Shown here: piece after piece, positions 1-64,000 of the stretch
Layout of the letters: each line of letters starts with the position of its first letter
How positions within the stretch are numbered: the stretch's first letter is position 1
NCBI RefSeq assembly: GCF_026810225.1
Contig: NZ_CP113865.1
Span: 2,004,001 to 2,068,000 of the forward strand
DNA from: Caldicellulosiruptor morganii
GTDB taxonomy: Bacteria > Bacillota > Thermoanaerobacteria > Caldicellulosiruptorales > Caldicellulosiruptoraceae
DNA length: 64,000 nucleotides
Direction: 5' to 3'
Notes under the pieces: model-generated
The model's input: only the letters and a program-made list of their open reading frames with translations
What the model was told of the DNA's origin: nothing
Database searches by the model: none
Program-made: the position numbers and the translations under genes

Positions 1-25
1 CATTTCACTTTTCACCTCAACAAGA

Positions 26-685
26 TTATTTTTGATCCGCATTCTCCTTCTCAATCAACTTCTCATTGAGTCTGTACGAAAGTACCATAAGACTGTCAAT
101 CAAATGAACATTCTCCACAACAACATCATCTTTTACATCAATCTCTTTGGCAGTGAAATTCCAGATACCTTTTATTCCGCCTTCCATCATAAGATTTGCA
201 ACCTCCTGAGCAACATCGGCCGGGACACACAGAACTCCTATATCTACATCATTTTTCTTTATAAATTCCCTCATTTTATTAATATGCTTAATTTCTACAT
301 TTCTGATACTTCTTCCAACCTTTTGAGGGTCAACATCAAATAACCCTACCAACCTGAAACCCTTTTTATAGAAATTGGTGTAGTTTGCCAGAGCCTGTCC
401 AAGATTACCAACACCGGCAATGATCATCTTAAAGTGCCTGTCAAGTCCCAGTATCTTTACAAGATTCTCATATAGAACCTGAGTATTGTATCCATATCCC
501 TGTTGCCCAAATCCACCAAAGTTGTTAAAGTCTTGTCTTACCTGTGAGGCTGTATATCCCATCCTCTGGCTAAGCTCCGACGAGGAAATTCTCATAACGT
601 CATGATTTAGTAAATCCTCCACATATCGTAGATACCGTGGTAATCTCCTTATTACTGCAAGAGAGATGTTCTTCTTTTTAAACAA
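26..685 (-). CDS. rex: Redox-sensing transcriptional repressor Rex
   Basis: Rex binds DNA at low NADH/NAD+ ratio and releases it when NADH rises, controlling fermentation and redox genes. The 219-residue protein has the usual Rex length. A winged-helix domain fills about residues 1-80, with the DNA-recognition segment ending in the Gly/Gln/Tyr-rich stretch near 55-66. A Rossmann NADH domain follows with GVGNLG at 91-96. The start is TTG, preceded by GGGAGG at a 7-nt spacing. It is the last gene of the minus-strand block and is separated from divIC by a terminator-like hairpin, so it probably has its own promoter. No clear Rex operator was found next to it. Confidence 0.96.
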   Translation of the reverse strand: MFKKKNISLAVIRRLPRYLRYVEDLLNHDVMRISSSELSQRMGYTASQVRQDFNNFGGFGQQGYGYNTQVLYENLVKILGLDRHFKMIIAGVGNLGQALANYTNFYKKGFRLVGLFDVDPQKVGRSIRNVEIKHINKMREFIKKNDVDIGVLCVPADVAQEVANLMMEGGIKGIWNFTAKEIDVKDDVVVENVHLIDSLMVLSYRLNEKLIEKENADQK

Positions 686-736
686 TCTTTATCCTCCCCA
701 TCTTATTTGATATTTTTTTGACATACTCACTCAAAT

Positions 737-768
737 TAAAAGCCTGTTTTTATTTTAAAACAGGCTAT
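737..768 (-). terminator. Terminator downstream of divIC
   Basis: An 11-bp inverted repeat (AGCCTGTTTTA/TAAAACAGGCT) is followed on the minus strand by TTTTAATTT. It lies between divIC and rex and likely ends the mazG-to-divIC transcript. Confidence 0.7.
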
Positions 769-825
769 GTCACTTTGATCTGCCTTCAATAAAACTGTTT
801 TATTTATTTGACAAAAAGAAGCCTC

Positions 826-1125
826 CTATTCTTTTTTCTTTTTATTTCTATCAATAAATACAATCTCATTTTTCCCAACAAGCCCAAGCTTTTCACGTGC
901 AACCTGCTGAATATACTCTTTTGTGTCAATATATTGGGCAAGTCTTTTCAGATGTTCATTTTCTTTCTTTATTTTTTCAATTTGCTGGACTACCTCTTTT
1001 TGCTGGGCTTTTACCTGGTTTAAAATCATCTGCTGCTTTACAATTGTCGTTATGGCATATATTGAAAAGAATACTACAAATGCCAATACAAAAAGCCTTT
1101 TTACAACTTTAAAAAATTTTTTCAC
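826..1125 (-). CDS. divIC: Septum formation initiator, DivIC/FtsB family
   Basis: Small bitopic divisome protein that stabilises the FtsL/FtsQ-type complex at the septum. It has a basic N-terminus (KKFFKVVKRLF), one transmembrane helix, a Q/E/K-rich coiled coil, and a C-terminal motif around ARERLGL/AREKLGLV typical of FtsB/DivIC. The open frame reaches 1176, but a GTG at 1125 preceded by AGAGGAAG fits the family N-terminus better; this start is inferred. It follows yabQ as in B. subtilis (yabP-yabQ-divIC). Confidence 0.85.
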   Translation of the reverse strand: MKKFFKVVKRLFVLAFVVFFSIYAITTIVKQQMILNQVKAQQKEVVQQIEKIKKENEHLKRLAQYIDTKEYIQQVAREKLGLVGKNEIVFIDRNKKKKE

Positions 1126-1179
1126 GGCCTGTCTTCCTCTTGGGTACCCCCAGAAAATGTAGTTATATTTTATCATAAA

Positions 1180-1497
1180 TCATCTTTTGTTAAAAGATAA
1201 AATTTTGTTCACCTTTTTTAAAATTCTTATGTACAAAAAGGAAATTGAACTTTTGTAAAACCAGAAGCCACTGCAAATTGCTAAAAATGTATACCATCGG
1301 ATTGTATAGTAATTGATATGATACAGTCCCAAAATTATTATCACGGTTGACAACGTAGAAGATATAAAAAATATCAGATCTCTTGTCCGCCTTTTTAATA
1401 TCTTTTTGAAAAAGAAGGTGTCATATATTAATCCAACAACCATCCCAATAATTGAACAATAGAAAAAATCTGAAAGTTGCTTAAAAACATCCTGCAT
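1180..1497 (-). CDS. yabQ: Spore cortex biosynthesis protein YabQ
   Basis: YabQ is a mother-cell membrane protein needed for cortex formation in B. subtilis. The predicted protein (105 residues from the ATG at 1497, which has an AGAGGA ribosome site) has several hydrophobic helices and a basic C-terminus (KKVNKILSFNKR). It matches YabQ in size, topology and position between yabP and divIC. The open frame extends to 1563 but overlaps the end of yabP, so the shorter start is preferred. Its presence hints at a retained sporulation programme. Confidence 0.8.
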   Translation of the reverse strand: MQDVFKQLSDFFYCSIIGMVVGLIYDTFFFKKILKRRTRDLIFFISSTLSTVIIILGLYHINYYTIRWYTFLAICSGFWFYKSSISFLYIRILKKVNKILSFNKR

Positions 1498-1510
1498 CTT
1501 TTTTCCTCTT

Positions 1511-1792
1511 TTATTTGAATAGTTTCCCGAATAGTCCCTTTTTAGGCGGCTCACCATACTCAAGTGAATAAATCTGCCCTTCTATAAATACCTCTCCTGT
1601 TTCAGTATTGATTTTGTTTACCTTCAAATTAAACCCTTTTATGATGAGAAGTTCCTCGTCAATAACCAGGATAACATTGTTCTCATCAAAACTTTCAACA
1701 TCGTCAACGCCATTTATTGAAATTCTTTCTCTGTTTTCTATAAGAATATTGTGAACCTTTGTTTTTGTATTCTTTCTATCTTCTGCTATCAT
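1511..1792 (-). CDS. yabP: Sporulation protein YabP
   Basis: YabP-family proteins act in the sigma-E regulon during spore coat/cortex assembly. The 93-residue protein has the family's central beta-rich pattern (ISINGVDDVESFDENNV followed by LLIIKGFNL) and a charged C-terminal tail. It lies directly between rqcP and yabQ, exactly as in B. subtilis and many Clostridia. Function here is inferred from family and synteny. Confidence 0.88.
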   Translation of the reverse strand: MIAEDRKNTKTKVHNILIENRERISINGVDDVESFDENNVILVIDEELLIIKGFNLKVNKINTETGEVFIEGQIYSLEYGEPPKKGLFGKLFK

Positions 1793-1870
1793 CTTCCCAA
1801 GACCCTTTAAAAATTTACAAGTTACATAATAAACTATATTCTCTTTACCGCTGAAATATGAAAAATCCTC

Positions 1871-2113
1871 TTACTCTATTATCTCATACATATTGCTTGC
1901 AAGATTTTTCTGTACCTTCTCATCAACACTTGTAACTCTGCATTTAAAAACCCTATCACCAAAATGCACTTCAATAATATCTCCAACTTTTACCTCTGTT
2001 GAGGGTTTTGCCATTTTCCCATTTACAAAAACTCTCCCGCTGTCACATGCTTCCTGGGCAAGCGTTCGTCTTTTGATTATCCTCGACACCTTCAGATACT
2101 TATCTATGCGCAT
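1871..2113 (-). CDS. rqcP: S4-domain RNA-binding protein RqcP (YabO)
   Basis: RqcP/YabO is the Hsp15-like S4-domain factor that helps RqcH add alanine tails to stalled nascent chains on 50S subunits (ribosome quality control). The 80-residue protein is almost entirely an S4 fold: MRIDKYLKVSRIIKRRTLAQEAC at the N-terminus, then the GRVFVNGK loop. Length and the position next to mazG/hup and yabP match B. subtilis yabO. Confidence 0.92.
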   Translation of the reverse strand: MRIDKYLKVSRIIKRRTLAQEACDSGRVFVNGKMAKPSTEVKVGDIIEVHFGDRVFKCRVTSVDEKVQKNLASNMYEIIE

Positions 2114-2149
2114 CTTTAAAACCCTCTCTTCAGTTTTTAAAACAAAAAT

Positions 2150-2190
2150 TTAGGGCTGCAGCTTTAAAAACTTTCAGTGCTGCAGCCTAT
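2150..2190 (-). terminator. Hairpin terminator after hup
   Basis: A 9-bp perfect stem, GGCTGCAGC/GCTGCAGCC, with an AT-rich loop lies between hup and rqcP. On the minus strand it is followed only by a loose T-rich tail (CCCTAAATTTTTG), so partial readthrough into rqcP is plausible. Confidence 0.55.
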
Positions 2191-2250
2191 CAATCCACCA
2201 AGAAAATTATTTCCCTTCTTAATTTATATCCTTCTATTTTTCCACAATTA

Positions 2251-2526
2251 TTACTTTGCAACAGCATCTTTTAACATCTTGCCTGCCTTGAATACAGGAA
2301 CTTTTGTTGCTGGAATCTTAATCTCTTCTTGAGTCTGTGGATTTCTTCCAACCCTCTCTGCTCTTTCTCTTACCTCAAATGAACCAAAACCAACAAGTTG
2401 AACCTTTTCCCCCTTGGAGAGTGCTTCTGTAACAGCGTCTACAAACGCATTGAGTGCCTTTTCTGCGTCCTTTTTGGTAAGCCCGCTCTTTTCTGCCATT
2501 GCTGAAATCAAATCTGTCTTGTTCAT
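2251..2526 (-). CDS. hup: HU family nucleoid protein
   Basis: HU is a dimeric, non-specific DNA-bending protein of the nucleoid. The 91-residue sequence is a canonical HU: N-terminal [20 protein letters not shown], the [18 protein letters not shown] beta-arm, and a C-terminal [13 protein letters not shown]. It has a strong ribosome site (GAGGAGG) and an apparent promoter of its own upstream. It sits between mazG and rqcP; in B. subtilis hbs lies elsewhere, but this neighbourhood is common in Clostridia. Confidence 0.97.
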
Positions 2527-2579
2527 TATTCCTTACCTCCTCGCGTATTTTGTGATGTTCTAAATATTTCTATTCTATA

Positions 2580-2607
2580 TTTATATCAAAAATCCTTCTT
2601 TTTTCAA
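2580..2607 (-). promoter_or_regulatory. Putative hup promoter
   Basis: On the minus strand TTGAAA (2602-2607) is separated by 16 bp from TATAAA (2580-2585). It lies about 55 bp upstream of the hup start, at the 3' edge of mazG. Sequence match only. Confidence 0.5.
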
Positions 2608-2614
2608 GCCTTTT

Positions 2615-3385
2615 TTAAATTTTTTTTGCTTCTTCCCAAAATTTGTCCATATCTTTTAGTGTCATTTCATTCAATTTTTTACCCTGTTTCTCAGCTTGCT
2701 GCTCTATATAGGAAAATCTGGTTATAAATTTTTTAACTGTCTTGGAAAGTGCTTCTTCAGGGTCAATGTTAAAAAACCTTGCAACATTAACAACTGCAAA
2801 AAGGATATCCCCCAGCTCCTCCTGAAGTTTTTCCTGACCACTATTTTTCGACAGATTCTCTTCAAACTCGCCAAGTTCTTCATACACCTTTTTCAACGCA
2901 TCTTTGTAATTGTCCCAGTCAAAACCCACCCTTGCTGCCTTCTCCTGAACCTTATAGCTTCGCATAAGTGCAGGAAGATGTTTTGGGATACTTTGCATTG
3001 CCTCTGCCACCGTTTTTATTTCTTTTTCTTTGCTCTTTACCCTGTCCCAATTTTGCAGAACTTTCTCAGCCGTCTCAAAGCTGTCTTCTCCAAATACATG
3101 AGTGTGTCTTTGCTTCATCTTCTGGCATATATCATGAATTACTTCATAAATATCAAAAACGCCTCTTTCCTGAGCTATTCTGTCATGAAATACCACCTGC
3201 AAAAGCAGATCACCAAGCTCTTCCTTGAGTTTTGCATCATTCTTTTCATCTATAGCCTCAATAACCTCATATGTCTCTTCAATCAGGTACTTTTTAAGAC
3301 TTTCATGTGTCTGCTGCCTGTCCCATGGACATTTGCTGCGCAGGATTTCCATTATCCTGACAAGTTCTTCAAAGCTTTCCTTCAT
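2615..3385 (-). CDS. mazG: Nucleoside triphosphate pyrophosphohydrolase MazG
   Basis: MazG hydrolyses (d)NTPs to monophosphates and pyrophosphate, acting as a house-cleaning enzyme. The chosen ATG at 3385 has AAGGAGAGG 5 nt upstream and gives 256 residues. Two tandem MazG domains are visible: the first holds CPWDRQQTHESLKKYLIEETYEVIEAI and EELGDLLLQVVFHD, the second YEELGEFEEN and EELGDILFAVVNVARF. The ExxE...ExxD metal-binding pattern is present in both. It equals the C-terminal part of B. subtilis YabN, without the N-terminal methylase domain of that fusion. Confidence 0.95.
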   Translation of the reverse strand: MKESFEELVRIMEILRSKCPWDRQQTHESLKKYLIEETYEVIEAIDEKNDAKLKEELGDLLLQVVFHDRIAQERGVFDIYEVIHDICQKMKQRHTHVFGEDSFETAEKVLQNWDRVKSKEKEIKTVAEAMQSIPKHLPALMRSYKVQEKAARVGFDWDNYKDALKKVYEELGEFEENLSKNSGQEKLQEELGDILFAVVNVARFFNIDPEEALSKTVKKFITRFSYIEQQAEKQGKKLNEMTLKDMDKFWEEAKKI

Positions 3386-3433
3386 ACGTTTCCTCTCCTT
3401 TTTTATAAAAGGTGATTCCCTCATCCTTACAGG

Positions 3434-3733
3434 CTATATTATACCACTGTTTTGCAAAGAAGCCTTCTCTTTTTTTGCAAAATATTTTCTCCTTGTTGCC
3501 TCCCCACCTCGAATATGCCTTTTCTGCTTATTTTTATCCAGTATAGCCCTCACCTGTTTGTATAGTCCTTTGTTTATTTTGTAAAGTCGCCAGGTTAAGT
3601 CATTGTGGACTGTTGACTTTGAAACCCCCAGAATCTTAGCCACTTTTCTTACAGTTGCATTATACCTGATTAAAAGCTTTGCTGCAAGCAGAGCTCTTTT
3701 TTCTATATCCTCCTTCAAAGTGCTGTCCTCCAA
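3434..3733 (-). CDS. spoIIID: Sporulation transcriptional regulator SpoIIID
   Basis: SpoIIID is a small DNA-binding protein that tunes sigma-E-dependent mother-cell transcription. The 99-residue protein contains the characteristic helix-turn-helix TVRKVAKILGVSKSTVHNDL (about residues 27-46), followed by a basic tail (KNKQKRHIRGGEATRRKY) as in B. subtilis SpoIIID (93 aa). It is the most upstream minus-strand gene before nfnA and is transcribed towards mazG. Together with YabP and YabQ it indicates retained sporulation genes. Confidence 0.92.
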   Translation of the reverse strand: MEDSTLKEDIEKRALLAAKLLIRYNATVRKVAKILGVSKSTVHNDLTWRLYKINKGLYKQVRAILDKNKQKRHIRGGEATRRKYFAKKEKASLQNSGII

Positions 3734-3822
3734 AATACCTTTCTACTTAGGATTATATGCGCAAGATTTTCTTTGTTTTACCCGAAGTTGCTGTATTGTC
3801 AGACTTTTGTCAAACTTTATGT

Positions 3823-3851
3823 TTGAATTTTCAAAGCTTTTTTGGTACTAT
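3823..3851 (+). promoter_or_regulatory. Putative nfnAB promoter
   Basis: TTGAAT (3823-3828) and TACTAT (3846-3851) are spaced by 17 bp, about 40 bp upstream of the nfnA start. The region is the divergent spacer between spoIIID and nfnA. The match is moderate (4/6 at each hexamer). Confidence 0.45.
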
Positions 3852-3890
3852 ATATAAAAACTTAATTTTGTTTGTTAAAAGGTGATTTAT

Positions 3891-6130
<2,240 letters not shown>

Positions 6131-6132
<2 letters not shown>

Positions 6133-6170
6133 AAAACGGGTGGTGTTTTTTTACTTCCCACCCGTTTTTG
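6131..6170. terminator. Bidirectional terminator between nfnB and glnA
   Basis: An 11-bp stem AAAACGGGTGG/CCACCCGTTTT flanked by T-runs on both strands lies between the convergent genes nfnB and glnA. Confidence 0.85.
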
Positions 6171-6180
6171 TCTGTAAAAA

Positions 6181-7518
6181 TTAGTATTTTGTGAGGTATG
6201 CATCAATCTCCCACTGATGTACCTTTGTCCTGTAGTCGTCCCATTCAAGCTTCTTTGCCTCAAGGTACTTTTCAAATATGTGGTCGCCGAGTGCTTCTCT
6301 CATGAGCTGGCTGTTTTCAAACTCTTTGATAGCCTCTTCCAAGCTTCCTGGCAGGCTATCAATACCGCGCTTTACTCTCTCCTCTTCATTCATTTCAAAA
6401 ATATTATCTTCGACCGGTTCTGGCGGCTCAATCTTGTTCTTTATTCCGTCAAGCCCTGCTGCCAGAACTGCTGCAAATGCAAGGTATGGATTTGCTGCCG
6501 GGTCGGGGTTTCTCAGCTCAACTCTTGTTGCCTGACCTCTTTTAGCCGGAACTCTTATAAGCGGGCTTCTGTTTCTCGGTGACCATGCAATATAAACAGG
6601 TGCCTCATAGCCCGGAACAAGCCTCTTGTAAGAGTTAACAAGCGGATTTGTAACAAGTGCAAACTCTCTTGCATGTTTCATAAGCCCACCGATAAAATAG
6701 TATGCCTCTTTTGAAAGCTGAAGCCTGTCATCTGGGTCCAAAAATGCATTTTTACCATCCAATACCCTTGCTAAAGACATATTTGTATGCATACCCGAAC
6801 CGTTAATACCAAATACTGGCTTTGGCATGAAGGTTGCATGAAGTCCGTGTCTCTGTGCAATTGTCTTTACAACAAGTTTAAATGTCACAACATTGTCAGC
6901 TGTGTAAAGCGCATCATCATATTTGAAGTCGATCTCATGCTGACCGGGTGCAACCTCGTGATGGGATGCTTCTATCTCAAATCCCATCTCCTCCAGTGTC
7001 AACACCATATCCCTTCTTGCATCCTCACCCAAATCGACAGGACCTAAGTCAAAATACCCTGCATTGTCGTGTGTTTGAAGAGTGGGATTCCCATTTTCAT
7101 CTGTTAGGAACAGGAAAAATTCAAGCTCGGGTCCCACATAGAATTTATAGCCCATTTCCTCTGCTTTTTTGAGCATCCTCTTCAAAACACCACGCGGGCA
7201 GCCAGGGAACGGTGTGCCATCCGGTAGATATACATCACAAATAAGCCTTGCAACCCTGTTTGGTGATGGTCTCCATGGAAAAATTGTAAAGGTGTTCAAA
7301 TCCGGTCTTAAGTACATGTCAGATTCCTGAATTCTGACAAATCCTTCAATTGATGAACCATCAAACATCATCTCGTTGTTAAGTACTGTCTCAAGCTGCT
7401 CAACAGGTACAGCAACGTTTTTCAATGTGCCAAAAATGTCCACAAACTGGAGTCTGATAAACTTAACGTCTTGCTCTTTGCAGATACGAATAATGTCTTC
7501 CTTAGTGTAATTTTTCAT
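6181..7518 (-). CDS. glnA: Glutamine synthetase type I
   Basis: GlnA makes glutamine from glutamate, ammonia and ATP in the cytosol. At 445 residues it is the short GSI-alpha type. Diagnostic segments are [18 protein letters not shown], the ligand-rich [32 protein letters not shown] and the ATP-site [30 protein letters not shown] region. No adenylylation segment is apparent. ATG at 7518 follows GGAGGGG with 8-nt spacing. It has its own promoter and a leader hairpin system (separate entries) suggesting control by transcription antitermination. Confidence 0.97.
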
Positions 7519-7558
7519 CAAATCTTCCCCTCCGTTTTAAGATTTTTGGTTTATAAAC

Positions 7559-7606
7559 AAAAAAGGACAAAGACGCCCTTATAACTTTCAGGACGCCTTT
7601 GTCCTT
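7559..7606 (-). promoter_or_regulatory. glnA leader: attenuator with ANTAR-type dual hexaloop hairpins
   Basis: Immediately after the predicted transcription start the minus strand can form a 5-bp hairpin closing the hexaloop AAAGGC (7590-7605). A second weaker hairpin closes the hexaloop AAGGGC (7569-7588). Both loops have A at position 1 and G at position 4, the known ANTAR-target signature. Alternatively AAGGACAAAGGCG pairs with CGTCTTTGTCCTT (one G-U) followed by six T, a rho-independent terminator that excludes both hairpins. Function is inferred. Confidence 0.7.
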
Positions 7607-7614
7607 ATGTTTCA

Positions 7615-7643
7615 ATTATACTTCATCAAATATAAAATTTCAA
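7615..7643 (-). promoter_or_regulatory. glnA promoter
   Basis: TTGAAA (7638-7643), 17-bp spacer, TATAAT (7615-7620) on the minus strand: a near-consensus sigma-A promoter. The start point would be about 7608, so the leader hairpins form as soon as RNA emerges. Confidence 0.8.
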
Positions 7644-7702
7644 TACCCAATTTTAAAATTTGCTTCTACATGCTTCAAAATCGGCTAAAAAGCACATAAC
7701 AT

Positions 7703-9550
7703 TTATGCAAGCTGTGGCTGTGCATCCTCAAATACAAGCTTTCTGAACTCTTCGCCTGTAAGTTTCTCCTTTTCTAAAAGTGCATTTGCCACCCTGTGCA
7801 GTTTGTCAATGTTCTGCTTTAAAATCTCCTCAGCTTTTTTATAAGCCTCTTCAATTATACTCTTGATTTCCCTGTCTATCTCAGCAGCAACCTCTTCAGA
7901 GTAGTTCCTTGCAAGTGCCAAGTCTCTTCCCAAAAATACTTCTTCCTGTTCTGTCCCAAACGTCATAGGTCCAAGTTTATCTGACATACCATATTTTGTT
8001 ACCATATCCCTTGCAATTTTTGTGGCACGTTTAATATCCGAAGCTGCCCCGGTTGATACATCTTCCAGAACAAGCTTTTCTGCAACCCTTCCACCAAGAA
8101 GAGTTACAATCTCTCTCATCATGTCAGACTTTGAAGCGTAGAATTTATCCTCTTTGGGTAAATACATGGTATACCCGCCGGCATACCCCCGCGGTATGAT
8201 TGATACTTCATGAACAGGCTCAGCATCAGGCATCATGGTCCTGACAATTGCGTGACCTGCTTCATGATATGCTGTGAGCTTTTTCTCCTTTTCGGTATAC
8301 ACTCTGCTTCTCTTCTCCGGTCCCATCAAAACCTTTGCAACAGCTTCCTGTATCTCTTCCATATTGATTTGCTTTTTGCCCTTTCGTGCAGCCAGAAGTG
8401 CCGCCTCATTGAGCAAATTTTCAAGGTCAGCACCCGTAAAACCAGATGTTATCTTTGCAATTTGAGCAAGGTCAACATCCTGCCCAATCGGCTTGTTCCT
8501 CGCGTGAACCTTCAAAATCTCCTCTCTTGCCTTCGCATCAGGTACATTTACAACAATCTGTCTATCAAACCTGCCAGGTCGCAAAAGCGCCGGGTCCAGG
8601 ATGTCCGGTCTGTTTGTGGCTGCCATGACAATTATACCTTCATTTGTACCAAACCCGTCCATCTCAACAAGAAGCTGGTTTAAGGTTTGCTCTCTTTCGT
8701 CATGACCACCGCCAAGTCCTGCACCTCTGTGTCGACCAACCGCGTCTATCTCATCTATAAATACAACACAGGGTGCATTTCTCTTTGCCTGGTCAAAAAG
8801 GTCTCTAACCCTTGCAGCACCAACACCAACAAACATCTCAACAAAGTCAGAACCAGAGATGCTGAAAAATGGAACACCAGCTTCGCCCGCAACAGCCTTT
8901 GCTAAAAGTGTCTTACCTGTCCCGGGCGGTCCTACCAGCAAGATGCCCTTTGGAATTCTTGCACCAAGCTCTATATACTTTCTCGGGTTTTTGAGAAAAT
9001 CTATAACCTCTTTTAACTCTTCTTTCTCTTCATCAGCACCTGCAACATCGGCAAATGTCACCTTCTTTTTTAAGTCCTGAATGGTCTTTGCTCTTGACTT
9101 TGTAAAAGACATTATCTTGCTTCCGCCACCCTGTGTTTGCTGGAGCATGAATATCCACACAAAAATCATAAGCCCGGCAAAAATCAGCATTGGCAGAAAT
9201 GTTGATAGCCACCATGGAACCTGAGGAGGCTCTTTTGTCACAATCTCAATCTTTTTCGATTCAATCGCCGATTGTATCTGATCCAGAAATTTGTCAGGTG
9301 ATGGCACAAACACGTTATCAAACTTTGTCCCATCCTTATACTGCCCGGAGACATTGTTGTAAGTCAGCACTATCCTTGAAACCTTGCCCTCATTGATGTC
9401 ATTTATCAGCTCCGAGTAAATGACATTCCTTTTTTCACTCATATTCAAAAACTGGTTGTAGGTAAGCCCACCAGTTAAAATATCAACCAGCAATAAAATC
9501 ACAAGAGCAATTAAAATATAAATGGTTGCTGTTTTGAATAAGTTTCTCAA
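7703..9550 (-). CDS. ftsH: ATP-dependent zinc metalloprotease FtsH
   Basis: FtsH is a hexameric membrane AAA protease that degrades misfolded membrane proteins and regulators. The 615-residue protein has an N-terminal transmembrane helix (about 8-27), an extracytoplasmic domain, a second helix (about 112-137), Walker A GPPGTGKT at 207-214, Walker B FIDEIDA, the SRH region, and the zinc-protease motif HEAGH. The start is TTG after AAAGGAG. It lies directly downstream of hpt and tilS, the same tilS-hpt-ftsH order as in B. subtilis. Confidence 0.98.
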
Positions 9551-9596
9551 TTGTAGATAGGCACTCCTTTCAATTTATAAATAAACTTTAAATTTT

Positions 9597-10115
9597 TTAC
9601 TCCAGAACACCAATATACGGTAAATTTCTGTAAAGCCCTGCATAGTCCAGACCATATCCAACAACAAACCTGTCAGGTATCTCAAACCCTCTGTAATGTA
9701 TCTCCACATCAACCTTCCTTCTGCTCGGTTTGTCAAGCATTGTACAGATTCTGAGGCTCTTCGGTCTTCTTCCTCTCAAGTATTCGGTGATATATTTCAA
9801 AGTAAGCCCTGTGTCAACAATATCCTCAACCAGAAGAACATCCTTGCCCTCAATACTTGTGTCAAGGTCCTTGAGTATTCTAACAATCCCCGAAGATGAG
9901 GTTGAATTACCATAGCTGGAAACTGCCATGAATTCTATCTTAACAGGAATTGTTATCTGCCTGAGCAAATCTGCCATAAATACAACGCCGCCTTTTAATA
10001 TGCACACCATCAAAAACTCATCGCTGTCTTTGTAATCTTCTGATATTCTCTGACCAAGCTCTTTTACTTTTTGACGAATCTGGTCTTCTGTTATCAAAAT
10101 CTCTTTTACTTTCAT
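9597..10115 (-). CDS. hpt: Hypoxanthine phosphoribosyltransferase
   Basis: Purine salvage enzyme that converts hypoxanthine or guanine plus PRPP to IMP or GMP. The 172-residue product carries the PRPP-binding motif VLLVEDIVDTGLTL and the flexible-loop segment SSYGNST. The chosen ATG (10115) is 7 nt after GAAGGA; the open frame extends 24 nt further into the end of tilS with a possible GTG start. It lies in the tilS-hpt-ftsH cluster. Confidence 0.95.
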   Translation of the reverse strand: MKVKEILITEDQIRQKVKELGQRISEDYKDSDEFLMVCILKGGVVFMADLLRQITIPVKIEFMAVSSYGNSTSSSGIVRILKDLDTSIEGKDVLLVEDIVDTGLTLKYITEYLRGRRPKSLRICTMLDKPSRRKVDVEIHYRGFEIPDRFVVGYGLDYAGLYRNLPYIGVLE

Positions 10116-10135
10116 TGTTATATCCTTCACAAATA

Positions 10136-11503
10136 TCAATCTCCTTCCATTTGTGTAATCCTTATCTCCAAAAATTGTTTGGTCTGTGAAGTAGCTTTAT
10201 AATCTTGATTTACAGTTATCCTGTTATTGAATATATCAAATATGACTATTACTTCGGAAGCCTTTGCAATAAGCGGTATACTATCCCTGTGGCGCTTAGG
10301 AATCTTTTTATCAATAAACCATTCTTTCAGTTTCTTTTTCCCGGCTTTGAGAGTTATAAAATCACCATCCCTGCGTGTTCTGAAAAATATTCTATCTTCA
10401 TGCAATTTAGCGGTATCTATATAGATGCAATTGCTGCTTTCCATGCTCTGTGTTATTCTAAATGTGAATTCAAAATTCCTATATTTTATATCATACTCCT
10501 CTTTTAATGGAATTTCAAAGCAAAAGTCGTTTTTATCCACCTTTTTGTAAAACACAATGGCGTCATTCTGTCGCTCCACAATCAAATCATCAAAAATCTT
10601 CTTTTTACCAGAAGGAAGCAAAAGAAGATTTAAGACATCTTCCACCCTGTCAAGTAAAAGTTGAATTTCAAATTTACTTAGCATCCTTTTTATAAGTCTT
10701 CGCTGTAAAAAGCGGGGCATAGAATTCATCTTGCCTATGTCAACCACATAATAAATATCTTCCTGTCTGACACATTTTTCGAAAATCTCATCAACAAGTT
10801 CATTTATCTGCATATTTTCATCTCTTATAAGATTTATTGACCTGAAAATGCTGTCAATTACCCCATCACCAAATCTATCCTTGATAACCGGCAAAATCTC
10901 ATTTCTCACAACATTTCTCCTGTATTTTGAATCAAAGTTTGTTTTGTCCACCACATACCCAATACCATTCTCATCTGCATACCTCTCAATTTCCTGCCTT
11001 GACATGTATATAAGCGGTCTTGCAACAATATCACGCACGGGCGGAATAGATGCAAGCCCATCAAGCCCGCTTCCTCTGAACAGGTTCAAAAAAAAGGTCT
11101 CTACAACGTCATCCCTGTTATGCCCAAGTAAAATTCTGTCAAGTCCCAAATCATTCACAAGCTCATAAAAAAAATTATACCTTGCCACTCTTCCCGCTTC
11201 TTCTTCAGAAAGCCTTTGTTCCTCTTTGAGTTTCCTGACATCCACCGATCTTGTTATACATTTTATATTATACCTCTTACAAGCATCAACTACAAACAGT
11301 TCATCTTCATTCGCTTCCTGTCTTAACATGTGATTGAGGTGCGCAACAGTGATATCAAGTTCATATTCATCCTTCAATCTGTAAATACAGTCCAGAAGGA
11401 CCATTGAATCAATCCCGCCCGAGCAGCCAATTAAAACTTTATCCCCTTTTTTTAACATACCATGTTTTTCAATTGTCCACTTTACCTTCTCCAAAAAGTC
11501 CAC
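10136..11503 (-). CDS. tilS: tRNA(Ile)-lysidine synthase TilS
   Basis: TilS converts C34 of the CAU-anticodon tRNA-Ile2 to lysidine using ATP and lysine, an essential step for reading AUA. The 455-residue protein has the PP-loop SGGIDS at 28-33 near the N-terminus, HLNHMLR and GHNRDDVVETF in the N-terminal catalytic domain, and a C-terminal TilS substrate domain (about 350-455). The GTG start follows GAGGTGC. Translation runs into hpt with about 20 nt between them. Confidence 0.96.
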   Translation of the reverse strand: MDFLEKVKWTIEKHGMLKKGDKVLIGCSGGIDSMVLLDCIYRLKDEYELDITVAHLNHMLRQEANEDELFVVDACKRYNIKCITRSVDVRKLKEEQRLSEEEAGRVARYNFFYELVNDLGLDRILLGHNRDDVVETFFLNLFRGSGLDGLASIPPVRDIVARPLIYMSRQEIERYADENGIGYVVDKTNFDSKYRRNVVRNEILPVIKDRFGDGVIDSIFRSINLIRDENMQINELVDEIFEKCVRQEDIYYVVDIGKMNSMPRFLQRRLIKRMLSKFEIQLLLDRVEDVLNLLLLPSGKKKIFDDLIVERQNDAIVFYKKVDKNDFCFEIPLKEEYDIKYRNFEFTFRITQSMESSNCIYIDTAKLHEDRIFFRTRRDGDFITLKAGKKKLKEWFIDKKIPKRHRDSIPLIAKASEVIVIFDIFNNRITVNQDYKATSQTKQFLEIRITQMEGD

Positions 11504-11541
11504 TTTTAAAGCACCTCAAACAAAATCCTCAAAAAAGACTA

Positions 11542-12549
11542 TTATATAGAAATGCTCTTTAAAACATTTTCAAACTTTTTTATCTTCGCTTCTTTTTGCC
11601 ACTTTTCAAGCAAGCTCTGATAATATTTCTCCTTTTTATCACTTTCCAATTTGGATTTTATCTCATCCCTGACATCATTCAAAGTCAGCTGTTTTCTGTC
11701 TGTGACTTTTATAATATGAAATCCATATGTTGTTTTGATAACCGGGCTTATCTCACCAATGCCGAGAGAAAACGCAGCATCTTCGAATTCTTTTACCATC
11801 TCGCCCTTTTTAAAATATCCAAGGTCTCCACCTTTTTGCTTTGTAGCATCATCTTCTGAATATTTCTGTGCAAGCTTTTCAAAACTCTGCCCGCTTTTAA
11901 TCATCTGCAAGACTTCCTCTGCCTTTTTCTTCTTTGCAGCCTCTTCTTTGGGGTCAGATACCTTAAAAAGAATATGGCTTGCTTTTACCTGTTCATAATC
12001 AGATTTATGTGAATTGTAATAATCTTCTATTTCAGAATCTGACGCAGTCTGGCTTTTTGTCACCTCATCATAGAGTTTTGAAACTATCTGTGACTTTATA
12101 ACCTGGTCTTTGTATTCCTCCTCTGTTGCACCAATTGTTTGAAGATACTGCTTGAAACTGAGACCATTTTCCGAGTCATTTTTATACTGATTAATTCTTT
12201 CCTCTATTGCCTTCCTCTCCTGACCTGTAAGTGTGATATTCCTTTTTTTAGCCTGCTGAAGTTCTATCTGCCTTATAATAAGTCCTTCAAGTATATTTTC
12301 CTTTATCTGTTCTTCATAGGTCTTACCGTCAACTTTCTGTGACAAAAATGCTTTGTCAAGTCCATAATAGTCAATTTGAGACTTGTAGTTGATAGTAAAC
12401 TCCTTTTTGGTAATCTTCTCCCCGTTTACAATAGCAACAGCTCTGTTCTCATCAATAGACTTTACTATCTCGGGAATTGCAGCAATGAGAATTATCAGCA
12501 GGACAATAACTGCAGATGTAATAATTGCAATTTTTGTGTTTTTCCCCAT
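11542..12549 (-). CDS. Membrane-anchored parvulin-type peptidyl-prolyl isomerase (PrsA/SurA-like)
   Basis: Probable extracytoplasmic foldase. The 335-residue protein has one N-terminal hydrophobic segment (about 8-28), a SurA-N-like helical domain with NGEKITKKEF, a parvulin domain (about 190-280: VKASHILFKVSD, GGDLGYFKKGEMVKEFEDAAFSLGIGEISPVIKTTYGFHIIKV), and a charged C-terminal helix. No cysteine lipobox follows the signal segment, so unlike Bacillus PrsA it would stay anchored by an uncleaved helix or be secreted. It lies between mfd and tilS. Confidence 0.88.
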   Translation of the reverse strand: MGKNTKIAIITSAVIVLLIILIAAIPEIVKSIDENRAVAIVNGEKITKKEFTINYKSQIDYYGLDKAFLSQKVDGKTYEEQIKENILEGLIIRQIELQQAKKRNITLTGQERKAIEERINQYKNDSENGLSFKQYLQTIGATEEEYKDQVIKSQIVSKLYDEVTKSQTASDSEIEDYYNSHKSDYEQVKASHILFKVSDPKEEAAKKKKAEEVLQMIKSGQSFEKLAQKYSEDDATKQKGGDLGYFKKGEMVKEFEDAAFSLGIGEISPVIKTTYGFHIIKVTDRKQLTLNDVRDEIKSKLESDKKEKYYQSLLEKWQKEAKIKKFENVLKSISI

Positions 12550-12612
12550 ATATCTCTTCTCCTTTGTTAAAAGTATTTTTTGATAATAATAATATTATAA
12601 AACAATGAAAGA

Positions 12613-15600
12613 TTATTTTAAAGCACCTGTGGGTAAAGCAACCTTTTCAGTGATATCTTCCAGAGTTTTAACCAAAAAGTCCAGTATATCCTTTGATGCA
12701 GGAAAAGTTATTGAACAATCCCTGCCCTCTGCATATAAAATTTTTATTTCAGAAAGAAACTTTTTGAAAAGCTGGGCTGCTTCCTGCGATACAAACTGCA
12801 GTTTAACCTTTTGTTCATCAACCTGCAAAATACCCACAATCCCCAGCTTTTTGCACAGACACTTAATATAAGCAATCTTTATGAGATTATCAACCTCTTT
12901 TGGAACATCTCCAAATCTGTCAATAAGCTCCTCATAGATTTCTTCGGCATCCTCTTTTTTCTCAATTGATGAAATCTTCTTGTACATGTTAATTCTTTCC
13001 CTGTCATCGTCAATGTATTCACTGCTAATATAGGCACTAATTTTTATATCTATCTGTGGCTCAATCTCGGGCTGGACATTCTCACCTTTGAGCCTTCTTA
13101 TCTCTTCTGATAAAAGCCTTATATACATATCATATCCAACAGCATTTATGTGTCCATGTTGAAGCTTTCCAACAATTGAACCTGCACCTCTTATCTCAAG
13201 GTCTCTCATCGCAATCCTAAAACCCGAACCAAGTTCTGTAAATTCTTTTATAGCAGCAAGCCGCTTTGCAGCCTCTTCGGATAAAACCTTGTCTTTTCGG
13301 AATGTGAAATATGCATATGCAAGCTTGTTCGAACGCCCAACCCTTCCACGAAGCTGGTAAAGCTGGGCAAGCCCCAGCCTGTCTGCATCTTCCACAATCA
13401 ATGTGTTCACATTTGGCATATCAACGCCTGATTCAATTATTGTGGTTGTGACAAGCACATCATATTTACCATTTATAAAGTCAATCAGCACCTCTTCCAA
13501 CTGTCTTTCATCCATTCTGCCGTGTGCAAAGGCTATTTTTATACCTTCCCCCAGAAGCTTTTCAAGCCTGTTTACAACCTCTTCTATATCTTTTACCCTG
13601 TTGTAGAGATAAAATACCTGCCCACCCCGCAAAATCTCCTTTAAGATTGCTTCCTTTATTACCTTTTCGTTATATTCCATGACAAAGGTTTGCACAGGAA
13701 ACCTGTCCTCTGGCGGATCTTCAATTATGCTGAGATCTCTTATGCCCAGAAGAGCCATGTTCAGTGTCCTTGGAATAGGTGTTGCAGTAAGAGTTAAAAC
13801 ATCCACATTTTCCTTTAACTTTTTTATCTTCTCCTTGTGTTCAACTCCAAATTTGTGCTCCTCATCAATAATCAAAAGTCCCAGGTCCTTGAATTTCACA
13901 TCATTTGATAAAAGTCTATGTGTTCCAATGATAATATCAATTGTCCCCTCTTTCAATCCTTTTAAAATTTTCTTCTGTTGCCTTTCTGTTTTTAAACGAG
14001 AAAGAACTTCAATTGTTATTGGAAAATCTTTCATACGCTGGACAAATGTCATATAGTGCTGATGAGCCAGTATTGTAGTTGGAACAAGCAGTGCAACCTG
14101 CTTTGAGTCCATCACAGCTTTAAATGCTGCACGCATAGCCACTTCTGTCTTGCCATAACCAACATCCCCGCACAGAATCCTGTCCATTGGCTTTTCGCTT
14201 TCCATATCCTTTTTAATCTCTTCAATTGCCTGAAGTTGACCTTCTGTTTCGGCGTATGGAAATTTTTCTTCAAACTCCTTTTGCCAAACGGTGTCAGGCG
14301 AAAACTTAAAACCCTTTTTTAGCTGCCTTTTTGCATACAGCTCAACTATATCTTTTGCCACAACCTCAAGTGATTTTCTAACCTTTTGCTTCTGTTTTTG
14401 CCACTCCAGGCTCCCAAGTTTTGATAGTTTTGGCTCTAAATCTCCAGTGCCAATATATTTTTCAATTACATCAAGGTTTGTGGTTGGTACGTACAGGTAA
14501 GAATTATTTGCATATTCAAGTTTTAAGTACTCCTTTGTCACACCTTCCACAGTTATTTTTTCAAATCCCAAAAATCTGCCAATACCATACATTCTGTGCA
14601 CAACATAGCTTCCGGTTTTTAGGTCTTCTATGGTGTAAAAAGCTTCTTTCTTTGATTTTGGTCTTTTTTTGATATCCTTGATCTTTTTGTTCTCAAAATT
14701 GAAAAAGCTAAGGCAGACCCATTTTAACTCCTCAATCTCCACTCCCTTTTCAATCGACCCTGCAAGAAGAAAAACCCCTTTTTCACTTTCTGAAACTTTA
14801 TCTGTCAACCTGAATTCTATTTCATTTTTTTCAAGGTCATATCTTAAATCTTCAAGTGATGTTGCGCTACCGGCAAAAATGTTTATGGTATAGCCCTTAG
14901 AAAGGTAATATTTAATATCATCTATCAAAAGGCTTTTGCTGGCGTTGTAGGATGGAATTTCCCTGAGATTATTAAAAGAAAAAATGCTTTTTACCTGCAG
15001 TTCTCTTATACTTTGAGTAAATGTTTGAAGAATAATTGAATTAGAAAAAAAAGCTAAAATTTCATTGACTTTAAAATAACACTCTGCCATCCCTGGCAGT
15101 ATATATCCTTTTTCCAAAAGGTCCTTGTAAACTTCCTCTGTATGCTCCTCAAAAGATTTCAAACTGCTATAAACCTGATTATACTCATCTATTACAATGA
15201 GGCAATCATCAAATATATCAAATATGGTTTTGAAGTTCTGATAATAATAGGGATACAGTCTGTCAATCTTTAAATCAAGCCCATCAATTGTATCCTTAAA
15301 ACTTTCTTCCAGATTCTTCTTTGCATCGCCTTTGAGCTTGCTTTGAAGTTTTTTAAAATCAGCTTCTACCTTTTTTAAACCATCTGAAAAGTCAATATTT
15401 AAATCCCATTCACAGGCTTTATAAATCTTTACAAGAGAAATTCTTTCAAATGACTTTTGTGTCTCAACATCAAAATACCTTATGGTGTCAATAGTATCAC
15501 CAAAAAATTCCACTCTAATAGGGTAGTGGCTTGCCACGGGGTATATATCTATTATTCCACCTTTTTGAGAAAACTGCCCTTTTCTTTCAACAACTTTAAC

Positions 15601-16065
15601 TCTTTCATATCCATACCTTGATATGGTATTTAAAAATCCAGTAAAGTCCATCTCTTTATTCTCTTCAAGTGTGATATACTCAAACTTGAAATCTGCGTAT
15701 TTTTCAAGCAAATTCTGCGGGCTCAAAACAAGCACATCAAACCCTTCTTCAAAAATCCTGACAAATTCTTCTGCCCTTTGAATATCTGAATCTTTACTTT
15801 TTGCAAACGAATTTATAAGCGGATTTTCTCTTTCCTGTAAAACAACCACTCTGTCAAAAAGATTTTTAAATCTTCTTTCCCACTCAAGCTTATTTTTTTG
15901 ATGTGTGATAAAAAGAACTTTTTTGTTAAATTTTTGACATAACGCCTGGACCAAGAGTGCCTTCCCCATCTCGCCAAGGTTTACAGCAAGGATGGGGAGA
16001 TTTTTTTGTGAAACTGACCTTGCAATGTTTAAAAACTCATCAAGTTTTTCAAAAACTCTCAGCAA
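12613..16065 (-). CDS. mfd: Transcription-repair coupling factor Mfd
   Basis: Mfd removes RNA polymerase stalled at lesions and recruits UvrA. The 1150-residue protein shows the family layout: an N-terminal UvrB-like region (including QKGGIIDIYP), the RNA polymerase-interacting domain starting GSYVVHRMYGIGRF, the RecG-like translocase with Walker A GDVGYGKTE and DEEH box IIDEEHKFG, then the C-terminal TRCF domain. TTG start; pth ends 2 nt upstream, so pth and mfd are co-transcribed, as in B. subtilis. Confidence 0.98.
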   Translation of the reverse strand: MLRVFEKLDEFLNIARSVSQKNLPILAVNLGEMGKALLVQALCQKFNKKVLFITHQKNKLEWERRFKNLFDRVVVLQERENPLINSFAKSKDSDIQRAEEFVRIFEEGFDVLVLSPQNLLEKYADFKFEYITLEENKEMDFTGFLNTISRYGYERVKVVERKGQFSQKGGIIDIYPVASHYPIRVEFFGDTIDTIRYFDVETQKSFERISLVKIYKACEWDLNIDFSDGLKKVEADFKKLQSKLKGDAKKNLEESFKDTIDGLDLKIDRLYPYYYQNFKTIFDIFDDCLIVIDEYNQVYSSLKSFEEHTEEVYKDLLEKGYILPGMAECYFKVNEILAFFSNSIILQTFTQSIRELQVKSIFSFNNLREIPSYNASKSLLIDDIKYYLSKGYTINIFAGSATSLEDLRYDLEKNEIEFRLTDKVSESEKGVFLLAGSIEKGVEIEELKWVCLSFFNFENKKIKDIKKRPKSKKEAFYTIEDLKTGSYVVHRMYGIGRFLGFEKITVEGVTKEYLKLEYANNSYLYVPTTNLDVIEKYIGTGDLEPKLSKLGSLEWQKQKQKVRKSLEVVAKDIVELYAKRQLKKGFKFSPDTVWQKEFEEKFPYAETEGQLQAIEEIKKDMESEKPMDRILCGDVGYGKTEVAMRAAFKAVMDSKQVALLVPTTILAHQHYMTFVQRMKDFPITIEVLSRLKTERQQKKILKGLKEGTIDIIIGTHRLLSNDVKFKDLGLLIIDEEHKFGVEHKEKIKKLKENVDVLTLTATPIPRTLNMALLGIRDLSIIEDPPEDRFPVQTFVMEYNEKVIKEAILKEILRGGQVFYLYNRVKDIEEVVNRLEKLLGEGIKIAFAHGRMDERQLEEVLIDFINGKYDVLVTTTIIESGVDMPNVNTLIVEDADRLGLAQLYQLRGRVGRSNKLAYAYFTFRKDKVLSEEAAKRLAAIKEFTELGSGFRIAMRDLEIRGAGSIVGKLQHGHINAVGYDMYIRLLSEEIRRLKGENVQPEIEPQIDIKISAYISSEYIDDDRERINMYKKISSIEKKEDAEEIYEELIDRFGDVPKEVDNLIKIAYIKCLCKKLGIVGILQVDEQKVKLQFVSQEAAQLFKKFLSEIKILYAEGRDCSITFPASKDILDFLVKTLEDITEKVALPTGALK

Positions 16066-16067
16066 CC

Positions 16068-16637
16068 CTACACCACCACATCCCCGTTTATAAAGTTCAT
16101 TGCCCTGTCAATATTGCTCTCAAGCAGTATTTTAATACCCTGCGCTGCCTTTTCAATGGCTCTAAAGACTTTCTGCTTTTCGTTATCTTCAAATTCCGAC
16201 AGTACATATTTTACCATATCGTCCTTGGGAATACCAATGCCAATTCTAATCCTCACAAACTCTTCTGTGCCAAGTCGCTGGATAATGGACTTTACACCGT
16301 TGTGCCCGCCGTCTGACCCCTTTTTTCTCATCTTAACAACTCCAACATCAAATGCAATGTCGTCGTAGATTACAATTAACTTTTCAGGTTTTATCTTGTA
16401 GAAATTTACCGCTTCAATAATACTGTCACCACTTGAGTTCATGTATGTCATGGGTTTCAAAAGAAGCACTTTTTTGCCGGCATACTCAAAACTTCCAGCA
16501 AGCCCTTTGAACTTTATTTTATCAACTCTTGTATTGAAAGCCTGCGCAAGATAATCAATTGCCAGAAAACCAGCATTGTGACGTGTAAAGGTATATTTCT
16601 CTCCGGGATTTCCAAGCCCGGCAATGATGTAATCCAA
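16068..16637 (-). CDS. pth: Peptidyl-tRNA hydrolase
   Basis: Pth recycles peptidyl-tRNA that has dropped off ribosomes. The protein (189 residues) begins MDYIIAGLGNPGEKYTFTRH, including the catalytic His of the TRHNAGF motif, and carries MTYMNSSG and DDIAFDVG with the catalytic Asp. The TTG at 16637 is chosen because AAGGGGTGA lies at good distance; an in-frame GTG at 16649 overlaps that ribosome site. It is adjacent to mfd and follows the prs terminator. Confidence 0.95.
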   Translation of the reverse strand: MDYIIAGLGNPGEKYTFTRHNAGFLAIDYLAQAFNTRVDKIKFKGLAGSFEYAGKKVLLLKPMTYMNSSGDSIIEAVNFYKIKPEKLIVIYDDIAFDVGVVKMRKKGSDGGHNGVKSIIQRLGTEEFVRIRIGIGIPKDDMVKYVLSEFEDNEKQKVFRAIEKAAQGIKILLESNIDRAMNFINGDVVV

Positions 16638-16659
16638 GTTAAATGTCACCCCTTTTTAC

Positions 16660-16703
16660 AAAAATAGGCTGCCTTTTTAGCTTTTCCATCAAAAAGACAG
16701 CCT
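16660..16703 (-). terminator. Terminator after prs
   Basis: A 13-bp stem, AGGCTGTCTTTTT/AAAAAGGCAGCCT with one G-U pair on the minus strand, is followed by ATTTTTG. It ends just upstream of the pth ribosome site, so pth-mfd transcription needs readthrough or a promoter inside prs. Confidence 0.75.
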
Positions 16704-16739
16704 TTATGCACACGTTTTCTAACAGCTTCCAAACAAATT

Positions 16740-17717
16740 TTACCTGTTCCCCTTTGTGCTGATGTACTCATCAAACATAGGAGAAATTGCAACATCCCCG
16801 TATATTCTGTTAATTGCCTCGGCAAAGAGGTCCGCAACAGATAATACCTTAATCTTTTCTATTCTCTTTTCAGGCGGTAGAGGAATAGTATTTAAAACTA
16901 TCAGCTCCTTGATTGGTGAGTTTTGAATTCTCTCAACAGCCGGTCCGGACAGTACCGGATGTGTACAGCAGGCATAGACCTCTTTTGCTCCATAGTCAAC
17001 AAGAGCCTGAGCTGCTGCAACAATTGTCCCTGCTGTGTCTATCATATCATCAACCATCAGACAGGTCTTGTCCTTCACATCACCTATAATATTCATTATC
17101 TCAGCAACATTTGCCTTGGGGCGCCTTTTGTCCACAATAGCAAGTGGCAAATCAAGCTTTGTCGCAAAGTTGCGTGCTCTTGTAACACTGCCAAGGTCAG
17201 GCGATACCACAACAGCATTATCAAGATTGATATTTTCAAGAAAGTACTTTGCCAGAATTGGCACACCAATCAAATGGTCAAGCGGTATGTCAAAAAAGCC
17301 CTGAATCTGTGGCGCATGAAGGTCCATGGTAAGCACCCTGTCAGCCCCAGCCGAGGTAATCAGGTTTGCAACAAGCTTTGCAGTGATCGGGTCACGTGCT
17401 CTTGCTTTTCTGTCCTGCCTTGCATACCCATAATAAGGAATTACAGCTGTTATTCGCCCGGCCGATGCTCTTTTGAATGCGTCAATCATAATTAAAAGCT
17501 CCATAAGATTCTCATTTACAGGGTGGCATGTTGACTGGACAACAAACACATCCGCACCGCGCACAGTTTCATTGATTTTAACCGAAATCTCACCGTCTGA
17601 AAATCTGCCTATCTCAGCATCGCCAAGCTTTTTGTCAAGCTTTTTTGCTATCTCTTCTGCCAGGTCTCTGTTTGAATTGCCGGCAAATATCTTTATCTCT
17701 TTGCCATGTGTTATCAC
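16740..17717 (-). CDS. prs: Ribose-phosphate pyrophosphokinase
   Basis: Makes PRPP from ribose 5-phosphate and ATP for nucleotide, His and Trp synthesis. The sequence holds [15 protein letters not shown], the regulatory flexible loop around [15 protein letters not shown], the PRPP signature [11 protein letters not shown] and [21 protein letters not shown] at 17717 preceded by GGGGGT gives 325 residues; an in-frame GTG 18 nt upstream is the alternative. The glmU-prs-pth-mfd order matches B. subtilis. Confidence 0.97.
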
Positions 17718-17808
17718 TTTTTTTACCCCCAGCACAAAAGTTAATTTTAAGTATCTTCTTTTCGCAATCTATATTATAACACAAATTAAATGATCTCTCT
17801 TTAAAAAA

Positions 17809-19200
17809 TCACCTGTTTTCATACATCTGTTTTCTTTTCAAAACCCAGCCTTCTTTGTTGGTTTGCCTCTGTCTTGCAATTGCAAGTGCATTTGCAGGAA
17901 CATCCTCTGTTATTGTAGAACCTGCTGCAATATAGGCATTCTCCCCAATTTTAACCGGCGCAACAAGATTGGAATTGCAGCCTATAAAGGCATTGTTCTC
18001 TACAACTGTTCTGTGTTTTTTATACCCATCATAGTTTACAAAAATCGTCCCGCATCCCAAGTTTACATTCTCGCCGATGTCAGCATCCCCAATATATGTA
18101 AGATGAGCTGACTTTGTATTTTTGCCAAGCTTGGAGTTTTTTATCTCAACAAAGTTTCCAATTTTTACTCCCTCTTCTAAATGACTGTTGGGTCTTAAGT
18201 GTGCATACGGTCCTATTTTGACATTATCTTTTATCTTAGAGCTCTCTATCACAGAAAACTGAATATGACAGCTGTTGCCTACTTTTGAGTCAACAATGTA
18301 GGTCTGAGGACCGATAACACAGTCCTCACCAATTGAAGTTTTGCCAAGGATAAATGTGCCCGGATAAATCACTGTATCCCTGCCAATCTGAACATCCGGA
18401 TGAATATAAGTATTGTATATGTCTATTATCTGTACACCATTTGAAAGATGATCTTTATTTATCCTGAGTTTTAACTCCTGCTCGGCAACAAAAAGCTCAT
18501 ATCTTGAATTGATGCCCATAACCTCAAAATTGTCTTCTGCAGTCACTTTCACAATCTTTTTGCCATCTCTGTTTAGTATTTCAATGGCATCTGTAAGATA
18601 ATACTCATTCTGGCTATTGTTATTGTTAATCCTGCCAAGAACATTTACAAGTTCCTGTTTTTCAAAGCAATAAAAGCCTGGATTTATCTCTTTTATTTTC
18701 TTCTCCTGGTAAGTTGCATCCCTCTCCTCAACAATTTTTAGCACATTCCCATTCTCATCTGCAATTATCCTGCCATAACCGTATGGATTATCAAAAATGG
18801 CTGTAAGAAGGCAAAGTGCTGCATTCTCCTTTATTCTTTTCTGAGAAAGCCTCTTTAAAGTATCAGCCTTTATAAATGGCGCATCACCATATAGAACAAA
18901 AACATCCTCTGTGCTATCTGGTACCTGGTCAAGGGCACACATTACAGCATGTGCTGTGCCAAGCTGTTTTTCCTGATACGCAAATTTCACATTCCTTCCT
19001 TCCAAAACCTTGTATACGTCCTCTTTTTTATTCCCAACAACAACCACAACTGCAGCATTTTCAAAGTTTTTTTCAATCTCATCTATTATATAAAGTATCA
19101 TGGGCTTTCCCATAACTTTCTGAACAACTTTGGAATATTTTGATTTCATCCTCTTACCTTCGCCAGCTGCCAGGATTATAAATGTACTTCTGACATTCAT
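17809..19200 (-). CDS. glmU: Bifunctional UDP-GlcNAc pyrophosphorylase / GlcN-1-P acetyltransferase GlmU
   Basis: GlmU acetylates glucosamine 1-phosphate and transfers UMP to give UDP-GlcNAc for the wall. The N-terminal uridylyltransferase has [18 protein letters not shown]; the C-terminal half is a left-handed beta-helix of hexapeptide repeats (roughly residues 255-430) with the acetyltransferase region [13 protein letters not shown]. The 463-residue length is normal. It overlaps comEB by 4 nt, implying translational coupling. Confidence 0.98.
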
Positions 19201-19661
19201 CTGTCCTCACCTTTTCTATTTTCTTCAAATTTGACAACTTCTATACCGGCCTCTTCAAATATTGACCTGCTCATCTCGTCAGGATATGAGCCTTTGTAGA
19301 TTACCTTTTTGATACCTGCATTCACTATCATTTTGGCACAAATCACACAGGGATACGTTGTTGTGTAAATAACGCTGCCGTCGATATTCACTCCCATTTT
19401 AGCAGCCTGTATTATTGCATTTTGCTCAGCATGAAGCCCTCTGCAAAGTTCATGTCTCTGCCCTGACGGTACATTCAGCTTTTCTCTCAAACACCCCACC
19501 TCTTCACAGTGAGGCAGGTTACTCGGTGCACCATTATAGCCGGTTGCCAGAATCCTCTTGTCCTTTACAATCAGGGCTCCCACTTTTCGCCTCAAACATG
19601 TTGACCTTTCCTTTACAATATCAACAATCTGCATAAAATACTCATCCCAGGTAGGTCTCAT
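19197..19661 (-). CDS. comEB: ComEB-like deoxycytidylate deaminase family protein
   Basis: Zinc-dependent deaminase, most likely converting dCMP to dUMP for thymidylate synthesis. The 154-residue sequence has the catalytic HAEQNAI and the zinc motif PCVICAK, plus the family N-terminus WDEYFMQIV. An extra Cys/His-containing stretch ([11 protein letters not shown]) is typical of dCMP deaminases. It is transcribed after upp and overlaps glmU by 4 nt. Confidence 0.92.
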
Positions 19662-19687
19662 TTGTCTTCCTCCAGTTTATATCATCT

Positions 19688-20329
19688 TTATTTTGTACCA
19701 AATAGCCTGTCCCCTGCATCACCAAGCCCAGGTACAATATATCCATGGTCGTTCAGCTTCTCATCAACCGCTGCACAGTACACTTCAACATCCGGATGTG
19801 CAGATGTCAACCTTTCAATTCCTTCAGGTGCCGCAATCAGGCACATAAGTTTTAAACTCAGCGGATTGTACCTTTTGATGTAGTCAAACGCAGCAACAGC
19901 AGACCCGCCTGTTGCAAGCATTGGATCAAGTACAATTATATCCCTTTCATGTACATCCTGAGGAAGCTTGCAATAATACTCAACAGGCTTTAAAGTCTGC
20001 GGGTCTCTGTAAAGACCAATATGCCCGACCTTTGCTGCAGGGATAAGTTTCAAAAGCCCATCAACCATACCAAGCCCGGCTCTTAAAATTGGAACAACTG
20101 CAAGTTTTCTACCGGAGATTACTCTGCATTTTGCAACTCCAACAGGCGTTTCGATCTCAACCTCTTTCAGCGGCAGATTCCTTGTAACTTCATATGCCAT
20201 GAGCATTGCTATTTCTTCAACAAGCTCTCTGAACTCCTTGCTGCCTGTATTTTTGTCTCTAATCAATGTGAGCTTGTGCTGAATAAGCGGATGGTCAAAA
20301 ACATACACATTCTTCTTGTACTCAATCAT
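19688..20329 (-). CDS. upp: Uracil phosphoribosyltransferase
   Basis: Salvages uracil to UMP using PRPP. The 213-residue protein has the diagnostic PRPP motif [12 protein letters not shown], the uracil-binding tail [13 protein letters not shown], and [16 protein letters not shown] at 20329 is preferred; a TTG directly upstream is also compatible with GGAG. It lies 39 nt downstream of rpiB. Confidence 0.97.
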
Positions 20330-20368
20330 CAAGCTCTTCTCCTTTCTGTAAATTATATAAACTGGTAT

Positions 20369-20821
20369 TTAATCCTGCATATTTTCAATCTCATGTATCT
20401 TGTCAACTCTTCTCTGGTGTCTCCCACCTTCAAACTGGGCTGATAGAAAACTATCCACAATTTCACATGCAAGCCCTTCACCAATAACCCTTGCACCCAT
20501 AGCGAGGATGTTTGCATTGTTATGTGCACGTGCTGCTTTTGCTGAGAATGTGTCATGGCAGAGCGCAGCTCTGATACCCTTTACTTTATTTGCAGCAATT
20601 GAAATACCAATCCCTGTGCCACATATTAAAATTCCAAAGTCAAACTCGCCATTTTTTACTGCGATTGCCACATCCCTCGCAATGTCCGGATAGTCACAGG
20701 ACTCTTCCGAATATGTTCCAAAGTCTTTGTACTCGATTCCTCTTCTGTTAAGATGCTTCTTTACAGCCTCTTTTAGTCTAAACCCTGCATGGTCAGACCC
20801 AATCGCCAATTTCAATTCCAT
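20369..20821 (-). CDS. rpiB: Ribose 5-phosphate isomerase B
   Basis: Interconverts ribose 5-phosphate and ribulose 5-phosphate. The 150-residue RpiB-type protein has SDHAGFRLKE, DFGTYSEESCDYPD, the catalytic-cysteine loop ICGTGIGISIAANK and the HDTFSAKAARAHNNANI segment with conserved His. The ribosome site GAGGGGAG precedes the ATG. The neighbours upp, prs and comEB share nucleotide metabolism themes. Confidence 0.97.
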   Translation of the reverse strand: MELKLAIGSDHAGFRLKEAVKKHLNRRGIEYKDFGTYSEESCDYPDIARDVAIAVKNGEFDFGILICGTGIGISIAANKVKGIRAALCHDTFSAKAARAHNNANILAMGARVIGEGLACEIVDSFLSAQFEGGRHQRRVDKIHEIENMQD

Positions 20822-20854
20822 CTCTCCCCTCTCAAAAATTTTATAAATGTATTT

Positions 20855-21652
20855 TTATAGCAAAGAGCAAAAAGAAGGCTCATATCTCTGTGCTACATCC
20901 AGACTAAAATCAAAGCTTTCAAATACACCTTTTTCTTCCAGGATGCACTTTACAGTCATCAGCGCAACATCAGGGTGATTGTTCTCCTCACTCATATGTC
21001 CCAGATAAATTCTCTTTGTTCTGCTGAGGTCAAGCTGTAAAATCATCTGTGCTGCCTGTTCATTTGACAGATGTCCTGTGTCACTTTTTATTCTCTGTTT
21101 CAAATAATAAGGATAAGGACCGGTTAAAAGCATCTCAACATCGTGGTTTGATTCAATCAGGATGATATCAGAAAAATCTATCTTTCGGACAATACCCTCC
21201 TGCACATGACCCAAATCAGTTGAGATTGAAATTTTTTTATTTCCAGCATAAAAACAAAAACCCATGGGGTCTGCCGCATCGTGCGGAACTGAAAAAGTCT
21301 CAATACCAATGCTGCCAACCGAAAAGCTTGTCCCTGTTTCAATCAGTTTTACATATCTTTCGTCAACCCTGCCAATTGATTTTTTTATAGCCTCCCATGT
21401 TTTGTAGTTTGTTATAACCGGCACATTGAGTTTTCTAAAGTACACACCTGCACACTTCACATGGTCAGAGTGGTCATGGGATAATAAAATAGCATCTATC
21501 TTTCTGCTAAAGCCAATTCTATCCAAGGCGAAGGTGAGCTTTTTGAAGCTCACACCCGCATCCACAAGGATTGTCGTATCCCTGTATGAAAATAAGATTA
21601 CATTTCCACTGCTACCACTGTAAAGCGGACAGAAAAGTAGCTCATAAGACAT
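20855..21652 (-). CDS. walJ: MBL-fold metallohydrolase WalJ/YycJ
   Basis: A metallo-beta-lactamase-fold phosphodiesterase/exonuclease-like protein that, in B. subtilis (YycJ), is linked to the WalRK operon and mutation control. The start at 21652 (MSYELLFCPLYSGSSGN) follows GGAGAAAGGG and gives 265 residues. Metal ligands are seen in LSHDHSDH and in ISTDLGHV, with later His residues near GHLSNEQ and YLGHMSEENNH. No walRK genes are present nearby. Confidence 0.88.
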   Translation of the reverse strand: MSYELLFCPLYSGSSGNVILFSYRDTTILVDAGVSFKKLTFALDRIGFSRKIDAILLSHDHSDHVKCAGVYFRKLNVPVITNYKTWEAIKKSIGRVDERYVKLIETGTSFSVGSIGIETFSVPHDAADPMGFCFYAGNKKISISTDLGHVQEGIVRKIDFSDIILIESNHDVEMLLTGPYPYYLKQRIKSDTGHLSNEQAAQMILQLDLSRTKRIYLGHMSEENNHPDVALMTVKCILEEKGVFESFDFSLDVAQRYEPSFCSLL

Positions 21653-21674
21653 TATTCCCTTTCTCCTTCTTATC

Positions 21675-22934
21675 TTAAACTCTTGAGACTTTTGCACCCA
21701 AAAGTTTGAGCTTATAATCTATATTTTCATAGCCTCTGTCAACATTTTTGGTGTTGTATATAACCGTCTTTCCCTTTGCAGCAAGTCCTGCAACAATCAA
21801 AGCAGCACCGGCTCTAAGGTCAAGCGCTATAACCTCTGCACCCTGCAAACTCTCAACACCCTCCACAATGGCAACTCTTCCTTCCACCTTGATATTTGCT
21901 CCCATTCTTTTAAGTTCATCCACATACTGATACCTGTTTTCCCACACACCTTCTGTGACAACGCTTGTTCCACTGCAAAGGCTCAAAAGCACTGTCATCT
22001 GGGGCTGAAGGTCGGTCGGAAACCCGGGGTATGGCATTGTTTTTATACTTGAGGCTTTAAGCCTTTCTTTGCATTTTACCTCAATGCTGTCCTCATAAAC
22101 ATTTACCTCAGCACCCATCTCAAGTAGCTTTGCAGTCAAAGATTCCAAATGTTTGGGTATTATGTTTTTTACAATAATGTGCCCTTTTGTTGCACAGGCA
22201 GCTATCATGTATGTACCAGCTTCTATCTGGTCAGGAATGATTGCATACCTTGCAGGCAAAAGTTTGCTTACACCCTCAATTCTTATTACATCCGTCCCCG
22301 CACCTTTAATCCTTGCGCCCATGGCGTTTAGAAAATTGGCAACATCAACAACATGCGGCTCTTTGGCTGCATTTTCTATTATTGTTGTGCCTTTTGCTTT
22401 CACAGCTGCAAGCATGAGATTGATTGTAGCTCCAACAGACACAACATCTAAATAGATTTTTGTCCCAACAAGCTCTCTTGCATATGCCTTTATCATGCCA
22501 TTTTCAATCCTAACATCAGCGCCAAGCGCTCTAAACCCTTTTATATGCTGGTCAATCGGGCGGGCACCAAAGTTGCACCCGCCCGGCATCGCAACCTCTG
22601 CCCTGCCAAAACGCGTAAGAAGTGCTCCAATCAGGTAGTATGAAGCTCTTATTTTTCGAACACTTTCGTATGGTGCTACAAAGCTATTTAAATTGCTTGC
22701 ATCTATCCTGAGTGAATGATTGTCATATTCAATCTTTGCTCCAAGCCTGAGCAGAATATCATCCATTGCAAATACATCTTCAATCAGAGGAAGATTTTCA
22801 ATTACACTCTCCCCCTCTGCCATCAGGGCAGCGGGAATGACAGCAACTGCAGCATTTTTAGCACCATTTATTGTAACCTCACCAAAAAGGGGATATCCAC
22901 CTTCTATGATTATCTTTTCATGATTTGGTTTCAA
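21675..22934 (-). CDS. murA: UDP-N-acetylglucosamine 1-carboxyvinyltransferase
   Basis: First committed peptidoglycan step: transfers enolpyruvate from PEP to UDP-GlcNAc. The TTG at 22934 gives 419 residues, the family norm, starting [13 protein letters not shown]; the open frame extends 7 codons further. Conserved segments are INGAKNAA, the active-site loop [15 protein letters not shown] (catalytic Cys), and [18 protein letters not shown]-like box upstream suggests its own promoter. It is followed by walJ with a short gap. Confidence 0.96.
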
Positions 22935-23140
22935 ATCCTTGCACCCTCTCTCCAAAAAGGCTTTTCACTATTCCCATTCTTTTATATTATATCTATTGTA
23001 GCGAAATATGAAAAGAAGAATATTCTTTTTGAGCAACCAGGTAGCCTTTTAAAATGGTCAATAGATGCTTCTGTTGAAAAAATGATATAATAAAGTCAAA
23101 ATAGAAATTGGTGGATGGTCTTTAGAAAAATATCAAGGAG

Positions 23141-23866
23141 ATGGTAAAAATTAAAATTGGAGTTGTTCAAATGAATATTTGTAATCTGGTGGAAAGAAAC
23201 TTTTCTAAGATACTTTATTTTCTGGGCAAAGCAAAAGACGAGCAAGTGGATCTGGTATGTTTTCCTGAGATGGCATTGAGTGGCTATAACATTGAACTTT
23301 TACAATCTCAAGATTTGAATCAAATAATCTCGGATTTTTTGAAGCAAATATCAAAAAAGTGCAACAAGTATTCTATCTGTACAGTAATAGGTCATCCTTT
23401 TAGACAGGAAGATAAGCTATTCAATAGAGCAACAGTAATCTTCCCAGCAGGTGAAAGCTTGAAATATGATAAGATTCATCCAACCGAGCTTGAAAAGAGG
23501 ATATTTTCTCAGGGCGAAGAAACTCTTGTATTTGAATTCAAGCAGAGAAGATTCGGCATTGCAATCTGCAGAGACCAAAACTTTTATGAGATATTCAAAA
23601 AATACAAAGAAGCTGGCTGCAGTGGTGTGTTCATTTTAGCTGCACATTTTTACAGTCCAAAAGAGGCAAGGTGGAAGATTGACAAAAATAGAGCTATTCC
23701 TATAACAAGAGCTGTAGAAAATGGTTACTTTGTGTTTTTAGCAAATGCAGTAGGACCTCATCTTAATATGATAAGCCTTGGACACAGCTTAATTGTAGAC
23801 GGCGATGGCTGTGTGGTGTGCGAAGCAGATGAAGCCGGTGAGTACCTGCTGACAGCAGAGATTTAA
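23141..23866 (+). CDS. Carbon-nitrogen hydrolase (nitrilase superfamily)
   Basis: Likely amidase or omega-amidase acting on a small C-N bond; substrate unknown. The 241-residue protein carries the Glu-Lys-Cys triad contexts CFPEMALSGY, KIHPTELEKRIF and IAICRDQNF, and the typical start KIGVVQMN. The ATG abuts AAGGAG with no spacer, so the true start could be a few codons later. It is a lone plus-strand gene between murA (divergent) and ylmC (convergent). Confidence 0.85.
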   Translation: MVKIKIGVVQMNICNLVERNFSKILYFLGKAKDEQVDLVCFPEMALSGYNIELLQSQDLNQIISDFLKQISKKCNKYSICTVIGHPFRQEDKLFNRATVIFPAGESLKYDKIHPTELEKRIFSQGEETLVFEFKQRRFGIAICRDQNFYEIFKKYKEAGCSGVFILAAHFYSPKEARWKIDKNRAIPITRAVENGYFVFLANAVGPHLNMISLGHSLIVDGDGCVVCEADEAGEYLLTAEI

Positions 23867-23894
23867 AATAAACAGAAGCCTATTTTTCATAGAA

Positions 23895-23936
23895 ATAACA
23901 GGGCTGTACTGTATCAAAAGTTACAGCCCTGTTTTT
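23895..23936 (+). terminator. Terminator of the nitrilase-family gene
   Basis: A 10-bp perfect stem CAGGGCTGTA/TACAGCCCTG is followed by TTTTT on the plus strand, placed between the convergent nitrilase-family gene and ylmC. Confidence 0.85.
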
Positions 23937-24165
23937 AGATCTCAACCAGAATCACATCTTCACCAATCTTTTTTACTTTATCCCATGGAATTACATAGTC
24001 TTTTTCTTTTGAAAAGATACTTCCAACTGAAAAAGGTGCCGGTACCACAATAGCATCAACCCTGCCTGTTTTAACATCAACTTCCAAATCACAAACCTTC
24101 CCAAGCTTTTTACCATCCGATATATTTATCACATCTTTCTCTCTCAAATCAGATGATTTAAACAT
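23935..24165 (-). CDS. ylmC: YlmC/YmxH family PRC-barrel protein
   Basis: Small PRC-barrel protein of the YlmC/YmxH family, annotated in Firmicutes as sporulation-associated; the molecular role is unknown. The 76-residue sequence reads as one PRC barrel: SSDLREKDVINISDGKKLGKV, then DLEVDVKTGRVDAIVVP and DYVIPWDKVKKIGEDVILV. It lies alone between the nitrilase-family gene and rnj. Confidence 0.85.
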   Translation of the reverse strand: MFKSSDLREKDVINISDGKKLGKVCDLEVDVKTGRVDAIVVPAPFSVGSIFSKEKDYVIPWDKVKKIGEDVILVEI

Positions 24166-24229
24166 CCAGAATCACTTTCTTATACTACTATCTTTCTTTT
24201 ATCATTATATGCAAAAACAAATTTTATAG

Positions 24230-25897
24230 TTAAACCTCGGTTATTATAGGAATTATCATGGGGTTTCTGCGCGTCTTTTCAAACAGGAAGTTTTTCAAGT
24301 TATCTTTCAGTATAATCTTTATAGCATTTGGCTCAGTTATATCATTTTTGTTGCAGAAATACAGAACATCCTTTATCACTTTTTTTGCCTCTTCAATCAG
24401 CGGCTCAGCTTCTTTTATATAGATAAACCCTCTTGAAATTATCTCCGGTCCTGCAATTACATCTCTTGTTGACGAATCAATTGTGAGAACTACAATGAAA
24501 AGTCCATCCTGAGCAAGATGACGCCTGTCACGCAGCACAACATTCCCCACATCGCCAACACCAAGCCCATCAACAAGCACATTGCCTGCCTGAACACTGC
24601 CGACAACCTTTGCAGAGTCCTTTGTTATCTCAAGCACTTTTCCATTTTCCAGAACAAACACGTTTCTTTCTCCAAGCTCCATTGCAAGTTTTGCATGATG
24701 AATCAAATGCTTGAACTCTCCATGCACAGGCACAGTATATTTTGGACGCGTGAGATTGTGTATAAGTTTTATCTCCTCCTGGCATGCATGACCCGACACG
24801 TGAATATCATCAATATCTTCATAAATAACCTGTGCACCCTGCCTGAAAAGGTCGTTTATAACCCTGTTGACAAACTTTTCATTGCCCGGAATGGGTGCAG
24901 CTGAGATTATGACAACATCACCAGGTATAATTCCCACTTTCTTGTGCTCGGCAGAAGCCATGCGCGAAAGAGCTGACATAGGCTCACCCTGACTTCCTGT
25001 TGTAATCAGCACTATCTTGTTTGGCGGGTAGTTATCAAGCTCATCAACATCAATCAGCATGCTATCTGGCATCTTCAAATATCCAAGCTCAAGTGCTTTA
25101 TTTACAACATTTACCATGCTTCTTCCCAGAACGCAAATCTTTCTGCCCTGCTTTTCCGCGGAATTTATCACCTGCTGCACCCTGTGAATATGTGAAGAGA
25201 AGGTTGCAACAATAACTCGCCCTTGAGCCTGAGAAAATATCCTGTCAAAGGTTGCACCAACAGTTTTTTCAGACAAAGTAAAACCCGGGCGTTCAGCGTT
25301 TGTGGAGTCGCACAGAAGTGCCAAAACACCCTGTTTGCCAAGCTCTGCAAATCTTATAAGGTCAATCGGCTCACCCTCAATGGGTGTAAAGTCCACCTTA
25401 AAATCTCCTGTGTGTACGATGCTCCCAAGTGGAGTGTGTATAGCTATTGCCACAGAGTCAGCAATCGAATGGGTTGTGCGAATAAACTCAACTCTCATAT
25501 TGTTAAAGCTTATTACATCCTGGGGCTTTACTGTAAACATCCTGACAGAATTCAGGTCTATCCCAAATTCCATAAGCTTAATCTCAACAAGACCAAGTGT
25601 CAGCTTTGTGCCATAAATAGGAATGTTCAAATCCCTCAAAATATACGGAATTGCTCCTATATGGTCCTCATGCCCGTGTGTGAGAATCAACGCCCTGACC
25701 TTTTCCTTATTCTTTATTAGGTATGATACATCGGGTATGACAAGGTCAACACCCAGCATCTCATCTTCTGGAAAGGCAAGTCCACAGTCAATTACAACAA
25801 TCTCATCGTCCACTTCAATCACTGTCATGTTCTTGCCAATCTCGTTCAAGCCACCAAGCGGAATAATTCTTATTCTGTGCTCCGGTCTTTTTCTCAT
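24230..25897 (-). CDS. rnj: Ribonuclease J
   Basis: Metallo-beta-lactamase/beta-CASP ribonuclease with 5' exonuclease and endonuclease activity in mRNA decay. ATG at 25897 with a GGAGG site gives 555 residues, the family length. The metal-binding motif LTHGHEDHIG is near residue 75, with later HTGDFK and CDSTNAERPG; the beta-CASP region and HVSGHACQEE motif follow. It lies downstream of secDF behind a terminator. Confidence 0.97.
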   Translation of the reverse strand: MRKRPEHRIRIIPLGGLNEIGKNMTVIEVDDEIVVIDCGLAFPEDEMLGVDLVIPDVSYLIKNKEKVRALILTHGHEDHIGAIPYILRDLNIPIYGTKLTLGLVEIKLMEFGIDLNSVRMFTVKPQDVISFNNMRVEFIRTTHSIADSVAIAIHTPLGSIVHTGDFKVDFTPIEGEPIDLIRFAELGKQGVLALLCDSTNAERPGFTLSEKTVGATFDRIFSQAQGRVIVATFSSHIHRVQQVINSAEKQGRKICVLGRSMVNVVNKALELGYLKMPDSMLIDVDELDNYPPNKIVLITTGSQGEPMSALSRMASAEHKKVGIIPGDVVIISAAPIPGNEKFVNRVINDLFRQGAQVIYEDIDDIHVSGHACQEEIKLIHNLTRPKYTVPVHGEFKHLIHHAKLAMELGERNVFVLENGKVLEITKDSAKVVGSVQAGNVLVDGLGVGDVGNVVLRDRRHLAQDGLFIVVLTIDSSTRDVIAGPEIISRGFIYIKEAEPLIEEAKKVIKDVLYFCNKNDITEPNAIKIILKDNLKNFLFEKTRRNPMIIPIITEV

Positions 25898-25931
25898 AAA
25901 GATTCCTCCAAAAATAAAAATAAAAGGCATT

Positions 25932-25976
25932 TTAAAAAAGCCCTCACGAAAGAGACTTTCGCAAGAGCTTTTTTAA
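25932..25976 (-). terminator. Terminator after secF
   Basis: A long stem pairs GCTCTTGCGAAAG with CTTTCGTGAGGGC and is flanked by A/T runs on the minus strand, between secF and rnj. Confidence 0.85.
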
Positions 25977-26010
25977 AACAGCAAAAAGTAAATTCTTAAG
26001 TCACAATTTT

Positions 26011-26940
26011 TCAAGCTCTCTTTGGTTTTGCCTGAAGTTTCTTTCTTGCACTGCTTTCCCAGTCAAACCAAAGGGCAGTTGCTATAAATATCGATGAGTA
26101 GGTTCCCGATATAACACCTACCAGAAGCGGAAAAGCAAACTCCTTTATTGACTGAACACCCATCAGGTACAGCACAAACAAAACAATTATAACAGTTGCA
26201 GCGGTTGAAAGTGATCTTCCTATTGTCTGGTTCATGCTCAAGTTTACAAGATTTTTGAGATCCATTTTACCCTGAATCCTTCTATTTTCTCTTATTCTGT
26301 CAAACACAACAATTGTGTCGTTTATTGAATAACCAAGAACTGTCAGCATTGCTGCAATGAATGTGGAGTTCAGAGGTATTCTAAAGAGTGTATAGACAGT
26401 GAGCATTATCAAAAGGTCATGCAAGAGCGCTACAACCGCAGTTGTGCCAAATTTAAACTCAAACCTTATTGCAATGTAGATTAGCATAAGGATGGATGCT
26501 ATCACAACAGCCCAGATAGCCTGGGATTTCAATTCAGATGATACCACAGCCCCAACATTCTGATATGAAACTAAGTCTTCCTTTTTAAGATTATACTTCT
26601 TTGCAATGGCATTGAAAAGCTTATCGCGCACTTCCTTTGAAAGCTCTGTTCTCTTTTTACCATGTACCTCATGGGCATTTATCATTATCTTTTTGCCATC
26701 TTCAATCTTTCTGACAATGGGTGTCTGCGTCCCTGTAATCTGTTTTGTCAGCTTCTCTAAGTCAGCAATCTCAGCAGCGCTTGGAACTTTGTGAAGATCT
26801 ATTTCAAGCACAGTCCCGCCTGTAAAATCTATGTCATAGTTGAACCCCTGCATTATATATGAAACAAGACCTATTACCATCACCAGTATTGACAGCACAT
26901 AGAAAATCTTCCTCTTGCCCATAAAGTCAATGTTTGTCAT
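26011..26940 (-). CDS. secF: Protein translocase subunit SecF
   Basis: SecDF uses the proton-motive force to pull proteins through SecYEG. The 309-residue product from ATG 26940 (after GGGAGGTG) has six predicted membrane helices, the first-loop signature NYDIDFTGGTVLEI, and the C-terminal domain GYSINDTIVVFDRIRENRR. The start codon shares one base with the secD stop (TAATG), so translation is coupled. Confidence 0.97.
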   Translation of the reverse strand: MTNIDFMGKRKIFYVLSILVMVIGLVSYIMQGFNYDIDFTGGTVLEIDLHKVPSAAEIADLEKLTKQITGTQTPIVRKIEDGKKIMINAHEVHGKKRTELSKEVRDKLFNAIAKKYNLKKEDLVSYQNVGAVVSSELKSQAIWAVVIASILMLIYIAIRFEFKFGTTAVVALLHDLLIMLTVYTLFRIPLNSTFIAAMLTVLGYSINDTIVVFDRIRENRRIQGKMDLKNLVNLSMNQTIGRSLSTAATVIIVLFVLYLMGVQSIKEFAFPLLVGVISGTYSSIFIATALWFDWESSARKKLQAKPKRA

Positions 26941-28187
26941 TATGCCTGCACCTCCCTGGTTTTTTTGCCACCATACCATCTTGTATCTTTGAAAAGCCCT
27001 GTGTTAATGACAGATACAAGCAAGAATCTTGTTACAGTAATTGCTGTAAAGAATGAAACAACAATACCTATTGTAAGCGTCCATGCAAAGCCCTTGATTG
27101 GACCTGTTCCGAGGAACAAAAGCACAAGCCCGGCAATAATTGTTGTCACATTCGCATCAACAACAGCATTAAGTGCACGTCTGAAGCCCGCATCCATTGC
27201 AGCCTTCAAAGTCTTGCCAGCTCTGAGTTCCTCTTTCATTCTGGCAAATATCAATATGTTGGCATCCACTGCCATGCCAGCCGAAAGGATTATACCTGCA
27301 ATACCAGGGAGGGTAAGTGTTATCTTTGCATACCCCACTATTGCAACAAGTATGACAACATAGGCAATCAGAGCAATATCCGCAACAAACCCTGGCAGCC
27401 TGTAAAAGATTATCATAAACAGGAATACCAGAAGAAGTCCCACAATGCCAGCTTTCAAGGTTGTTTTCAAGGCTTCACTGCCAAGACTCGGTCCTATGGC
27501 CCTGCTTTCTATAACGTTCAGAGCAAATGGCAGTGCACCTGCTTTGATTTGCTGAGCCAATGTCTTTGCTTCATTTAAATCCTTCATGCCTTCAATTACC
27601 GCTTCGCCATTGTCAATTTCAGCCTGAACAACCGGGTTTGAAATAAGCTTACCATCAAGATAAATTCCTATATTTTGCCCTAAGTATTTCTTTGTACCCT
27701 CTGCAAATTTCTTTGCACCTTCTTTGTCAAATTTAAGTGCAACAACATACCCGGATGTTGTCTGCTGCGCATATGCATCAACCACATTTCTGCCCGAAAC
27801 TATCAAATCACCTGAAGGTCCTTTGAATTCAATCAAGGCTGTCCTTCCTATATACTGGATAGCCTCATCGGGGTCTTTTACACCCGGAATTTCAACCCTG
27901 ATCCTCTTTGAACCCTGAATTGTTGCGGTTGCATCATAAAAGTTTCTCATGTCAAGTCTTGTTCTGATCAGCTGCAAAGCTGACTCCATCTCTCTTTTTG
28001 TGGGGTTTTCTTTTGCAGCCTCATATACAATGTAAACTCCACCCTTCAGGTCAAGACCGTACCTGACAGCATCCTTTACAGAAGGAATGCTTGCAGTACC
28101 AATCTTTAGTCCGAAAAAGACTATGTAAAATGCAAAAGCTATAACCAGACACCCTATCAGAAACTTTGCCAAGCTTTTGTTTTGCAT
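26940..28187 (-). CDS. secD: Protein translocase subunit SecD
   Basis: Partner of SecF in Sec-dependent export. The 415-residue protein has an N-terminal helix, the D1 motif RYGLDLKGGVYIVYE, a periplasmic-type P1 domain of reduced size as usual in Firmicutes, and five further helices with AGIILSAGMAVDANILIFARMKEE. Overlaps secF by one base. A strong AAGGAG site precedes the ATG. Confidence 0.97.
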   Translation of the reverse strand: MQNKSLAKFLIGCLVIAFAFYIVFFGLKIGTASIPSVKDAVRYGLDLKGGVYIVYEAAKENPTKREMESALQLIRTRLDMRNFYDATATIQGSKRIRVEIPGVKDPDEAIQYIGRTALIEFKGPSGDLIVSGRNVVDAYAQQTTSGYVVALKFDKEGAKKFAEGTKKYLGQNIGIYLDGKLISNPVVQAEIDNGEAVIEGMKDLNEAKTLAQQIKAGALPFALNVIESRAIGPSLGSEALKTTLKAGIVGLLLVFLFMIIFYRLPGFVADIALIAYVVILVAIVGYAKITLTLPGIAGIILSAGMAVDANILIFARMKEELRAGKTLKAAMDAGFRRALNAVVDANVTTIIAGLVLLFLGTGPIKGFAWTLTIGIVVSFFTAITVTRFLLVSVINTGLFKDTRWYGGKKTREVQA

Positions 28188-28299
28188 AAAACCCTTCTCC
28201 TTTCTTTTTTAGCTTGTTGAAAAAGAACTGTAATTGTTTTTTCACTACTCTTTAGTATTATAATCCTTAAATTAGTCCAAAGTCAACAAATTGAATATC

Positions 28300-28824
28300 T
28301 CACCTGCAAATATTTTTATAGCTATTGGCAAGGTCAATGTACTCTTTTGCAGAAACTCTTATTTGCTCTATCTCTTCCTGACTTAGCTCTCTTATAACCT
28401 TTGCAGGTCTTCCAAACACAAGCGAATTCGGAGGAATGACTGTGTTCTGTGTAATAAGGCTTCCTGCGCCAATTATACAGTTGTCACCTACTCTGCTGCC
28501 ATTCATTATTATACTGCCCATCCCAACAAGCACATTGTTCCCTATCTCGCAGCCATGCAACACCACATTGTGCCCAACCGTCACACCATCACCTATTATA
28601 ACATTGCAGCAGTGGTCAGTGTGAATTGTTGTCAAATCCTGAATGTTGGTGTCTTTACCAATTACAACTCTGTTCTCCTCACATCTTATAACACAGCCAA
28701 ACCACACACTTGAATTTTCCCCAATCTCGACATCACCTATTATGGCAGCACTGGGAGCTATGTAGCAACTGTCTGCAATCTTTGGTATTTTACCATTGTA
28801 AGTAATTATCATTTTACTTTTCAA
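28300..28824 (-). CDS. Gamma-carbonic-anhydrase-like hexapeptide-repeat protein
   Basis: Trimeric left-handed beta-helix protein of the gamma-carbonic anhydrase/YrdA family; enzymatic activity is unproven. Repeats run across residues 15-140, with metal-ligand-type histidines in TTIHTDH and VTVGHNVVLHGC. A TTG at 28824 (GGAG, 7 nt) or an ATG at 28812 could start it; the latter is one base after the upstream stop and gives the usual N-terminus MIITYNGKIPKI. It is translationally coupled to the SCIFF maturase. Confidence 0.88.
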   Translation of the reverse strand: MKSKMIITYNGKIPKIADSCYIAPSAAIIGDVEIGENSSVWFGCVIRCEENRVVIGKDTNIQDLTTIHTDHCCNVIIGDGVTVGHNVVLHGCEIGNNVLVGMGSIIMNGSRVGDNCIIGAGSLITQNTVIPPNSLVFGRPAKVIRELSQEEIEQIRVSAKEYIDLANSYKNICR

Positions 28825-30175
28825 TCCCCTTCTCCATAAGATAAAGTTTTGCAGCTATTGCAAGCTCCACCCTCTTTCTTTCAAGCTCACAGGAAACATT
28901 ATATGACTTTTTCACATCGCCGCACATATTGTAATTTGCAGCAGCACACCCACCACTGCAGTAAAACCTTGCCCAGCAGCTTGAGCACTCATCTTTTTCA
29001 TATACATTGTTTTTCTTAAACTCTTCAACAAGTTCAAAATTGGTTATGCCATCAAAAACTGTCCCAAGCTTAAACCGGGGCTTGTCAACAAACTGATGGC
29101 ATGGAAAGATATTGCCGTCAGGGTCAACTGCAACATATTCAAACCCGGCACCACAGCCACTTAAACGCTTTGATACACACGGTCCACCTGTTATATCTAT
29201 ATTGAAATGGAAGAAGTTAAAACCTTCTCCTTTCAGTTTCTCATTTACATACTCCTGTGCCAGAGCATCATATTCCTCTTTTATTCTATCAACATGCTGC
29301 GGCAAAATAGCCCATGGACTGGTCTCATCCACAACAACGGGTTCAACAGATATCTCCTTTATACCAAGATTATAAAGGTGCAAAACATCTTTTGAAAAAT
29401 CAAGGTTTCTGGAAGTAAAAGTTCCTCTTACATAATAAGTTTTCCCATTTCGCTTTTTTATAAACTTCAAAATATTCTGTGTAATAAGGTCATATGTGCC
29501 TCTGCCTTCTCTGTCAATGCGCATAAAATCATTTATCTCGGGTCTTCCGTCATGACTTAAAACCACATTGTCCATATTTTCATTCAGGTATTCAATTACC
29601 TCATCGCTGAGGGCAGTTGCATTGGTTGTCAGTGTAAAAGATATGTGCTTGTTGTACTTTTTCTCTTCTTCTCTTGCATATTCAACAATCTTTTTAACCA
29701 CATCAAAGTTCAAAAGAGGCTCGCCACCAAAAAAGTCAACCTCAAGATTTTTCCTTGAGCCAGAGTTTTCAAGCAAAAAATCAATTGCCTTTTTGCCAAC
29801 TTCAAGACTCATAAGCTTTCTTTCCTGCTTAAAACTTCCTGCAGAGGCAAAACAGTATCTGCATCTCAAATCGCAGTCGTGCGAAACATGAAGGCAGAGA
29901 GATTTTATGACAGGATTTCTCCTTTCAATCAGATTCAGATCTTTGTATTCGTCCTCTGTAAATAAAACTCCCTCTTCAATTAATTTTTTCACTTCATTTA
30001 CCGCTTCCTCAATTTCAGCCTTTTCAAAATTTAAACTTTCATAAACCCCATCAAATGTCCTGTTTCTGTCAAAGTAATTTATAACATCAAACGCAACATC
30101 ATCAACAGTAAAAATAGAACCAGAAGCAACATCCAGAACAATGTTCAAACCAAACTTCTTAAAAGCATGAACCAT
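28814..30175 (-). CDS. SCIFF peptide radical SAM thioether maturase
   Basis: Radical SAM/SPASM enzyme that forms thioether cross-links in the SCIFF ribosomal peptide (CteB-type). The 453-residue protein has an N-terminal peptide-recognition region (about 1-90), the radical SAM motif CDLRCRYC, the GGEPLL motif in DFFGGEPLL, and a Cys-rich SPASM region: CGAGFEYVAVDPDGNIFPC, then CSSCWARFYCSGGC and a final Cys before the C-terminus. Its substrate gene lies about 90 nt upstream, on the same strand. Assignment rests on that pairing and on motif order. Confidence 0.93.
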   Translation of the reverse strand: MVHAFKKFGLNIVLDVASGSIFTVDDVAFDVINYFDRNRTFDGVYESLNFEKAEIEEAVNEVKKLIEEGVLFTEDEYKDLNLIERRNPVIKSLCLHVSHDCDLRCRYCFASAGSFKQERKLMSLEVGKKAIDFLLENSGSRKNLEVDFFGGEPLLNFDVVKKIVEYAREEEKKYNKHISFTLTTNATALSDEVIEYLNENMDNVVLSHDGRPEINDFMRIDREGRGTYDLITQNILKFIKKRNGKTYYVRGTFTSRNLDFSKDVLHLYNLGIKEISVEPVVVDETSPWAILPQHVDRIKEEYDALAQEYVNEKLKGEGFNFFHFNIDITGGPCVSKRLSGCGAGFEYVAVDPDGNIFPCHQFVDKPRFKLGTVFDGITNFELVEEFKKNNVYEKDECSSCWARFYCSGGCAAANYNMCGDVKKSYNVSCELERKRVELAIAAKLYLMEKGIEK

Positions 30176-30223
30176 TTTTAAAATATTTTTCCTCCCACAA
30201 GATTAATAGAAGTATTCATAGAC

Positions 30224-30253
30224 GGGCTGTCTAAACATAAGCCATGACAGCCC
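30224..30253 (-). repeat. Intergenic hairpin between SCIFF gene and maturase
   Basis: An 8-bp perfect inverted repeat GGGCTGTC/GACAGCCC with a 14-nt loop. It has no T-run, so it is not a standard terminator. It may stabilise the peptide mRNA or allow partial termination so that more peptide than enzyme is made (inference). Confidence 0.5.
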
Positions 30254-30267
30254 ATCACATCCAAAAA

Positions 30268-30411
30268 TTATTTTTTGTTTCTGCAAACCTGATTACCAAC
30301 TGTGCAGGATGTTTTGCAAGCTGACTGGCAGGATGCCTGGCACTCACCGCATCCACCATTTACAACTGTTCTTGAAAGAGCATTTTTTGCAATGACTTTA
30401 ATGTGTTTCAT
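30268..30411 (-). CDS. SCIFF (six cysteines in forty-five) ribosomal peptide precursor
   Basis: This 47-residue peptide precedes the radical SAM maturase. It begins MKHIKVIAKNALSR, with Cys at positions 21, 24, 28, 32, 36 and 43 in the core (GGCGEC, SCQSACKTSC, VC) and ends in RNKK. This is the SCIFF family pattern: a conserved basic leader and six cysteines that become thioether-linked. AAGGAGG lies 12 nt upstream. The biological role of SCIFF peptides, conserved across Clostridia, is not established. The gene is easily missed because of its size. Confidence 0.93.
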   Translation of the reverse strand: MKHIKVIAKNALSRTVVNGGCGECQASCQSACKTSCTVGNQVCRNKK

Positions 30412-30519
30412 TTTCTTCTATACCCTCCTTTGCAATAAGTAATTCACTCAGCAAAAACTCCATTCAAATACAACACATAGTATTTTATCACAAAGTATTT
30501 AACAATACAATTTTACACA

Positions 30520-30553
30520 AAAAGAAAAAGAGGCTCTTTTATCGCCTCTTTTA
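30520..30553 (-). terminator. Terminator after the SCIFF-upstream region or of antisense reads
   Basis: A 9-bp stem AAAAGAGGC/GCCTCTTTT is followed on the minus strand by TTCTTTTTG. It lies downstream of fba on the same strand and most likely ends the fba transcript. Confidence 0.75.
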
Positions 30554-30592
30554 CTATTTATAAAACACATTTTTAACCTGCCAGAAAGCATT

Positions 30593-31564
30593 CTATCCTC
30601 TGTTCTTTCTGATTTCTTCCAATATTTCAGGAGCCTTACCGCTGCATCCAAGAACATTTCTCAGTTTGTGCTTTACCATCTCTTTGATTGCCTCTCTGCC
30701 ATCCTTGAGATACTGTCTTGGGTCAAAATGGTCCGGATGCTCAAAAAGATGCTTTCTTATCGCTGCTGTCATTGCAAGTCTCAAGTCTGTGTCGATATTG
30801 ATCTTTCTTACCCCAAGCTCAGCAGCTTTTCTCAGCATATCTTCAGGTACACCCTTCGCACCCGGGATATTTCCGCCGTATTTGTTGCACATTTCAACAA
30901 ACTCCGGCAGGACTGTTGATGCACCATGAAGAACTATCGGAAAATCCTTTGGAAGCTTTTCAACAATCTTCTGGAGTCTTTCAAAGTCAAGCCTTGGTTC
31001 TCCTTTGAACTTGTAAGCACCGTGGCTTGTTCCAATTGCAACTGCCAGTGAATCAACACCCGTTCTTTCAACAAACTCTGCTGCCTGGTCAGGGTCTGTA
31101 AACGCCGCTTCATGCTCTGCAACCTTTACATTGTCTTCAATACCGGCAAGCTTACCAAGCTCTGCTTCAACCACAACTCCTCTTTCATGAGCATATTCAA
31201 CAACCTTTCTGGTAAGAGCAATGTTCTCTTCAAAAGGCAATCTTGAACCATCAATCATGACAGAGGTGAAGCCCCCGTCAATACACGCCTTGCAAATCTC
31301 AAAGTCCTCGCCATGGTCAAGGTGAAGTGCGATTGGTAAATCCCCCGAATCTTCCAGAGCAGCTTCAACAAGCTTTACAAGATAAACATGCTTTGCATAC
31401 TTTCTCGCACCTGCTGAAACCTGTAGGATAAGTGGTGCCTGCTCCTCCTTTGCCGCCTCAACAATCCCCTGGATGATCTCCATGTTGTTGACATTAAACG
31501 CTCCGATTGCATACCTTCCTTCTGCAGCCTTTTTGAACATCTCTTTTGTGGTAACAAGTGGCAT
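30593..31564 (-). CDS. fba: Class II fructose-1,6-bisphosphate aldolase
   Basis: Zinc-dependent aldolase of glycolysis and gluconeogenesis. The 323-residue sequence contains the metal ligands in LHLDHGED, later IGTSHGAYKF and VLHGASTV, and the substrate loop FTSVMIDGSRLPFEEN. The ribosome site GAGGAGG precedes the ATG. Upstream on the same strand is the PHP-domain gene. Confidence 0.97.
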   Translation of the reverse strand: MPLVTTKEMFKKAAEGRYAIGAFNVNNMEIIQGIVEAAKEEQAPLILQVSAGARKYAKHVYLVKLVEAALEDSGDLPIALHLDHGEDFEICKACIDGGFTSVMIDGSRLPFEENIALTRKVVEYAHERGVVVEAELGKLAGIEDNVKVAEHEAAFTDPDQAAEFVERTGVDSLAVAIGTSHGAYKFKGEPRLDFERLQKIVEKLPKDFPIVLHGASTVLPEFVEMCNKYGGNIPGAKGVPEDMLRKAAELGVRKINIDTDLRLAMTAAIRKHLFEHPDHFDPRQYLKDGREAIKEMVKHKLRNVLGCSGKAPEILEEIRKNRG

Positions 31565-31601
31565 TTTAAATTTACCTCCTCTTTTAACTTTTAAAATTTA
31601 C

Positions 31602-32330
31602 TCAAACATCTCTACCATGAAGCCTCAAGAACTCCAGAAAGCTCTCAAGGCTTTTGTTGACAATTAGATCCTGAGGAAAATCATACTCCTCAATCAGCTT
31701 GCGGGTAACATCACATCGTCCAATATCGGTCTTAAAATGCGCATCTGAACCCATGGCAATATAAACACCATATTTTTTGCAGAGCTTTAAAATCTCTATA
31801 CAGTTTTCTTTGCTCTTTTGCCTCACGTAAAATGATGCATTGTTTATCTCAATGGCTTTGTTGTACTCCTTTGCAGCCCTGACAACCGCTTCTCTGTCAA
31901 TCTCAAACAAGGGATTACCCGGGTGACCAATACAGTGAACATAAGGATTTTTTATGGCACCAATTAATGCCCTGGTATGGTCCGAAACTGTCCCGCTCGG
32001 GATACAAACATCATGCAGACTTGCGATGACAAAATCAAGTCTTTTCAGGGCACTTTCCGGAATGTCAATCGTCCCTTCATAGTCAATTATATTGGCTTCA
32101 CACCCTCTAAATATCATTATACCACTAATCTCTCTTGGCACAACAACCAGGTTGTAAAAATATAAACTGCTGCACGACCCTGGCATCTCAGGGCCGTGAT
32201 CAGTAATACAGATTCCTTTCAAACCTCTGTTTTTAGCCTCAAGCACCATTTCCTCCAATGTGTTGTAAGCATGCCCGCTCGCAATGGTATGACAGTGTGT
32301 TTCTACTTCCAAAAACATTATCTGGCTCAT
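31602..32330 (-). CDS. PHP-domain phosphoesterase (YcdX-like)
   Basis: Predicted trinuclear-metal phosphoesterase; the substrate is unknown. The 242-residue protein has the PHP signature ETHCHTIASGHAY, ITDHGPEM, ASLHDV, CIGHPGNP and GSDAHFKTDIG, all with histidine/aspartate metal ligands. Two nearby ATGs (32330 and 32318) are possible; neither has a strong ribosome site. It lies between fba and the sugar-phosphate isomerase gene. Confidence 0.88.
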   Translation of the reverse strand: MSQIMFLEVETHCHTIASGHAYNTLEEMVLEAKNRGLKGICITDHGPEMPGSCSSLYFYNLVVVPREISGIMIFRGCEANIIDYEGTIDIPESALKRLDFVIASLHDVCIPSGTVSDHTRALIGAIKNPYVHCIGHPGNPLFEIDREAVVRAAKEYNKAIEINNASFYVRQKSKENCIEILKLCKKYGVYIAMGSDAHFKTDIGRCDVTRKLIEEYDFPQDLIVNKSLESFLEFLRLHGRDV

Positions 32331-32346
32331 CTCTCATTCAAAATTT

Positions 32347-33411
32347 TTAGTCCTTTATCTCTGCAAGCTTGTTCTTCAATATATCAATCTTTTTAACAGG
32401 AGTTGGGTCGTTTTGATAAAGTGTAGCAAGATAGAGCGATACATAATCACCAAGATAGATGAGTGAAAACATCCTTGCAAGCCTTGAATTCCCTATTGAA
32501 TATATATCACTTACACCCGATACAACACCTTTGACAAGGTCCTTTGTGATGTCCATTCTTATTGCATTTCTTTTGTGGTCCTCAGTGTCATGAAGCATTA
32601 CAATCTCAAACAGCCCCAAAACATGCTTTGGCGACTCTGTCCCAACAATCTCGTTGTGGTTCAATTCAGAAAACACATTGAAATATGCAGGAGACTTTGA
32701 ATTTTCGCATATTTGCCCTTTCCATCTCTCTGCAATAACCTCTGTTGTACCACTGATTCCGTAAATGATGGGGAGTTTGTTCCATAACTTCAGCGTCAGT
32801 CTCTTAGCTAAATTCTTCTCCTCGGGAACCTCCGGCTTGTACCTTTCCCTCAGGTCACTTAAAACCTTTATTGTCTCCTCAACCTGGTCATCAACAGGAG
32901 AAATAAGCCCAATCCTGACAAACAGCATGAGCAGAGGAATAAACGAATAACCAAGTGCCGCCCTTGGTGAAAGCCCGCCGGGGATTGTAATTACATAATA
33001 TCCATCCTTTTCTGCCATCTCTTTTAGCTTTCCGCCTGTTGTGATAGCAATTATCTTTGCGCCCTTTGTCTTTGCATCCTGATATGCAGAAAGCGTCTCT
33101 TCTGTATTGCCTGAATAGCTTGAAGCAATAACAAGTGTTTTAGAATCGACATATGCAGGAAGTACATAGTCTCTGTTGACAATCACAGGTATCCTGCACT
33201 GGTCCAAAACAAAAACTCTCAGAAGGTTTCCGCCTATGGCAGAACCGCCAAGCCCTGTGATCACTACCTTATCTATATCTTCTGCTTTGATATCAACACT
33301 GATATTCCTGCCTATCTCGTAAGCCTTTTGAATCTGCTCAGGAAGATTGTAAACTGCCTGAAACATACCGCTCGGGTCGTTTTGTGCAATCATCTCAAGA
33401 TTGTCAAGCAT
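32347..33411 (-). CDS. Bifunctional phosphoglucose/phosphomannose isomerase
   Basis: SIS-fold enzyme interconverting glucose 6-phosphate, mannose 6-phosphate and fructose 6-phosphate. The 354-residue protein has two SIS modules; TGLGGSAIGGNLL and SYSGNTEETLSAY mark the first and the C-terminal half has HNEIVG and a terminal helix. The length fits the archaeal/bacterial PGI/PMI family rather than classical Pgi. AAAGGAGAAATGGGGAG precedes the ATG. Confidence 0.9.
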   Translation of the reverse strand: MLDNLEMIAQNDPSGMFQAVYNLPEQIQKAYEIGRNISVDIKAEDIDKVVITGLGGSAIGGNLLRVFVLDQCRIPVIVNRDYVLPAYVDSKTLVIASSYSGNTEETLSAYQDAKTKGAKIIAITTGGKLKEMAEKDGYYVITIPGGLSPRAALGYSFIPLLMLFVRIGLISPVDDQVEETIKVLSDLRERYKPEVPEEKNLAKRLTLKLWNKLPIIYGISGTTEVIAERWKGQICENSKSPAYFNVFSELNHNEIVGTESPKHVLGLFEIVMLHDTEDHKRNAIRMDITKDLVKGVVSGVSDIYSIGNSRLARMFSLIYLGDYVSLYLATLYQNDPTPVKKIDILKNKLAEIKD

Positions 33412-33520
33412 CTTCTCCCCATTTCTCCTTTCTTAAAAATTTCCTATTTCATAATATAATAATTTTTCATTTTTTTCAACTTTCAAAGCCATGCCATAGC
33501 CACAAAACACTCAGTCCATT

Positions 33521-34453
33521 TTACTCTGTTTCATTTCTGTTCATCTGGCTCTGAAGTCTTTCTGTCAAAGCCTTTGCAGCATTGTATCCCATCTTCCTTT
33601 GCCTGTTGTTCATCGCAGCAACTTCAACAATTATTGCTAAATTCCTCCCCGGGCGGACGGGTATTACAAGCGTGGGTACTTTTATCCCCAGTATTTCTAT
33701 GTACTGGTCATGAAGCCCCAGTCTTTCATACTCTTTGTCGGTTTTCCACGTCTCAAGCTGAATTACAAGATCAATTCTTTCAGAATCCTTTACACAACCA
33801 ACCCCAAAGAGGTTTTTCACATCCAGAATTCCAATACCTCTTATCTCTATCAGATGCCTGATAATCTCTGGAGCCTCACCCACAAGCGTCTTCTCAGAAA
33901 CCTTTCTTATCTCAACAGCATCATCAGCAACCAGAATATGCCCTCTTTTTACAAGCTCCAGAGCAGTCTCGCTTTTCCCAACCCCGCTTTCTCCAAGCAT
34001 CAAAACACCCTCACCATAAACGTTAACAAGCGTGCCATGACGGGTAATTCTTGGCGCAAGCTCATGTGTCAAAAATGTGCTGAGGTTTGTCATAAACCTT
34101 GTTGTAACCTCCGGTGTTCTCAAAAGCGGAATACCATACTTTTTGGAAAACTCCAGAAACTCTTCATACGGCTCTTGATTTGACGTAATTATCACACATG
34201 GAATCTGTCTTTGAAATAGCTTTTCAATTGCATTCCTTCTCTGTGCTTTTGTCATTGTTTTCAAATATGCCATTTCAGAGATACCTATAATCTGAATGCG
34301 CTCCTGATCAAAATATTCAAAAAAACCCATAAGCTGCAACGCCGGGCGGTTCAGGTTCATGTCCTTTATCTTCCTTGTCTCCATTCCCGGCACTTCTGAC
34401 AAAGGCTCCAGATTAAGCTCTTTTATTATCCTGCCAACTGTTGTATGGAACAA
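33521..34453 (-). CDS. hprK: HPr kinase/phosphorylase
   Basis: Phosphorylates and dephosphorylates Ser46 of HPr or Crh in response to fructose bisphosphate and phosphate, driving catabolite repression. The 310-residue protein has an N-terminal domain, Walker A GESGVGKS at 154-161, and the HprK signature [17 protein letters not shown]. The TTG start follows AAGGATGAG with an in-frame stop upstream. The likely target in this window is the Crh-like HPr at 59.5 kb. Confidence 0.95.
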
Positions 34454-34503
34454 CTCTTCATCTCATCCTTTCCTTTAATCCATTCTTTTTGCTTTAAAAT
34501 AAT

Positions 34504-36285
34504 CTAAATCCCTATTTTTTCTTTTATTTTCATTGCAACATCATAAGGTATATCAGCAGCCTTCACAATCTCTTCTATACTTGCTTTCCTTAGATTGTCT
34601 ATAGAACCAAACACTCTGAACAGTTTTAGCTTTCTCTTTTCGCCAATTCCCTCTATCTCATCAAGTATGGACTCATAAAGGTGCTTTTTCCTGAGCTCTC
34701 TGTGATATTTCACTGCAAACCTGTGGGTCTCTTCCTGGATTGCTGAAATCAGTTTGAAAACAAGAGCATCTTTCTGTATGCCCATCTCCTGCCCGTTGTA
34801 AATCAAATCCCTTGTTCTGTGCCTGTCATCCTTGACCATGCCTGCAACCGGAATACTCAAGCCCAGAGACTTCAAAACCTCAACTGCAGCGTTTACCTGA
34901 TTTTGTCCACCATCTATCAAAATGAGATCGGGCAGGCGTCCATGCTTTTCAGGGCTTGCAAAGCGGCGCATCAGCACCTCTTTTACACTTCTTATATCAT
35001 CCTGCCCTTCAAAGCTTTTGATTTTGAACTTTCTGTAAAAATCTTTATTAAATCTACCATCTTCAAATACAACAAGTGTTCCGACATTGTCTGACCCTGC
35101 AAGGTTGGATATATCATAGCTTTCTATCTTTTCTATCTCGTGGCTTATATTCAGCATATTTTTGAGGTGTAAAAGGGCTTCTGTGTAGTAATTTTCTACT
35201 TTCTGTTTATTGACAAGCAAAATTTCAGCGTTTTTCTTGGCCATTTCAAGAAGCTGCTTTTTATCGCCCTGCTTCGGAACAACAATTTTTGTTCTAAAAC
35301 CGTACAGTTTTTCTATCATCTCTTCTACACTGCCGCAATTTTCAACCAGGTGGGGAATTACAATCTCTTTCGGTACAGAGACAACATCCGAATAGTACTG
35401 TTCTAAAAATCTCTCAAATATCTGCTCATCGTTTTTCAAAACAAACTCTTCTTTGTTAATAAGTTTGCCATTTCTGATTATAAAAACAACTATACAGATG
35501 TTGGAAGAATCGCTTGCATAGTTTATCACATCCTCGCTTCTATCATCAGCATAAATAACCTTCTGTTTTGTAATAATCTGCTCCAAACTTGTAATTTTAT
35601 TTTTTATCTCCTGGGCTTTTTCAAACATTAGCTTATCTGCATACTCAAACATCTTCTTTTTAAGATCTTCAACAATCTCTTCGCCCCTGCCATTTAAAAC
35701 CTTTATGGCTTTTTCAACAAGCCCCTGGTACTCTTCTTCAGAAACATCGCCCTTGCAAACACCAAGACATCTTTCTATATAAAAATTCAGGCAAGGTCTT
35801 CCCCTGCCAAGCTGCTCAGGAAACTTCTTCTTGCATGTCCTCAGCATGAAAAGACTTTTTAAAAGCTCTATTGTCTGCCTGACAGAATACCCTTTTACAT
35901 ATGGTCCAAAATACTTTGCTCCGTCCTTTTCAACCTTCCTTGTTGTAACAAGCCTTGGAAACATCTCGTTTGTTATTTTGATATACTGATAGTTCTTGTC
36001 ATCCCGCAAAAGTACGTTGTATTTGGGTCTGTATTCTTTTATAAGGTTGCACTCTAAAATCAAAGCCTCAACCTCTGTGTCTGTGACAATATAGTCAAAA
36101 TCTTTAATCTTGCTTACCATAAGCCTTGTTTTTGGCGTCATATCTGAGTTTTGAAAATACTGTCTTACCCTGTTTCGCAAATTGACTGCCTTGCCCACGT
36201 ATATTACCCTGCCGTTCTCATCTTTCATTATATAGACACCTGGAGTTGTCGGAAGGTTTGCAAGCTTTTCCTGGATTGTCAGCAT
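34504..36285 (-). CDS. uvrC: Excinuclease ABC subunit C
   Basis: UvrC makes both incisions in nucleotide excision repair. The 593-residue protein has an N-terminal GIY-YIG nuclease (GVYIMKDENGRVIYVGKA), a central UVR motif (FEKAQEIKNKI), the RNase-H-like C-terminal nuclease (LILIDGGQNQVNAA) and a helix-hairpin-helix tail (LDEIEGIGEKRKLKLF). AAGGAGAGG precedes the ATG. Confidence 0.98.
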   Translation of the reverse strand: MLTIQEKLANLPTTPGVYIMKDENGRVIYVGKAVNLRNRVRQYFQNSDMTPKTRLMVSKIKDFDYIVTDTEVEALILECNLIKEYRPKYNVLLRDDKNYQYIKITNEMFPRLVTTRKVEKDGAKYFGPYVKGYSVRQTIELLKSLFMLRTCKKKFPEQLGRGRPCLNFYIERCLGVCKGDVSEEEYQGLVEKAIKVLNGRGEEIVEDLKKKMFEYADKLMFEKAQEIKNKITSLEQIITKQKVIYADDRSEDVINYASDSSNICIVVFIIRNGKLINKEEFVLKNDEQIFERFLEQYYSDVVSVPKEIVIPHLVENCGSVEEMIEKLYGFRTKIVVPKQGDKKQLLEMAKKNAEILLVNKQKVENYYTEALLHLKNMLNISHEIEKIESYDISNLAGSDNVGTLVVFEDGRFNKDFYRKFKIKSFEGQDDIRSVKEVLMRRFASPEKHGRLPDLILIDGGQNQVNAAVEVLKSLGLSIPVAGMVKDDRHRTRDLIYNGQEMGIQKDALVFKLISAIQEETHRFAVKYHRELRKKHLYESILDEIEGIGEKRKLKLFRVFGSIDNLRKASIEEIVKAADIPYDVAMKIKEKIGI

Positions 36286-36347
36286 TTTTTGCCCTCTCCT
36301 TCTCTGTCTTTAAAAGCTCCCTATTGAATTATCTAAGACAAAACAAC

Positions 36348-37574
36348 CTACTGGTTTTGGCTTTTCTCTGTTATTGTCACTTTTATGTAAGAGGGTGATA
36401 CCTCTACATTTTCAATATTGTCTGGCTTTTCCAACATGACTGGCAGGCTATAATCTCCCTGTGTTAAATTTGAAACATCAACATATGCTCTAAAACGGGA
36501 AAAATCTATTGAACTTTGATTGCTCTGGTAATACTTTATAGTAAGTGTAACCCTGTCAGGGCTCAGGCTTGCCAGATACTTGCTCTCAAGATCTTTTACC
36601 TCAACCGGTATGGTAATTGACTTCTGGACAATTGAATCAGTATAGATAGTTATCACAACCTGTTTGACATTGTCCAGAGCCTTTATGTTCTTGGGAAGGT
36701 TAAAATCAAACTGGAATGTTGAAACATTTTCCAGCATTCGCGCATCAACTGTCCCTACAACAATTTCATTCAGGGAATTTATATCCTCTTCCTTCCCGGC
36801 AACATTGATTGTTGAAGGCTTCAATACAATCCTTGAAATAATTTTACCCGGAGGAAGCTGACCTTTGAACTTTACGGTAAGCGGCACCTGTTTTGTTTTC
36901 AATATATCAACATAAACATCTATGCTTTTTTGAGACAAATCAAAAAGCGATGTTATATCCTTGCCTTTCATATCCAGAACTTTGACAGGAACAGAAGCTT
37001 TAAAAGATCTATCATTCAGGCTAAGATTTAACTGAGCAACGCACTTTGAAATCTCTTTTATATCACTCTCTGCACCCTTTATACTGATAACATTCGGCTC
37101 CTCCTGGTAGCTATTTATTATGTAGCCCTTTTTGGGATTTCCGTTTATCTCTACTGTGACATCCTTCTGAATTGTCACAAGATTGTCAATGTTCACCACC
37201 ACATTTTTGGGATACACACTTTCTATATTGATTCTATGGTAGGGGTTGTTTATATTGACTGGAAGCTTTATCTCTCCTGTCTGTCTTACATCAGAAAAAT
37301 CTACCACTGCCTGAATGTTCTTTTCATCCACCTTGCCCAGCTCATCCTGAGTACCACTGACAACTATTCTAACCTCTTTTGCATCCGACTGTGTCATAAC
37401 AAGCCCCTTCGACAGGGTGGAGATATTGTAGCGTATTGGCACTATTAGCTCTCTTTTCTTTATAGGATTTATGATGCTATTTACATAAAACCACAGAATG
37501 ATAGCAATAAATACTGACAGGACCCTCAGCCAGAACGTATCATCTTTTGGTTTTTTGAGCTCAATCTTTTTCAA
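36348..37574 (-). CDS. cdaR: CdaR (YbbR-domain regulator of CdaA)
   Basis: Extracytoplasmic regulator of the c-di-AMP synthase CdaA. The 408-residue protein has one N-terminal transmembrane helix (about 15-35: WLRVLSVFIAIILWFYVNS) followed by four YbbR beta repeats, each with hydrophobic sheets such as VSGTQDELGKVDEKNIQAVVDFSDV. The TTG start lies 3 nt after the cdaA stop. The adjacent glmM of the usual cdaA-cdaR-glmM operon is absent here. Confidence 0.92.
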   Translation of the reverse strand: MKKIELKKPKDDTFWLRVLSVFIAIILWFYVNSIINPIKKRELIVPIRYNISTLSKGLVMTQSDAKEVRIVVSGTQDELGKVDEKNIQAVVDFSDVRQTGEIKLPVNINNPYHRINIESVYPKNVVVNIDNLVTIQKDVTVEINGNPKKGYIINSYQEEPNVISIKGAESDIKEISKCVAQLNLSLNDRSFKASVPVKVLDMKGKDITSLFDLSQKSIDVYVDILKTKQVPLTVKFKGQLPPGKIISRIVLKPSTINVAGKEEDINSLNEIVVGTVDARMLENVSTFQFDFNLPKNIKALDNVKQVVITIYTDSIVQKSITIPVEVKDLESKYLASLSPDRVTLTIKYYQSNQSSIDFSRFRAYVDVSNLTQGDYSLPVMLEKPDNIENVEVSPSYIKVTITEKSQNQ

Positions 37575-37577
37575 ATC

Positions 37578-38435
37578 CTAACGCCTCCACTTGAATATGT
37601 TAAAACCGTTTTTCTCCTTTTCAGTTTTAAGTGGTCTTAAAAGTATCTTCCTCAATGCCTCCGGACCCAAGTTTCGCGTAAGCCCTCCATTGTAAGCAAC
37701 AGATATAATCCCTGTTTCTTCTGATACAACTATGGCTGTAGCATCCGAGTTTTCTGAAATACCAAGCGCTGCCCTGTGCCGTGTACCAAGCTCTTTGCTT
37801 ATGTACCTGTTCTCCGAAAGGGGTAAAAAGCACGCAGCCGCTTTTATCTTCCCATCTCTTATAATTACAGCACCATCGTGCAGTGGAGTATTTGGAATAA
37901 AAATATTAATAAGAAGCTGGGATGATATCTCAGAGTCAATTATAATCCCTGTGTTGATTATATCGCCTATCTTTGTCTGCCCTTCAACAACTATCAGCGC
38001 ACCAATTTTATTCTTTGAAAGATACATCACAGCTTTTATAATCTCCTCAACACTATTCTGCCACTTCAAAATTGCCTCTTCATCAGAACCAACCCAGAAG
38101 AACTTTCCCCAGATTTTGCTTCTTCCAATCTCCTCCAATGCACGCCTCAGCTCTGGCTGGAAGACTATCAAAAGAGCCAGGACACCATATGAAAGGGTGT
38201 TTGTCAGAAGCCAGTTTATAACATTCAGGTTCAGCCATTTACTGACCTGAGTTATAACTATCAAAATCACAATTCCTTTTATGAGCTGATACGCCCTTGT
38301 GTCCTTTATCCACACAATTATTTTGTATATCACAAATGACACAATTGCAATGTCAATAATATCAAACGGCGTTATTCTTATTAAGGAGATATTCCTGAAA
38401 AACTCCTGAATATAAAAAGAAAGGTCCTTTACCAA
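37578..38435 (-). CDS. cdaA: Diadenylate cyclase CdaA
   Basis: Makes the second messenger c-di-AMP from two ATP. It has three N-terminal membrane helices (about 20-85 of the ORF) and a cytosolic DAC domain with the DGA motif in PLHDGAVIIRDGK and the RHR motif in GTRHRAALGI. The TTG at 38435 is chosen because GGGGG lies 8 nt upstream; the open frame extends to a GTG at 38450. It heads the cdaA-cdaR pair. Confidence 0.95.
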   Translation of the reverse strand: MVKDLSFYIQEFFRNISLIRITPFDIIDIAIVSFVIYKIIVWIKDTRAYQLIKGIVILIVITQVSKWLNLNVINWLLTNTLSYGVLALLIVFQPELRRALEEIGRSKIWGKFFWVGSDEEAILKWQNSVEEIIKAVMYLSKNKIGALIVVEGQTKIGDIINTGIIIDSEISSQLLINIFIPNTPLHDGAVIIRDGKIKAAACFLPLSENRYISKELGTRHRAALGISENSDATAIVVSEETGIISVAYNGGLTRNLGPEALRKILLRPLKTEKEKNGFNIFKWRR

Positions 38436-38459
38436 ATCAAATTCCCCCACACTGCTTTT

Positions 38460-39308
38460 TTAAATATTCCCCAGATATACATACATCAAATACTTCTTTG
38501 CAATCTCTCTGAGTCTGTATAGCGTCTCTTTTGGTGTTGGTGGCAAAGTCATTTTGTATCTCGGAAAATACCTGGTCAAATGCAAAGGGATTCTATCATC
38601 AATTGACGAAAGCCACTTTGCAAGGTTTTCCATCTCTTCTTCGGAATCGTTTAAGGTTGGAATTATAAGTGTTGTTATTTCAACGTGAATCTTTTTGCTA
38701 CAGATTTCAATAAACTTCTTGACACTTTCCAAATCACCACTGCATACCTTCTTGTAAAACTCGTCATTGAATGCCTTTAAATCGATATTTGCAGCATCTA
38801 TTACATCAAGAAGTTCTAAAAGTGGCTCTTCATTTAAATACCCGTTTGTCACAAGCACTGTTTTAAACCCCTCTTCTTTGAACCTCTTTGCAACATCCAC
38901 TACGTACTCAAACCAGATTGTCGGTTCATTGTAGGTAAATGCAATCCCAATACAGTCTTTGTCCTTCTTCGCAAGCTCAATCAAACGTTCTGTATCAACT
39001 TCAAACACACTGGGAGTTAGCTGAGAGATCTCATAGTTCTGGCAATGCAGGCATCTGAACGAACATCCAAATGTCCCTATTGAAAGTATGGTCGATCCCG
39101 GATAAAAGTGGTAAAGCGGCTTTTTCTCTATCGGGTCAAACGCAATTGAGGATATATACCCGTAGTTCAATGAGTAGAGCTTTCCATCAATGTTTTTTCT
39201 TGCCCTGCAAAAACCAGTATTGCCGGGCAAAATAACACACTCATGCGGGCATAGCCTGCACTTTACCTTTTTATTTTCCAATTTTTCATAGTACCTTGCC
39301 TCAACCAT
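38460..39308 (-). CDS. amrS: AmmeMemoRadiSam system radical SAM enzyme
   Basis: Radical SAM member of the widespread but functionally undefined AmmeMemoRadiSam set. The 282-residue protein has an N-terminal cysteine motif (CRLCPHEC), the radical SAM site CSFRCLHC, and otherwise resembles pyruvate-formate-lyase-activase-type enzymes. It lies 16 nt after the fused AmmeMemo gene, so the two form an operon. Substrate unknown. Confidence 0.9.
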   Translation of the reverse strand: MVEARYYEKLENKKVKCRLCPHECVILPGNTGFCRARKNIDGKLYSLNYGYISSIAFDPIEKKPLYHFYPGSTILSIGTFGCSFRCLHCQNYEISQLTPSVFEVDTERLIELAKKDKDCIGIAFTYNEPTIWFEYVVDVAKRFKEEGFKTVLVTNGYLNEEPLLELLDVIDAANIDLKAFNDEFYKKVCSGDLESVKKFIEICSKKIHVEITTLIIPTLNDSEEEMENLAKWLSSIDDRIPLHLTRYFPRYKMTLPPTPKETLYRLREIAKKYLMYVYLGNI

Positions 39309-39323
39309 CTTTACCTACTTCCC

Positions 39324-40721
39324 CTACTTGTGCCTTTCAACTGTAAACCTTTCTATCTCAAAATCCTCTCTGTCATAGTCAATCCCCGCTTTTCTGCAGG
39401 CAATCCTCAGCTGCTCTTCGACTGTGTCAACACCCTCTAAATCAGGAAGCAAAAGCCCCTGTCTTGCACCTTTTCTGACAATCACACCGTACTTTTTGGG
39501 GTCAAGTTCTGAGATTGAATTTACCTTTTCAGGCGTGCTCAAGATATCTACATCATAAACCAGAGAATCAAGCTCATCTTCTGTGACCTCTTCAAACCTC
39601 GGGTCGTGAAAACCTGCCGCAACAGCGTTTTTGATTATCTCCTTTGCAATGTTTTCTTGCGTTGGATAAATTGTGCCTATACATCCTCTAAGGTTTCCAT
39701 CCTTTTTGATTGATACAAAAACACCTGCCCTCTCTTTTAGCATCCGCTCTGTAACATACTCTGGTATATAGTCCATATACCTTCTGTGCCTTACATAGTA
39801 CTCCAAGCTCTCTCTTGCAAGTCTTATATATTCATCTTCATTTTCTCTGAGTTTCTTGAGCCTTTGTTCTTTTTTAATAGCTATCTCATCAAGAAGGGAT
39901 GCAGCAGTACCTTTTTGATAAAATCCAGCAACACAGTACCCTACCCCAAACGGTCCTTCATAAGAGTAAACCTTTGATTCTATCTCATAGCCATCAAATG
40001 CCCCAATTAGCACCTTTATTGACCTAAAACCGCATTCTGCAGCTTTTTCTGAAAATTCAGGTTCAATATCATAAAGTCCTTTAATATCACTCTTTTGCAA
40101 AAGGTCAACCAAAAGCCTGTCAAACTCAACACCTTCTCTGGCAAAACCATAGGGTCCATCTTCTTTTAGCTTGTGTGAAAGGTCACCGGAAGCAACAATC
40201 AAGCCTTTTTTTCCATGCTTTTCAAGAGCTTTTCTTATTATCATTCCATATTTATACAGCTTCATATCATCAACCATACAGTAAGCAGTGTGAATAAGTT
40301 CAAAATCTCTATATTTTTTGGTTATAAAATACAGTGGAACCATTGCACCATGGTCAAGCTCTCGCGAAACTCCATATCTTCTTTCAATCCTGTCTGTCAC
40401 AAATCCAACGCTCAAACCCTCTTCTTTGCTCATTTTTGCTATATCTTCAACTATCTCAAGATTATTGCCAAACCTAAACTCAACCCCCCGCACACCCCAT
40501 CTTGCAAGGCTACCTTCAATGATTGGTCTGTCATTCAAAAAGAAGACATCTGAAAAGATAGGCGCATGCGGTGATATAATAACAATTACATCAGGCTTGT
40601 ACTCTGAAATCTCATCCGTCACTTTTTCCAGTGCATCCAAGGTTGCCTGACATTTTTTCTCTTCGCCATTTCCAATTCTGTCAATCAGAATTGGGGGATG
40701 TGGCAACAAATACCCTACCAT
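39324..40721 (-). CDS. Fused Memo/extradiol-dioxygenase-like and AMMECR1 protein (AmmeMemoRadiSam A/B)
   Basis: A 465-residue fusion. The N-terminal part (about 1-270) is a class III extradiol-dioxygenase-like/Memo fold starting MVGYLLPHPPILIDRIG, with metal-type histidines in SPHAPIF and ELDHGAMVPLYF. The C-terminal part (about 285-465) is AMMECR1, with SIKKDGNLRGCIGTIYP. Together with amrS this one gene supplies all AmmeMemoRadiSam modules. Activity is unproven; it likely modifies or processes a small substrate or protein. Confidence 0.9.
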   Translation of the reverse strand: MVGYLLPHPPILIDRIGNGEEKKCQATLDALEKVTDEISEYKPDVIVIISPHAPIFSDVFFLNDRPIIEGSLARWGVRGVEFRFGNNLEIVEDIAKMSKEEGLSVGFVTDRIERRYGVSRELDHGAMVPLYFITKKYRDFELIHTAYCMVDDMKLYKYGMIIRKALEKHGKKGLIVASGDLSHKLKEDGPYGFAREGVEFDRLLVDLLQKSDIKGLYDIEPEFSEKAAECGFRSIKVLIGAFDGYEIESKVYSYEGPFGVGYCVAGFYQKGTAASLLDEIAIKKEQRLKKLRENEDEYIRLARESLEYYVRHRRYMDYIPEYVTERMLKERAGVFVSIKKDGNLRGCIGTIYPTQENIAKEIIKNAVAAGFHDPRFEEVTEDELDSLVYDVDILSTPEKVNSISELDPKKYGVIVRKGARQGLLLPDLEGVDTVEEQLRIACRKAGIDYDREDFEIERFTVERHK

Positions 40722-40833
40722 TTTTGCCTTCTCCTTACTTTGATCTTTTTAAGTTTTTCATATATAATATTTTACCCTTTTTTTATCCTGCCTTCTACTA
40801 CTGAAATGTTAAAAAGTTGTTACAAATTGCAAA

Positions 40834-40878
40834 ACAAAAAGGCCAGCTTTTAAAGCACATCAAAAAGCCAGCCTTTTG
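40834..40878 (-). terminator. Terminator after the sugar-isomerase gene
   Basis: On the minus strand AAAAGGCTGGCTTTTT pairs with AAAAGCTGGCCTTTTT, with two G-U pairs in the centre, followed by a T-run. Fits the end of the LacI-regulated transcript. Confidence 0.75.
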
Positions 40879-40898
40879 AAATAAAAACTTGGAAGTAT

Positions 40899-41837
40899 TT
40901 AAATTTTATCAAGAATGCTTTTCAGATACTCAAACCCCAGTTTCAATCCCTCTTTGACCTTTTCTACACTTCCCTCATATTCGGGATCCTCGTGCTCAAT
41001 GCTGACAACATAATCATAACCATTGCCTTTCAGCTCCTTCAAAAATGCCTCCCAGTCAATCTCGCCGCGTCCCGGCATTCTGTATGTCCACCATCCCATA
41101 TCCCAGGCATTTCTCCTCTGAATTTGACTGCCAAAGATTGAGAATTTGTTTAGCCTATCTTTGAAAACCTGAGTGTCTTTCGCATGGACATGGAATATTC
41201 TGTCTTTGAACTCTTTTATAACAGAAACAGGGTCAATCCCAAGCCAGTAAAGGTGTGATGGATCAAGGTTCAAGCCAAAGTTGTCGTAAGGCAGTCTTGA
41301 GAACATCTCTTCCCAGAGCTCAGGTGAATATGATATTGTCCCCATCCAGCCACCGTCCGGATTCCAGCCCGGCATTGGGCAGTTCTCAATTATAATAGAT
41401 ACATTTTTTGACTTTGCATACTCTAAAATCTCTCTGAACACAATTTCAAACTCATCAAAGTTCTCTTTAACTGTCTTGTTATAGTTTCTCCCAACAAATG
41501 TGCCAACATATTTAACACCAAGAAGCTCCGCTGCGTCAATTACCTTTTTTAGATGGTCATGGTATGATTTTCTTATAACAAGGTCAGGGTGAAGGTTGTT
41601 ATCATAGTATGCCAGAGAGGAAATCTGCATGTTGTTGTCTTTGAAAAGCTTCTTTATCCTTTCTGCTTCATCTTTTGTAAGGTTTGCAACATCTAAGGTT
41701 GTGCTCGAATAATCTCTTGTGTTTTTCAAAGGCCAGCATGCAATCTCCAGCATTTCAAATCCAACATTCTTTGCCCACACAACCAGATCATCTAAGCTCA
41801 CATTTGGAAGGCAGGCTGTTAAAAATCCAAGTTTCAT
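40899..41837 (-). CDS. Sugar phosphate isomerase/epimerase family protein
   Basis: TIM-barrel isomerase/epimerase (AP-endonuclease-2 fold) of unknown sugar or inositol substrate. Start MKLGFLTACLPNVSLDD at 41837 (AGAGG upstream) gives 312 residues. Metal ligands are in IIENCP, NLDPSHLYWLG, HVHAKDTQ and VSIEHEDPE. Its pairing with an oxidoreductase of the Gfo/Idh/MocA family suggests sugar-acid or inositol-type metabolism. Transcribed 45 nt after the oxidoreductase gene. Confidence 0.88.
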   Translation of the reverse strand: MKLGFLTACLPNVSLDDLVVWAKNVGFEMLEIACWPLKNTRDYSSTTLDVANLTKDEAERIKKLFKDNNMQISSLAYYDNNLHPDLVIRKSYHDHLKKVIDAAELLGVKYVGTFVGRNYNKTVKENFDEFEIVFREILEYAKSKNVSIIIENCPMPGWNPDGGWMGTISYSPELWEEMFSRLPYDNFGLNLDPSHLYWLGIDPVSVIKEFKDRIFHVHAKDTQVFKDRLNKFSIFGSQIQRRNAWDMGWWTYRMPGRGEIDWEAFLKELKGNGYDYVVSIEHEDPEYEGSVEKVKEGLKLGFEYLKSILDKI

Positions 41838-41881
41838 CCTTTCAAACCTCTCCTTTCGCATTCCAAAGAATTTATAAGTCC

Positions 41882-42925
41882 TCAATAATCTATCCTGACT
41901 ACCCTGCCAGTTTGAGCTGACTCAAAGCAGGCAAAAACAACCTTCATGGTCTTAAGTCCCTCTTCACCGGAGATTTCAGGCGGAGTGTTTGTCAGAATAC
42001 AGTTTATAAACTCATCCATAACACCTGACTTTGTCTGATTCTGGTTTGTCTGCATTGTATCAAGTTCAAAGTAGGCTTTCTGCCCATTTGCATACCTAAT
42101 TATCATTGAAAATCTGGGGTCGCCATAAAGAGTGATTGAACCTCTTTCACAGTATATAACAGTTGAATTGTCTTCACTTCCGGGGTATGTCCAGGAAGCT
42201 GTTAAAGTTCCAATTGCACCGCTGTGGGTTTTTAGAATACAAACAGCATTGTCATCAACGTCTATCAGCCCTCCGCCGGGGTACCTCTTTGCAAGGGTCG
42301 TGACAAAAGCAGCTGCCTCAACAAACTCTTCACCAAGTAAAAACCTCATCAGATCTATCTTGTGAACACCCAGATCGCCCATGCTGCCAAATGCAGCTTT
42401 TTCTTTATGGAAAAACCATGTATCAGGTCTGTCAGAGCTCCAACCTTCGGGTCCACCATGCCCGAAAGTAGTCTTAAAGCTCAAAACTCTGCCAAGTTCA
42501 CCGCTCTGGATGATCTGCCTTGCCTTTATATGAGCTGCGTTAAACCTCTGGTTGTGAGCTATCATCAAAAACTTTCCTGTTTCTTTTGCTGTATCCACCA
42601 TCCTGTTGCAATCTTCAAAAGTTGTTGCCATTGGTTTTTCGCACAGGACATGTGCACCCGCCTCAAGAGCCTTTATGGTAGCATCTGCATGAAGATAGTT
42701 GGGTGCTGCAACAACCACAGCATCAGGTTTTTCTTCCTTTAACATTGTCTCATAATCAGCATATACCTTGGGCACATCAAACATCTTTGCTACGCTTTCT
42801 GCATTCTTTAAGTTACCGCTACAAACAGCAACAACTTCAACATTTTCATTAGCCTTTGCCTCGGGTAGATGTCTGTGTTTTGTAATTGAACCGCAGCCAA
42901 TTATAGCAAGCTTTAGTTTGGACAC
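41882..42925 (-). CDS. Gfo/Idh/MocA family oxidoreductase
   Basis: NAD(P)-dependent sugar or inositol dehydrogenase; substrate unknown. The GTG at 42925 follows AGGGGGC and gives 347 residues. Features are the Rossmann AIIGCGSITKHRHLP, the EKP motif in HVLCEKPMATT, and the C-terminal domain with GDLGVHKIDLMRFLLG. First gene of a LacI-type operon; the promoter region has two palindromic operators. Confidence 0.92.
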   Translation of the reverse strand: MSKLKLAIIGCGSITKHRHLPEAKANENVEVVAVCSGNLKNAESVAKMFDVPKVYADYETMLKEEKPDAVVVAAPNYLHADATIKALEAGAHVLCEKPMATTFEDCNRMVDTAKETGKFLMIAHNQRFNAAHIKARQIIQSGELGRVLSFKTTFGHGGPEGWSSDRPDTWFFHKEKAAFGSMGDLGVHKIDLMRFLLGEEFVEAAAFVTTLAKRYPGGGLIDVDDNAVCILKTHSGAIGTLTASWTYPGSEDNSTVIYCERGSITLYGDPRFSMIIRYANGQKAYFELDTMQTNQNQTKSGVMDEFINCILTNTPPEISGEEGLKTMKVVFACFESAQTGRVVRIDY

Positions 42926-42944
42926 GAGAATTTGCCCCCTTTGA

Positions 42945-42964
42945 TTGTGTAAATGATTACACAA
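42945..42964. promoter_or_regulatory. Putative LacI-family operator O1
   Basis: Palindrome with half-sites TTGTGTAA and TTACACAA separated by 4 nt, lying just downstream of the -10 box of the oxidoreductase promoter. A repressor bound here would block transcription. Confidence 0.6.
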
Positions 42965-42966
42965 TA

Positions 42967-42995
42967 ATTATACTGCAAAATGTAATCAATTACAA
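42967..42995 (-). promoter_or_regulatory. Promoter of the oxidoreductase/isomerase operon
   Basis: TTGTAA (42990-42995), a 17-bp spacer and TATAAT (42967-42972) on the minus strand. Lies between two operators. Confidence 0.6.
42981..42994. promoter_or_regulatory. Putative LacI-family operator O2
   Basis: TGTAATCAATTACA, a near-perfect palindrome, overlaps the -35 box. It shares TGTAA/TTACA half-sites with the palindrome 20 bp downstream. Confidence 0.6.
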
Positions 42996-43019
42996 TACGG
43001 TCAAAAACAAAAAAAATTC

Positions 43020-44003
43020 TTATGCTGACTCTCTTGTTTTTATCTCATGCGGAAGAATAATCTTTTGTTTTGAAAAACCATCTGGATTTTCCAGGCTATC
43101 TATAAGAATCTCTGCTGCCTTTTCACCAATCTCATACATTGGCTGAGCAACTGTTGTTATACTCGGCTCATAAATCCTTGAAATCATGATGTTATCAAAC
43201 CCTGTTACAGCAAACTCATCGGGTATTTTGAGCAAAGATTCCTTTGCAGCTTTTATTGCTCCCACTGCCATGAGGTCAGATGAACATGCAATTGCGTCAT
43301 ATTTACCCGAGCAGATAAGAACTTTTAGCCTTTCGTAAATGTCTGCCCAGCCATATCTGCATCTTATGACATTCTCCTCACTGAACTCAAGACCATTTTC
43401 TTCAAGTGCCTGCCGGTAACCTTCCTTTCTCTCTTCTTCAGAAGGAATCCCTTCATTGCCAATTGCGCAGAGGATATTCTTTTTTCCCTTTTTTATAAGA
43501 TAGTCTACAATCTCAAAAAAAGCCTTTTTGTGATCTATAAGCACACATGAGGTATCTAAAAAAGGATAAAACTCGCAAGCCTGGACTATTTTCTTCTGGT
43601 CCAGATCAAAAATAGTTTCACTGTCAATCCTGGCAGAAGCAATTATAGCCCCATCAACCTGCTTTCTTTCTATAAGCTTTAAATACTCACAAGCAATCTC
43701 AGGGCTGTTCCCTGTTGTGCACAGAAGTATGCCGTAGCCACGCTTTCTGGCTGCATCCTCAATACCCTTCACAACGCGCGCAAAATATACATTGGCAACA
43801 GTAGGCAATATTACTAATATCAGATTTGACTTGTCCTTTCGAAAGTTTCTTGCAAGAAGGTTGGGTTTGAAGCCAAGCTCTTCAATGGCTTTTAAGACTT
43901 TCTGGCGTGTTTTATCTGAAACCCTGTTTGAATTATTCAAAACTCTTGAGACTGTTGCAACAGAAACCCCTGCCCTTCTTGCAACATCCTTTACTGTTGG
44001 CAT
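43020..44003 (-). CDS. LacI family transcriptional regulator
   Basis: Sugar-responsive repressor of the LacI/GalR family. The 327-residue protein has the helix-turn-helix TVKDVARRAGVSVATVSRVLNN at the N-terminus, the hinge helix region about 45-60, and a periplasmic-binding-protein-like effector domain. It is immediately upstream of the operator-bearing promoter of the oxidoreductase operon, so it is the likely regulator. Effector unknown. Confidence 0.95.
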   Translation of the reverse strand: MPTVKDVARRAGVSVATVSRVLNNSNRVSDKTRQKVLKAIEELGFKPNLLARNFRKDKSNLILVILPTVANVYFARVVKGIEDAARKRGYGILLCTTGNSPEIACEYLKLIERKQVDGAIIASARIDSETIFDLDQKKIVQACEFYPFLDTSCVLIDHKKAFFEIVDYLIKKGKKNILCAIGNEGIPSEEERKEGYRQALEENGLEFSEENVIRCRYGWADIYERLKVLICSGKYDAIACSSDLMAVGAIKAAKESLLKIPDEFAVTGFDNIMISRIYEPSITTVAQPMYEIGEKAAEILIDSLENPDGFSKQKIILPHEIKTRESA

Positions 44004-44035
44004 TTTACACCCCCGAAAAATTATACTTTTTATCT

Positions 44036-44064
44036 ATTTTATACTCTTCTGACCTTATGTTCAA
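44036..44064 (-). promoter_or_regulatory. Putative promoter of the LacI-family gene
   Basis: TTGAAC (44059-44064), a 17-bp spacer and TAAAAT (44036-44041) on the minus strand, about 35 bp upstream of the regulator start. Confidence 0.5.
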
Positions 44065-44086
44065 CAAATATTGCTTTTTCAAAAAA

Positions 44087-45343
44087 TCACTTTTCTTGTC
44101 GAATTTTTACCTTCAGATACATCAAAATGGTGCACACCATGGTAAAGAAAGTCGCAAGTCCAAACGGAAGCAGTTTTGAAAAGGTATAACACTGCCCTGC
44201 GATTGCACCAATAGGCATTGAAAAAAGAGACATCAAAAACATAGAAATCGAGAAAACATGCGCTCTTTTCTGATCGTCAACAGAGTTTGCAAGAATGGCA
44301 TCTGCAAACGAATAATGAATTGTGACACCGATTGAAGCAAGCACAGTGGAAATAAGCATAAGCAAAAATCCAATTATTCCCGGTCTTGCAATCAAAATTA
44401 ATGTATTCGAAAGAGTAACAAGAAGCATTCCTATAAACAACATTCTATCATGATTTTTGTCTTTGAGCTTTGGCATGAAAAATATTATGAAAATAAGTGT
44501 AACAATGCTCCACAGGGTTGGAAATACAGAAATAATATCATCAGGGTATTTCAGCCCTTCGCTGAGATATATATTTTTATAGGTATCTCTGAATATAAGG
44601 GCAACATTTCCAAAGATAACAACAAGCACAATCAAAAAAAGGTTCCTATTTTTCAATATATACTTTGCACTGTCAAGCCATTCAGAAAACCTGTGGTTGT
44701 CACCATTGCTATTCTCCTTAACAAGTCTCTGCCCCACCGAACTTTCTTCGGTTACAAGATGCCTTGCAACTATCAGCACATTTACAAGAATTCCAAACAC
44801 AAGCACAACAGCTTTTGTGGCCACAACAAGCCCAAATTTTGCAACAAGCAAACCCATCAATGGAGCAAAAAGACTGCCTATATTCCATACAAAAACAGTT
44901 ACAGAGTATATTGCAACCCTTTCATTTTCTGTTGCATCCTCCATAAGTAAAAGTCGCCATGCAAGCTCAGGAATTCTCATAAGACCATTGAAGAGTGTTG
45001 CTATCAAAAACCATTCAAAACTTTTTGCCACAAAAAATATATAAGCATAAAGACACCACGAAATAAAATCACCTATGAGCAAAACCCTCTTGCGTCCAAA
45101 TCTGTTAACAAGCAGTCCAGCAAACGGTGATGTTATAAGCATAACCAGATTCAATATTGTGGACAGCAAGCCTATCTGATAATCCTTTACACCCATACGT
45201 GTCATGTATATTGAGGAGTAGATAATAAACATTGAATAGGGTATGGCAAAAAGAGGTTCAAACAGCAAAATCTTACGGGCATTTGGATTTATCTCTCTAA
45301 AAGCTGCAAACACCTTCTCTATCTGTGCTTTAATTTTTGTCAT
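44087..45343 (-). CDS. Major facilitator superfamily transporter
   Basis: Twelve-helix secondary transporter of 418 residues; substrate unknown. The inter-helix 2-3 motif NRFGRKRVLLIGD and the shared central loop (residues about 195-225) are typical MFS features. It lies upstream of the LacI-family gene on the same strand and may import or export the sugar handled by that locus (inference). Confidence 0.9.
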   Translation of the reverse strand: MTKIKAQIEKVFAAFREINPNARKILLFEPLFAIPYSMFIIYSSIYMTRMGVKDYQIGLLSTILNLVMLITSPFAGLLVNRFGRKRVLLIGDFISWCLYAYIFFVAKSFEWFLIATLFNGLMRIPELAWRLLLMEDATENERVAIYSVTVFVWNIGSLFAPLMGLLVAKFGLVVATKAVVLVFGILVNVLIVARHLVTEESSVGQRLVKENSNGDNHRFSEWLDSAKYILKNRNLFLIVLVVIFGNVALIFRDTYKNIYLSEGLKYPDDIISVFPTLWSIVTLIFIIFFMPKLKDKNHDRMLFIGMLLVTLSNTLILIARPGIIGFLLMLISTVLASIGVTIHYSFADAILANSVDDQKRAHVFSISMFLMSLFSMPIGAIAGQCYTFSKLLPFGLATFFTMVCTILMYLKVKIRQEK

Positions 45344-45397
45344 AGCAGATCACCTCAAAAAATACAAAAGCAATGTATATTCGCAGTTGCAATGATT

Positions 45398-46093
45398 TTA
45401 CATTCCTCCGCCAATTTTAATGTTTTCAATTCCCTCACTTCTTGCACGATTGTAAATCTGTTGCAAATACTCCATTTCCAGATCCTCAGTGCCACAAATC
45501 TGGCTGTCCAAAACATCAGGCGTGTATTTGTAGGGCTTTATAATATACAGCTTTGCATTTTTTACCCACCTTGCAATCTCCAGAATATCCTCAACTGTAT
45601 GAAGGTTTTTGTTCACAGTAGTTCTGAATTCATAATCTATCCGTGAGCCCATCAAAATCTGAACAGACTCCTCAATCTTCTGAATATCTTTAAATCCTGT
45701 AAGTTCAGGGTATTTCTCAAGTGGCGCTTTCAGGTCCATAGCAACATAATCCAGAAGGTCATCTTCTAAAAGCCTTCGGAGAACTTCAGGTCTTGAGCCA
45801 TTTGTGTCAAGCTTTACAAGAAGATTTCTTTGCTTTATTTTCTTTATAAACTCTGTTAAATATTCTTCATTCAGGGTTGGCTCGCCACCTGTGATGCACA
45901 CCGCATCAACAATTCCCTTTCTTTTATCCAGATACTCAAAAAATATGCTATCATCCATAAAATCCCCTTTGAAGTTTACAAGCCGGGAGTTGTAACAAAA
46001 CGGGCACGAAAAATTGCAGCCACCAAAAAAACAAGTAGCTGCAATCTTTTTTGGATAATCAACTGCTGATATTTTCATAAAATCAACAAGCAT
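45398..46093 (-). CDS. Anaerobic ribonucleotide reductase activating protein, NrdG-like
   Basis: Radical SAM activase that generates the glycyl radical in a class III reductase or related glycyl-radical enzyme. ATG 46093 with AAAGGAG 9 nt upstream gives 231 residues, beginning MLVDFMKISAVDYP. The radical SAM motif CNFSCPFC and GGEPTL are present. No nrdD gene is in the window, so the partner is elsewhere or differs. Confidence 0.85.
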   Translation of the reverse strand: MLVDFMKISAVDYPKKIAATCFFGGCNFSCPFCYNSRLVNFKGDFMDDSIFFEYLDKRKGIVDAVCITGGEPTLNEEYLTEFIKKIKQRNLLVKLDTNGSRPEVLRRLLEDDLLDYVAMDLKAPLEKYPELTGFKDIQKIEESVQILMGSRIDYEFRTTVNKNLHTVEDILEIARWVKNAKLYIIKPYKYTPDVLDSQICGTEDLEMEYLQQIYNRARSEGIENIKIGGGM

Positions 46094-46213
46094 AGCAACA
46101 AACTCCTTTTGTATATTTCTAAGCTCTGCACTAAAATGCGTATATTTTATTTTAACCTCTAAACTCAACAAATTGCAAACCTCTTAACTGGTTAAAAAAG
46201 AAAAAAAGAAAAC

Positions 46214-49081
46214 TTATTCAAGTTTTTTTCTGACCAAAGTCAGGTTTTGCTCATCTTTGCAGTAAAATTCAAAGTCACAGCCTGCGCACTCTTTTTTTCC
46301 TGTTGAGCATTCAATTAAATTCAAAACATCCCTTTTCGTCCTGATACTTCTTATTTCTTCAACTGTCCTCATAATATCTTTCAGATGCCTATCTTCCATT
46401 TTGTACTCAAACATCCTGCCTTCTCTTAACCAGCATATTGATGAGCTGACGTATTTTTGTGGTTCTCTTTCCAACATTGCCTTTGTGTAAAGAAATAGCT
46501 GTGGAATGTACATTGCAAATTTATTTTGGTCAAAATGTAAATTTGTTTTAAAGTCAATAAGATACACCCTGTCAGGAAGATGATAAATTTTGTCTATTAT
46601 ACCGTATATAATCTGGTCACTTAGTTTTAAATAAAATGGCATCTCACTTTCCTCTTTTATTACCCTATCTTTAATTGATTTTATAAATGAACCTTCAAAA
46701 AAATTGTAAACAAGAGTTTTTACAAGGTTCTCATCTTCAAAATCATTTTCTGCCATTGCCAGAGCAATGTTCTGATTGAGGCTGCCCAGATTGTCAAGTG
46801 CTGTCAGCTCAAGCACCCTGTGCACGGTTGTGCCAAGCAGTTTTGCATTTTGAGAAAGCCCAGGTTCTGTATTTTCATTATCGAAAACGGGTAATCCCAT
46901 GATGTATTTGAAAGCAAAAAGCGCTTTGCAATTCATAAAATCCATTATGTGAGTTGGGGACAGGTACCTGAACCTGTTTTCAAATCTATCATGCAAAACT
47001 ACATCTGGAAAGCTCAAATTTTGCTTTATCACAGTATTACCAATATCTCCATATACATCTTTTAAATTTTCATCCCTGACAAACTCAACCTTTTCATATT
47101 CAATTCCAATCTCCTCTGCCTTTTTTACCATCTCAGAAAATGCCACTTCATCCGCAAAAGTTCGGCTACCCCCACCTTTTCTCTTCTTGATGGTTTCTGC
47201 TGAGCTTTTTATCACAAAAAGCCCTGCCATTGCCCTTGTTATTGCAACATAGAAAAGCCTTTTTAGTTCCTGTTTGTCCTGATCCTTTGCATACGCTTTT
47301 ACCTTTTCATAATTCTGCTCATCCCAGCGCGGTGCTATAACATAAGCCCTGCTGAAATTATCATAACCACCTCTTAACTTTGGCGACCTTTCAAGAAAAA
47401 CCTGAGTGCTCTCACCAAGCCCGGCAAGAAACACAACCGGAAAGCTCAAACCTTTTGCAGAATGAATGCTCATCAAAATGCAGGCATCACTTAAACTTTT
47501 GCCAAACTGAAGCTTCTCATTCTGTGAAATCATAAAGCTCTCAAACTCATCCTGTGAAAAGCTGCCACTTTCTTCTAAAAGATCATAAAAAAGCATTACG
47601 TTTTCATATGCCTCTTTGCCAAAGATGTTAAAAATCCTGCTGCTGTAGTCAAACAAATCATCAAAATCCTTCACAATTTCCGAAAGTTTTCTTATATACA
47701 GGTGATTTCTTGCCCTATCGATAAAGTTTTTTAGATCTTTTGGCATAAAAGAACATATTTCATCTACGTTACTGAAAAGCAGCTCAAACCTGTCTTTTTT
47801 GAACACTGGATTTGCCAGAAGCTTTATATACCCCGACTTTTTGTCTGGACTTTCAAGCACACTCAAAAAGCCCATAAGGGGCAAAATCTCACTTTCCTGC
47901 AAAAGCTCTCTTTTAAAATTTATCTCAATGGGTATTTGATGCTCTTTGAACACCTTTTTGTAGATACCGGCAATATTGTTTATCCTGCGTGATAAAATTG
48001 CAAAATCAGAATATCTGACCTTTCTCTTTGGTTTTCCTGCCACGCTTATCTCATAGCCACTCTGCACCATATCCTTGATAGTTTTTGCAACAAAATATGC
48101 CTCGTTCAAAAGTCTGTCATCTTTTGCCTGTGATACAATCTCAATCAACTTCAAAAATCCATCCTGCCGGTGGTAATAATCAATGGGTTTATAAGCATCT
48201 CCAAATAAAATCTGGCTTATAGCATCAATCTTTCTGCCAAGCTCAGAATTGGTTCTGTAATTGACGTTGAGCTCCACTACACTATTGCAGCTTTCAAGTG
48301 CATGATCAAACACATCGGGCTCTGCACCCTGAAAACGGTAAATGGACTGCTTTTTGTCACCCACATATATTATATTTTCACACAGGTTCTCAAATATTGA
48401 TTTTTGCAAAAAGTTTGAGTCCTGAAATTCATCCACTATTAGATATTCAAATTTCGAATTGACATCCTTTTTAACTTCAGGGATATTCAAAAGCTGATAA
48501 GTCTTTTCCAGAACAAGGTCATAGGTAATTTCTTTTAAAAATTCCTTCTGTGTCATATCCTCAATATGCTGAAAAATCTCATATATTTGCTTATCTACAA
48601 ACTCTGATCTATCTGTATATTTTTTGTAATTTGAATACTCATTAATAAGCCCTTCAATAAGATGAAAATACTCTTCAATAAAAAACCTTTCTGCTTCTAT
48701 TCTGTCAAGCACATCCGGAAGAAGAGAGAAGTAATCATCTAAAAATTTATAATAGAAGCTATAAAGTTCTGGAACTATTTTAAAATTTGCATCAACCCCG
48801 GCTTTCATCCAGTAAAATCGCAAAAGGTAAATGCAAAAAGAATGTATTGTTTGTATATGCGAACTTTGAATTTTTGAAATGGTCATAATATCAATATTAT
48901 TTTGCTTTGCTTTTGAAATTATCCTGCTTCTTAGCTCCCTTGCAGCTTTTTCTGTATAAGTTATTGCAACTATTCTCTGGGGCAAAACCTTCTTTTCTGA
49001 AATAAGTTCTGTATATAAGTCTGCAATCTTCTCTGTTTTCCCGCACCCAGCAGAGGCTGTATACACAGTGATGTTTGGCAT
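46214..49081 (-). CDS. AddA-like UvrD helicase with C-terminal iron-sulfur RecB nuclease
   Basis: Likely the motor and nuclease subunit of an AddAB/AdnAB-type double-strand-break resection complex. The 955-residue protein has Walker A ASAGCGKT (9-16), Walker B LIVDEFQDS, and other UvrD motifs (VVELNVNYRTN, SIHSAKGLSFPVVFLAG). The C-terminal RecB nuclease shows H754, D830, D843-x-K845 and Q861-Y865. Cys718 with Cys932, 935 and 941 (C-x2-C-x5-C) can cage a 4Fe-4S cluster. Directly downstream of the AddB-like gene. Confidence 0.88.
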   Translation of the reverse strand: MPNITVYTASAGCGKTEKIADLYTELISEKKVLPQRIVAITYTEKAARELRSRIISKAKQNNIDIMTISKIQSSHIQTIHSFCIYLLRFYWMKAGVDANFKIVPELYSFYYKFLDDYFSLLPDVLDRIEAERFFIEEYFHLIEGLINEYSNYKKYTDRSEFVDKQIYEIFQHIEDMTQKEFLKEITYDLVLEKTYQLLNIPEVKKDVNSKFEYLIVDEFQDSNFLQKSIFENLCENIIYVGDKKQSIYRFQGAEPDVFDHALESCNSVVELNVNYRTNSELGRKIDAISQILFGDAYKPIDYYHRQDGFLKLIEIVSQAKDDRLLNEAYFVAKTIKDMVQSGYEISVAGKPKRKVRYSDFAILSRRINNIAGIYKKVFKEHQIPIEINFKRELLQESEILPLMGFLSVLESPDKKSGYIKLLANPVFKKDRFELLFSNVDEICSFMPKDLKNFIDRARNHLYIRKLSEIVKDFDDLFDYSSRIFNIFGKEAYENVMLFYDLLEESGSFSQDEFESFMISQNEKLQFGKSLSDACILMSIHSAKGLSFPVVFLAGLGESTQVFLERSPKLRGGYDNFSRAYVIAPRWDEQNYEKVKAYAKDQDKQELKRLFYVAITRAMAGLFVIKSSAETIKKRKGGGSRTFADEVAFSEMVKKAEEIGIEYEKVEFVRDENLKDVYGDIGNTVIKQNLSFPDVVLHDRFENRFRYLSPTHIMDFMNCKALFAFKYIMGLPVFDNENTEPGLSQNAKLLGTTVHRVLELTALDNLGSLNQNIALAMAENDFEDENLVKTLVYNFFEGSFIKSIKDRVIKEESEMPFYLKLSDQIIYGIIDKIYHLPDRVYLIDFKTNLHFDQNKFAMYIPQLFLYTKAMLEREPQKYVSSSICWLREGRMFEYKMEDRHLKDIMRTVEEIRSIRTKRDVLNLIECSTGKKECAGCDFEFYCKDEQNLTLVRKKLE

Positions 49082-49114
49082 CTTTTCCCCTCCTCAATCT
49101 TGCCTTAAAAAAAT

Positions 49115-51718
49115 TCAGTGGTAAACCCTGCATACGTGGCTATATTCACATCTATAACAAACAGAGGAGATTGTTTTTCTGTAAAAGTCAACATTTTTAA
49201 GCTTTTTCAAACTCTCTTTTAACTGCTCCACTTCCTGCACTGTCTGCCCGGAAATAATATTAGAATTAAAATCATATATAACAAATTTTGGATATTCCTG
49301 AAGATATATTGCCGCAACATTCGGTATTTTAAATATGTTCTGGGCAATCCAGATCTTATCAATGGTTCTGTCATTCTTCGCCCTAACAAATCCAATAATC
49401 TCGCTCTGGTCTTTTTTCACAATGAAATTCGGGAAAAGCAAAATCTCAAATCCTTCAAAGTTTTCTTTTAAAACATACGGATTCTGAGCTGTGTTGACAG
49501 GCACAAACTCTTTTATATTGTATTTTGCCATCTCATTTGCAATCTCACCAGCAAGTACCAAAATATTTTCTGCTGCTTTTAACTTTACAGCTTCATTCAA
49601 AGTGTATCTCAAGCTTTGCAAAAGCATTTTTACTGTATATTCTCCATCCTTGCCGGAGAGCATATTTCCTATACACATATAAAGTAGCCTCAGGTTTGCT
49701 GAAAAGAAGTTTTCTTCCTGAGCCTGCTTTTCAATATTGAACTTCATAAATCCAAACTTCAGGGGACATTCAAAAATAGCTTTTATCTCTCTGTCTTTTA
49801 TCTTCAAAACAGGAGGAACTGGAGGAATTTCAGTTGCTTCAAAGGACTTTCTACTTTCTGAATGTCTTGCCAATCTATATTCTTTATAAGTCATCACCCT
49901 GCCACCTGGCAGATAGCTATCTTCAACATCCTCTACAAAAATACCCTCAAGCTCCAAAAACGGGCTTTTATTCAGCTCAGCTCTGTAAAACCTTGGGTAT
50001 GAAATGTAGAGATTGTATGAGTTCAAAATTGTCTTGAATGCCACCAGTTCCTTCTGAAATGCATAATCAAAGTCTTTCAGATCGCTCAATAAAAGTAGAT
50101 TTTTCAAATATGGATTAAACAGAAATTTTTCAACTACAGGTTTTGGAAAAATGTCATCCGAAGCCCCTATTAGATATACCTTATGGTAATCTGAACCTAT
50201 ACAGTCGTGTATTTGAAGTATATCTATACCGTTTAAAATCTTTATTGAAACATCCACCTTTTTTTCTGAAAAAATAGCCTTTAGCATATCCAAAAATTCA
50301 TCAAAGGAATATGTGCCTTCAACTTCCTGATCCCTTATAGCCATATCAAAAATTTCATTTAATGCATAAAAAGCCTTCAAAAATTCTACATCATCAACAA
50401 ACTCAGCCGATTTAGTAAGCCCGAGTCTTTCAAATACACTTTTTGTCTGCAAAATCCACTCTCTATATGACTTTTTTTGTGTATCAAAATCACTTTTTAG
50501 CCTGTACAGTCTATTGAAAACTGCCAGAACTTTTTTGAAATTCTCTATTTCCTCTTCAAGATTATATAAATTCAATAAAAATTCAATTTCATCAAGTACA
50601 CTTTTTACATGATCCAGATTTAATATGTACATATCCTTAATTCTGCCCAATAAAATCTCAAAATCTGCCCCTTCTCTGTTTAAAAACCTGTGTGCTACAA
50701 TCTTTTCAAACCTTTTTCTGTCAAACTCGGAGCCCAGAAATTCCAGAAGATCAACAACAAACCTTATAAACCCGAACTCCAGAAGGCTTTTTTGATGATC
50801 AAGGTTAACCGGCAAAAGCTCCTGCTGGAAAACATCAATTAAAATGTCTTTGTATCTTTCAATATTGGGAACTGCTACAGCTATTTTGCTAAAATCAATC
50901 CCATTATTGATATGATCCTCCTTTATGCTCTTTACAAGCGCATTTGTTTCAAGCATTATATTTCCATACGAAAAAGCCTTGATGTCATCTTTTACTTCAG
51001 ATTCCTCATTGAGAGATGTCAAAATCTCAAACCCCATTGATTGTAAAAATTCTATGCTGTGTTTGCAAAGATCAATATCATCAAAGTATGGAATATAAAT
51101 CTCTATATTAGAAAGTGTTTTTGACAGAATGGATAGCAGTCTTTTTTGATCCTCCCTGAAATCAATAAAAAAGGCAATCTTTGCTGCCCTGTAACTTTTA
51201 AAGCTCATCTTACCTTCCTGGTACATCTTTATTGCCAGGTCCTGAAGATATGAAAAATTGACAAGATTATTCTCGTCAAGATACCTTTTGTATTCTTCAA
51301 AAAGACGTATCAGCCAGCCATAGTTCTCATCAAAAGCCAGAAAGCTTTTTTGAGAGTAATCCTTTGACTCAAAAAACATAAGGTCTAAAAGATGTAGAAC
51401 CTGACTTATAAATTCATAACTCAAGCAGTTTTGAAAATCGGTCTTGTTTTTAAAAATCTTTTTCAAAAGTTCAAAGACAATCATAACTTCCTTCTGTCTT
51501 GAAATAAACCTTCTTCCTTTCAATATCTGATTCTTTGCAGGAACTATCAGATCATCAAATGTGAATATGTCAACATCAAACAAAACACCATTTTTCTCAA
51601 CAAGCCTTTCTCTTAGCTTTTTTATGCTGAATCTACGCGGGAGGATTACAAGCTGTCCATCGCCTGCATTATCCAGCAGGCTTAAATTCAGTTTTTTCAG
51701 AAAATAGGCCTTTTTCAT
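49115..51718 (-). CDS. AddB-like subunit with degenerate helicase and nuclease motifs
   Basis: Partner of the AddA-like gene. The 867-residue protein keeps the AddB iron-sulfur cage: Cys651 and Cys854, 857, 863 (C-x2-C-x5-C at the C-terminus). There is no Walker A (N-terminal segment NAGDGQLVILP instead of GxxGxGKT). The expected nuclease D...D-x-K motif is not visible; the region reads FVIYDFNSN. It therefore probably acts as a structural or sequence-scanning subunit. Family name rests on domain layout and gene context. Confidence 0.75.
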   Translation of the reverse strand: MKKAYFLKKLNLSLLDNAGDGQLVILPRRFSIKKLRERLVEKNGVLFDVDIFTFDDLIVPAKNQILKGRRFISRQKEVMIVFELLKKIFKNKTDFQNCLSYEFISQVLHLLDLMFFESKDYSQKSFLAFDENYGWLIRLFEEYKRYLDENNLVNFSYLQDLAIKMYQEGKMSFKSYRAAKIAFFIDFREDQKRLLSILSKTLSNIEIYIPYFDDIDLCKHSIEFLQSMGFEILTSLNEESEVKDDIKAFSYGNIMLETNALVKSIKEDHINNGIDFSKIAVAVPNIERYKDILIDVFQQELLPVNLDHQKSLLEFGFIRFVVDLLEFLGSEFDRKRFEKIVAHRFLNREGADFEILLGRIKDMYILNLDHVKSVLDEIEFLLNLYNLEEEIENFKKVLAVFNRLYRLKSDFDTQKKSYREWILQTKSVFERLGLTKSAEFVDDVEFLKAFYALNEIFDMAIRDQEVEGTYSFDEFLDMLKAIFSEKKVDVSIKILNGIDILQIHDCIGSDYHKVYLIGASDDIFPKPVVEKFLFNPYLKNLLLLSDLKDFDYAFQKELVAFKTILNSYNLYISYPRFYRAELNKSPFLELEGIFVEDVEDSYLPGGRVMTYKEYRLARHSESRKSFEATEIPPVPPVLKIKDREIKAIFECPLKFGFMKFNIEKQAQEENFFSANLRLLYMCIGNMLSGKDGEYTVKMLLQSLRYTLNEAVKLKAAENILVLAGEIANEMAKYNIKEFVPVNTAQNPYVLKENFEGFEILLFPNFIVKKDQSEIIGFVRAKNDRTIDKIWIAQNIFKIPNVAAIYLQEYPKFVIYDFNSNIISGQTVQEVEQLKESLKKLKNVDFYRKTISSVCYRCEYSHVCRVYH

Positions 51719-52137
51719 GTAGCGGTTCTCCTTTCACTTAAATTATTAAGCCTTAAAAAGCTGAACTCTTGCTTACCTGTTAAAGGTATAAATATAAAAT
51801 TTTAAGATGAGACAATGTCCTCAACATTCTATATGTTTGTTTGTATCCTATATGATTTCTCTGTGTTTTGTATATTTGATACCACCTTAAATATTTTACT
51901 ATATTTTGGAAATTATTAGACATCTTGTTCAAATAAAATCCTTATACTTGATTTTTGATAAATCAAGCCAAAATTTATGTTTGGTAATGCTATATCTAAA
52001 TTGTAAAATAAATATATACTAATAGCAATATATTTGCTTTGCGCAACAATTTTTTTTGTATAAATTACTTGTGAAAAGGAAAGAATTAATATATAATTTG
52101 AATATGAAAAATTTTATTACGTGAGGTGAAATTTGAA
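51719..52137. other. Divergent AT-rich spacer
   Basis: About 420 bp between addB-like (minus) and the ATPase gene (plus). It contains an 8-bp hairpin CTTGATTT/AAATCAAG at 51947-51967, a promoter for the ATPase gene at 52069-52097, and no open frame worth calling. Confidence 0.5.
52069..52097 (+). promoter_or_regulatory. Promoter of the accessory ATPase gene
   Basis: TTGTGA (52069-52074), a 17-bp spacer and TATAAT (52092-52097), 40 bp upstream of the start. Confidence 0.65.
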
Positions 52138-53454
52138 TTGGAAATATTAAAAATAACAGTTTCTGGATTTAAAAATATTCAGAATACCAGTATTGAATTT
52201 AATCATCCAATAACTGCTGTTGTAGGACCAAATGGATACGGAAAATCAAATTTGCTTCAAGCCATAGAATTCGGTAATGATTTTATTAAAGCCAATGAAA
52301 AAGCAAAATCATCAATGATGCGTTATTTGCCAGGTACACCTATTAATAAAAACATGTCAATTTCCGAGTTTTATTATGAAATTGAAGCCAAAACTATCTT
52401 TGACGAAATGGAAGTAATAGTAAACTACGGCTATAAATTTATGTGGTCATCTGGAAATACCAAGCTTTCAATTACAGAAGAGTGGTTAAAAATAAAACCA
52501 AACAAAAAAGGAAAAAGGTATTCTGAATACATTCGGCGAACTTTAGACAAAGCTTTCATAAAGTCGTCACCCAAGGACAGATGTGATAAAGAAACTAAGA
52601 TTGAAAATAACAATTTAGTCATTAATAAATTAAAAAGCAATGACGAACTTTTTTATCACAAAATAGTTGATGAGATAAACAAATTAAACATTGAGATGAT
52701 TTCCAAGATTTTACCAGAGTTTTCTTTTCATTTAATACCTTCAAAAACAAATTTGCCTAAATCCTCTATAGAAGAAAATATCTTGTTTGAAATACTACCG
52801 ACTGTGTATGAACTAAAAACTAATCATTCAGAAAAATTTGAATACCTACTGAACGGATTTAAAAGCTTATTCCCTTCCATAGAAGAATTGGATGTTGCTG
52901 AAATTAAACCAACGGATATTTTTAAAAGACTACCGAAAAATGAGGAATTTGCCGAGAAAATGTATATATCAGTGGTAAAAGAAAGAAACTTGGCAAAGGC
53001 ACTTGACATTACTTCTTTGTCACGTGGAACTCTACGCATATTTGCTTTTCTAACCTCCCTAATATTAGCCGATTTAAAAGCTTATTCATTAGTTGGATTT
53101 GAAGAATTAGAAGACTCAATACACCCAAAATTGTTACAAAAATTGCTTATTACCTTGTCAAATATGAGTGATAATTGTAAAATAATAATAACAAGTCATT
53201 CCCCATATTTGATACAATTTTTAGATATTGATAACATTTACTTGGCAGTTCCCAATGATAAAGGAATTGCTGAGTTTAGAAAATTACCTGCTAATAAACG
53301 GAACAAAATCTATAACAAAATCAGAGATATGGGAATGAACCTGGGGGATTATATATTTGACATGTATATAAATCCAGATGATGAATTTTTAAAAATGCTG
53401 GGAGCAATAGAGTATGAGCAAAGAATACAAACAGATGATAGTCCTATTTTGTGA
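52138..53454 (+). CDS. ABC-type (AAA_21-like) ATPase of a predicted RloA/PARIS-like defence pair
   Basis: Predicted DNA-sensing or gating ATPase. TTG at 52138, 8 nt after GAGGTGA, gives 438 residues; a GTG 12 nt upstream is the alternative. Walker A GPNGYGKS is at 30-37, with an ABC-like signature LSRGTLR, Walker B YSLVGFEELED and switch His TSHSPY near the C-terminus. It overlaps a TOPRIM-like gene by 41 nt, the architecture of RloAB, PARIS (AriAB), or OLD/Gabija-type systems. The partner is disrupted, so the module is probably inactive. Confidence 0.85.
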   Translation: MEILKITVSGFKNIQNTSIEFNHPITAVVGPNGYGKSNLLQAIEFGNDFIKANEKAKSSMMRYLPGTPINKNMSISEFYYEIEAKTIFDEMEVIVNYGYKFMWSSGNTKLSITEEWLKIKPNKKGKRYSEYIRRTLDKAFIKSSPKDRCDKETKIENNNLVINKLKSNDELFYHKIVDEINKLNIEMISKILPEFSFHLIPSKTNLPKSSIEENILFEILPTVYELKTNHSEKFEYLLNGFKSLFPSIEELDVAEIKPTDIFKRLPKNEEFAEKMYISVVKERNLAKALDITSLSRGTLRIFAFLTSLILADLKAYSLVGFEELEDSIHPKLLQKLLITLSNMSDNCKIIITSHSPYLIQFLDIDNIYLAVPNDKGIAEFRKLPANKRNKIYNKIRDMGMNLGDYIFDMYINPDDEFLKMLGAIEYEQRIQTDDSPIL

Positions 53455-53701
53455 AGGGGATTCTGAAGAACCATTGTTTAAAGAAATTTTAGATTATTTG
53501 TGGTCAATAAGATCCAAGGATGTTCACATAGAAGTACCAATAAATGTTAAAGGTGCTGGAAAATGTAGAGATAAGCCCATAAAAATCATGGAAAAAAGAT
53601 ATTTGAATAATAGAAAATTTAATGATTTTTCATTTATCGTTTTTATTTCATTTGATACAGACGTTTCAGAATACAGCCCAAAACCTCCTCGTATAATATG
53701 A
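53414..53701 (+). pseudogene. N-terminal part of a TOPRIM-like protein, interrupted
   Basis: This 95-residue piece has MIVLFCEGDSEEPLFKEIL with the TOPRIM-type Glu, and the acidic D-x-D in FISFDTDVSEY. It stops at 53701, far short of an expected protein of about 200 residues. A plausible C-terminal continuation (with IEDWFLDDIQGI) appears beyond the IS110 element. It is in the frame overlapping the ATPase gene end, and GGGAG precedes its ATG. Confidence 0.7.
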
Positions 53702-53860
53702 TTATCAAATCACTTAAAACTTCATATCTCAATTGGTACATTAAATTATTAGTACCAATTGATTACTGGAAACTGACCTTGATAACAAAGCTTTTCTTAA
53801 CACATTCACTTCTTAAAAAATTGAATATTAAAATTGACTGCTACAGTTTAAATTTGCCCT
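53698..53860 (+). pseudogene. Frame-shifted middle piece up to the IS110 left boundary
   Basis: An ATG overlaps the preceding TGA (ATGA) and opens 54 codons that run to the proposed IS junction. If the element is removed with core CT at 53859-53860 and 55561-55562, this frame continues without a stop into the C-terminal piece. Its sequence (KSLKTSYLNWYIK...) resembles no family I know. It may be extra or decayed sequence. Confidence 0.4.
53730..53761. repeat. 10-bp perfect inverted repeat
   Basis: CAATTGGTAC and GTACCAATTG separated by 12 nt, in the broken TOPRIM-like gene just left of the IS110 element. Could be a remnant end of another mobile element. Confidence 0.6.
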
Positions 53861-53929
53861 TTATCTCTGGTAAACTAATATCAGAAAAAGTTTAAGCCTG
53901 ATTTAGTTTATTTGGATATTTTTTGACCA

Positions 53930-54160
53930 CCTCCTGCTGGACGTGCTTTGATATCTGCACGCCACAGCTTGAGAAAGACTGAACCCCAAAGGATTACATG
54001 AGTAATGTTTACTCGTTTGCTGTGCACGGTCAGTTTACCACATCTGATTTGAGCATGTCAGATGTGTGCACCCTGTAAACTGCTCCGTAGCTCTAATATC
54101 GGCGAGGCTGCATTACATGTAATCCCCAGGGATAAAGGGCAAAACTTTTTTCTAACACCA
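53930..54160 (+). ncRNA. Candidate IS110 bridge RNA
   Basis: Non-coding left end upstream of the transposase with dense base pairing. A 5' stem-loop has GCTGG-CGTGC pairing with GCACG-CC-AGC (53936-53968). A long helix pairs GGATTACATG (53991-54000) with CATGTAATCC (54116-54125). An inner hairpin has ACGG-CAGTTTAC/GTAAACTG-CCGT and CACATCTGA/TCAGATGTG (54026-54088). CCAGGGATAAAGGGCAAA (54126-54143) is complementary over 18 nt (one G-U) to 53853-53870, spanning the left junction, as a guide segment would. RNA ends are not known. Confidence 0.65.
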
Positions 54161-54186
54161 CACACTTTAGAAAGGAGGCCTTTAAA

Positions 54187-55431
54187 TTGCCAAATACTTT
54201 AATCGTGGGCATTGATATCAGTAGTCAGTCAAATTCTATCTTCTTCATCGATGATGCCGGAAATCACTTGATTAAAAAACCCTTTTCCTTGCCTAACGAT
54301 CAAGAAGGTGCTAATGAATTAATCAAAAGAGTCATTGACTGCCTCAGCCAGTATAATCTGTCCTACGTTAAATTCGGCATGGAAGCAACTTCACATTACG
54401 GTTGGCATCTGCATTTGTATCTTGCTTCCTCTTCTGAATTACTACCTTACAAACCAACCTTTTACGTGCTCAACCCAAGCATCGTCAAAGGATTTAAAAA
54501 GATCTACACTTTCTTGCCTAAAACAGATAACATCGACGCTGTCGTTATTGCTGAATGCGTCAGGTTCAGTAAGCTAAATCCAACACCTTTGCCTGACTTC
54601 AAATATGCTGCACTACAACGCCTTACCAGAATGCGCTATCACCTTGTTCATAATCTAACTCGCGAAAAAAACAGAGCTCTCAATCTCATATACCTTAAAT
54701 TCTCCACTTATTCTCAAGACTGCCCATTTTCTGATATCTTCGGTAAGGCATCTTGCGCTATCATCGAAAACTTCACCCCAGATGATATTGCTTCCATGCC
54801 TTTAGAAGATTTAATTAAATTTGTATCTGACAACGGCAACAACAGATTATCAGATGTCAATAAAATCGCTGAAATACTTAAAACCGCTGCTAATCGTTCA
54901 TACAGATTACATCCTCTGTTGGCTGAGGCAAATGACTTAGCTTTGTCTATGACTCTTGAAAACATTAGATTTATGCAAGAACAACTTAAAAAACTCGACA
55001 AAGAAATCTCAAAACTTCTTAAAGCTTTCTCCCAAACCTTGACCACCATCCCTGGCATAGGAGATGTTCTTGCAGCCGGCATCATCGCTGAAATCGGTGA
55101 TATCAAGCGCTTCAAAAATGAAGCTGCTTTAGCTAAATACTCCGGCCTTGTTTGGACTCAATACCAATCAGGCAATTTCAATGCCCAGGAAACCTCATTG
55201 GCTAAGTGTGGTAACCAATACCTGAGATACTATCTTGTTGAGGCTGCTAACTGTGTTAGGGTGCACACAGTCCGTTATAAAGCCTTCTACAACAAGAAGT
55301 TCTCAGAGGTTACCAAACATCAGCATAAACGTGCCCTCGTCCTCACCGCAAGACGATTAATTCCTCTGATCTTTGCAATGCTCAGCAAAGGTCAAATATA
55401 TCAAGAAAGAGGTGATGTTTACAATACTTAG
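54187..55431 (+). CDS. IS110 family transposase
   Basis: RNA-guided DEDD/serine recombinase of the IS110 type. The 414-residue protein has the RuvC-like acidic residues in VGIDISSQSNS, KFGMEATSHYG and KTDNIDAVVIAE. The C-terminal Tnp domain contains IPGIGDVLAAGIIAEIGDI, RFKNEAALAKYSGLVW with the catalytic-type Ser, and KCGNQYLRYYLVEAAN. TTG start 8 nt after AAAGGAGG. It appears intact and full length. The non-coding stretch upstream is the likely source of its guide RNA. Confidence 0.95.
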   Translation: MPNTLIVGIDISSQSNSIFFIDDAGNHLIKKPFSLPNDQEGANELIKRVIDCLSQYNLSYVKFGMEATSHYGWHLHLYLASSSELLPYKPTFYVLNPSIVKGFKKIYTFLPKTDNIDAVVIAECVRFSKLNPTPLPDFKYAALQRLTRMRYHLVHNLTREKNRALNLIYLKFSTYSQDCPFSDIFGKASCAIIENFTPDDIASMPLEDLIKFVSDNGNNRLSDVNKIAEILKTAANRSYRLHPLLAEANDLALSMTLENIRFMQEQLKKLDKEISKLLKAFSQTLTTIPGIGDVLAAGIIAEIGDIKRFKNEAALAKYSGLVWTQYQSGNFNAQETSLAKCGNQYLRYYLVEAANCVRVHTVRYKAFYNKKFSEVTKHQHKRALVLTARRLIPLIFAMLSKGQIYQERGDVYNT

Positions 55432-55561
55432 TTAATCCCATTTCTTAATTTAATAATCTTCTCAAAACAAGCTGCCAGTTAAATTTTTCTAGGCTGAGCG
55501 GCTCGGTATTCTATTGCCTTTTTTGCCCTAATTATCTAAAAAATTTTTTTAAAAAACCCCC

Positions 55562-55942
55562 TTGACATTATACCGTTTGTCTTTTGACGAGAAAGAATTT
55601 GAAAAGGTAAAAAACGAGCTCATTAAGCACAAAAGAATTGTTGATGTTATTCCTATAAAAGTTGAAAAAATGATAGAAGACTGGTTTTTAGACGACATTC
55701 AAGGGATTTACAAATATCTAAACAAAAATTTTAAAGGTCCTTTTAAAGTTCCAGAAGGCAAAAATGGATTTGATAAAATAAGCAAATTGTTTAAGAACTT
55801 TAAAAGAGTATACACAAAAGGAGAAGATACTTGTAAAAATTTGGCAAAGCATTTAGATGTTCATAAAATAATTGAAAAAAGACTAGAATCCCTACAAAAA
55901 TTGATACAAATATTAGGATGTGAAAATAAATTTAAAAACTAA
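55562..55942 (+). pseudogene. C-terminal part of the interrupted TOPRIM-like protein
   Basis: A 126-codon open frame beginning just after the IS110 right end. It has no ribosome site and no sensible start. The content (KNELIKHKRIVDVIPIKVEKMIEDWFLDD, then NGFDKISKLFKNFKRVYTKG) fits the downstream half of a RloB/TOPRIM-type protein, matching the N-terminal piece at 53414. Inference rests on composition, position and motif order. Confidence 0.65.
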
Positions 55943-55983
55943 AAAAGAATTTATATTTTTATTGCAAATCCCAATAAAAATTC

Positions 55984-56034
55984 AAAGGCTGCTTTCTTTG
56001 CCTTATAAGCAAAATTGGCAAGAAGCAGCCTTTT
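55984..56034. terminator. Bidirectional terminator at end of accessory locus
   Basis: AAAGGCTGCTT pairs with AAGCAGCCTTT and inner CTTTGCC/GGCAAG extends the stem. T-rich flanks occur on the plus strand. Confidence 0.7.
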
Positions 56035-56077
56035 CATTGATTTGTATAATCATTCACACAACCATTCCAATCTTCTG

Positions 56078-56224
56078 TTACAAATCCTCAATATCCATAT
56101 TATGCTCATCATAGAACCATTTTATGGTTCTGATAGTTTCAAATAAATCTTTAGCCTTTATATCTCCCATACCTTTAAGTACCCTCTTCAATTTCTCTCT
56201 TTCTGATATTGTATGAATCTTCAT
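56078..56224 (-). CDS. Possible small protein, 48 residues
   Basis: A short frame starting MKIHTISEREKLKRVLKGMG and ending in MDIEDL, charged and predicted helical. In-frame stops lie immediately upstream and the ribosome site is weak. No family recognised. It fills the spacer between the accessory locus and the metF-like gene and could be a small orphan or a relic. Confidence 0.35.
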   Translation of the reverse strand: MKIHTISEREKLKRVLKGMGDIKAKDLFETIRTIKWFYDEHNMDIEDL

Positions 56225-56300
56225 CAATTATCAACTTTTATTTTACAAAACACTAATCAAATTATCTAAAAACAATTTCAAATCTACCTGAGCCTTTTTA

Positions 56301-58127
56301 TCATTGTATCATTTTATCTCTAAACCTCTTTATTATCTCTGCTGCCATTTCATATTTTTCAAAAGGTGGCATAATATAGATGCCGGAGACCATGTTTTTT
56401 ATTTTATCCACAATCTCGCAGGCAATCTCTATTCCCTCTTTTACAGGGTCTTTTGAGTTTTTCATTCTCTCGCGGATTTTATCAGGTATTGTTATGCCGG
56501 GCACTTCATTGTGCAAAAACTCTGCATGCCTTGACGACCTCAAAGGAAGTATTCCACCCAGAATAGGTGGCAGTCTAAAATCTACCTTTTCAAAAAACCT
56601 CTCCAGCACCTCAATCTCATATATTGGCTGGGTTTCTATAAAATGTGCCCCGTTTTCTATTTTGCGCCTAAGTCTTTCTATCTCCCTGTCAAGATCATCT
56701 GCGTTCAGGTTCAGTGCCACACCAATTGTAAAATTTGTCGCCTTGCCAATAGAATTGCCCATGTAGTCTGTGCCATTGTTGAGCCTGTTTAAAATCAAAA
56801 CAAGCCCTTCCGAATTTACATCAAAAACAGGTTTTGCCTGCGGATGGTCGCCAATTGACGGTGGGTCACCTGTCAGTGCCAGAACATTTTTAACACCGAG
56901 CGCTGCCGCACCCAAAAGTTCTGATTGCAAAGATATCAGGTTGCGGTCTCTGCATGTAAAGTGCAAAATTGACTCCATCCCAAGATCTTCTTTCAGTATA
57001 TGCGCAAGTGCAATGGGAGAAATTCTCACCCTCGCCATTGGTGAGTCGGCAATATTTACTGTATCTGCTCCCGCCTCTTTTAAAAGTCTCACACCTTCTT
57101 TTGTCTTTTCAAGCTCTATACCCTTAGGAGGACTTATCTCAACTGTGAAGACAAACTTTTTGCCAAGCTTTTGTGAAAGCTCAGAAGGTGTATCTTTCAA
57201 AATGCTCTTTTGCTCTTCTTTCGTTTCAATAACTTCAATCTCCACACTCTTACCAGTTGCCTTTACTTTCTCTTTTATAGCTCTTATGTGATCAGGTGTT
57301 GTACCGCAGCACCCACCTATTATCTTTGCACCGTATTTCACATATTCATCAACAAACGAAGCAAAATAATCTGCGGATGTTGAATACACAAGCCTTCCCT
57401 GGACAAGCTGGGGATAGCCTGCATTTGGCTGAACAGAAAACGGTCCTTTTAAATGCTGTGAATAAATCTTCAAAGCCTTAAGTGTCTGGTGCGGACCATT
57501 GCCACAGTTAAGCCCCACAGCGTCCGCATCAATTCCTTTCAAAAATTCTACAACCCTGTAGATATCTTCACCATAGACTGTTGTAAGATCCTTTGTAAAA
57601 GAAAACTGAACAATATACGGGATTTTGCTATCAAGATCTTTTAGAGCTTCAATTGCAATCAAAACCTCATGTGTGGATGCAGCCGTCTCAAATAGAATAG
57701 CATCAACACCTTCATCCAAAAGAAAATAAAGCTGCTTTTTATAAACCTCTTTGGCTTTCCTGTCGTCTATCTCAAATCCACTGCCAACAGGCTTACCAAG
57801 CGGTCCAACACTTCCAATAACATAAACTTCCTGCCCTGCTACCTCTCTTGCAAGCCTTACAGCAGATCTGTTTATTTTTTCGACCTTATCTTCAAATCCA
57901 TAGAGTTTCAGCTTGCATTCATTGCCACCAAATGTATTTGTCTCTATGCACTGACTGCCTGCCAGAATATAGTCTCTGTGAATGTTTTTCACAAGATCTG
58001 GATCTGTAATATTTGCCCACTCAAGCGGGAAATCTCTGCTGTATCCTCTTAAAATAAGCTGTGTACCCATTGCACCGTCAAAAAGCACAACAGGCTGCTT
58101 TTCTAAAAACTCTCTAAAACTCTTCAC
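56301..58127 (-). CDS. Bifunctional homocysteine S-methyltransferase / methylenetetrahydrofolate reductase
   Basis: Fusion resembling B. subtilis YitJ, 608 residues. Residues about 1-290 are a zinc homocysteine methyltransferase (LFDGAMGTQL, GLNCGNGP, IIGGCCGTTPDH with the Cys ligands). Residues about 315-608 are MetF (FTVEISPPKG, LALTGDPPSIGDHP, ENGAHFIETQPIYE). It would supply 5-methyl-THF and methylate homocysteine. GTG start after GAGGGGGA. Transcribed after the second homocysteine methyltransferase gene. Confidence 0.93.
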   Translation of the reverse strand: MKSFREFLEKQPVVLFDGAMGTQLILRGYSRDFPLEWANITDPDLVKNIHRDYILAGSQCIETNTFGGNECKLKLYGFEDKVEKINRSAVRLAREVAGQEVYVIGSVGPLGKPVGSGFEIDDRKAKEVYKKQLYFLLDEGVDAILFETAASTHEVLIAIEALKDLDSKIPYIVQFSFTKDLTTVYGEDIYRVVEFLKGIDADAVGLNCGNGPHQTLKALKIYSQHLKGPFSVQPNAGYPQLVQGRLVYSTSADYFASFVDEYVKYGAKIIGGCCGTTPDHIRAIKEKVKATGKSVEIEVIETKEEQKSILKDTPSELSQKLGKKFVFTVEISPPKGIELEKTKEGVRLLKEAGADTVNIADSPMARVRISPIALAHILKEDLGMESILHFTCRDRNLISLQSELLGAAALGVKNVLALTGDPPSIGDHPQAKPVFDVNSEGLVLILNRLNNGTDYMGNSIGKATNFTIGVALNLNADDLDREIERLRRKIENGAHFIETQPIYEIEVLERFFEKVDFRLPPILGGILPLRSSRHAEFLHNEVPGITIPDKIRERMKNSKDPVKEGIEIACEIVDKIKNMVSGIYIMPPFEKYEMAAEIIKRFRDKMIQ

Positions 58128-58151
58128 ACATTTTCCCCCTCATCTATTCCT

Positions 58152-59399
58152 TTAAATTTTTACCTTAACTCCGCCAATTCCACAAAGGTTTGACACTGCA
58201 GCATATACCCCAAAGTAGTATCTGTCAATTACGTCAACCTGATTCTCTGCTGTAATATTGAATATATAGGGCTTTTTTGTAAAGTCCTGTGATTCAAGCA
58301 AAAAGCTTTTTAAAACCTCTGGATCTATATTTTCATCAATATCAATTAAAATAGCATCTTCATCAATACCCACAAGCTCAAAAGTATCTTCCTGAGAAAA
58401 ATCATTTGTGAGTTTGAATTCATATATGCTAAAATTCGAAGATACATCCAAAATTGAATATATTGATGTTATAAACCTCTTTTCAGCTCTGCTTTCAAAT
58501 AAAACTTCTTTCCCTTTAAACGCATCTGCAATCGCCCTTATATATTCAGGGTTTGTTCCACAGCAGCCACCATAAAGCCTGACCCCGCTGCTGACAAATT
58601 CCTCTGCCAAAGATTTAAAATCAGCAACACAATCCTCATACACCACCCTGCCATCCACAATCTTCGGAAGCCCTGCATTTGGCTTTGTTGAGAGCGGCAC
58701 AAATGAAAACTCACCCATAGTTTTTACAACATCCAGAAGCTGTTTTGCCCCACCCGAGCAGTTTGCACCAACAAGGTCAGCCCCGATAAAACCAAAAAAG
58801 TAGGCAGCAGCTTCTGGGGGTGTACCCATTAAAAGTCTTTTGTTCTCTTCAAATGTTAAAGAAACAAGACAGGCAACATCTTTGTTTGTATCTTCTTTTG
58901 CTTTTTTGTATGCAAAATACGCAGCCTTTGCCTCTTTTATGTCAGACATTGTCTCAATGGAAACAAAATCAGCTCCAGCTTCAATTCCTGCCAAAATCTG
59001 CTCATAGAAGATTTCCTCTGCCTCATCAAAGTACAAATCTCCAGATGGAGCCATCAATCTTCCTGTTGGTCCAACAGAAAGCCCGGCATAACCACCATAT
59101 CCTGCTGCTACCTCTTTTGCAATCTGCACAGCAGCTTTATTTATTTTGCTTACCTCTTTTTCAAGCCCATATTTTTTGAGCTTTTCCCTGTTTGCTCCAA
59201 ATGTGTTTGTCTCAACACAGTCAGAGCCTGCTTCAAAGTAGCTTCTATGTATCTTTGCTATGACATCTGGCTTTGTGACCGACCACAAATCAGGACACTC
59301 ATCCTCTTTCAGTCCATTTTGAATAAGCTGGGTTCCCATAGCACCGTCAAAAATTAAAACCCTCCTGTAAACCTCACTTTTGAACAAAACAGCATCCAT
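58152..59399 (-). CDS. Homocysteine S-methyltransferase family protein (MetH N-module-like)
   Basis: 415 residues. The first 300 form a homocysteine methyltransferase barrel with LIFDGAMGTQLIQNG, GANCSGG and LYGGCCGTNPEY zinc ligands. The last about 110 residues (after RAEKRFITSIYSILDVSS) are not recognised and may be a degenerate pterin-type domain. Neither gene of this pair has a cobalamin-binding module. No S-box or other riboswitch was seen upstream. Confidence 0.88.
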   Translation of the reverse strand: MDAVLFKSEVYRRVLIFDGAMGTQLIQNGLKEDECPDLWSVTKPDVIAKIHRSYFEAGSDCVETNTFGANREKLKKYGLEKEVSKINKAAVQIAKEVAAGYGGYAGLSVGPTGRLMAPSGDLYFDEAEEIFYEQILAGIEAGADFVSIETMSDIKEAKAAYFAYKKAKEDTNKDVACLVSLTFEENKRLLMGTPPEAAAYFFGFIGADLVGANCSGGAKQLLDVVKTMGEFSFVPLSTKPNAGLPKIVDGRVVYEDCVADFKSLAEEFVSSGVRLYGGCCGTNPEYIRAIADAFKGKEVLFESRAEKRFITSIYSILDVSSNFSIYEFKLTNDFSQEDTFELVGIDEDAILIDIDENIDPEVLKSFLLESQDFTKKPYIFNITAENQVDVIDRYYFGVYAAVSNLCGIGGVKVKI

Positions 59400-59416
59400 C
59401 CTCTCTCTTTTCAGAT

Positions 59417-59458
59417 TTTAAAAAAAGCTGCTTAAAATTGCTTTTTAAGCAGCTTTTG
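59417..59458 (-). terminator. Terminator between crh-like gene and homocysteine methyltransferase
   Basis: AAAAGCTGCTTAAAA pairs with TTTTAAGCAGCTTTT, with a T-run on the minus strand. It ends only about 20 bp before the next start codon, leaving no room for a promoter between. Confidence 0.85.
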
Positions 59459-59465
59459 AAAATCC

Positions 59466-59759
59466 TTATTTTTCCTGTGTAATCTCTTTGGCAACCTCTT
59501 CACTGAAATCAGAGTTAATGAGCTTCACAACCGCTTCCAGCGCCTCTTTCTCATCTTCACCTTCTGTAATAATTGTTATCTCATCACCGTAGTTTACTAT
59601 GAGCGACATCAAACCCATGATACTCTTTGCATTTGCTCTTTTCTCTTCCTTCTCTATCAAAATTACTGACCTGAACTTGCTTGCAACCTGAACCAAAAGT
59701 GCTGCACCTCTGGATGAGATGCCCTGAGAATTTTCAACTCTCATTTGAAGGCTTTGCAT
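59466..59759 (-). CDS. Crh-like HPr family protein lacking the PTS histidine
   Basis: HPr-fold regulator of catabolite control. The chosen ATG (59759) follows AAGGAGGAG and gives 97 residues; the numbering then matches HPr exactly. The active-site motif GxHARP reads GISSRG, so His15 is Ser15. The regulatory Ser46 in KSIMGLMSL is intact. It should be a substrate of HprK but not accept phosphate from EI, like Bacillus Crh (which has Gln15). The whiA-crh overlap of 26 nt implies one operon, as in B. subtilis yvcJKL-crh. Confidence 0.9.
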   Translation of the reverse strand: MQSLQMRVENSQGISSRGAALLVQVASKFRSVILIEKEEKRANAKSIMGLMSLIVNYGDEITIITEGEDEKEALEAVVKLINSDFSEEVAKEITQEK

Positions 59760-60711
59760 ACAATACTCCTCCTTTTCTAAGTTCCTCGGCAATTTTGTCT
59801 ATCTTTCTCAGCCTGTGATTAACACCAGACTTGCCAAGGGGTGTCTTTAACATATTCCCAAGCTCTTTTAATGAAGCGTCTTTATATTTTATCCTGAGTT
59901 TTGCTATTTCGCGCAAATTTTCGGGAAGACTGTCAAGACCGATTGTCTTTTCGATGAACTCAATATTTTCAATATGCCTCATTGAGGCATTTATGGTCTT
60001 TTCCAAATTGGCAGTTTCACAATTTACAAGGCGATTGACATTGTTCCTCAGCTCTTTTACAATTCTGATATTCTCAAGCTCCAGCAAAGCCGCATGTGCT
60101 CCGATTATATTCAAAAAGTCTACTATCTGTTCACCTTCTTTTAAGTATACTACATAATGGGACTTTCTTTCAACAATTTTTGCCTCAAACTCAAAATATC
60201 TCAAAACCTTTTGCAAAAGTTCTGCATCTTCTTTGCTCTTGAGGTCAAATTCCAGATGATACATCTTTTCAGGGTTGGTAATCGACCCGCATGACAGGAA
60301 AGTGGCCTGCAAAAAAGCTTTTTTGCAGCATTTCTTCTTTACCAAATCCTCTTTCAGGGAAAAATCCAGAATGTATTTCTTTGAAGACCTTTTCACAAAG
60401 TGAAGCTCTTTTAAAATTTGAAGGTTATCACTACACGGTGGTAATATTATTGTGTACACATAGTTTTTGTTGAGTTTGCTATTTTTCTTTACTGTAACTT
60501 CACAGTGTTTGGAAAACTCATTCTTTACAAGAAGAAAAAATGCTCTTGCTGTCTGGGCATTTTCAAACGAAGCTTTAAAAGAAAATATGTCTTCAGATTG
60601 ATAAATCATCCCTGAGAACTTTAAAAACGCAGCAATTGCAACTTTTCTGCAACACGTAGCCTGAGATAGTTTTTTTGAAACCTCCGCCTTTGCAGATGAC
60701 GAAAATGACAT
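59734..60711 (-). CDS. whiA: DNA-binding protein WhiA
   Basis: WhiA family regulator, linked to division and chromosome segregation in Firmicutes. The 325-residue protein has an N-terminal two-repeat LAGLIDADG-like domain, starting MSFSSSAKAEVSKKLSQ, and a C-terminal helix-turn-helix (ELGNMLKTPLGKSGVNHRLRK). Located in rapZ-yvcK-whiA-crh order. GGAGG precedes the ATG. Confidence 0.96.
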   Translation of the reverse strand: MSFSSSAKAEVSKKLSQATCCRKVAIAAFLKFSGMIYQSEDIFSFKASFENAQTARAFFLLVKNEFSKHCEVTVKKNSKLNKNYVYTIILPPCSDNLQILKELHFVKRSSKKYILDFSLKEDLVKKKCCKKAFLQATFLSCGSITNPEKMYHLEFDLKSKEDAELLQKVLRYFEFEAKIVERKSHYVVYLKEGEQIVDFLNIIGAHAALLELENIRIVKELRNNVNRLVNCETANLEKTINASMRHIENIEFIEKTIGLDSLPENLREIAKLRIKYKDASLKELGNMLKTPLGKSGVNHRLRKIDKIAEELRKGGVLYAKPSNES

Positions 60712-60759
60712 TTTTGCTTCGCCTCCAGAAAAGGGCTTTTTTATGTAGCACCTTAGCCT

Positions 60760-62082
60760 CTAAAGGGAGCCTCTAAAAGGTTTGCTGAAGCTTTTCAGTT
60801 TTAAATAACCCAGCTTATAGTCATGCATTACATTCTTGCCATAGAGAATATTGCTAATAACTTTTGCCAGTTTTGTTGAATTGTGCCTTACAAGCCCATT
60901 TGAAATACTCAAAAGCTCTTCCTCAATTAATGTATAGCCGCTTTCTTTTGTCTTTCTGTCGGCAAAAATTGGCTTTGCGCCATCCTCCTGGTATCTTTTT
61001 AGTATGTCAGGTGGCACTGGCTGCTTGTTTACAATAATAATGTCAAAAATTTTTCCTTTGCAGTGTTTTTCTATTGCACTGACATGTTCATAAAGCGTGT
61101 AATCATCTGTCTCACCGGGCTGGGTCATTATGTTGGCAATATAAATCTTTTTCGCTTTGCTTTTCTTTATGCTCTCAACAACCTGCTCAAACACCAGATT
61201 GGGCATAATACTTGTATAAAGGCTCCCCGGTCCAATTATTATAACATCTGCTTTCTCAATCTCTTCCAAAACTTCACTGTAGGGCTTTGCATCCTGGGGA
61301 ACTATAAAAACTCTTTTTATTTTACCTTTCTTTTCCTTCACAACCTCGGGTATTTTGGATTCGCCAACAACTACACTTCCATCATCCAGCTCAGCACAAA
61401 GATTTATGTTCTCAAGTGTAACCGGCAAAACCTTCCCTCTTACTGCCAGAACCTCGCTCATGAGTTTTATTGCTTTCTCAAAGCTTCCAGCAATTCCTGT
61501 CATTGCAGCTAAAAAAAGATTTCCAAAGCTCTGCCCTTTAAGACTTCCCTCTTTGAACCTGTAGTTAAGAAGATTTTGCATTATCTCTTCAGTGTTTGCA
61601 AGCGCTAAGATACAGTTTCTGATATCACCGGGCGGAAGCATACCAAGGTCTTCTCTCAGTTTCCCCGAACCGCCACCATCGTCTGCAACAGTGACAATAG
61701 CTGTTACGTTGGCAGTAAGGTTTTTTATTCCTCTTAGCATTGTTGAAAGGCCTGTACCGCCACCAATTGCAACAATCCTCGGACCTTTTTCCAAAAAACC
61801 TTTTGAATATATTGCATCAAATATGGTCTTCTGGCTTATTCTAAAAGGAAGACTCTTGTTTAGAAGTTTTATAAACCCTTTCATAAGCCCCAGCACAGAA
61901 AAGAAAAACAGTAAAATTCCAGCTATAAACAAAATTATCCTCACAGGAAGTTGAAGCACTACTGTAAAGTTAAATACATCAATGGATTTGCTCAATGACG
62001 CAGAAATAAATAAAATGCACACAATCATTAACAAAATCCATCTTTTTATATATATCCCCGGTTTTAGCAAGTCAAATATCAT
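60760..62082 (-). CDS. yvcK: Gluconeogenesis factor YvcK with N-terminal membrane anchor
   Basis: YvcK/GlmR family protein that supports gluconeogenic growth and cell-wall precursor supply. Residues about 15-85 contain two hydrophobic segments, a common clostridial extension. The core starts PRIVAIGGGTGLSTMLRGI and has ADDGGGSGKLREDLGMLPPGDIRNC. At 440 residues it is longer than Bacillus YvcK because of the anchor. Seven nt after rapZ. Confidence 0.95.
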   Translation of the reverse strand: MIFDLLKPGIYIKRWILLMIVCILFISASLSKSIDVFNFTVVLQLPVRIILFIAGILLFFFSVLGLMKGFIKLLNKSLPFRISQKTIFDAIYSKGFLEKGPRIVAIGGGTGLSTMLRGIKNLTANVTAIVTVADDGGGSGKLREDLGMLPPGDIRNCILALANTEEIMQNLLNYRFKEGSLKGQSFGNLFLAAMTGIAGSFEKAIKLMSEVLAVRGKVLPVTLENINLCAELDDGSVVVGESKIPEVVKEKKGKIKRVFIVPQDAKPYSEVLEEIEKADVIIIGPGSLYTSIMPNLVFEQVVESIKKSKAKKIYIANIMTQPGETDDYTLYEHVSAIEKHCKGKIFDIIIVNKQPVPPDILKRYQEDGAKPIFADRKTKESGYTLIEEELLSISNGLVRHNSTKLAKVISNILYGKNVMHDYKLGYLKLKSFSKPFRGSL

Positions 62083-62088
62083 AAATCT

Positions 62089-62961
62089 TCACCCTTTTAC
62101 ATCCTTCTCTATATCTCTATGAAAAATTGATGTTCTGTATCCCTTACTTTTTACAAGTTCAAAAAGCTCCTCGGCGATTGTAACAGACCTGTGCTTACCA
62201 CCCGTACAGCCAATCGCTATGACAAGCTGTCCTTTACCTTCTTCAGCATAATTTGGTATTAAGAATAAAATTAAATCGAAAAGCTTGTCCAAAAACCTCT
62301 TTGTCACATCCCACTTCAAGACATATTCTTTTACCTCTTTTTCTTTCCCTGTTCTGTGTTTTAGATCATCCACATAAAAAGGGTTGGGAATGAACCTTAC
62401 ATCAAAGACAAGGTCAGCATCAAGCGGCAGTCCGTATTTAAACCCAAATGACATAATAGTTATTAACATTGTTTCCTGAGATTTTTGGGCAGAAAAAATT
62501 TCAAAAAGCTTATCCTTCAAATCTTTCGGAGAAAGAGTGGAGGTATCAATTGTAAAATCAGCATATCTTTTTATATCCTCAAGCTTTTCTCTTTCTTTCT
62601 GTATCGCCTCCAGGATACTGCCATCACTTTCAGCACTCAAAGGATGTTTTCGCCTTGTCTCTTTGTATCTCTTAATAAGCACACTGTCATGTGCATCCAA
62701 AAAAAGAAGCTTAAAATTGTACATTCCTTTTTTGAGCTCTTTCAAAACATCTTTAAAATAGTCAAAAAGCTCTCCACCGCGAATATCAACAACAGCTGCA
62801 ACCTTTGAAATTTTATCCTTGGTCGCACTTGCCAGCTCAGCTATCTTTGGCAAAAACTGCGGTGGAAGGTTGTCTATACAAAAAAAGCCCATATCCTCAA
62901 ACGCTCTGATTGCCAGACTCTTCCCCGCACCGGACATACCAGTAATTATCACTATTTCCAA
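62089..62961 (-). CDS. rapZ: RapZ/YvcJ family nucleotide-binding protein
   Basis: P-loop ATPase/GTPase family; in E. coli RapZ regulates GlmS through small RNAs, in Bacillus YvcJ affects competence. The start TTG at 62961 follows AAGGGTGA and gives MEIVIITGMSGAGKS with Walker A at residues 8-15. GCTGGKHRSVTIAEEL and the C-terminal FHRDIEKD are present. The open frame extends three codons further. Confidence 0.95.
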   Translation of the reverse strand: MEIVIITGMSGAGKSLAIRAFEDMGFFCIDNLPPQFLPKIAELASATKDKISKVAAVVDIRGGELFDYFKDVLKELKKGMYNFKLLFLDAHDSVLIKRYKETRRKHPLSAESDGSILEAIQKEREKLEDIKRYADFTIDTSTLSPKDLKDKLFEIFSAQKSQETMLITIMSFGFKYGLPLDADLVFDVRFIPNPFYVDDLKHRTGKEKEVKEYVLKWDVTKRFLDKLFDLILFLIPNYAEEGKGQLVIAIGCTGGKHRSVTIAEELFELVKSKGYRTSIFHRDIEKDVKG

Positions 62962-62992
62962 TATAATCACCCTTCTGTTTTAAATAATTGTC

Positions 62993-63937
62993 CTAACACT
63001 TTGAATCAGGTTCAAAAAGTGGTGTTTCAAACTCGCCTATGAACTCCACTTCGGGCTCCAAAAGCACCCCGAACTTCTCATACACAGTTTTCTGCGCATG
63101 AAAAATAAGCTTTCTTACATCCTCTGCGGATGCTCCGCCAAGATTTACAATAAAACCTGCATGCTTTTCTGAAATACATGCATTGCCAATCCTGTATCCT
63201 TTCAAACCAGCATCTTCAATAAGCTTCCCTGCAAAATACCCTGCCGGACGCTTGAAAATAGAGCCTGCACTTGGATACAAAAGTGGCTGTTTTTCCCTTC
63301 TCCTTCGGTTGAACTCATTTGCTTTTTCGATGGGCAAAACATCCCCTTTTTGTGCATATTGCAGACGGAAGGTTGCCTTTAGCAAGATCAACTTTTCTTC
63401 TTTTAACCTGCTGTGTCTGTACGAAAACCTCATATCTGCTTTCTCAAGTTTAACGACGTTTAGATTTTCATCCAGAACCTCTGCAAATTCAAACACATCC
63501 TTTATCTCCCCGTCATATGCGCCTGCGTTCATGTAAACAGCACCGCCAACCGTCCCCGGAATCCCTGCTGCAAACTCCAGTCCTTTTAAATTATTTTCGC
63601 ACGCCTTTTTGGCCACCTGAGAAATCATACATCCGCATTCTGCCTCAATTACATTCTGATCTATTTTATAAAAGTCCATCCTGACTGTGGTAATTATAAC
63701 ACCATCAAACCCTTTTTCTGATACAAGCACATTTGAAAAGTTTCCTAAAACCTTCCAATCCATTTGATTTTTTCTGGCAAGTTTTATGACCTCACCCAGT
63801 TCAGCTGCCGTCTTTGGAAAAACAATATATCTTGCCATCCCGCCAATCTTAAACGTTGTAAAATCTTTCAGAGGTTTGTCTTTCAAAAATTCTATATTCA
63901 ATTTTTCAATATCTTTCTCAAACTCCACATCAATCAC
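62993..63937 (-). CDS. murB: UDP-N-acetylenolpyruvoylglucosamine reductase
   Basis: FAD enzyme that reduces the MurA product with NADPH to UDP-MurNAc. The 314-residue protein contains the FAD-binding GIPGTVGGAVYMNAGAYDGE, the catalytic serine loop YPSAGSIFKRP, and LIEDAGLKGYRIG. A GTG start after AAGGAAGG. Adjacent to rapZ, a common clostridial arrangement. Together with murA at 22 kb it covers the first two committed wall steps. Confidence 0.96.
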   Translation of the reverse strand: MIDVEFEKDIEKLNIEFLKDKPLKDFTTFKIGGMARYIVFPKTAAELGEVIKLARKNQMDWKVLGNFSNVLVSEKGFDGVIITTVRMDFYKIDQNVIEAECGCMISQVAKKACENNLKGLEFAAGIPGTVGGAVYMNAGAYDGEIKDVFEFAEVLDENLNVVKLEKADMRFSYRHSRLKEEKLILLKATFRLQYAQKGDVLPIEKANEFNRRRREKQPLLYPSAGSIFKRPAGYFAGKLIEDAGLKGYRIGNACISEKHAGFIVNLGGASAEDVRKLIFHAQKTVYEKFGVLLEPEVEFIGEFETPLFEPDSKC

Positions 63938-64000
63938 CCGGAATACCTTCCTTTCATCTCTTATTATATTATATCTACAAAAAAAGTTTAATTACCTTTG

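Follow-up and report, generated by a model that had tools for sequence, protein, structure and literature searches.

The leader of glnA, the type I glutamine synthetase gene of Caldicellulosiruptor morganii, is very probably a transcription attenuator operated by an ANTAR protein whose gene lies elsewhere in the genome and which would act through one hexaloop. This reading rests on sequence, alternative folds, conservation, covariation, ANTAR co-occurrence and gene context, and from these we infer RNA binding, activation, a low-nitrogen signal and the sufficiency of one hexaloop. A preliminary description of the DNA, made from its letters, had proposed an ANTAR antitermination switch built on two hexaloops, AAAGGC and AAGGGC. 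The idea of the switch passed every test that could be run, the two refuting conditions set in that description among them, while its dual-hexaloop form proved wrong for this leader. Throughout, "the window" means the whole stretch of 64,000 nucleotides that was analyzed (C1:2004001-2068000), and positions are those of the window unless a contig or locus is named.

The glnA leader pairs one hexaloop hairpin with an overlapping terminator

The glnA leader lies on the minus strand between 7643 and 7518 and spans about 50 nt from its expected start to the U-tract. The promoter (7615-7643) consists of a -35 box TTGAAA (7643-7638), a 17-nt spacer and a -10 box TATAAT (7620-7615); it matches the consensus at 11 of 12 positions and is as near perfect as had been described. 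Transcription is expected to begin near 7608, about 4 nt ahead of the first stem base of the hairpin AGGAC[AAAGGC]GTCCT (7590-7605, loop 7600-7595), which carries an A1/G4 hexaloop on a stem of no fewer than 3 bp, folds in isolation at -6.7 kcal/mol (z -3.3) and is the proposed ANTAR binding site and antiterminator. The same bases belong to an intrinsic terminator of 17 bp (7563-7606), with its 5' arm at 7606-7590, its loop at 7589-7580 and its 3' arm at 7579-7563, and with the U-tract TTTTTT at 7559-7564. The terminator fold reaches -27.7 kcal/mol (z -8.0), which none of 200 shuffles equaled. The hairpin is made of terminator 5'-arm bases, and the two structures, whose sharing of bases the preliminary description had pointed out, are mutually exclusive.

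Downstream of the terminator lie the ribosome binding site GGAGGGGAAG (7524-7533) and the ATG of glnA at 7518 (glnA, 6181-7518, minus strand; TIGR00653, 597 bits). Upstream, on the same strand, ftsH ends with its stop at 7703. On the other side of glnA, and convergent with it, is an NfnAB-like pair of the NADH-dependent ferredoxin:NADP oxidoreductase type (3882-6132).

The hexaloop is conserved and its stem covaries

An A1/G4 hexaloop with at least 5 pairs also appeared in 3.9% of shuffled glnA leaders and is not rare. Given this chance rate, one genome cannot settle the matter, and the weight of the argument rests on conservation. The hexaloop was present in all 12 genomes of the genus and in a sister genus, with stem changes that keep pairing (GTCCT to GTTCT), and in these genomes the -10 box stays near the hairpin. 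Across the class, all 34 ANTAR-bearing genomes with a readable leader retained an A1/G4 hexaloop, on a stem of 3 bp in G022; G035, whose contig ends inside its leader, was left out of this count. The loops found were AAAGGC, AAGGGC, AATGGT and AAGGGT, all closed by C-G. Thus the A1/G4 pattern, on whose persistence in related species the preliminary description had staked its reading, was conserved. Some relatives in the class also have an apical hexaloop within the loop of the terminator (gggt[ATTGGC]accc); it is not retained in G025, G017 and G034, which share a genus with those relatives, and we set it aside as chance or lineage-specific.

We compared 18 distinct hairpins, taken from class members and from a handful of genomes further off. 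The closing C-G, A1, A2 and G4 were invariant, loop position 3 was variable, and five of the six stem pairs had changed on both sides. The covariation score was 0.398, against 0.242 +/- 0.034 in shuffles; none of 500 shuffles scored as high, and the score halved when the partner was slid. Over the 12 leaders of the genus, 99.5% of terminator cells were paired. Within the genus the terminator pairs showed one-sided changes and no double ones, so strongly conserved are hairpin and terminator, and covariation is uninformative there.

These observations bear on two other explanations of the leader. The first is that a constitutive terminator ends ftsH transcripts while glnA has an independent promoter, and that the hexaloop is a by-product of an imperfect palindrome. 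A strong terminator does indeed lie between ftsH and glnA, on the strand of both, but the glnA promoter precedes the hairpin, and a terminator that always acted would shut off glnA as well. A by-product would also have to account for the invariance of A1, A2 and G4 around a variable third position, for amt-nif genes preceded by the same design with its own promoter, and for hairpins that cluster beside ANTAR genes (both below). We regard this explanation as very unlikely.

The second is that the leader is a canonical dual-hexaloop one, with AAGGGC (7575-7580) as its second loop, as had been proposed. The letters do occur, with A1 and G4 in place, and in genomes further away, G040 and G038b for example, the glnA leader does have true dual hexaloops. 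However, AAGGGC stands at the tip of the terminator 3' arm, where we found no stem of at least 3 pairs around it (7580-7575); the folding energy of this stretch is 0 kcal/mol, and its equivalent varies freely in the 11 congeners. Nor is there space upstream for another hairpin, since only about 4 nt separate the start from the first one. The stem search, folding and congener comparison rule out a dual hexaloop in the glnA transcript, and we give a dual leader scarcely any credence. Of the two proposed loops the AAAGGC hairpin is the real one, and with one hexaloop only, the leader does not conform to the EutV, NasR and AmiR motif as described.

The genome encodes one ANTAR protein, with a degenerate receiver

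The preliminary description had proposed a regulator acting in trans and suggested a genome search for ANTAR-domain proteins. We found exactly one PF03861 gene in the genome (G000, C1:536940-537098; 73 bits). It lies outside the window; in this 2.5-Mb genome about 1 Mb separates it from glnA. Each of the 11 other genomes of the genus has one or two ANTAR matches, and 35 of the 37 class genomes have an ANTAR gene. In three further class families that gene shares the strand of glnA and is about 400 bp away from it. Two genomes of a single genus, G019 and G024, are ANTAR-less, and both have a broken hexaloop, with a seven-base loop in G019 and a disrupted stem in G024. As they belong to one genus, the loss of the hexaloop may be a single event. 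The remainder of their glnA leaders is still recognizable (L060, L068), as in natural knock-outs.

The ANTAR protein has 194 aa (L065:8542-9126), with a C-terminal ANTAR domain (PF03861, residues 134-186, E 8e-20), and aligns with EutV chain 6wsh_A at E 2e-11. Its N-terminal receiver scored under the Pfam cut-off. At the EutV phosphorylation site, Asp54, the genus protein has Glu and so no phospho-acceptor; all copies in the genus lack the acidic pair (LAIKNQ stands in its place) together with the conserved Thr and Lys. The receiver Asp is retained in two other families of the class (f3 and f4). Such a degenerate receiver suggests that the genus protein is AmiR-like and works without phospho-control. 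Upstream of its gene lies one for an HD-domain protein and downstream one for a peptidase C26 of the gamma-glutamyl hydrolase type; no kinase gene is adjacent.

EutV is reported to contact RNA through Arg142, Lys143, Lys147, Tyr164 and Met172, with Tyr164 stacking on G4 of the loop (PMC8934654). At these positions the alignment gives Arg, Lys, Arg, Met and Met for the genus protein. Tyr164 has its equivalent in other class families and is replaced by Met in the genus, so RNA binding by the genus protein might be altered.

We also looked for other kinds of regulation. No Rfam family was detected across the window, and the GlnR/TnrA operator TGTNAN7TNACA, allowing at most one mismatch, was absent between 7522 and 9292, a stretch that includes the glnA promoter. 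(Over the whole window the same pattern, at the same stringency, occurred 62 times against 41 expected, with 0/100 shuffles.) A leader of this shape might instead be a small-molecule riboswitch or be bound by an RNA-binding protein other than ANTAR or by antisense RNA, and there is a precedent in the glnA antisense RNA and NitR antiterminator reported for Clostridium acetobutylicum (PMC4676874). We consider this highly improbable given the lack of any Rfam family in the window, a length of about 50 nt that is short for a riboswitch, and a hexaloop whose presence tracks that of ANTAR.

The same design precedes the amt-PII-nif genes

We searched for further leaders with a covariance model, R1, built on the 18-nt hairpin. 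The top match of R1 was the glnA leader in 12 of 12 genomes of the genus, and this was also the best match within the window. A second hairpin family, gaaaggc[AAAGGC]gcctttc, followed by a terminator made from the same bases, stands ahead of the amt-PII-nif genes. In our genome this attenuator (G000:C1:446080-446120; L099:3081-3121) follows a TTGACA/TATAAT promoter; about 250 nt further on begins the series amtB, PII, nifH, two PII-like genes (nifI), nifD, nifK and a further nitrogenase-type subunit. The exact element occurs in 9 of the 12 genomes, ours included, and these are exactly the genomes with nifD and a nif-linked amtB; the three genomes without nif also lack the element. In G004 it lies about 1.7 kb from amtB. 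The finding that one attenuator design, with a single hexaloop, precedes both loci implies that one trans-acting ANTAR protein would co-induce them, and the shared one-hairpin design suggests a simple master switch over the nitrogen genes.

A third family, ccaaaac[AAAGGC]gttttgg with a terminator, precedes an MCP-like gene and an operon of the oxaloacetate-decarboxylase type in several congeners and was not found in our own genome. These attenuators (around 1500 in L093, L095, L096, L097, L098 and L092) have no obvious nitrogen link, and in several congeners there are two copies 1-3 kb apart. A weaker candidate in our genome is a hexaloop-like hairpin with a G.G mismatch that overlaps a terminator (L099:16638-16690; G000:C1:459637), about 70 nt ahead of the gene for a branched-chain-type substrate-binding protein; it is possibly a third member of the regulon there. 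The remaining weak R1 matches in the genome (1186469, 2470480, 11413, 270546, 258025 and 1923831) fall inside long open frames, and we take them as chance. The preliminary description had suggested a search for further leaders with the same pair of loops; further leaders exist, with amt-PII-nif foremost, and they lack the pair. Every confident member has one hexaloop and never two, and two hairpins joined by a short linker were found, between promoter and terminator, neither in the glnA leader nor in the amt-nif leader nor in the type C leaders.

Across the phylum, hexaloop hairpins cluster beside ANTAR genes

We extended the R1 search to 129 genomes of the phylum, a few of which had contributed training hairpins. 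Among the 87 matches in ANTAR-bearing genomes, 37 fell within 6 kb of an ANTAR gene, where about 0.6 would be expected, and 36 of these 37 were on the strand of that gene. We then considered 27 ANTAR-adjacent leaders for a second A1/G4 hexaloop with at least 4 pairs, at most 70 nt upstream. One was present in 13 and absent from 14; shuffled upstream sequence yields one in 9%. Some genomes, G082 and G120 (L122 and L125) among them, have two successive terminators near ANTAR genes, each with its own single hexaloop. Single and dual designs therefore exist side by side. The hexaloop was frequent in the clostridial glnA leaders of the named genomes, and among Bacillus/Paenibacillus-type glnA upstream regions 1 of 18 had a qualifying hexaloop, which lacked the AA.G loop start.

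Discussion

We propose the following course of events for the glnA leader. RNA polymerase would start about 4 nt ahead of the candidate hairpin for ANTAR binding, AGGACAAAGGCGUCCU, and only some 25-30 nt would be left to transcribe once that hairpin is complete. Without active ANTAR protein, the downstream arm would invade the hairpin, the 17-bp terminator would form and transcription would halt before glnA. Were the ANTAR protein clamped on the AAAGGC hexaloop, the terminator 5' arm would be locked away and polymerase would read through into glnA, so that one hairpin would serve for both recruitment and antitermination. Acting likewise at amt-PII-nif, one ANTAR protein could jointly induce ammonium assimilation, ammonium uptake and nitrogen fixation.

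The closest described relatives are the EutV-controlled eut leaders of Enterococcus faecalis (PMC3369931, PMC8934654). Like them, the glnA leader has an A1/G4 hexaloop on a short stem whose 3' half is part of an overlapping terminator, and, as in the EutV system, an ANTAR protein is encoded in the genome and the genes concerned are nitrogen related. Unlike them, it has one hexaloop, places both hairpin arms and not just the 3' side in the terminator stem, is 50 nt long and begins almost at the hairpin; the receiver of its regulator is degenerate, and the regulator gene has no kinase gene beside it. The EutV model calls for one hairpin to recruit the protein and another to antiterminate (PMC3369931, PMC8934654), and EutV antitermination needs both hexaloops in vivo and in vitro (PMC3369931, PMC8934654), a requirement that counts against a single-hexaloop reading. 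The 2022 EutV-RNA structure paper left the function of single hexaloops open and expected it where there is no polymerase race (PMC8934654).

Other systems share some of these features. AmiR of Pseudomonas aeruginosa, which is unphosphorylated, is also an ANTAR protein with a pseudo-receiver (PMC3369936, PMC8934654), although AmiR is under the amide-binding AmiC and the amiE leader is dual. NitR of C. acetobutylicum likewise ties an ANTAR-type antiterminator to a clostridial glutamine synthetase, but an antisense RNA is involved there (PMC4676874), whereas in C. morganii the ANTAR gene is about 1 Mb from glnA. The regulons predicted for Pelobacter and Desulfotomaculum similarly place operons for glutamine, glutamate, ammonium transport and nif under several attenuators (PMC3369931); those came from a dual-hairpin model, in contrast to the single hexaloops here. 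That ANTAR proteins control nitrogen genes, among them the operons for glutamine synthetase and nitrogenase, is already known in broad terms (PMC3369931, PMC3369936), and PMC4676874 cites an antiterminator tied to glnA in Clostridium. In the literature we found no reports of single-hexaloop ANTAR attenuators or of nif control in the genus; the glnA leader may figure among the supplementary matches of PMC3369931.

To judge from its sequence, the glnA leader appears to work like an ANTAR attenuator and to be a new single-hexaloop variant, outside the dual-hexaloop motif as defined. We lean, narrowly, toward a broader proposal: that a pseudo-receiver ANTAR protein lacking the G4-stacking tyrosine controls both glnA and amt-nif through single-hexaloop attenuators whose antiterminator hairpin lies wholly inside the terminator 5' arm, that two hexaloops are unneeded, and that this protein is the missing nif regulator of a diazotroph genus without nifA. 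The leader and its relatives would then be conserved single-hexaloop attenuators within a polymerase race, which searches requiring two hairpins would overlook or misread. Caldicellulosiruptor has no nifA, and its ammonium response needs study (PMC8209448); the amt-nif element is a concrete candidate for the control of nitrogen fixation in this genus. If the broader proposal is true, ANTAR antitermination would not require two hexaloops.
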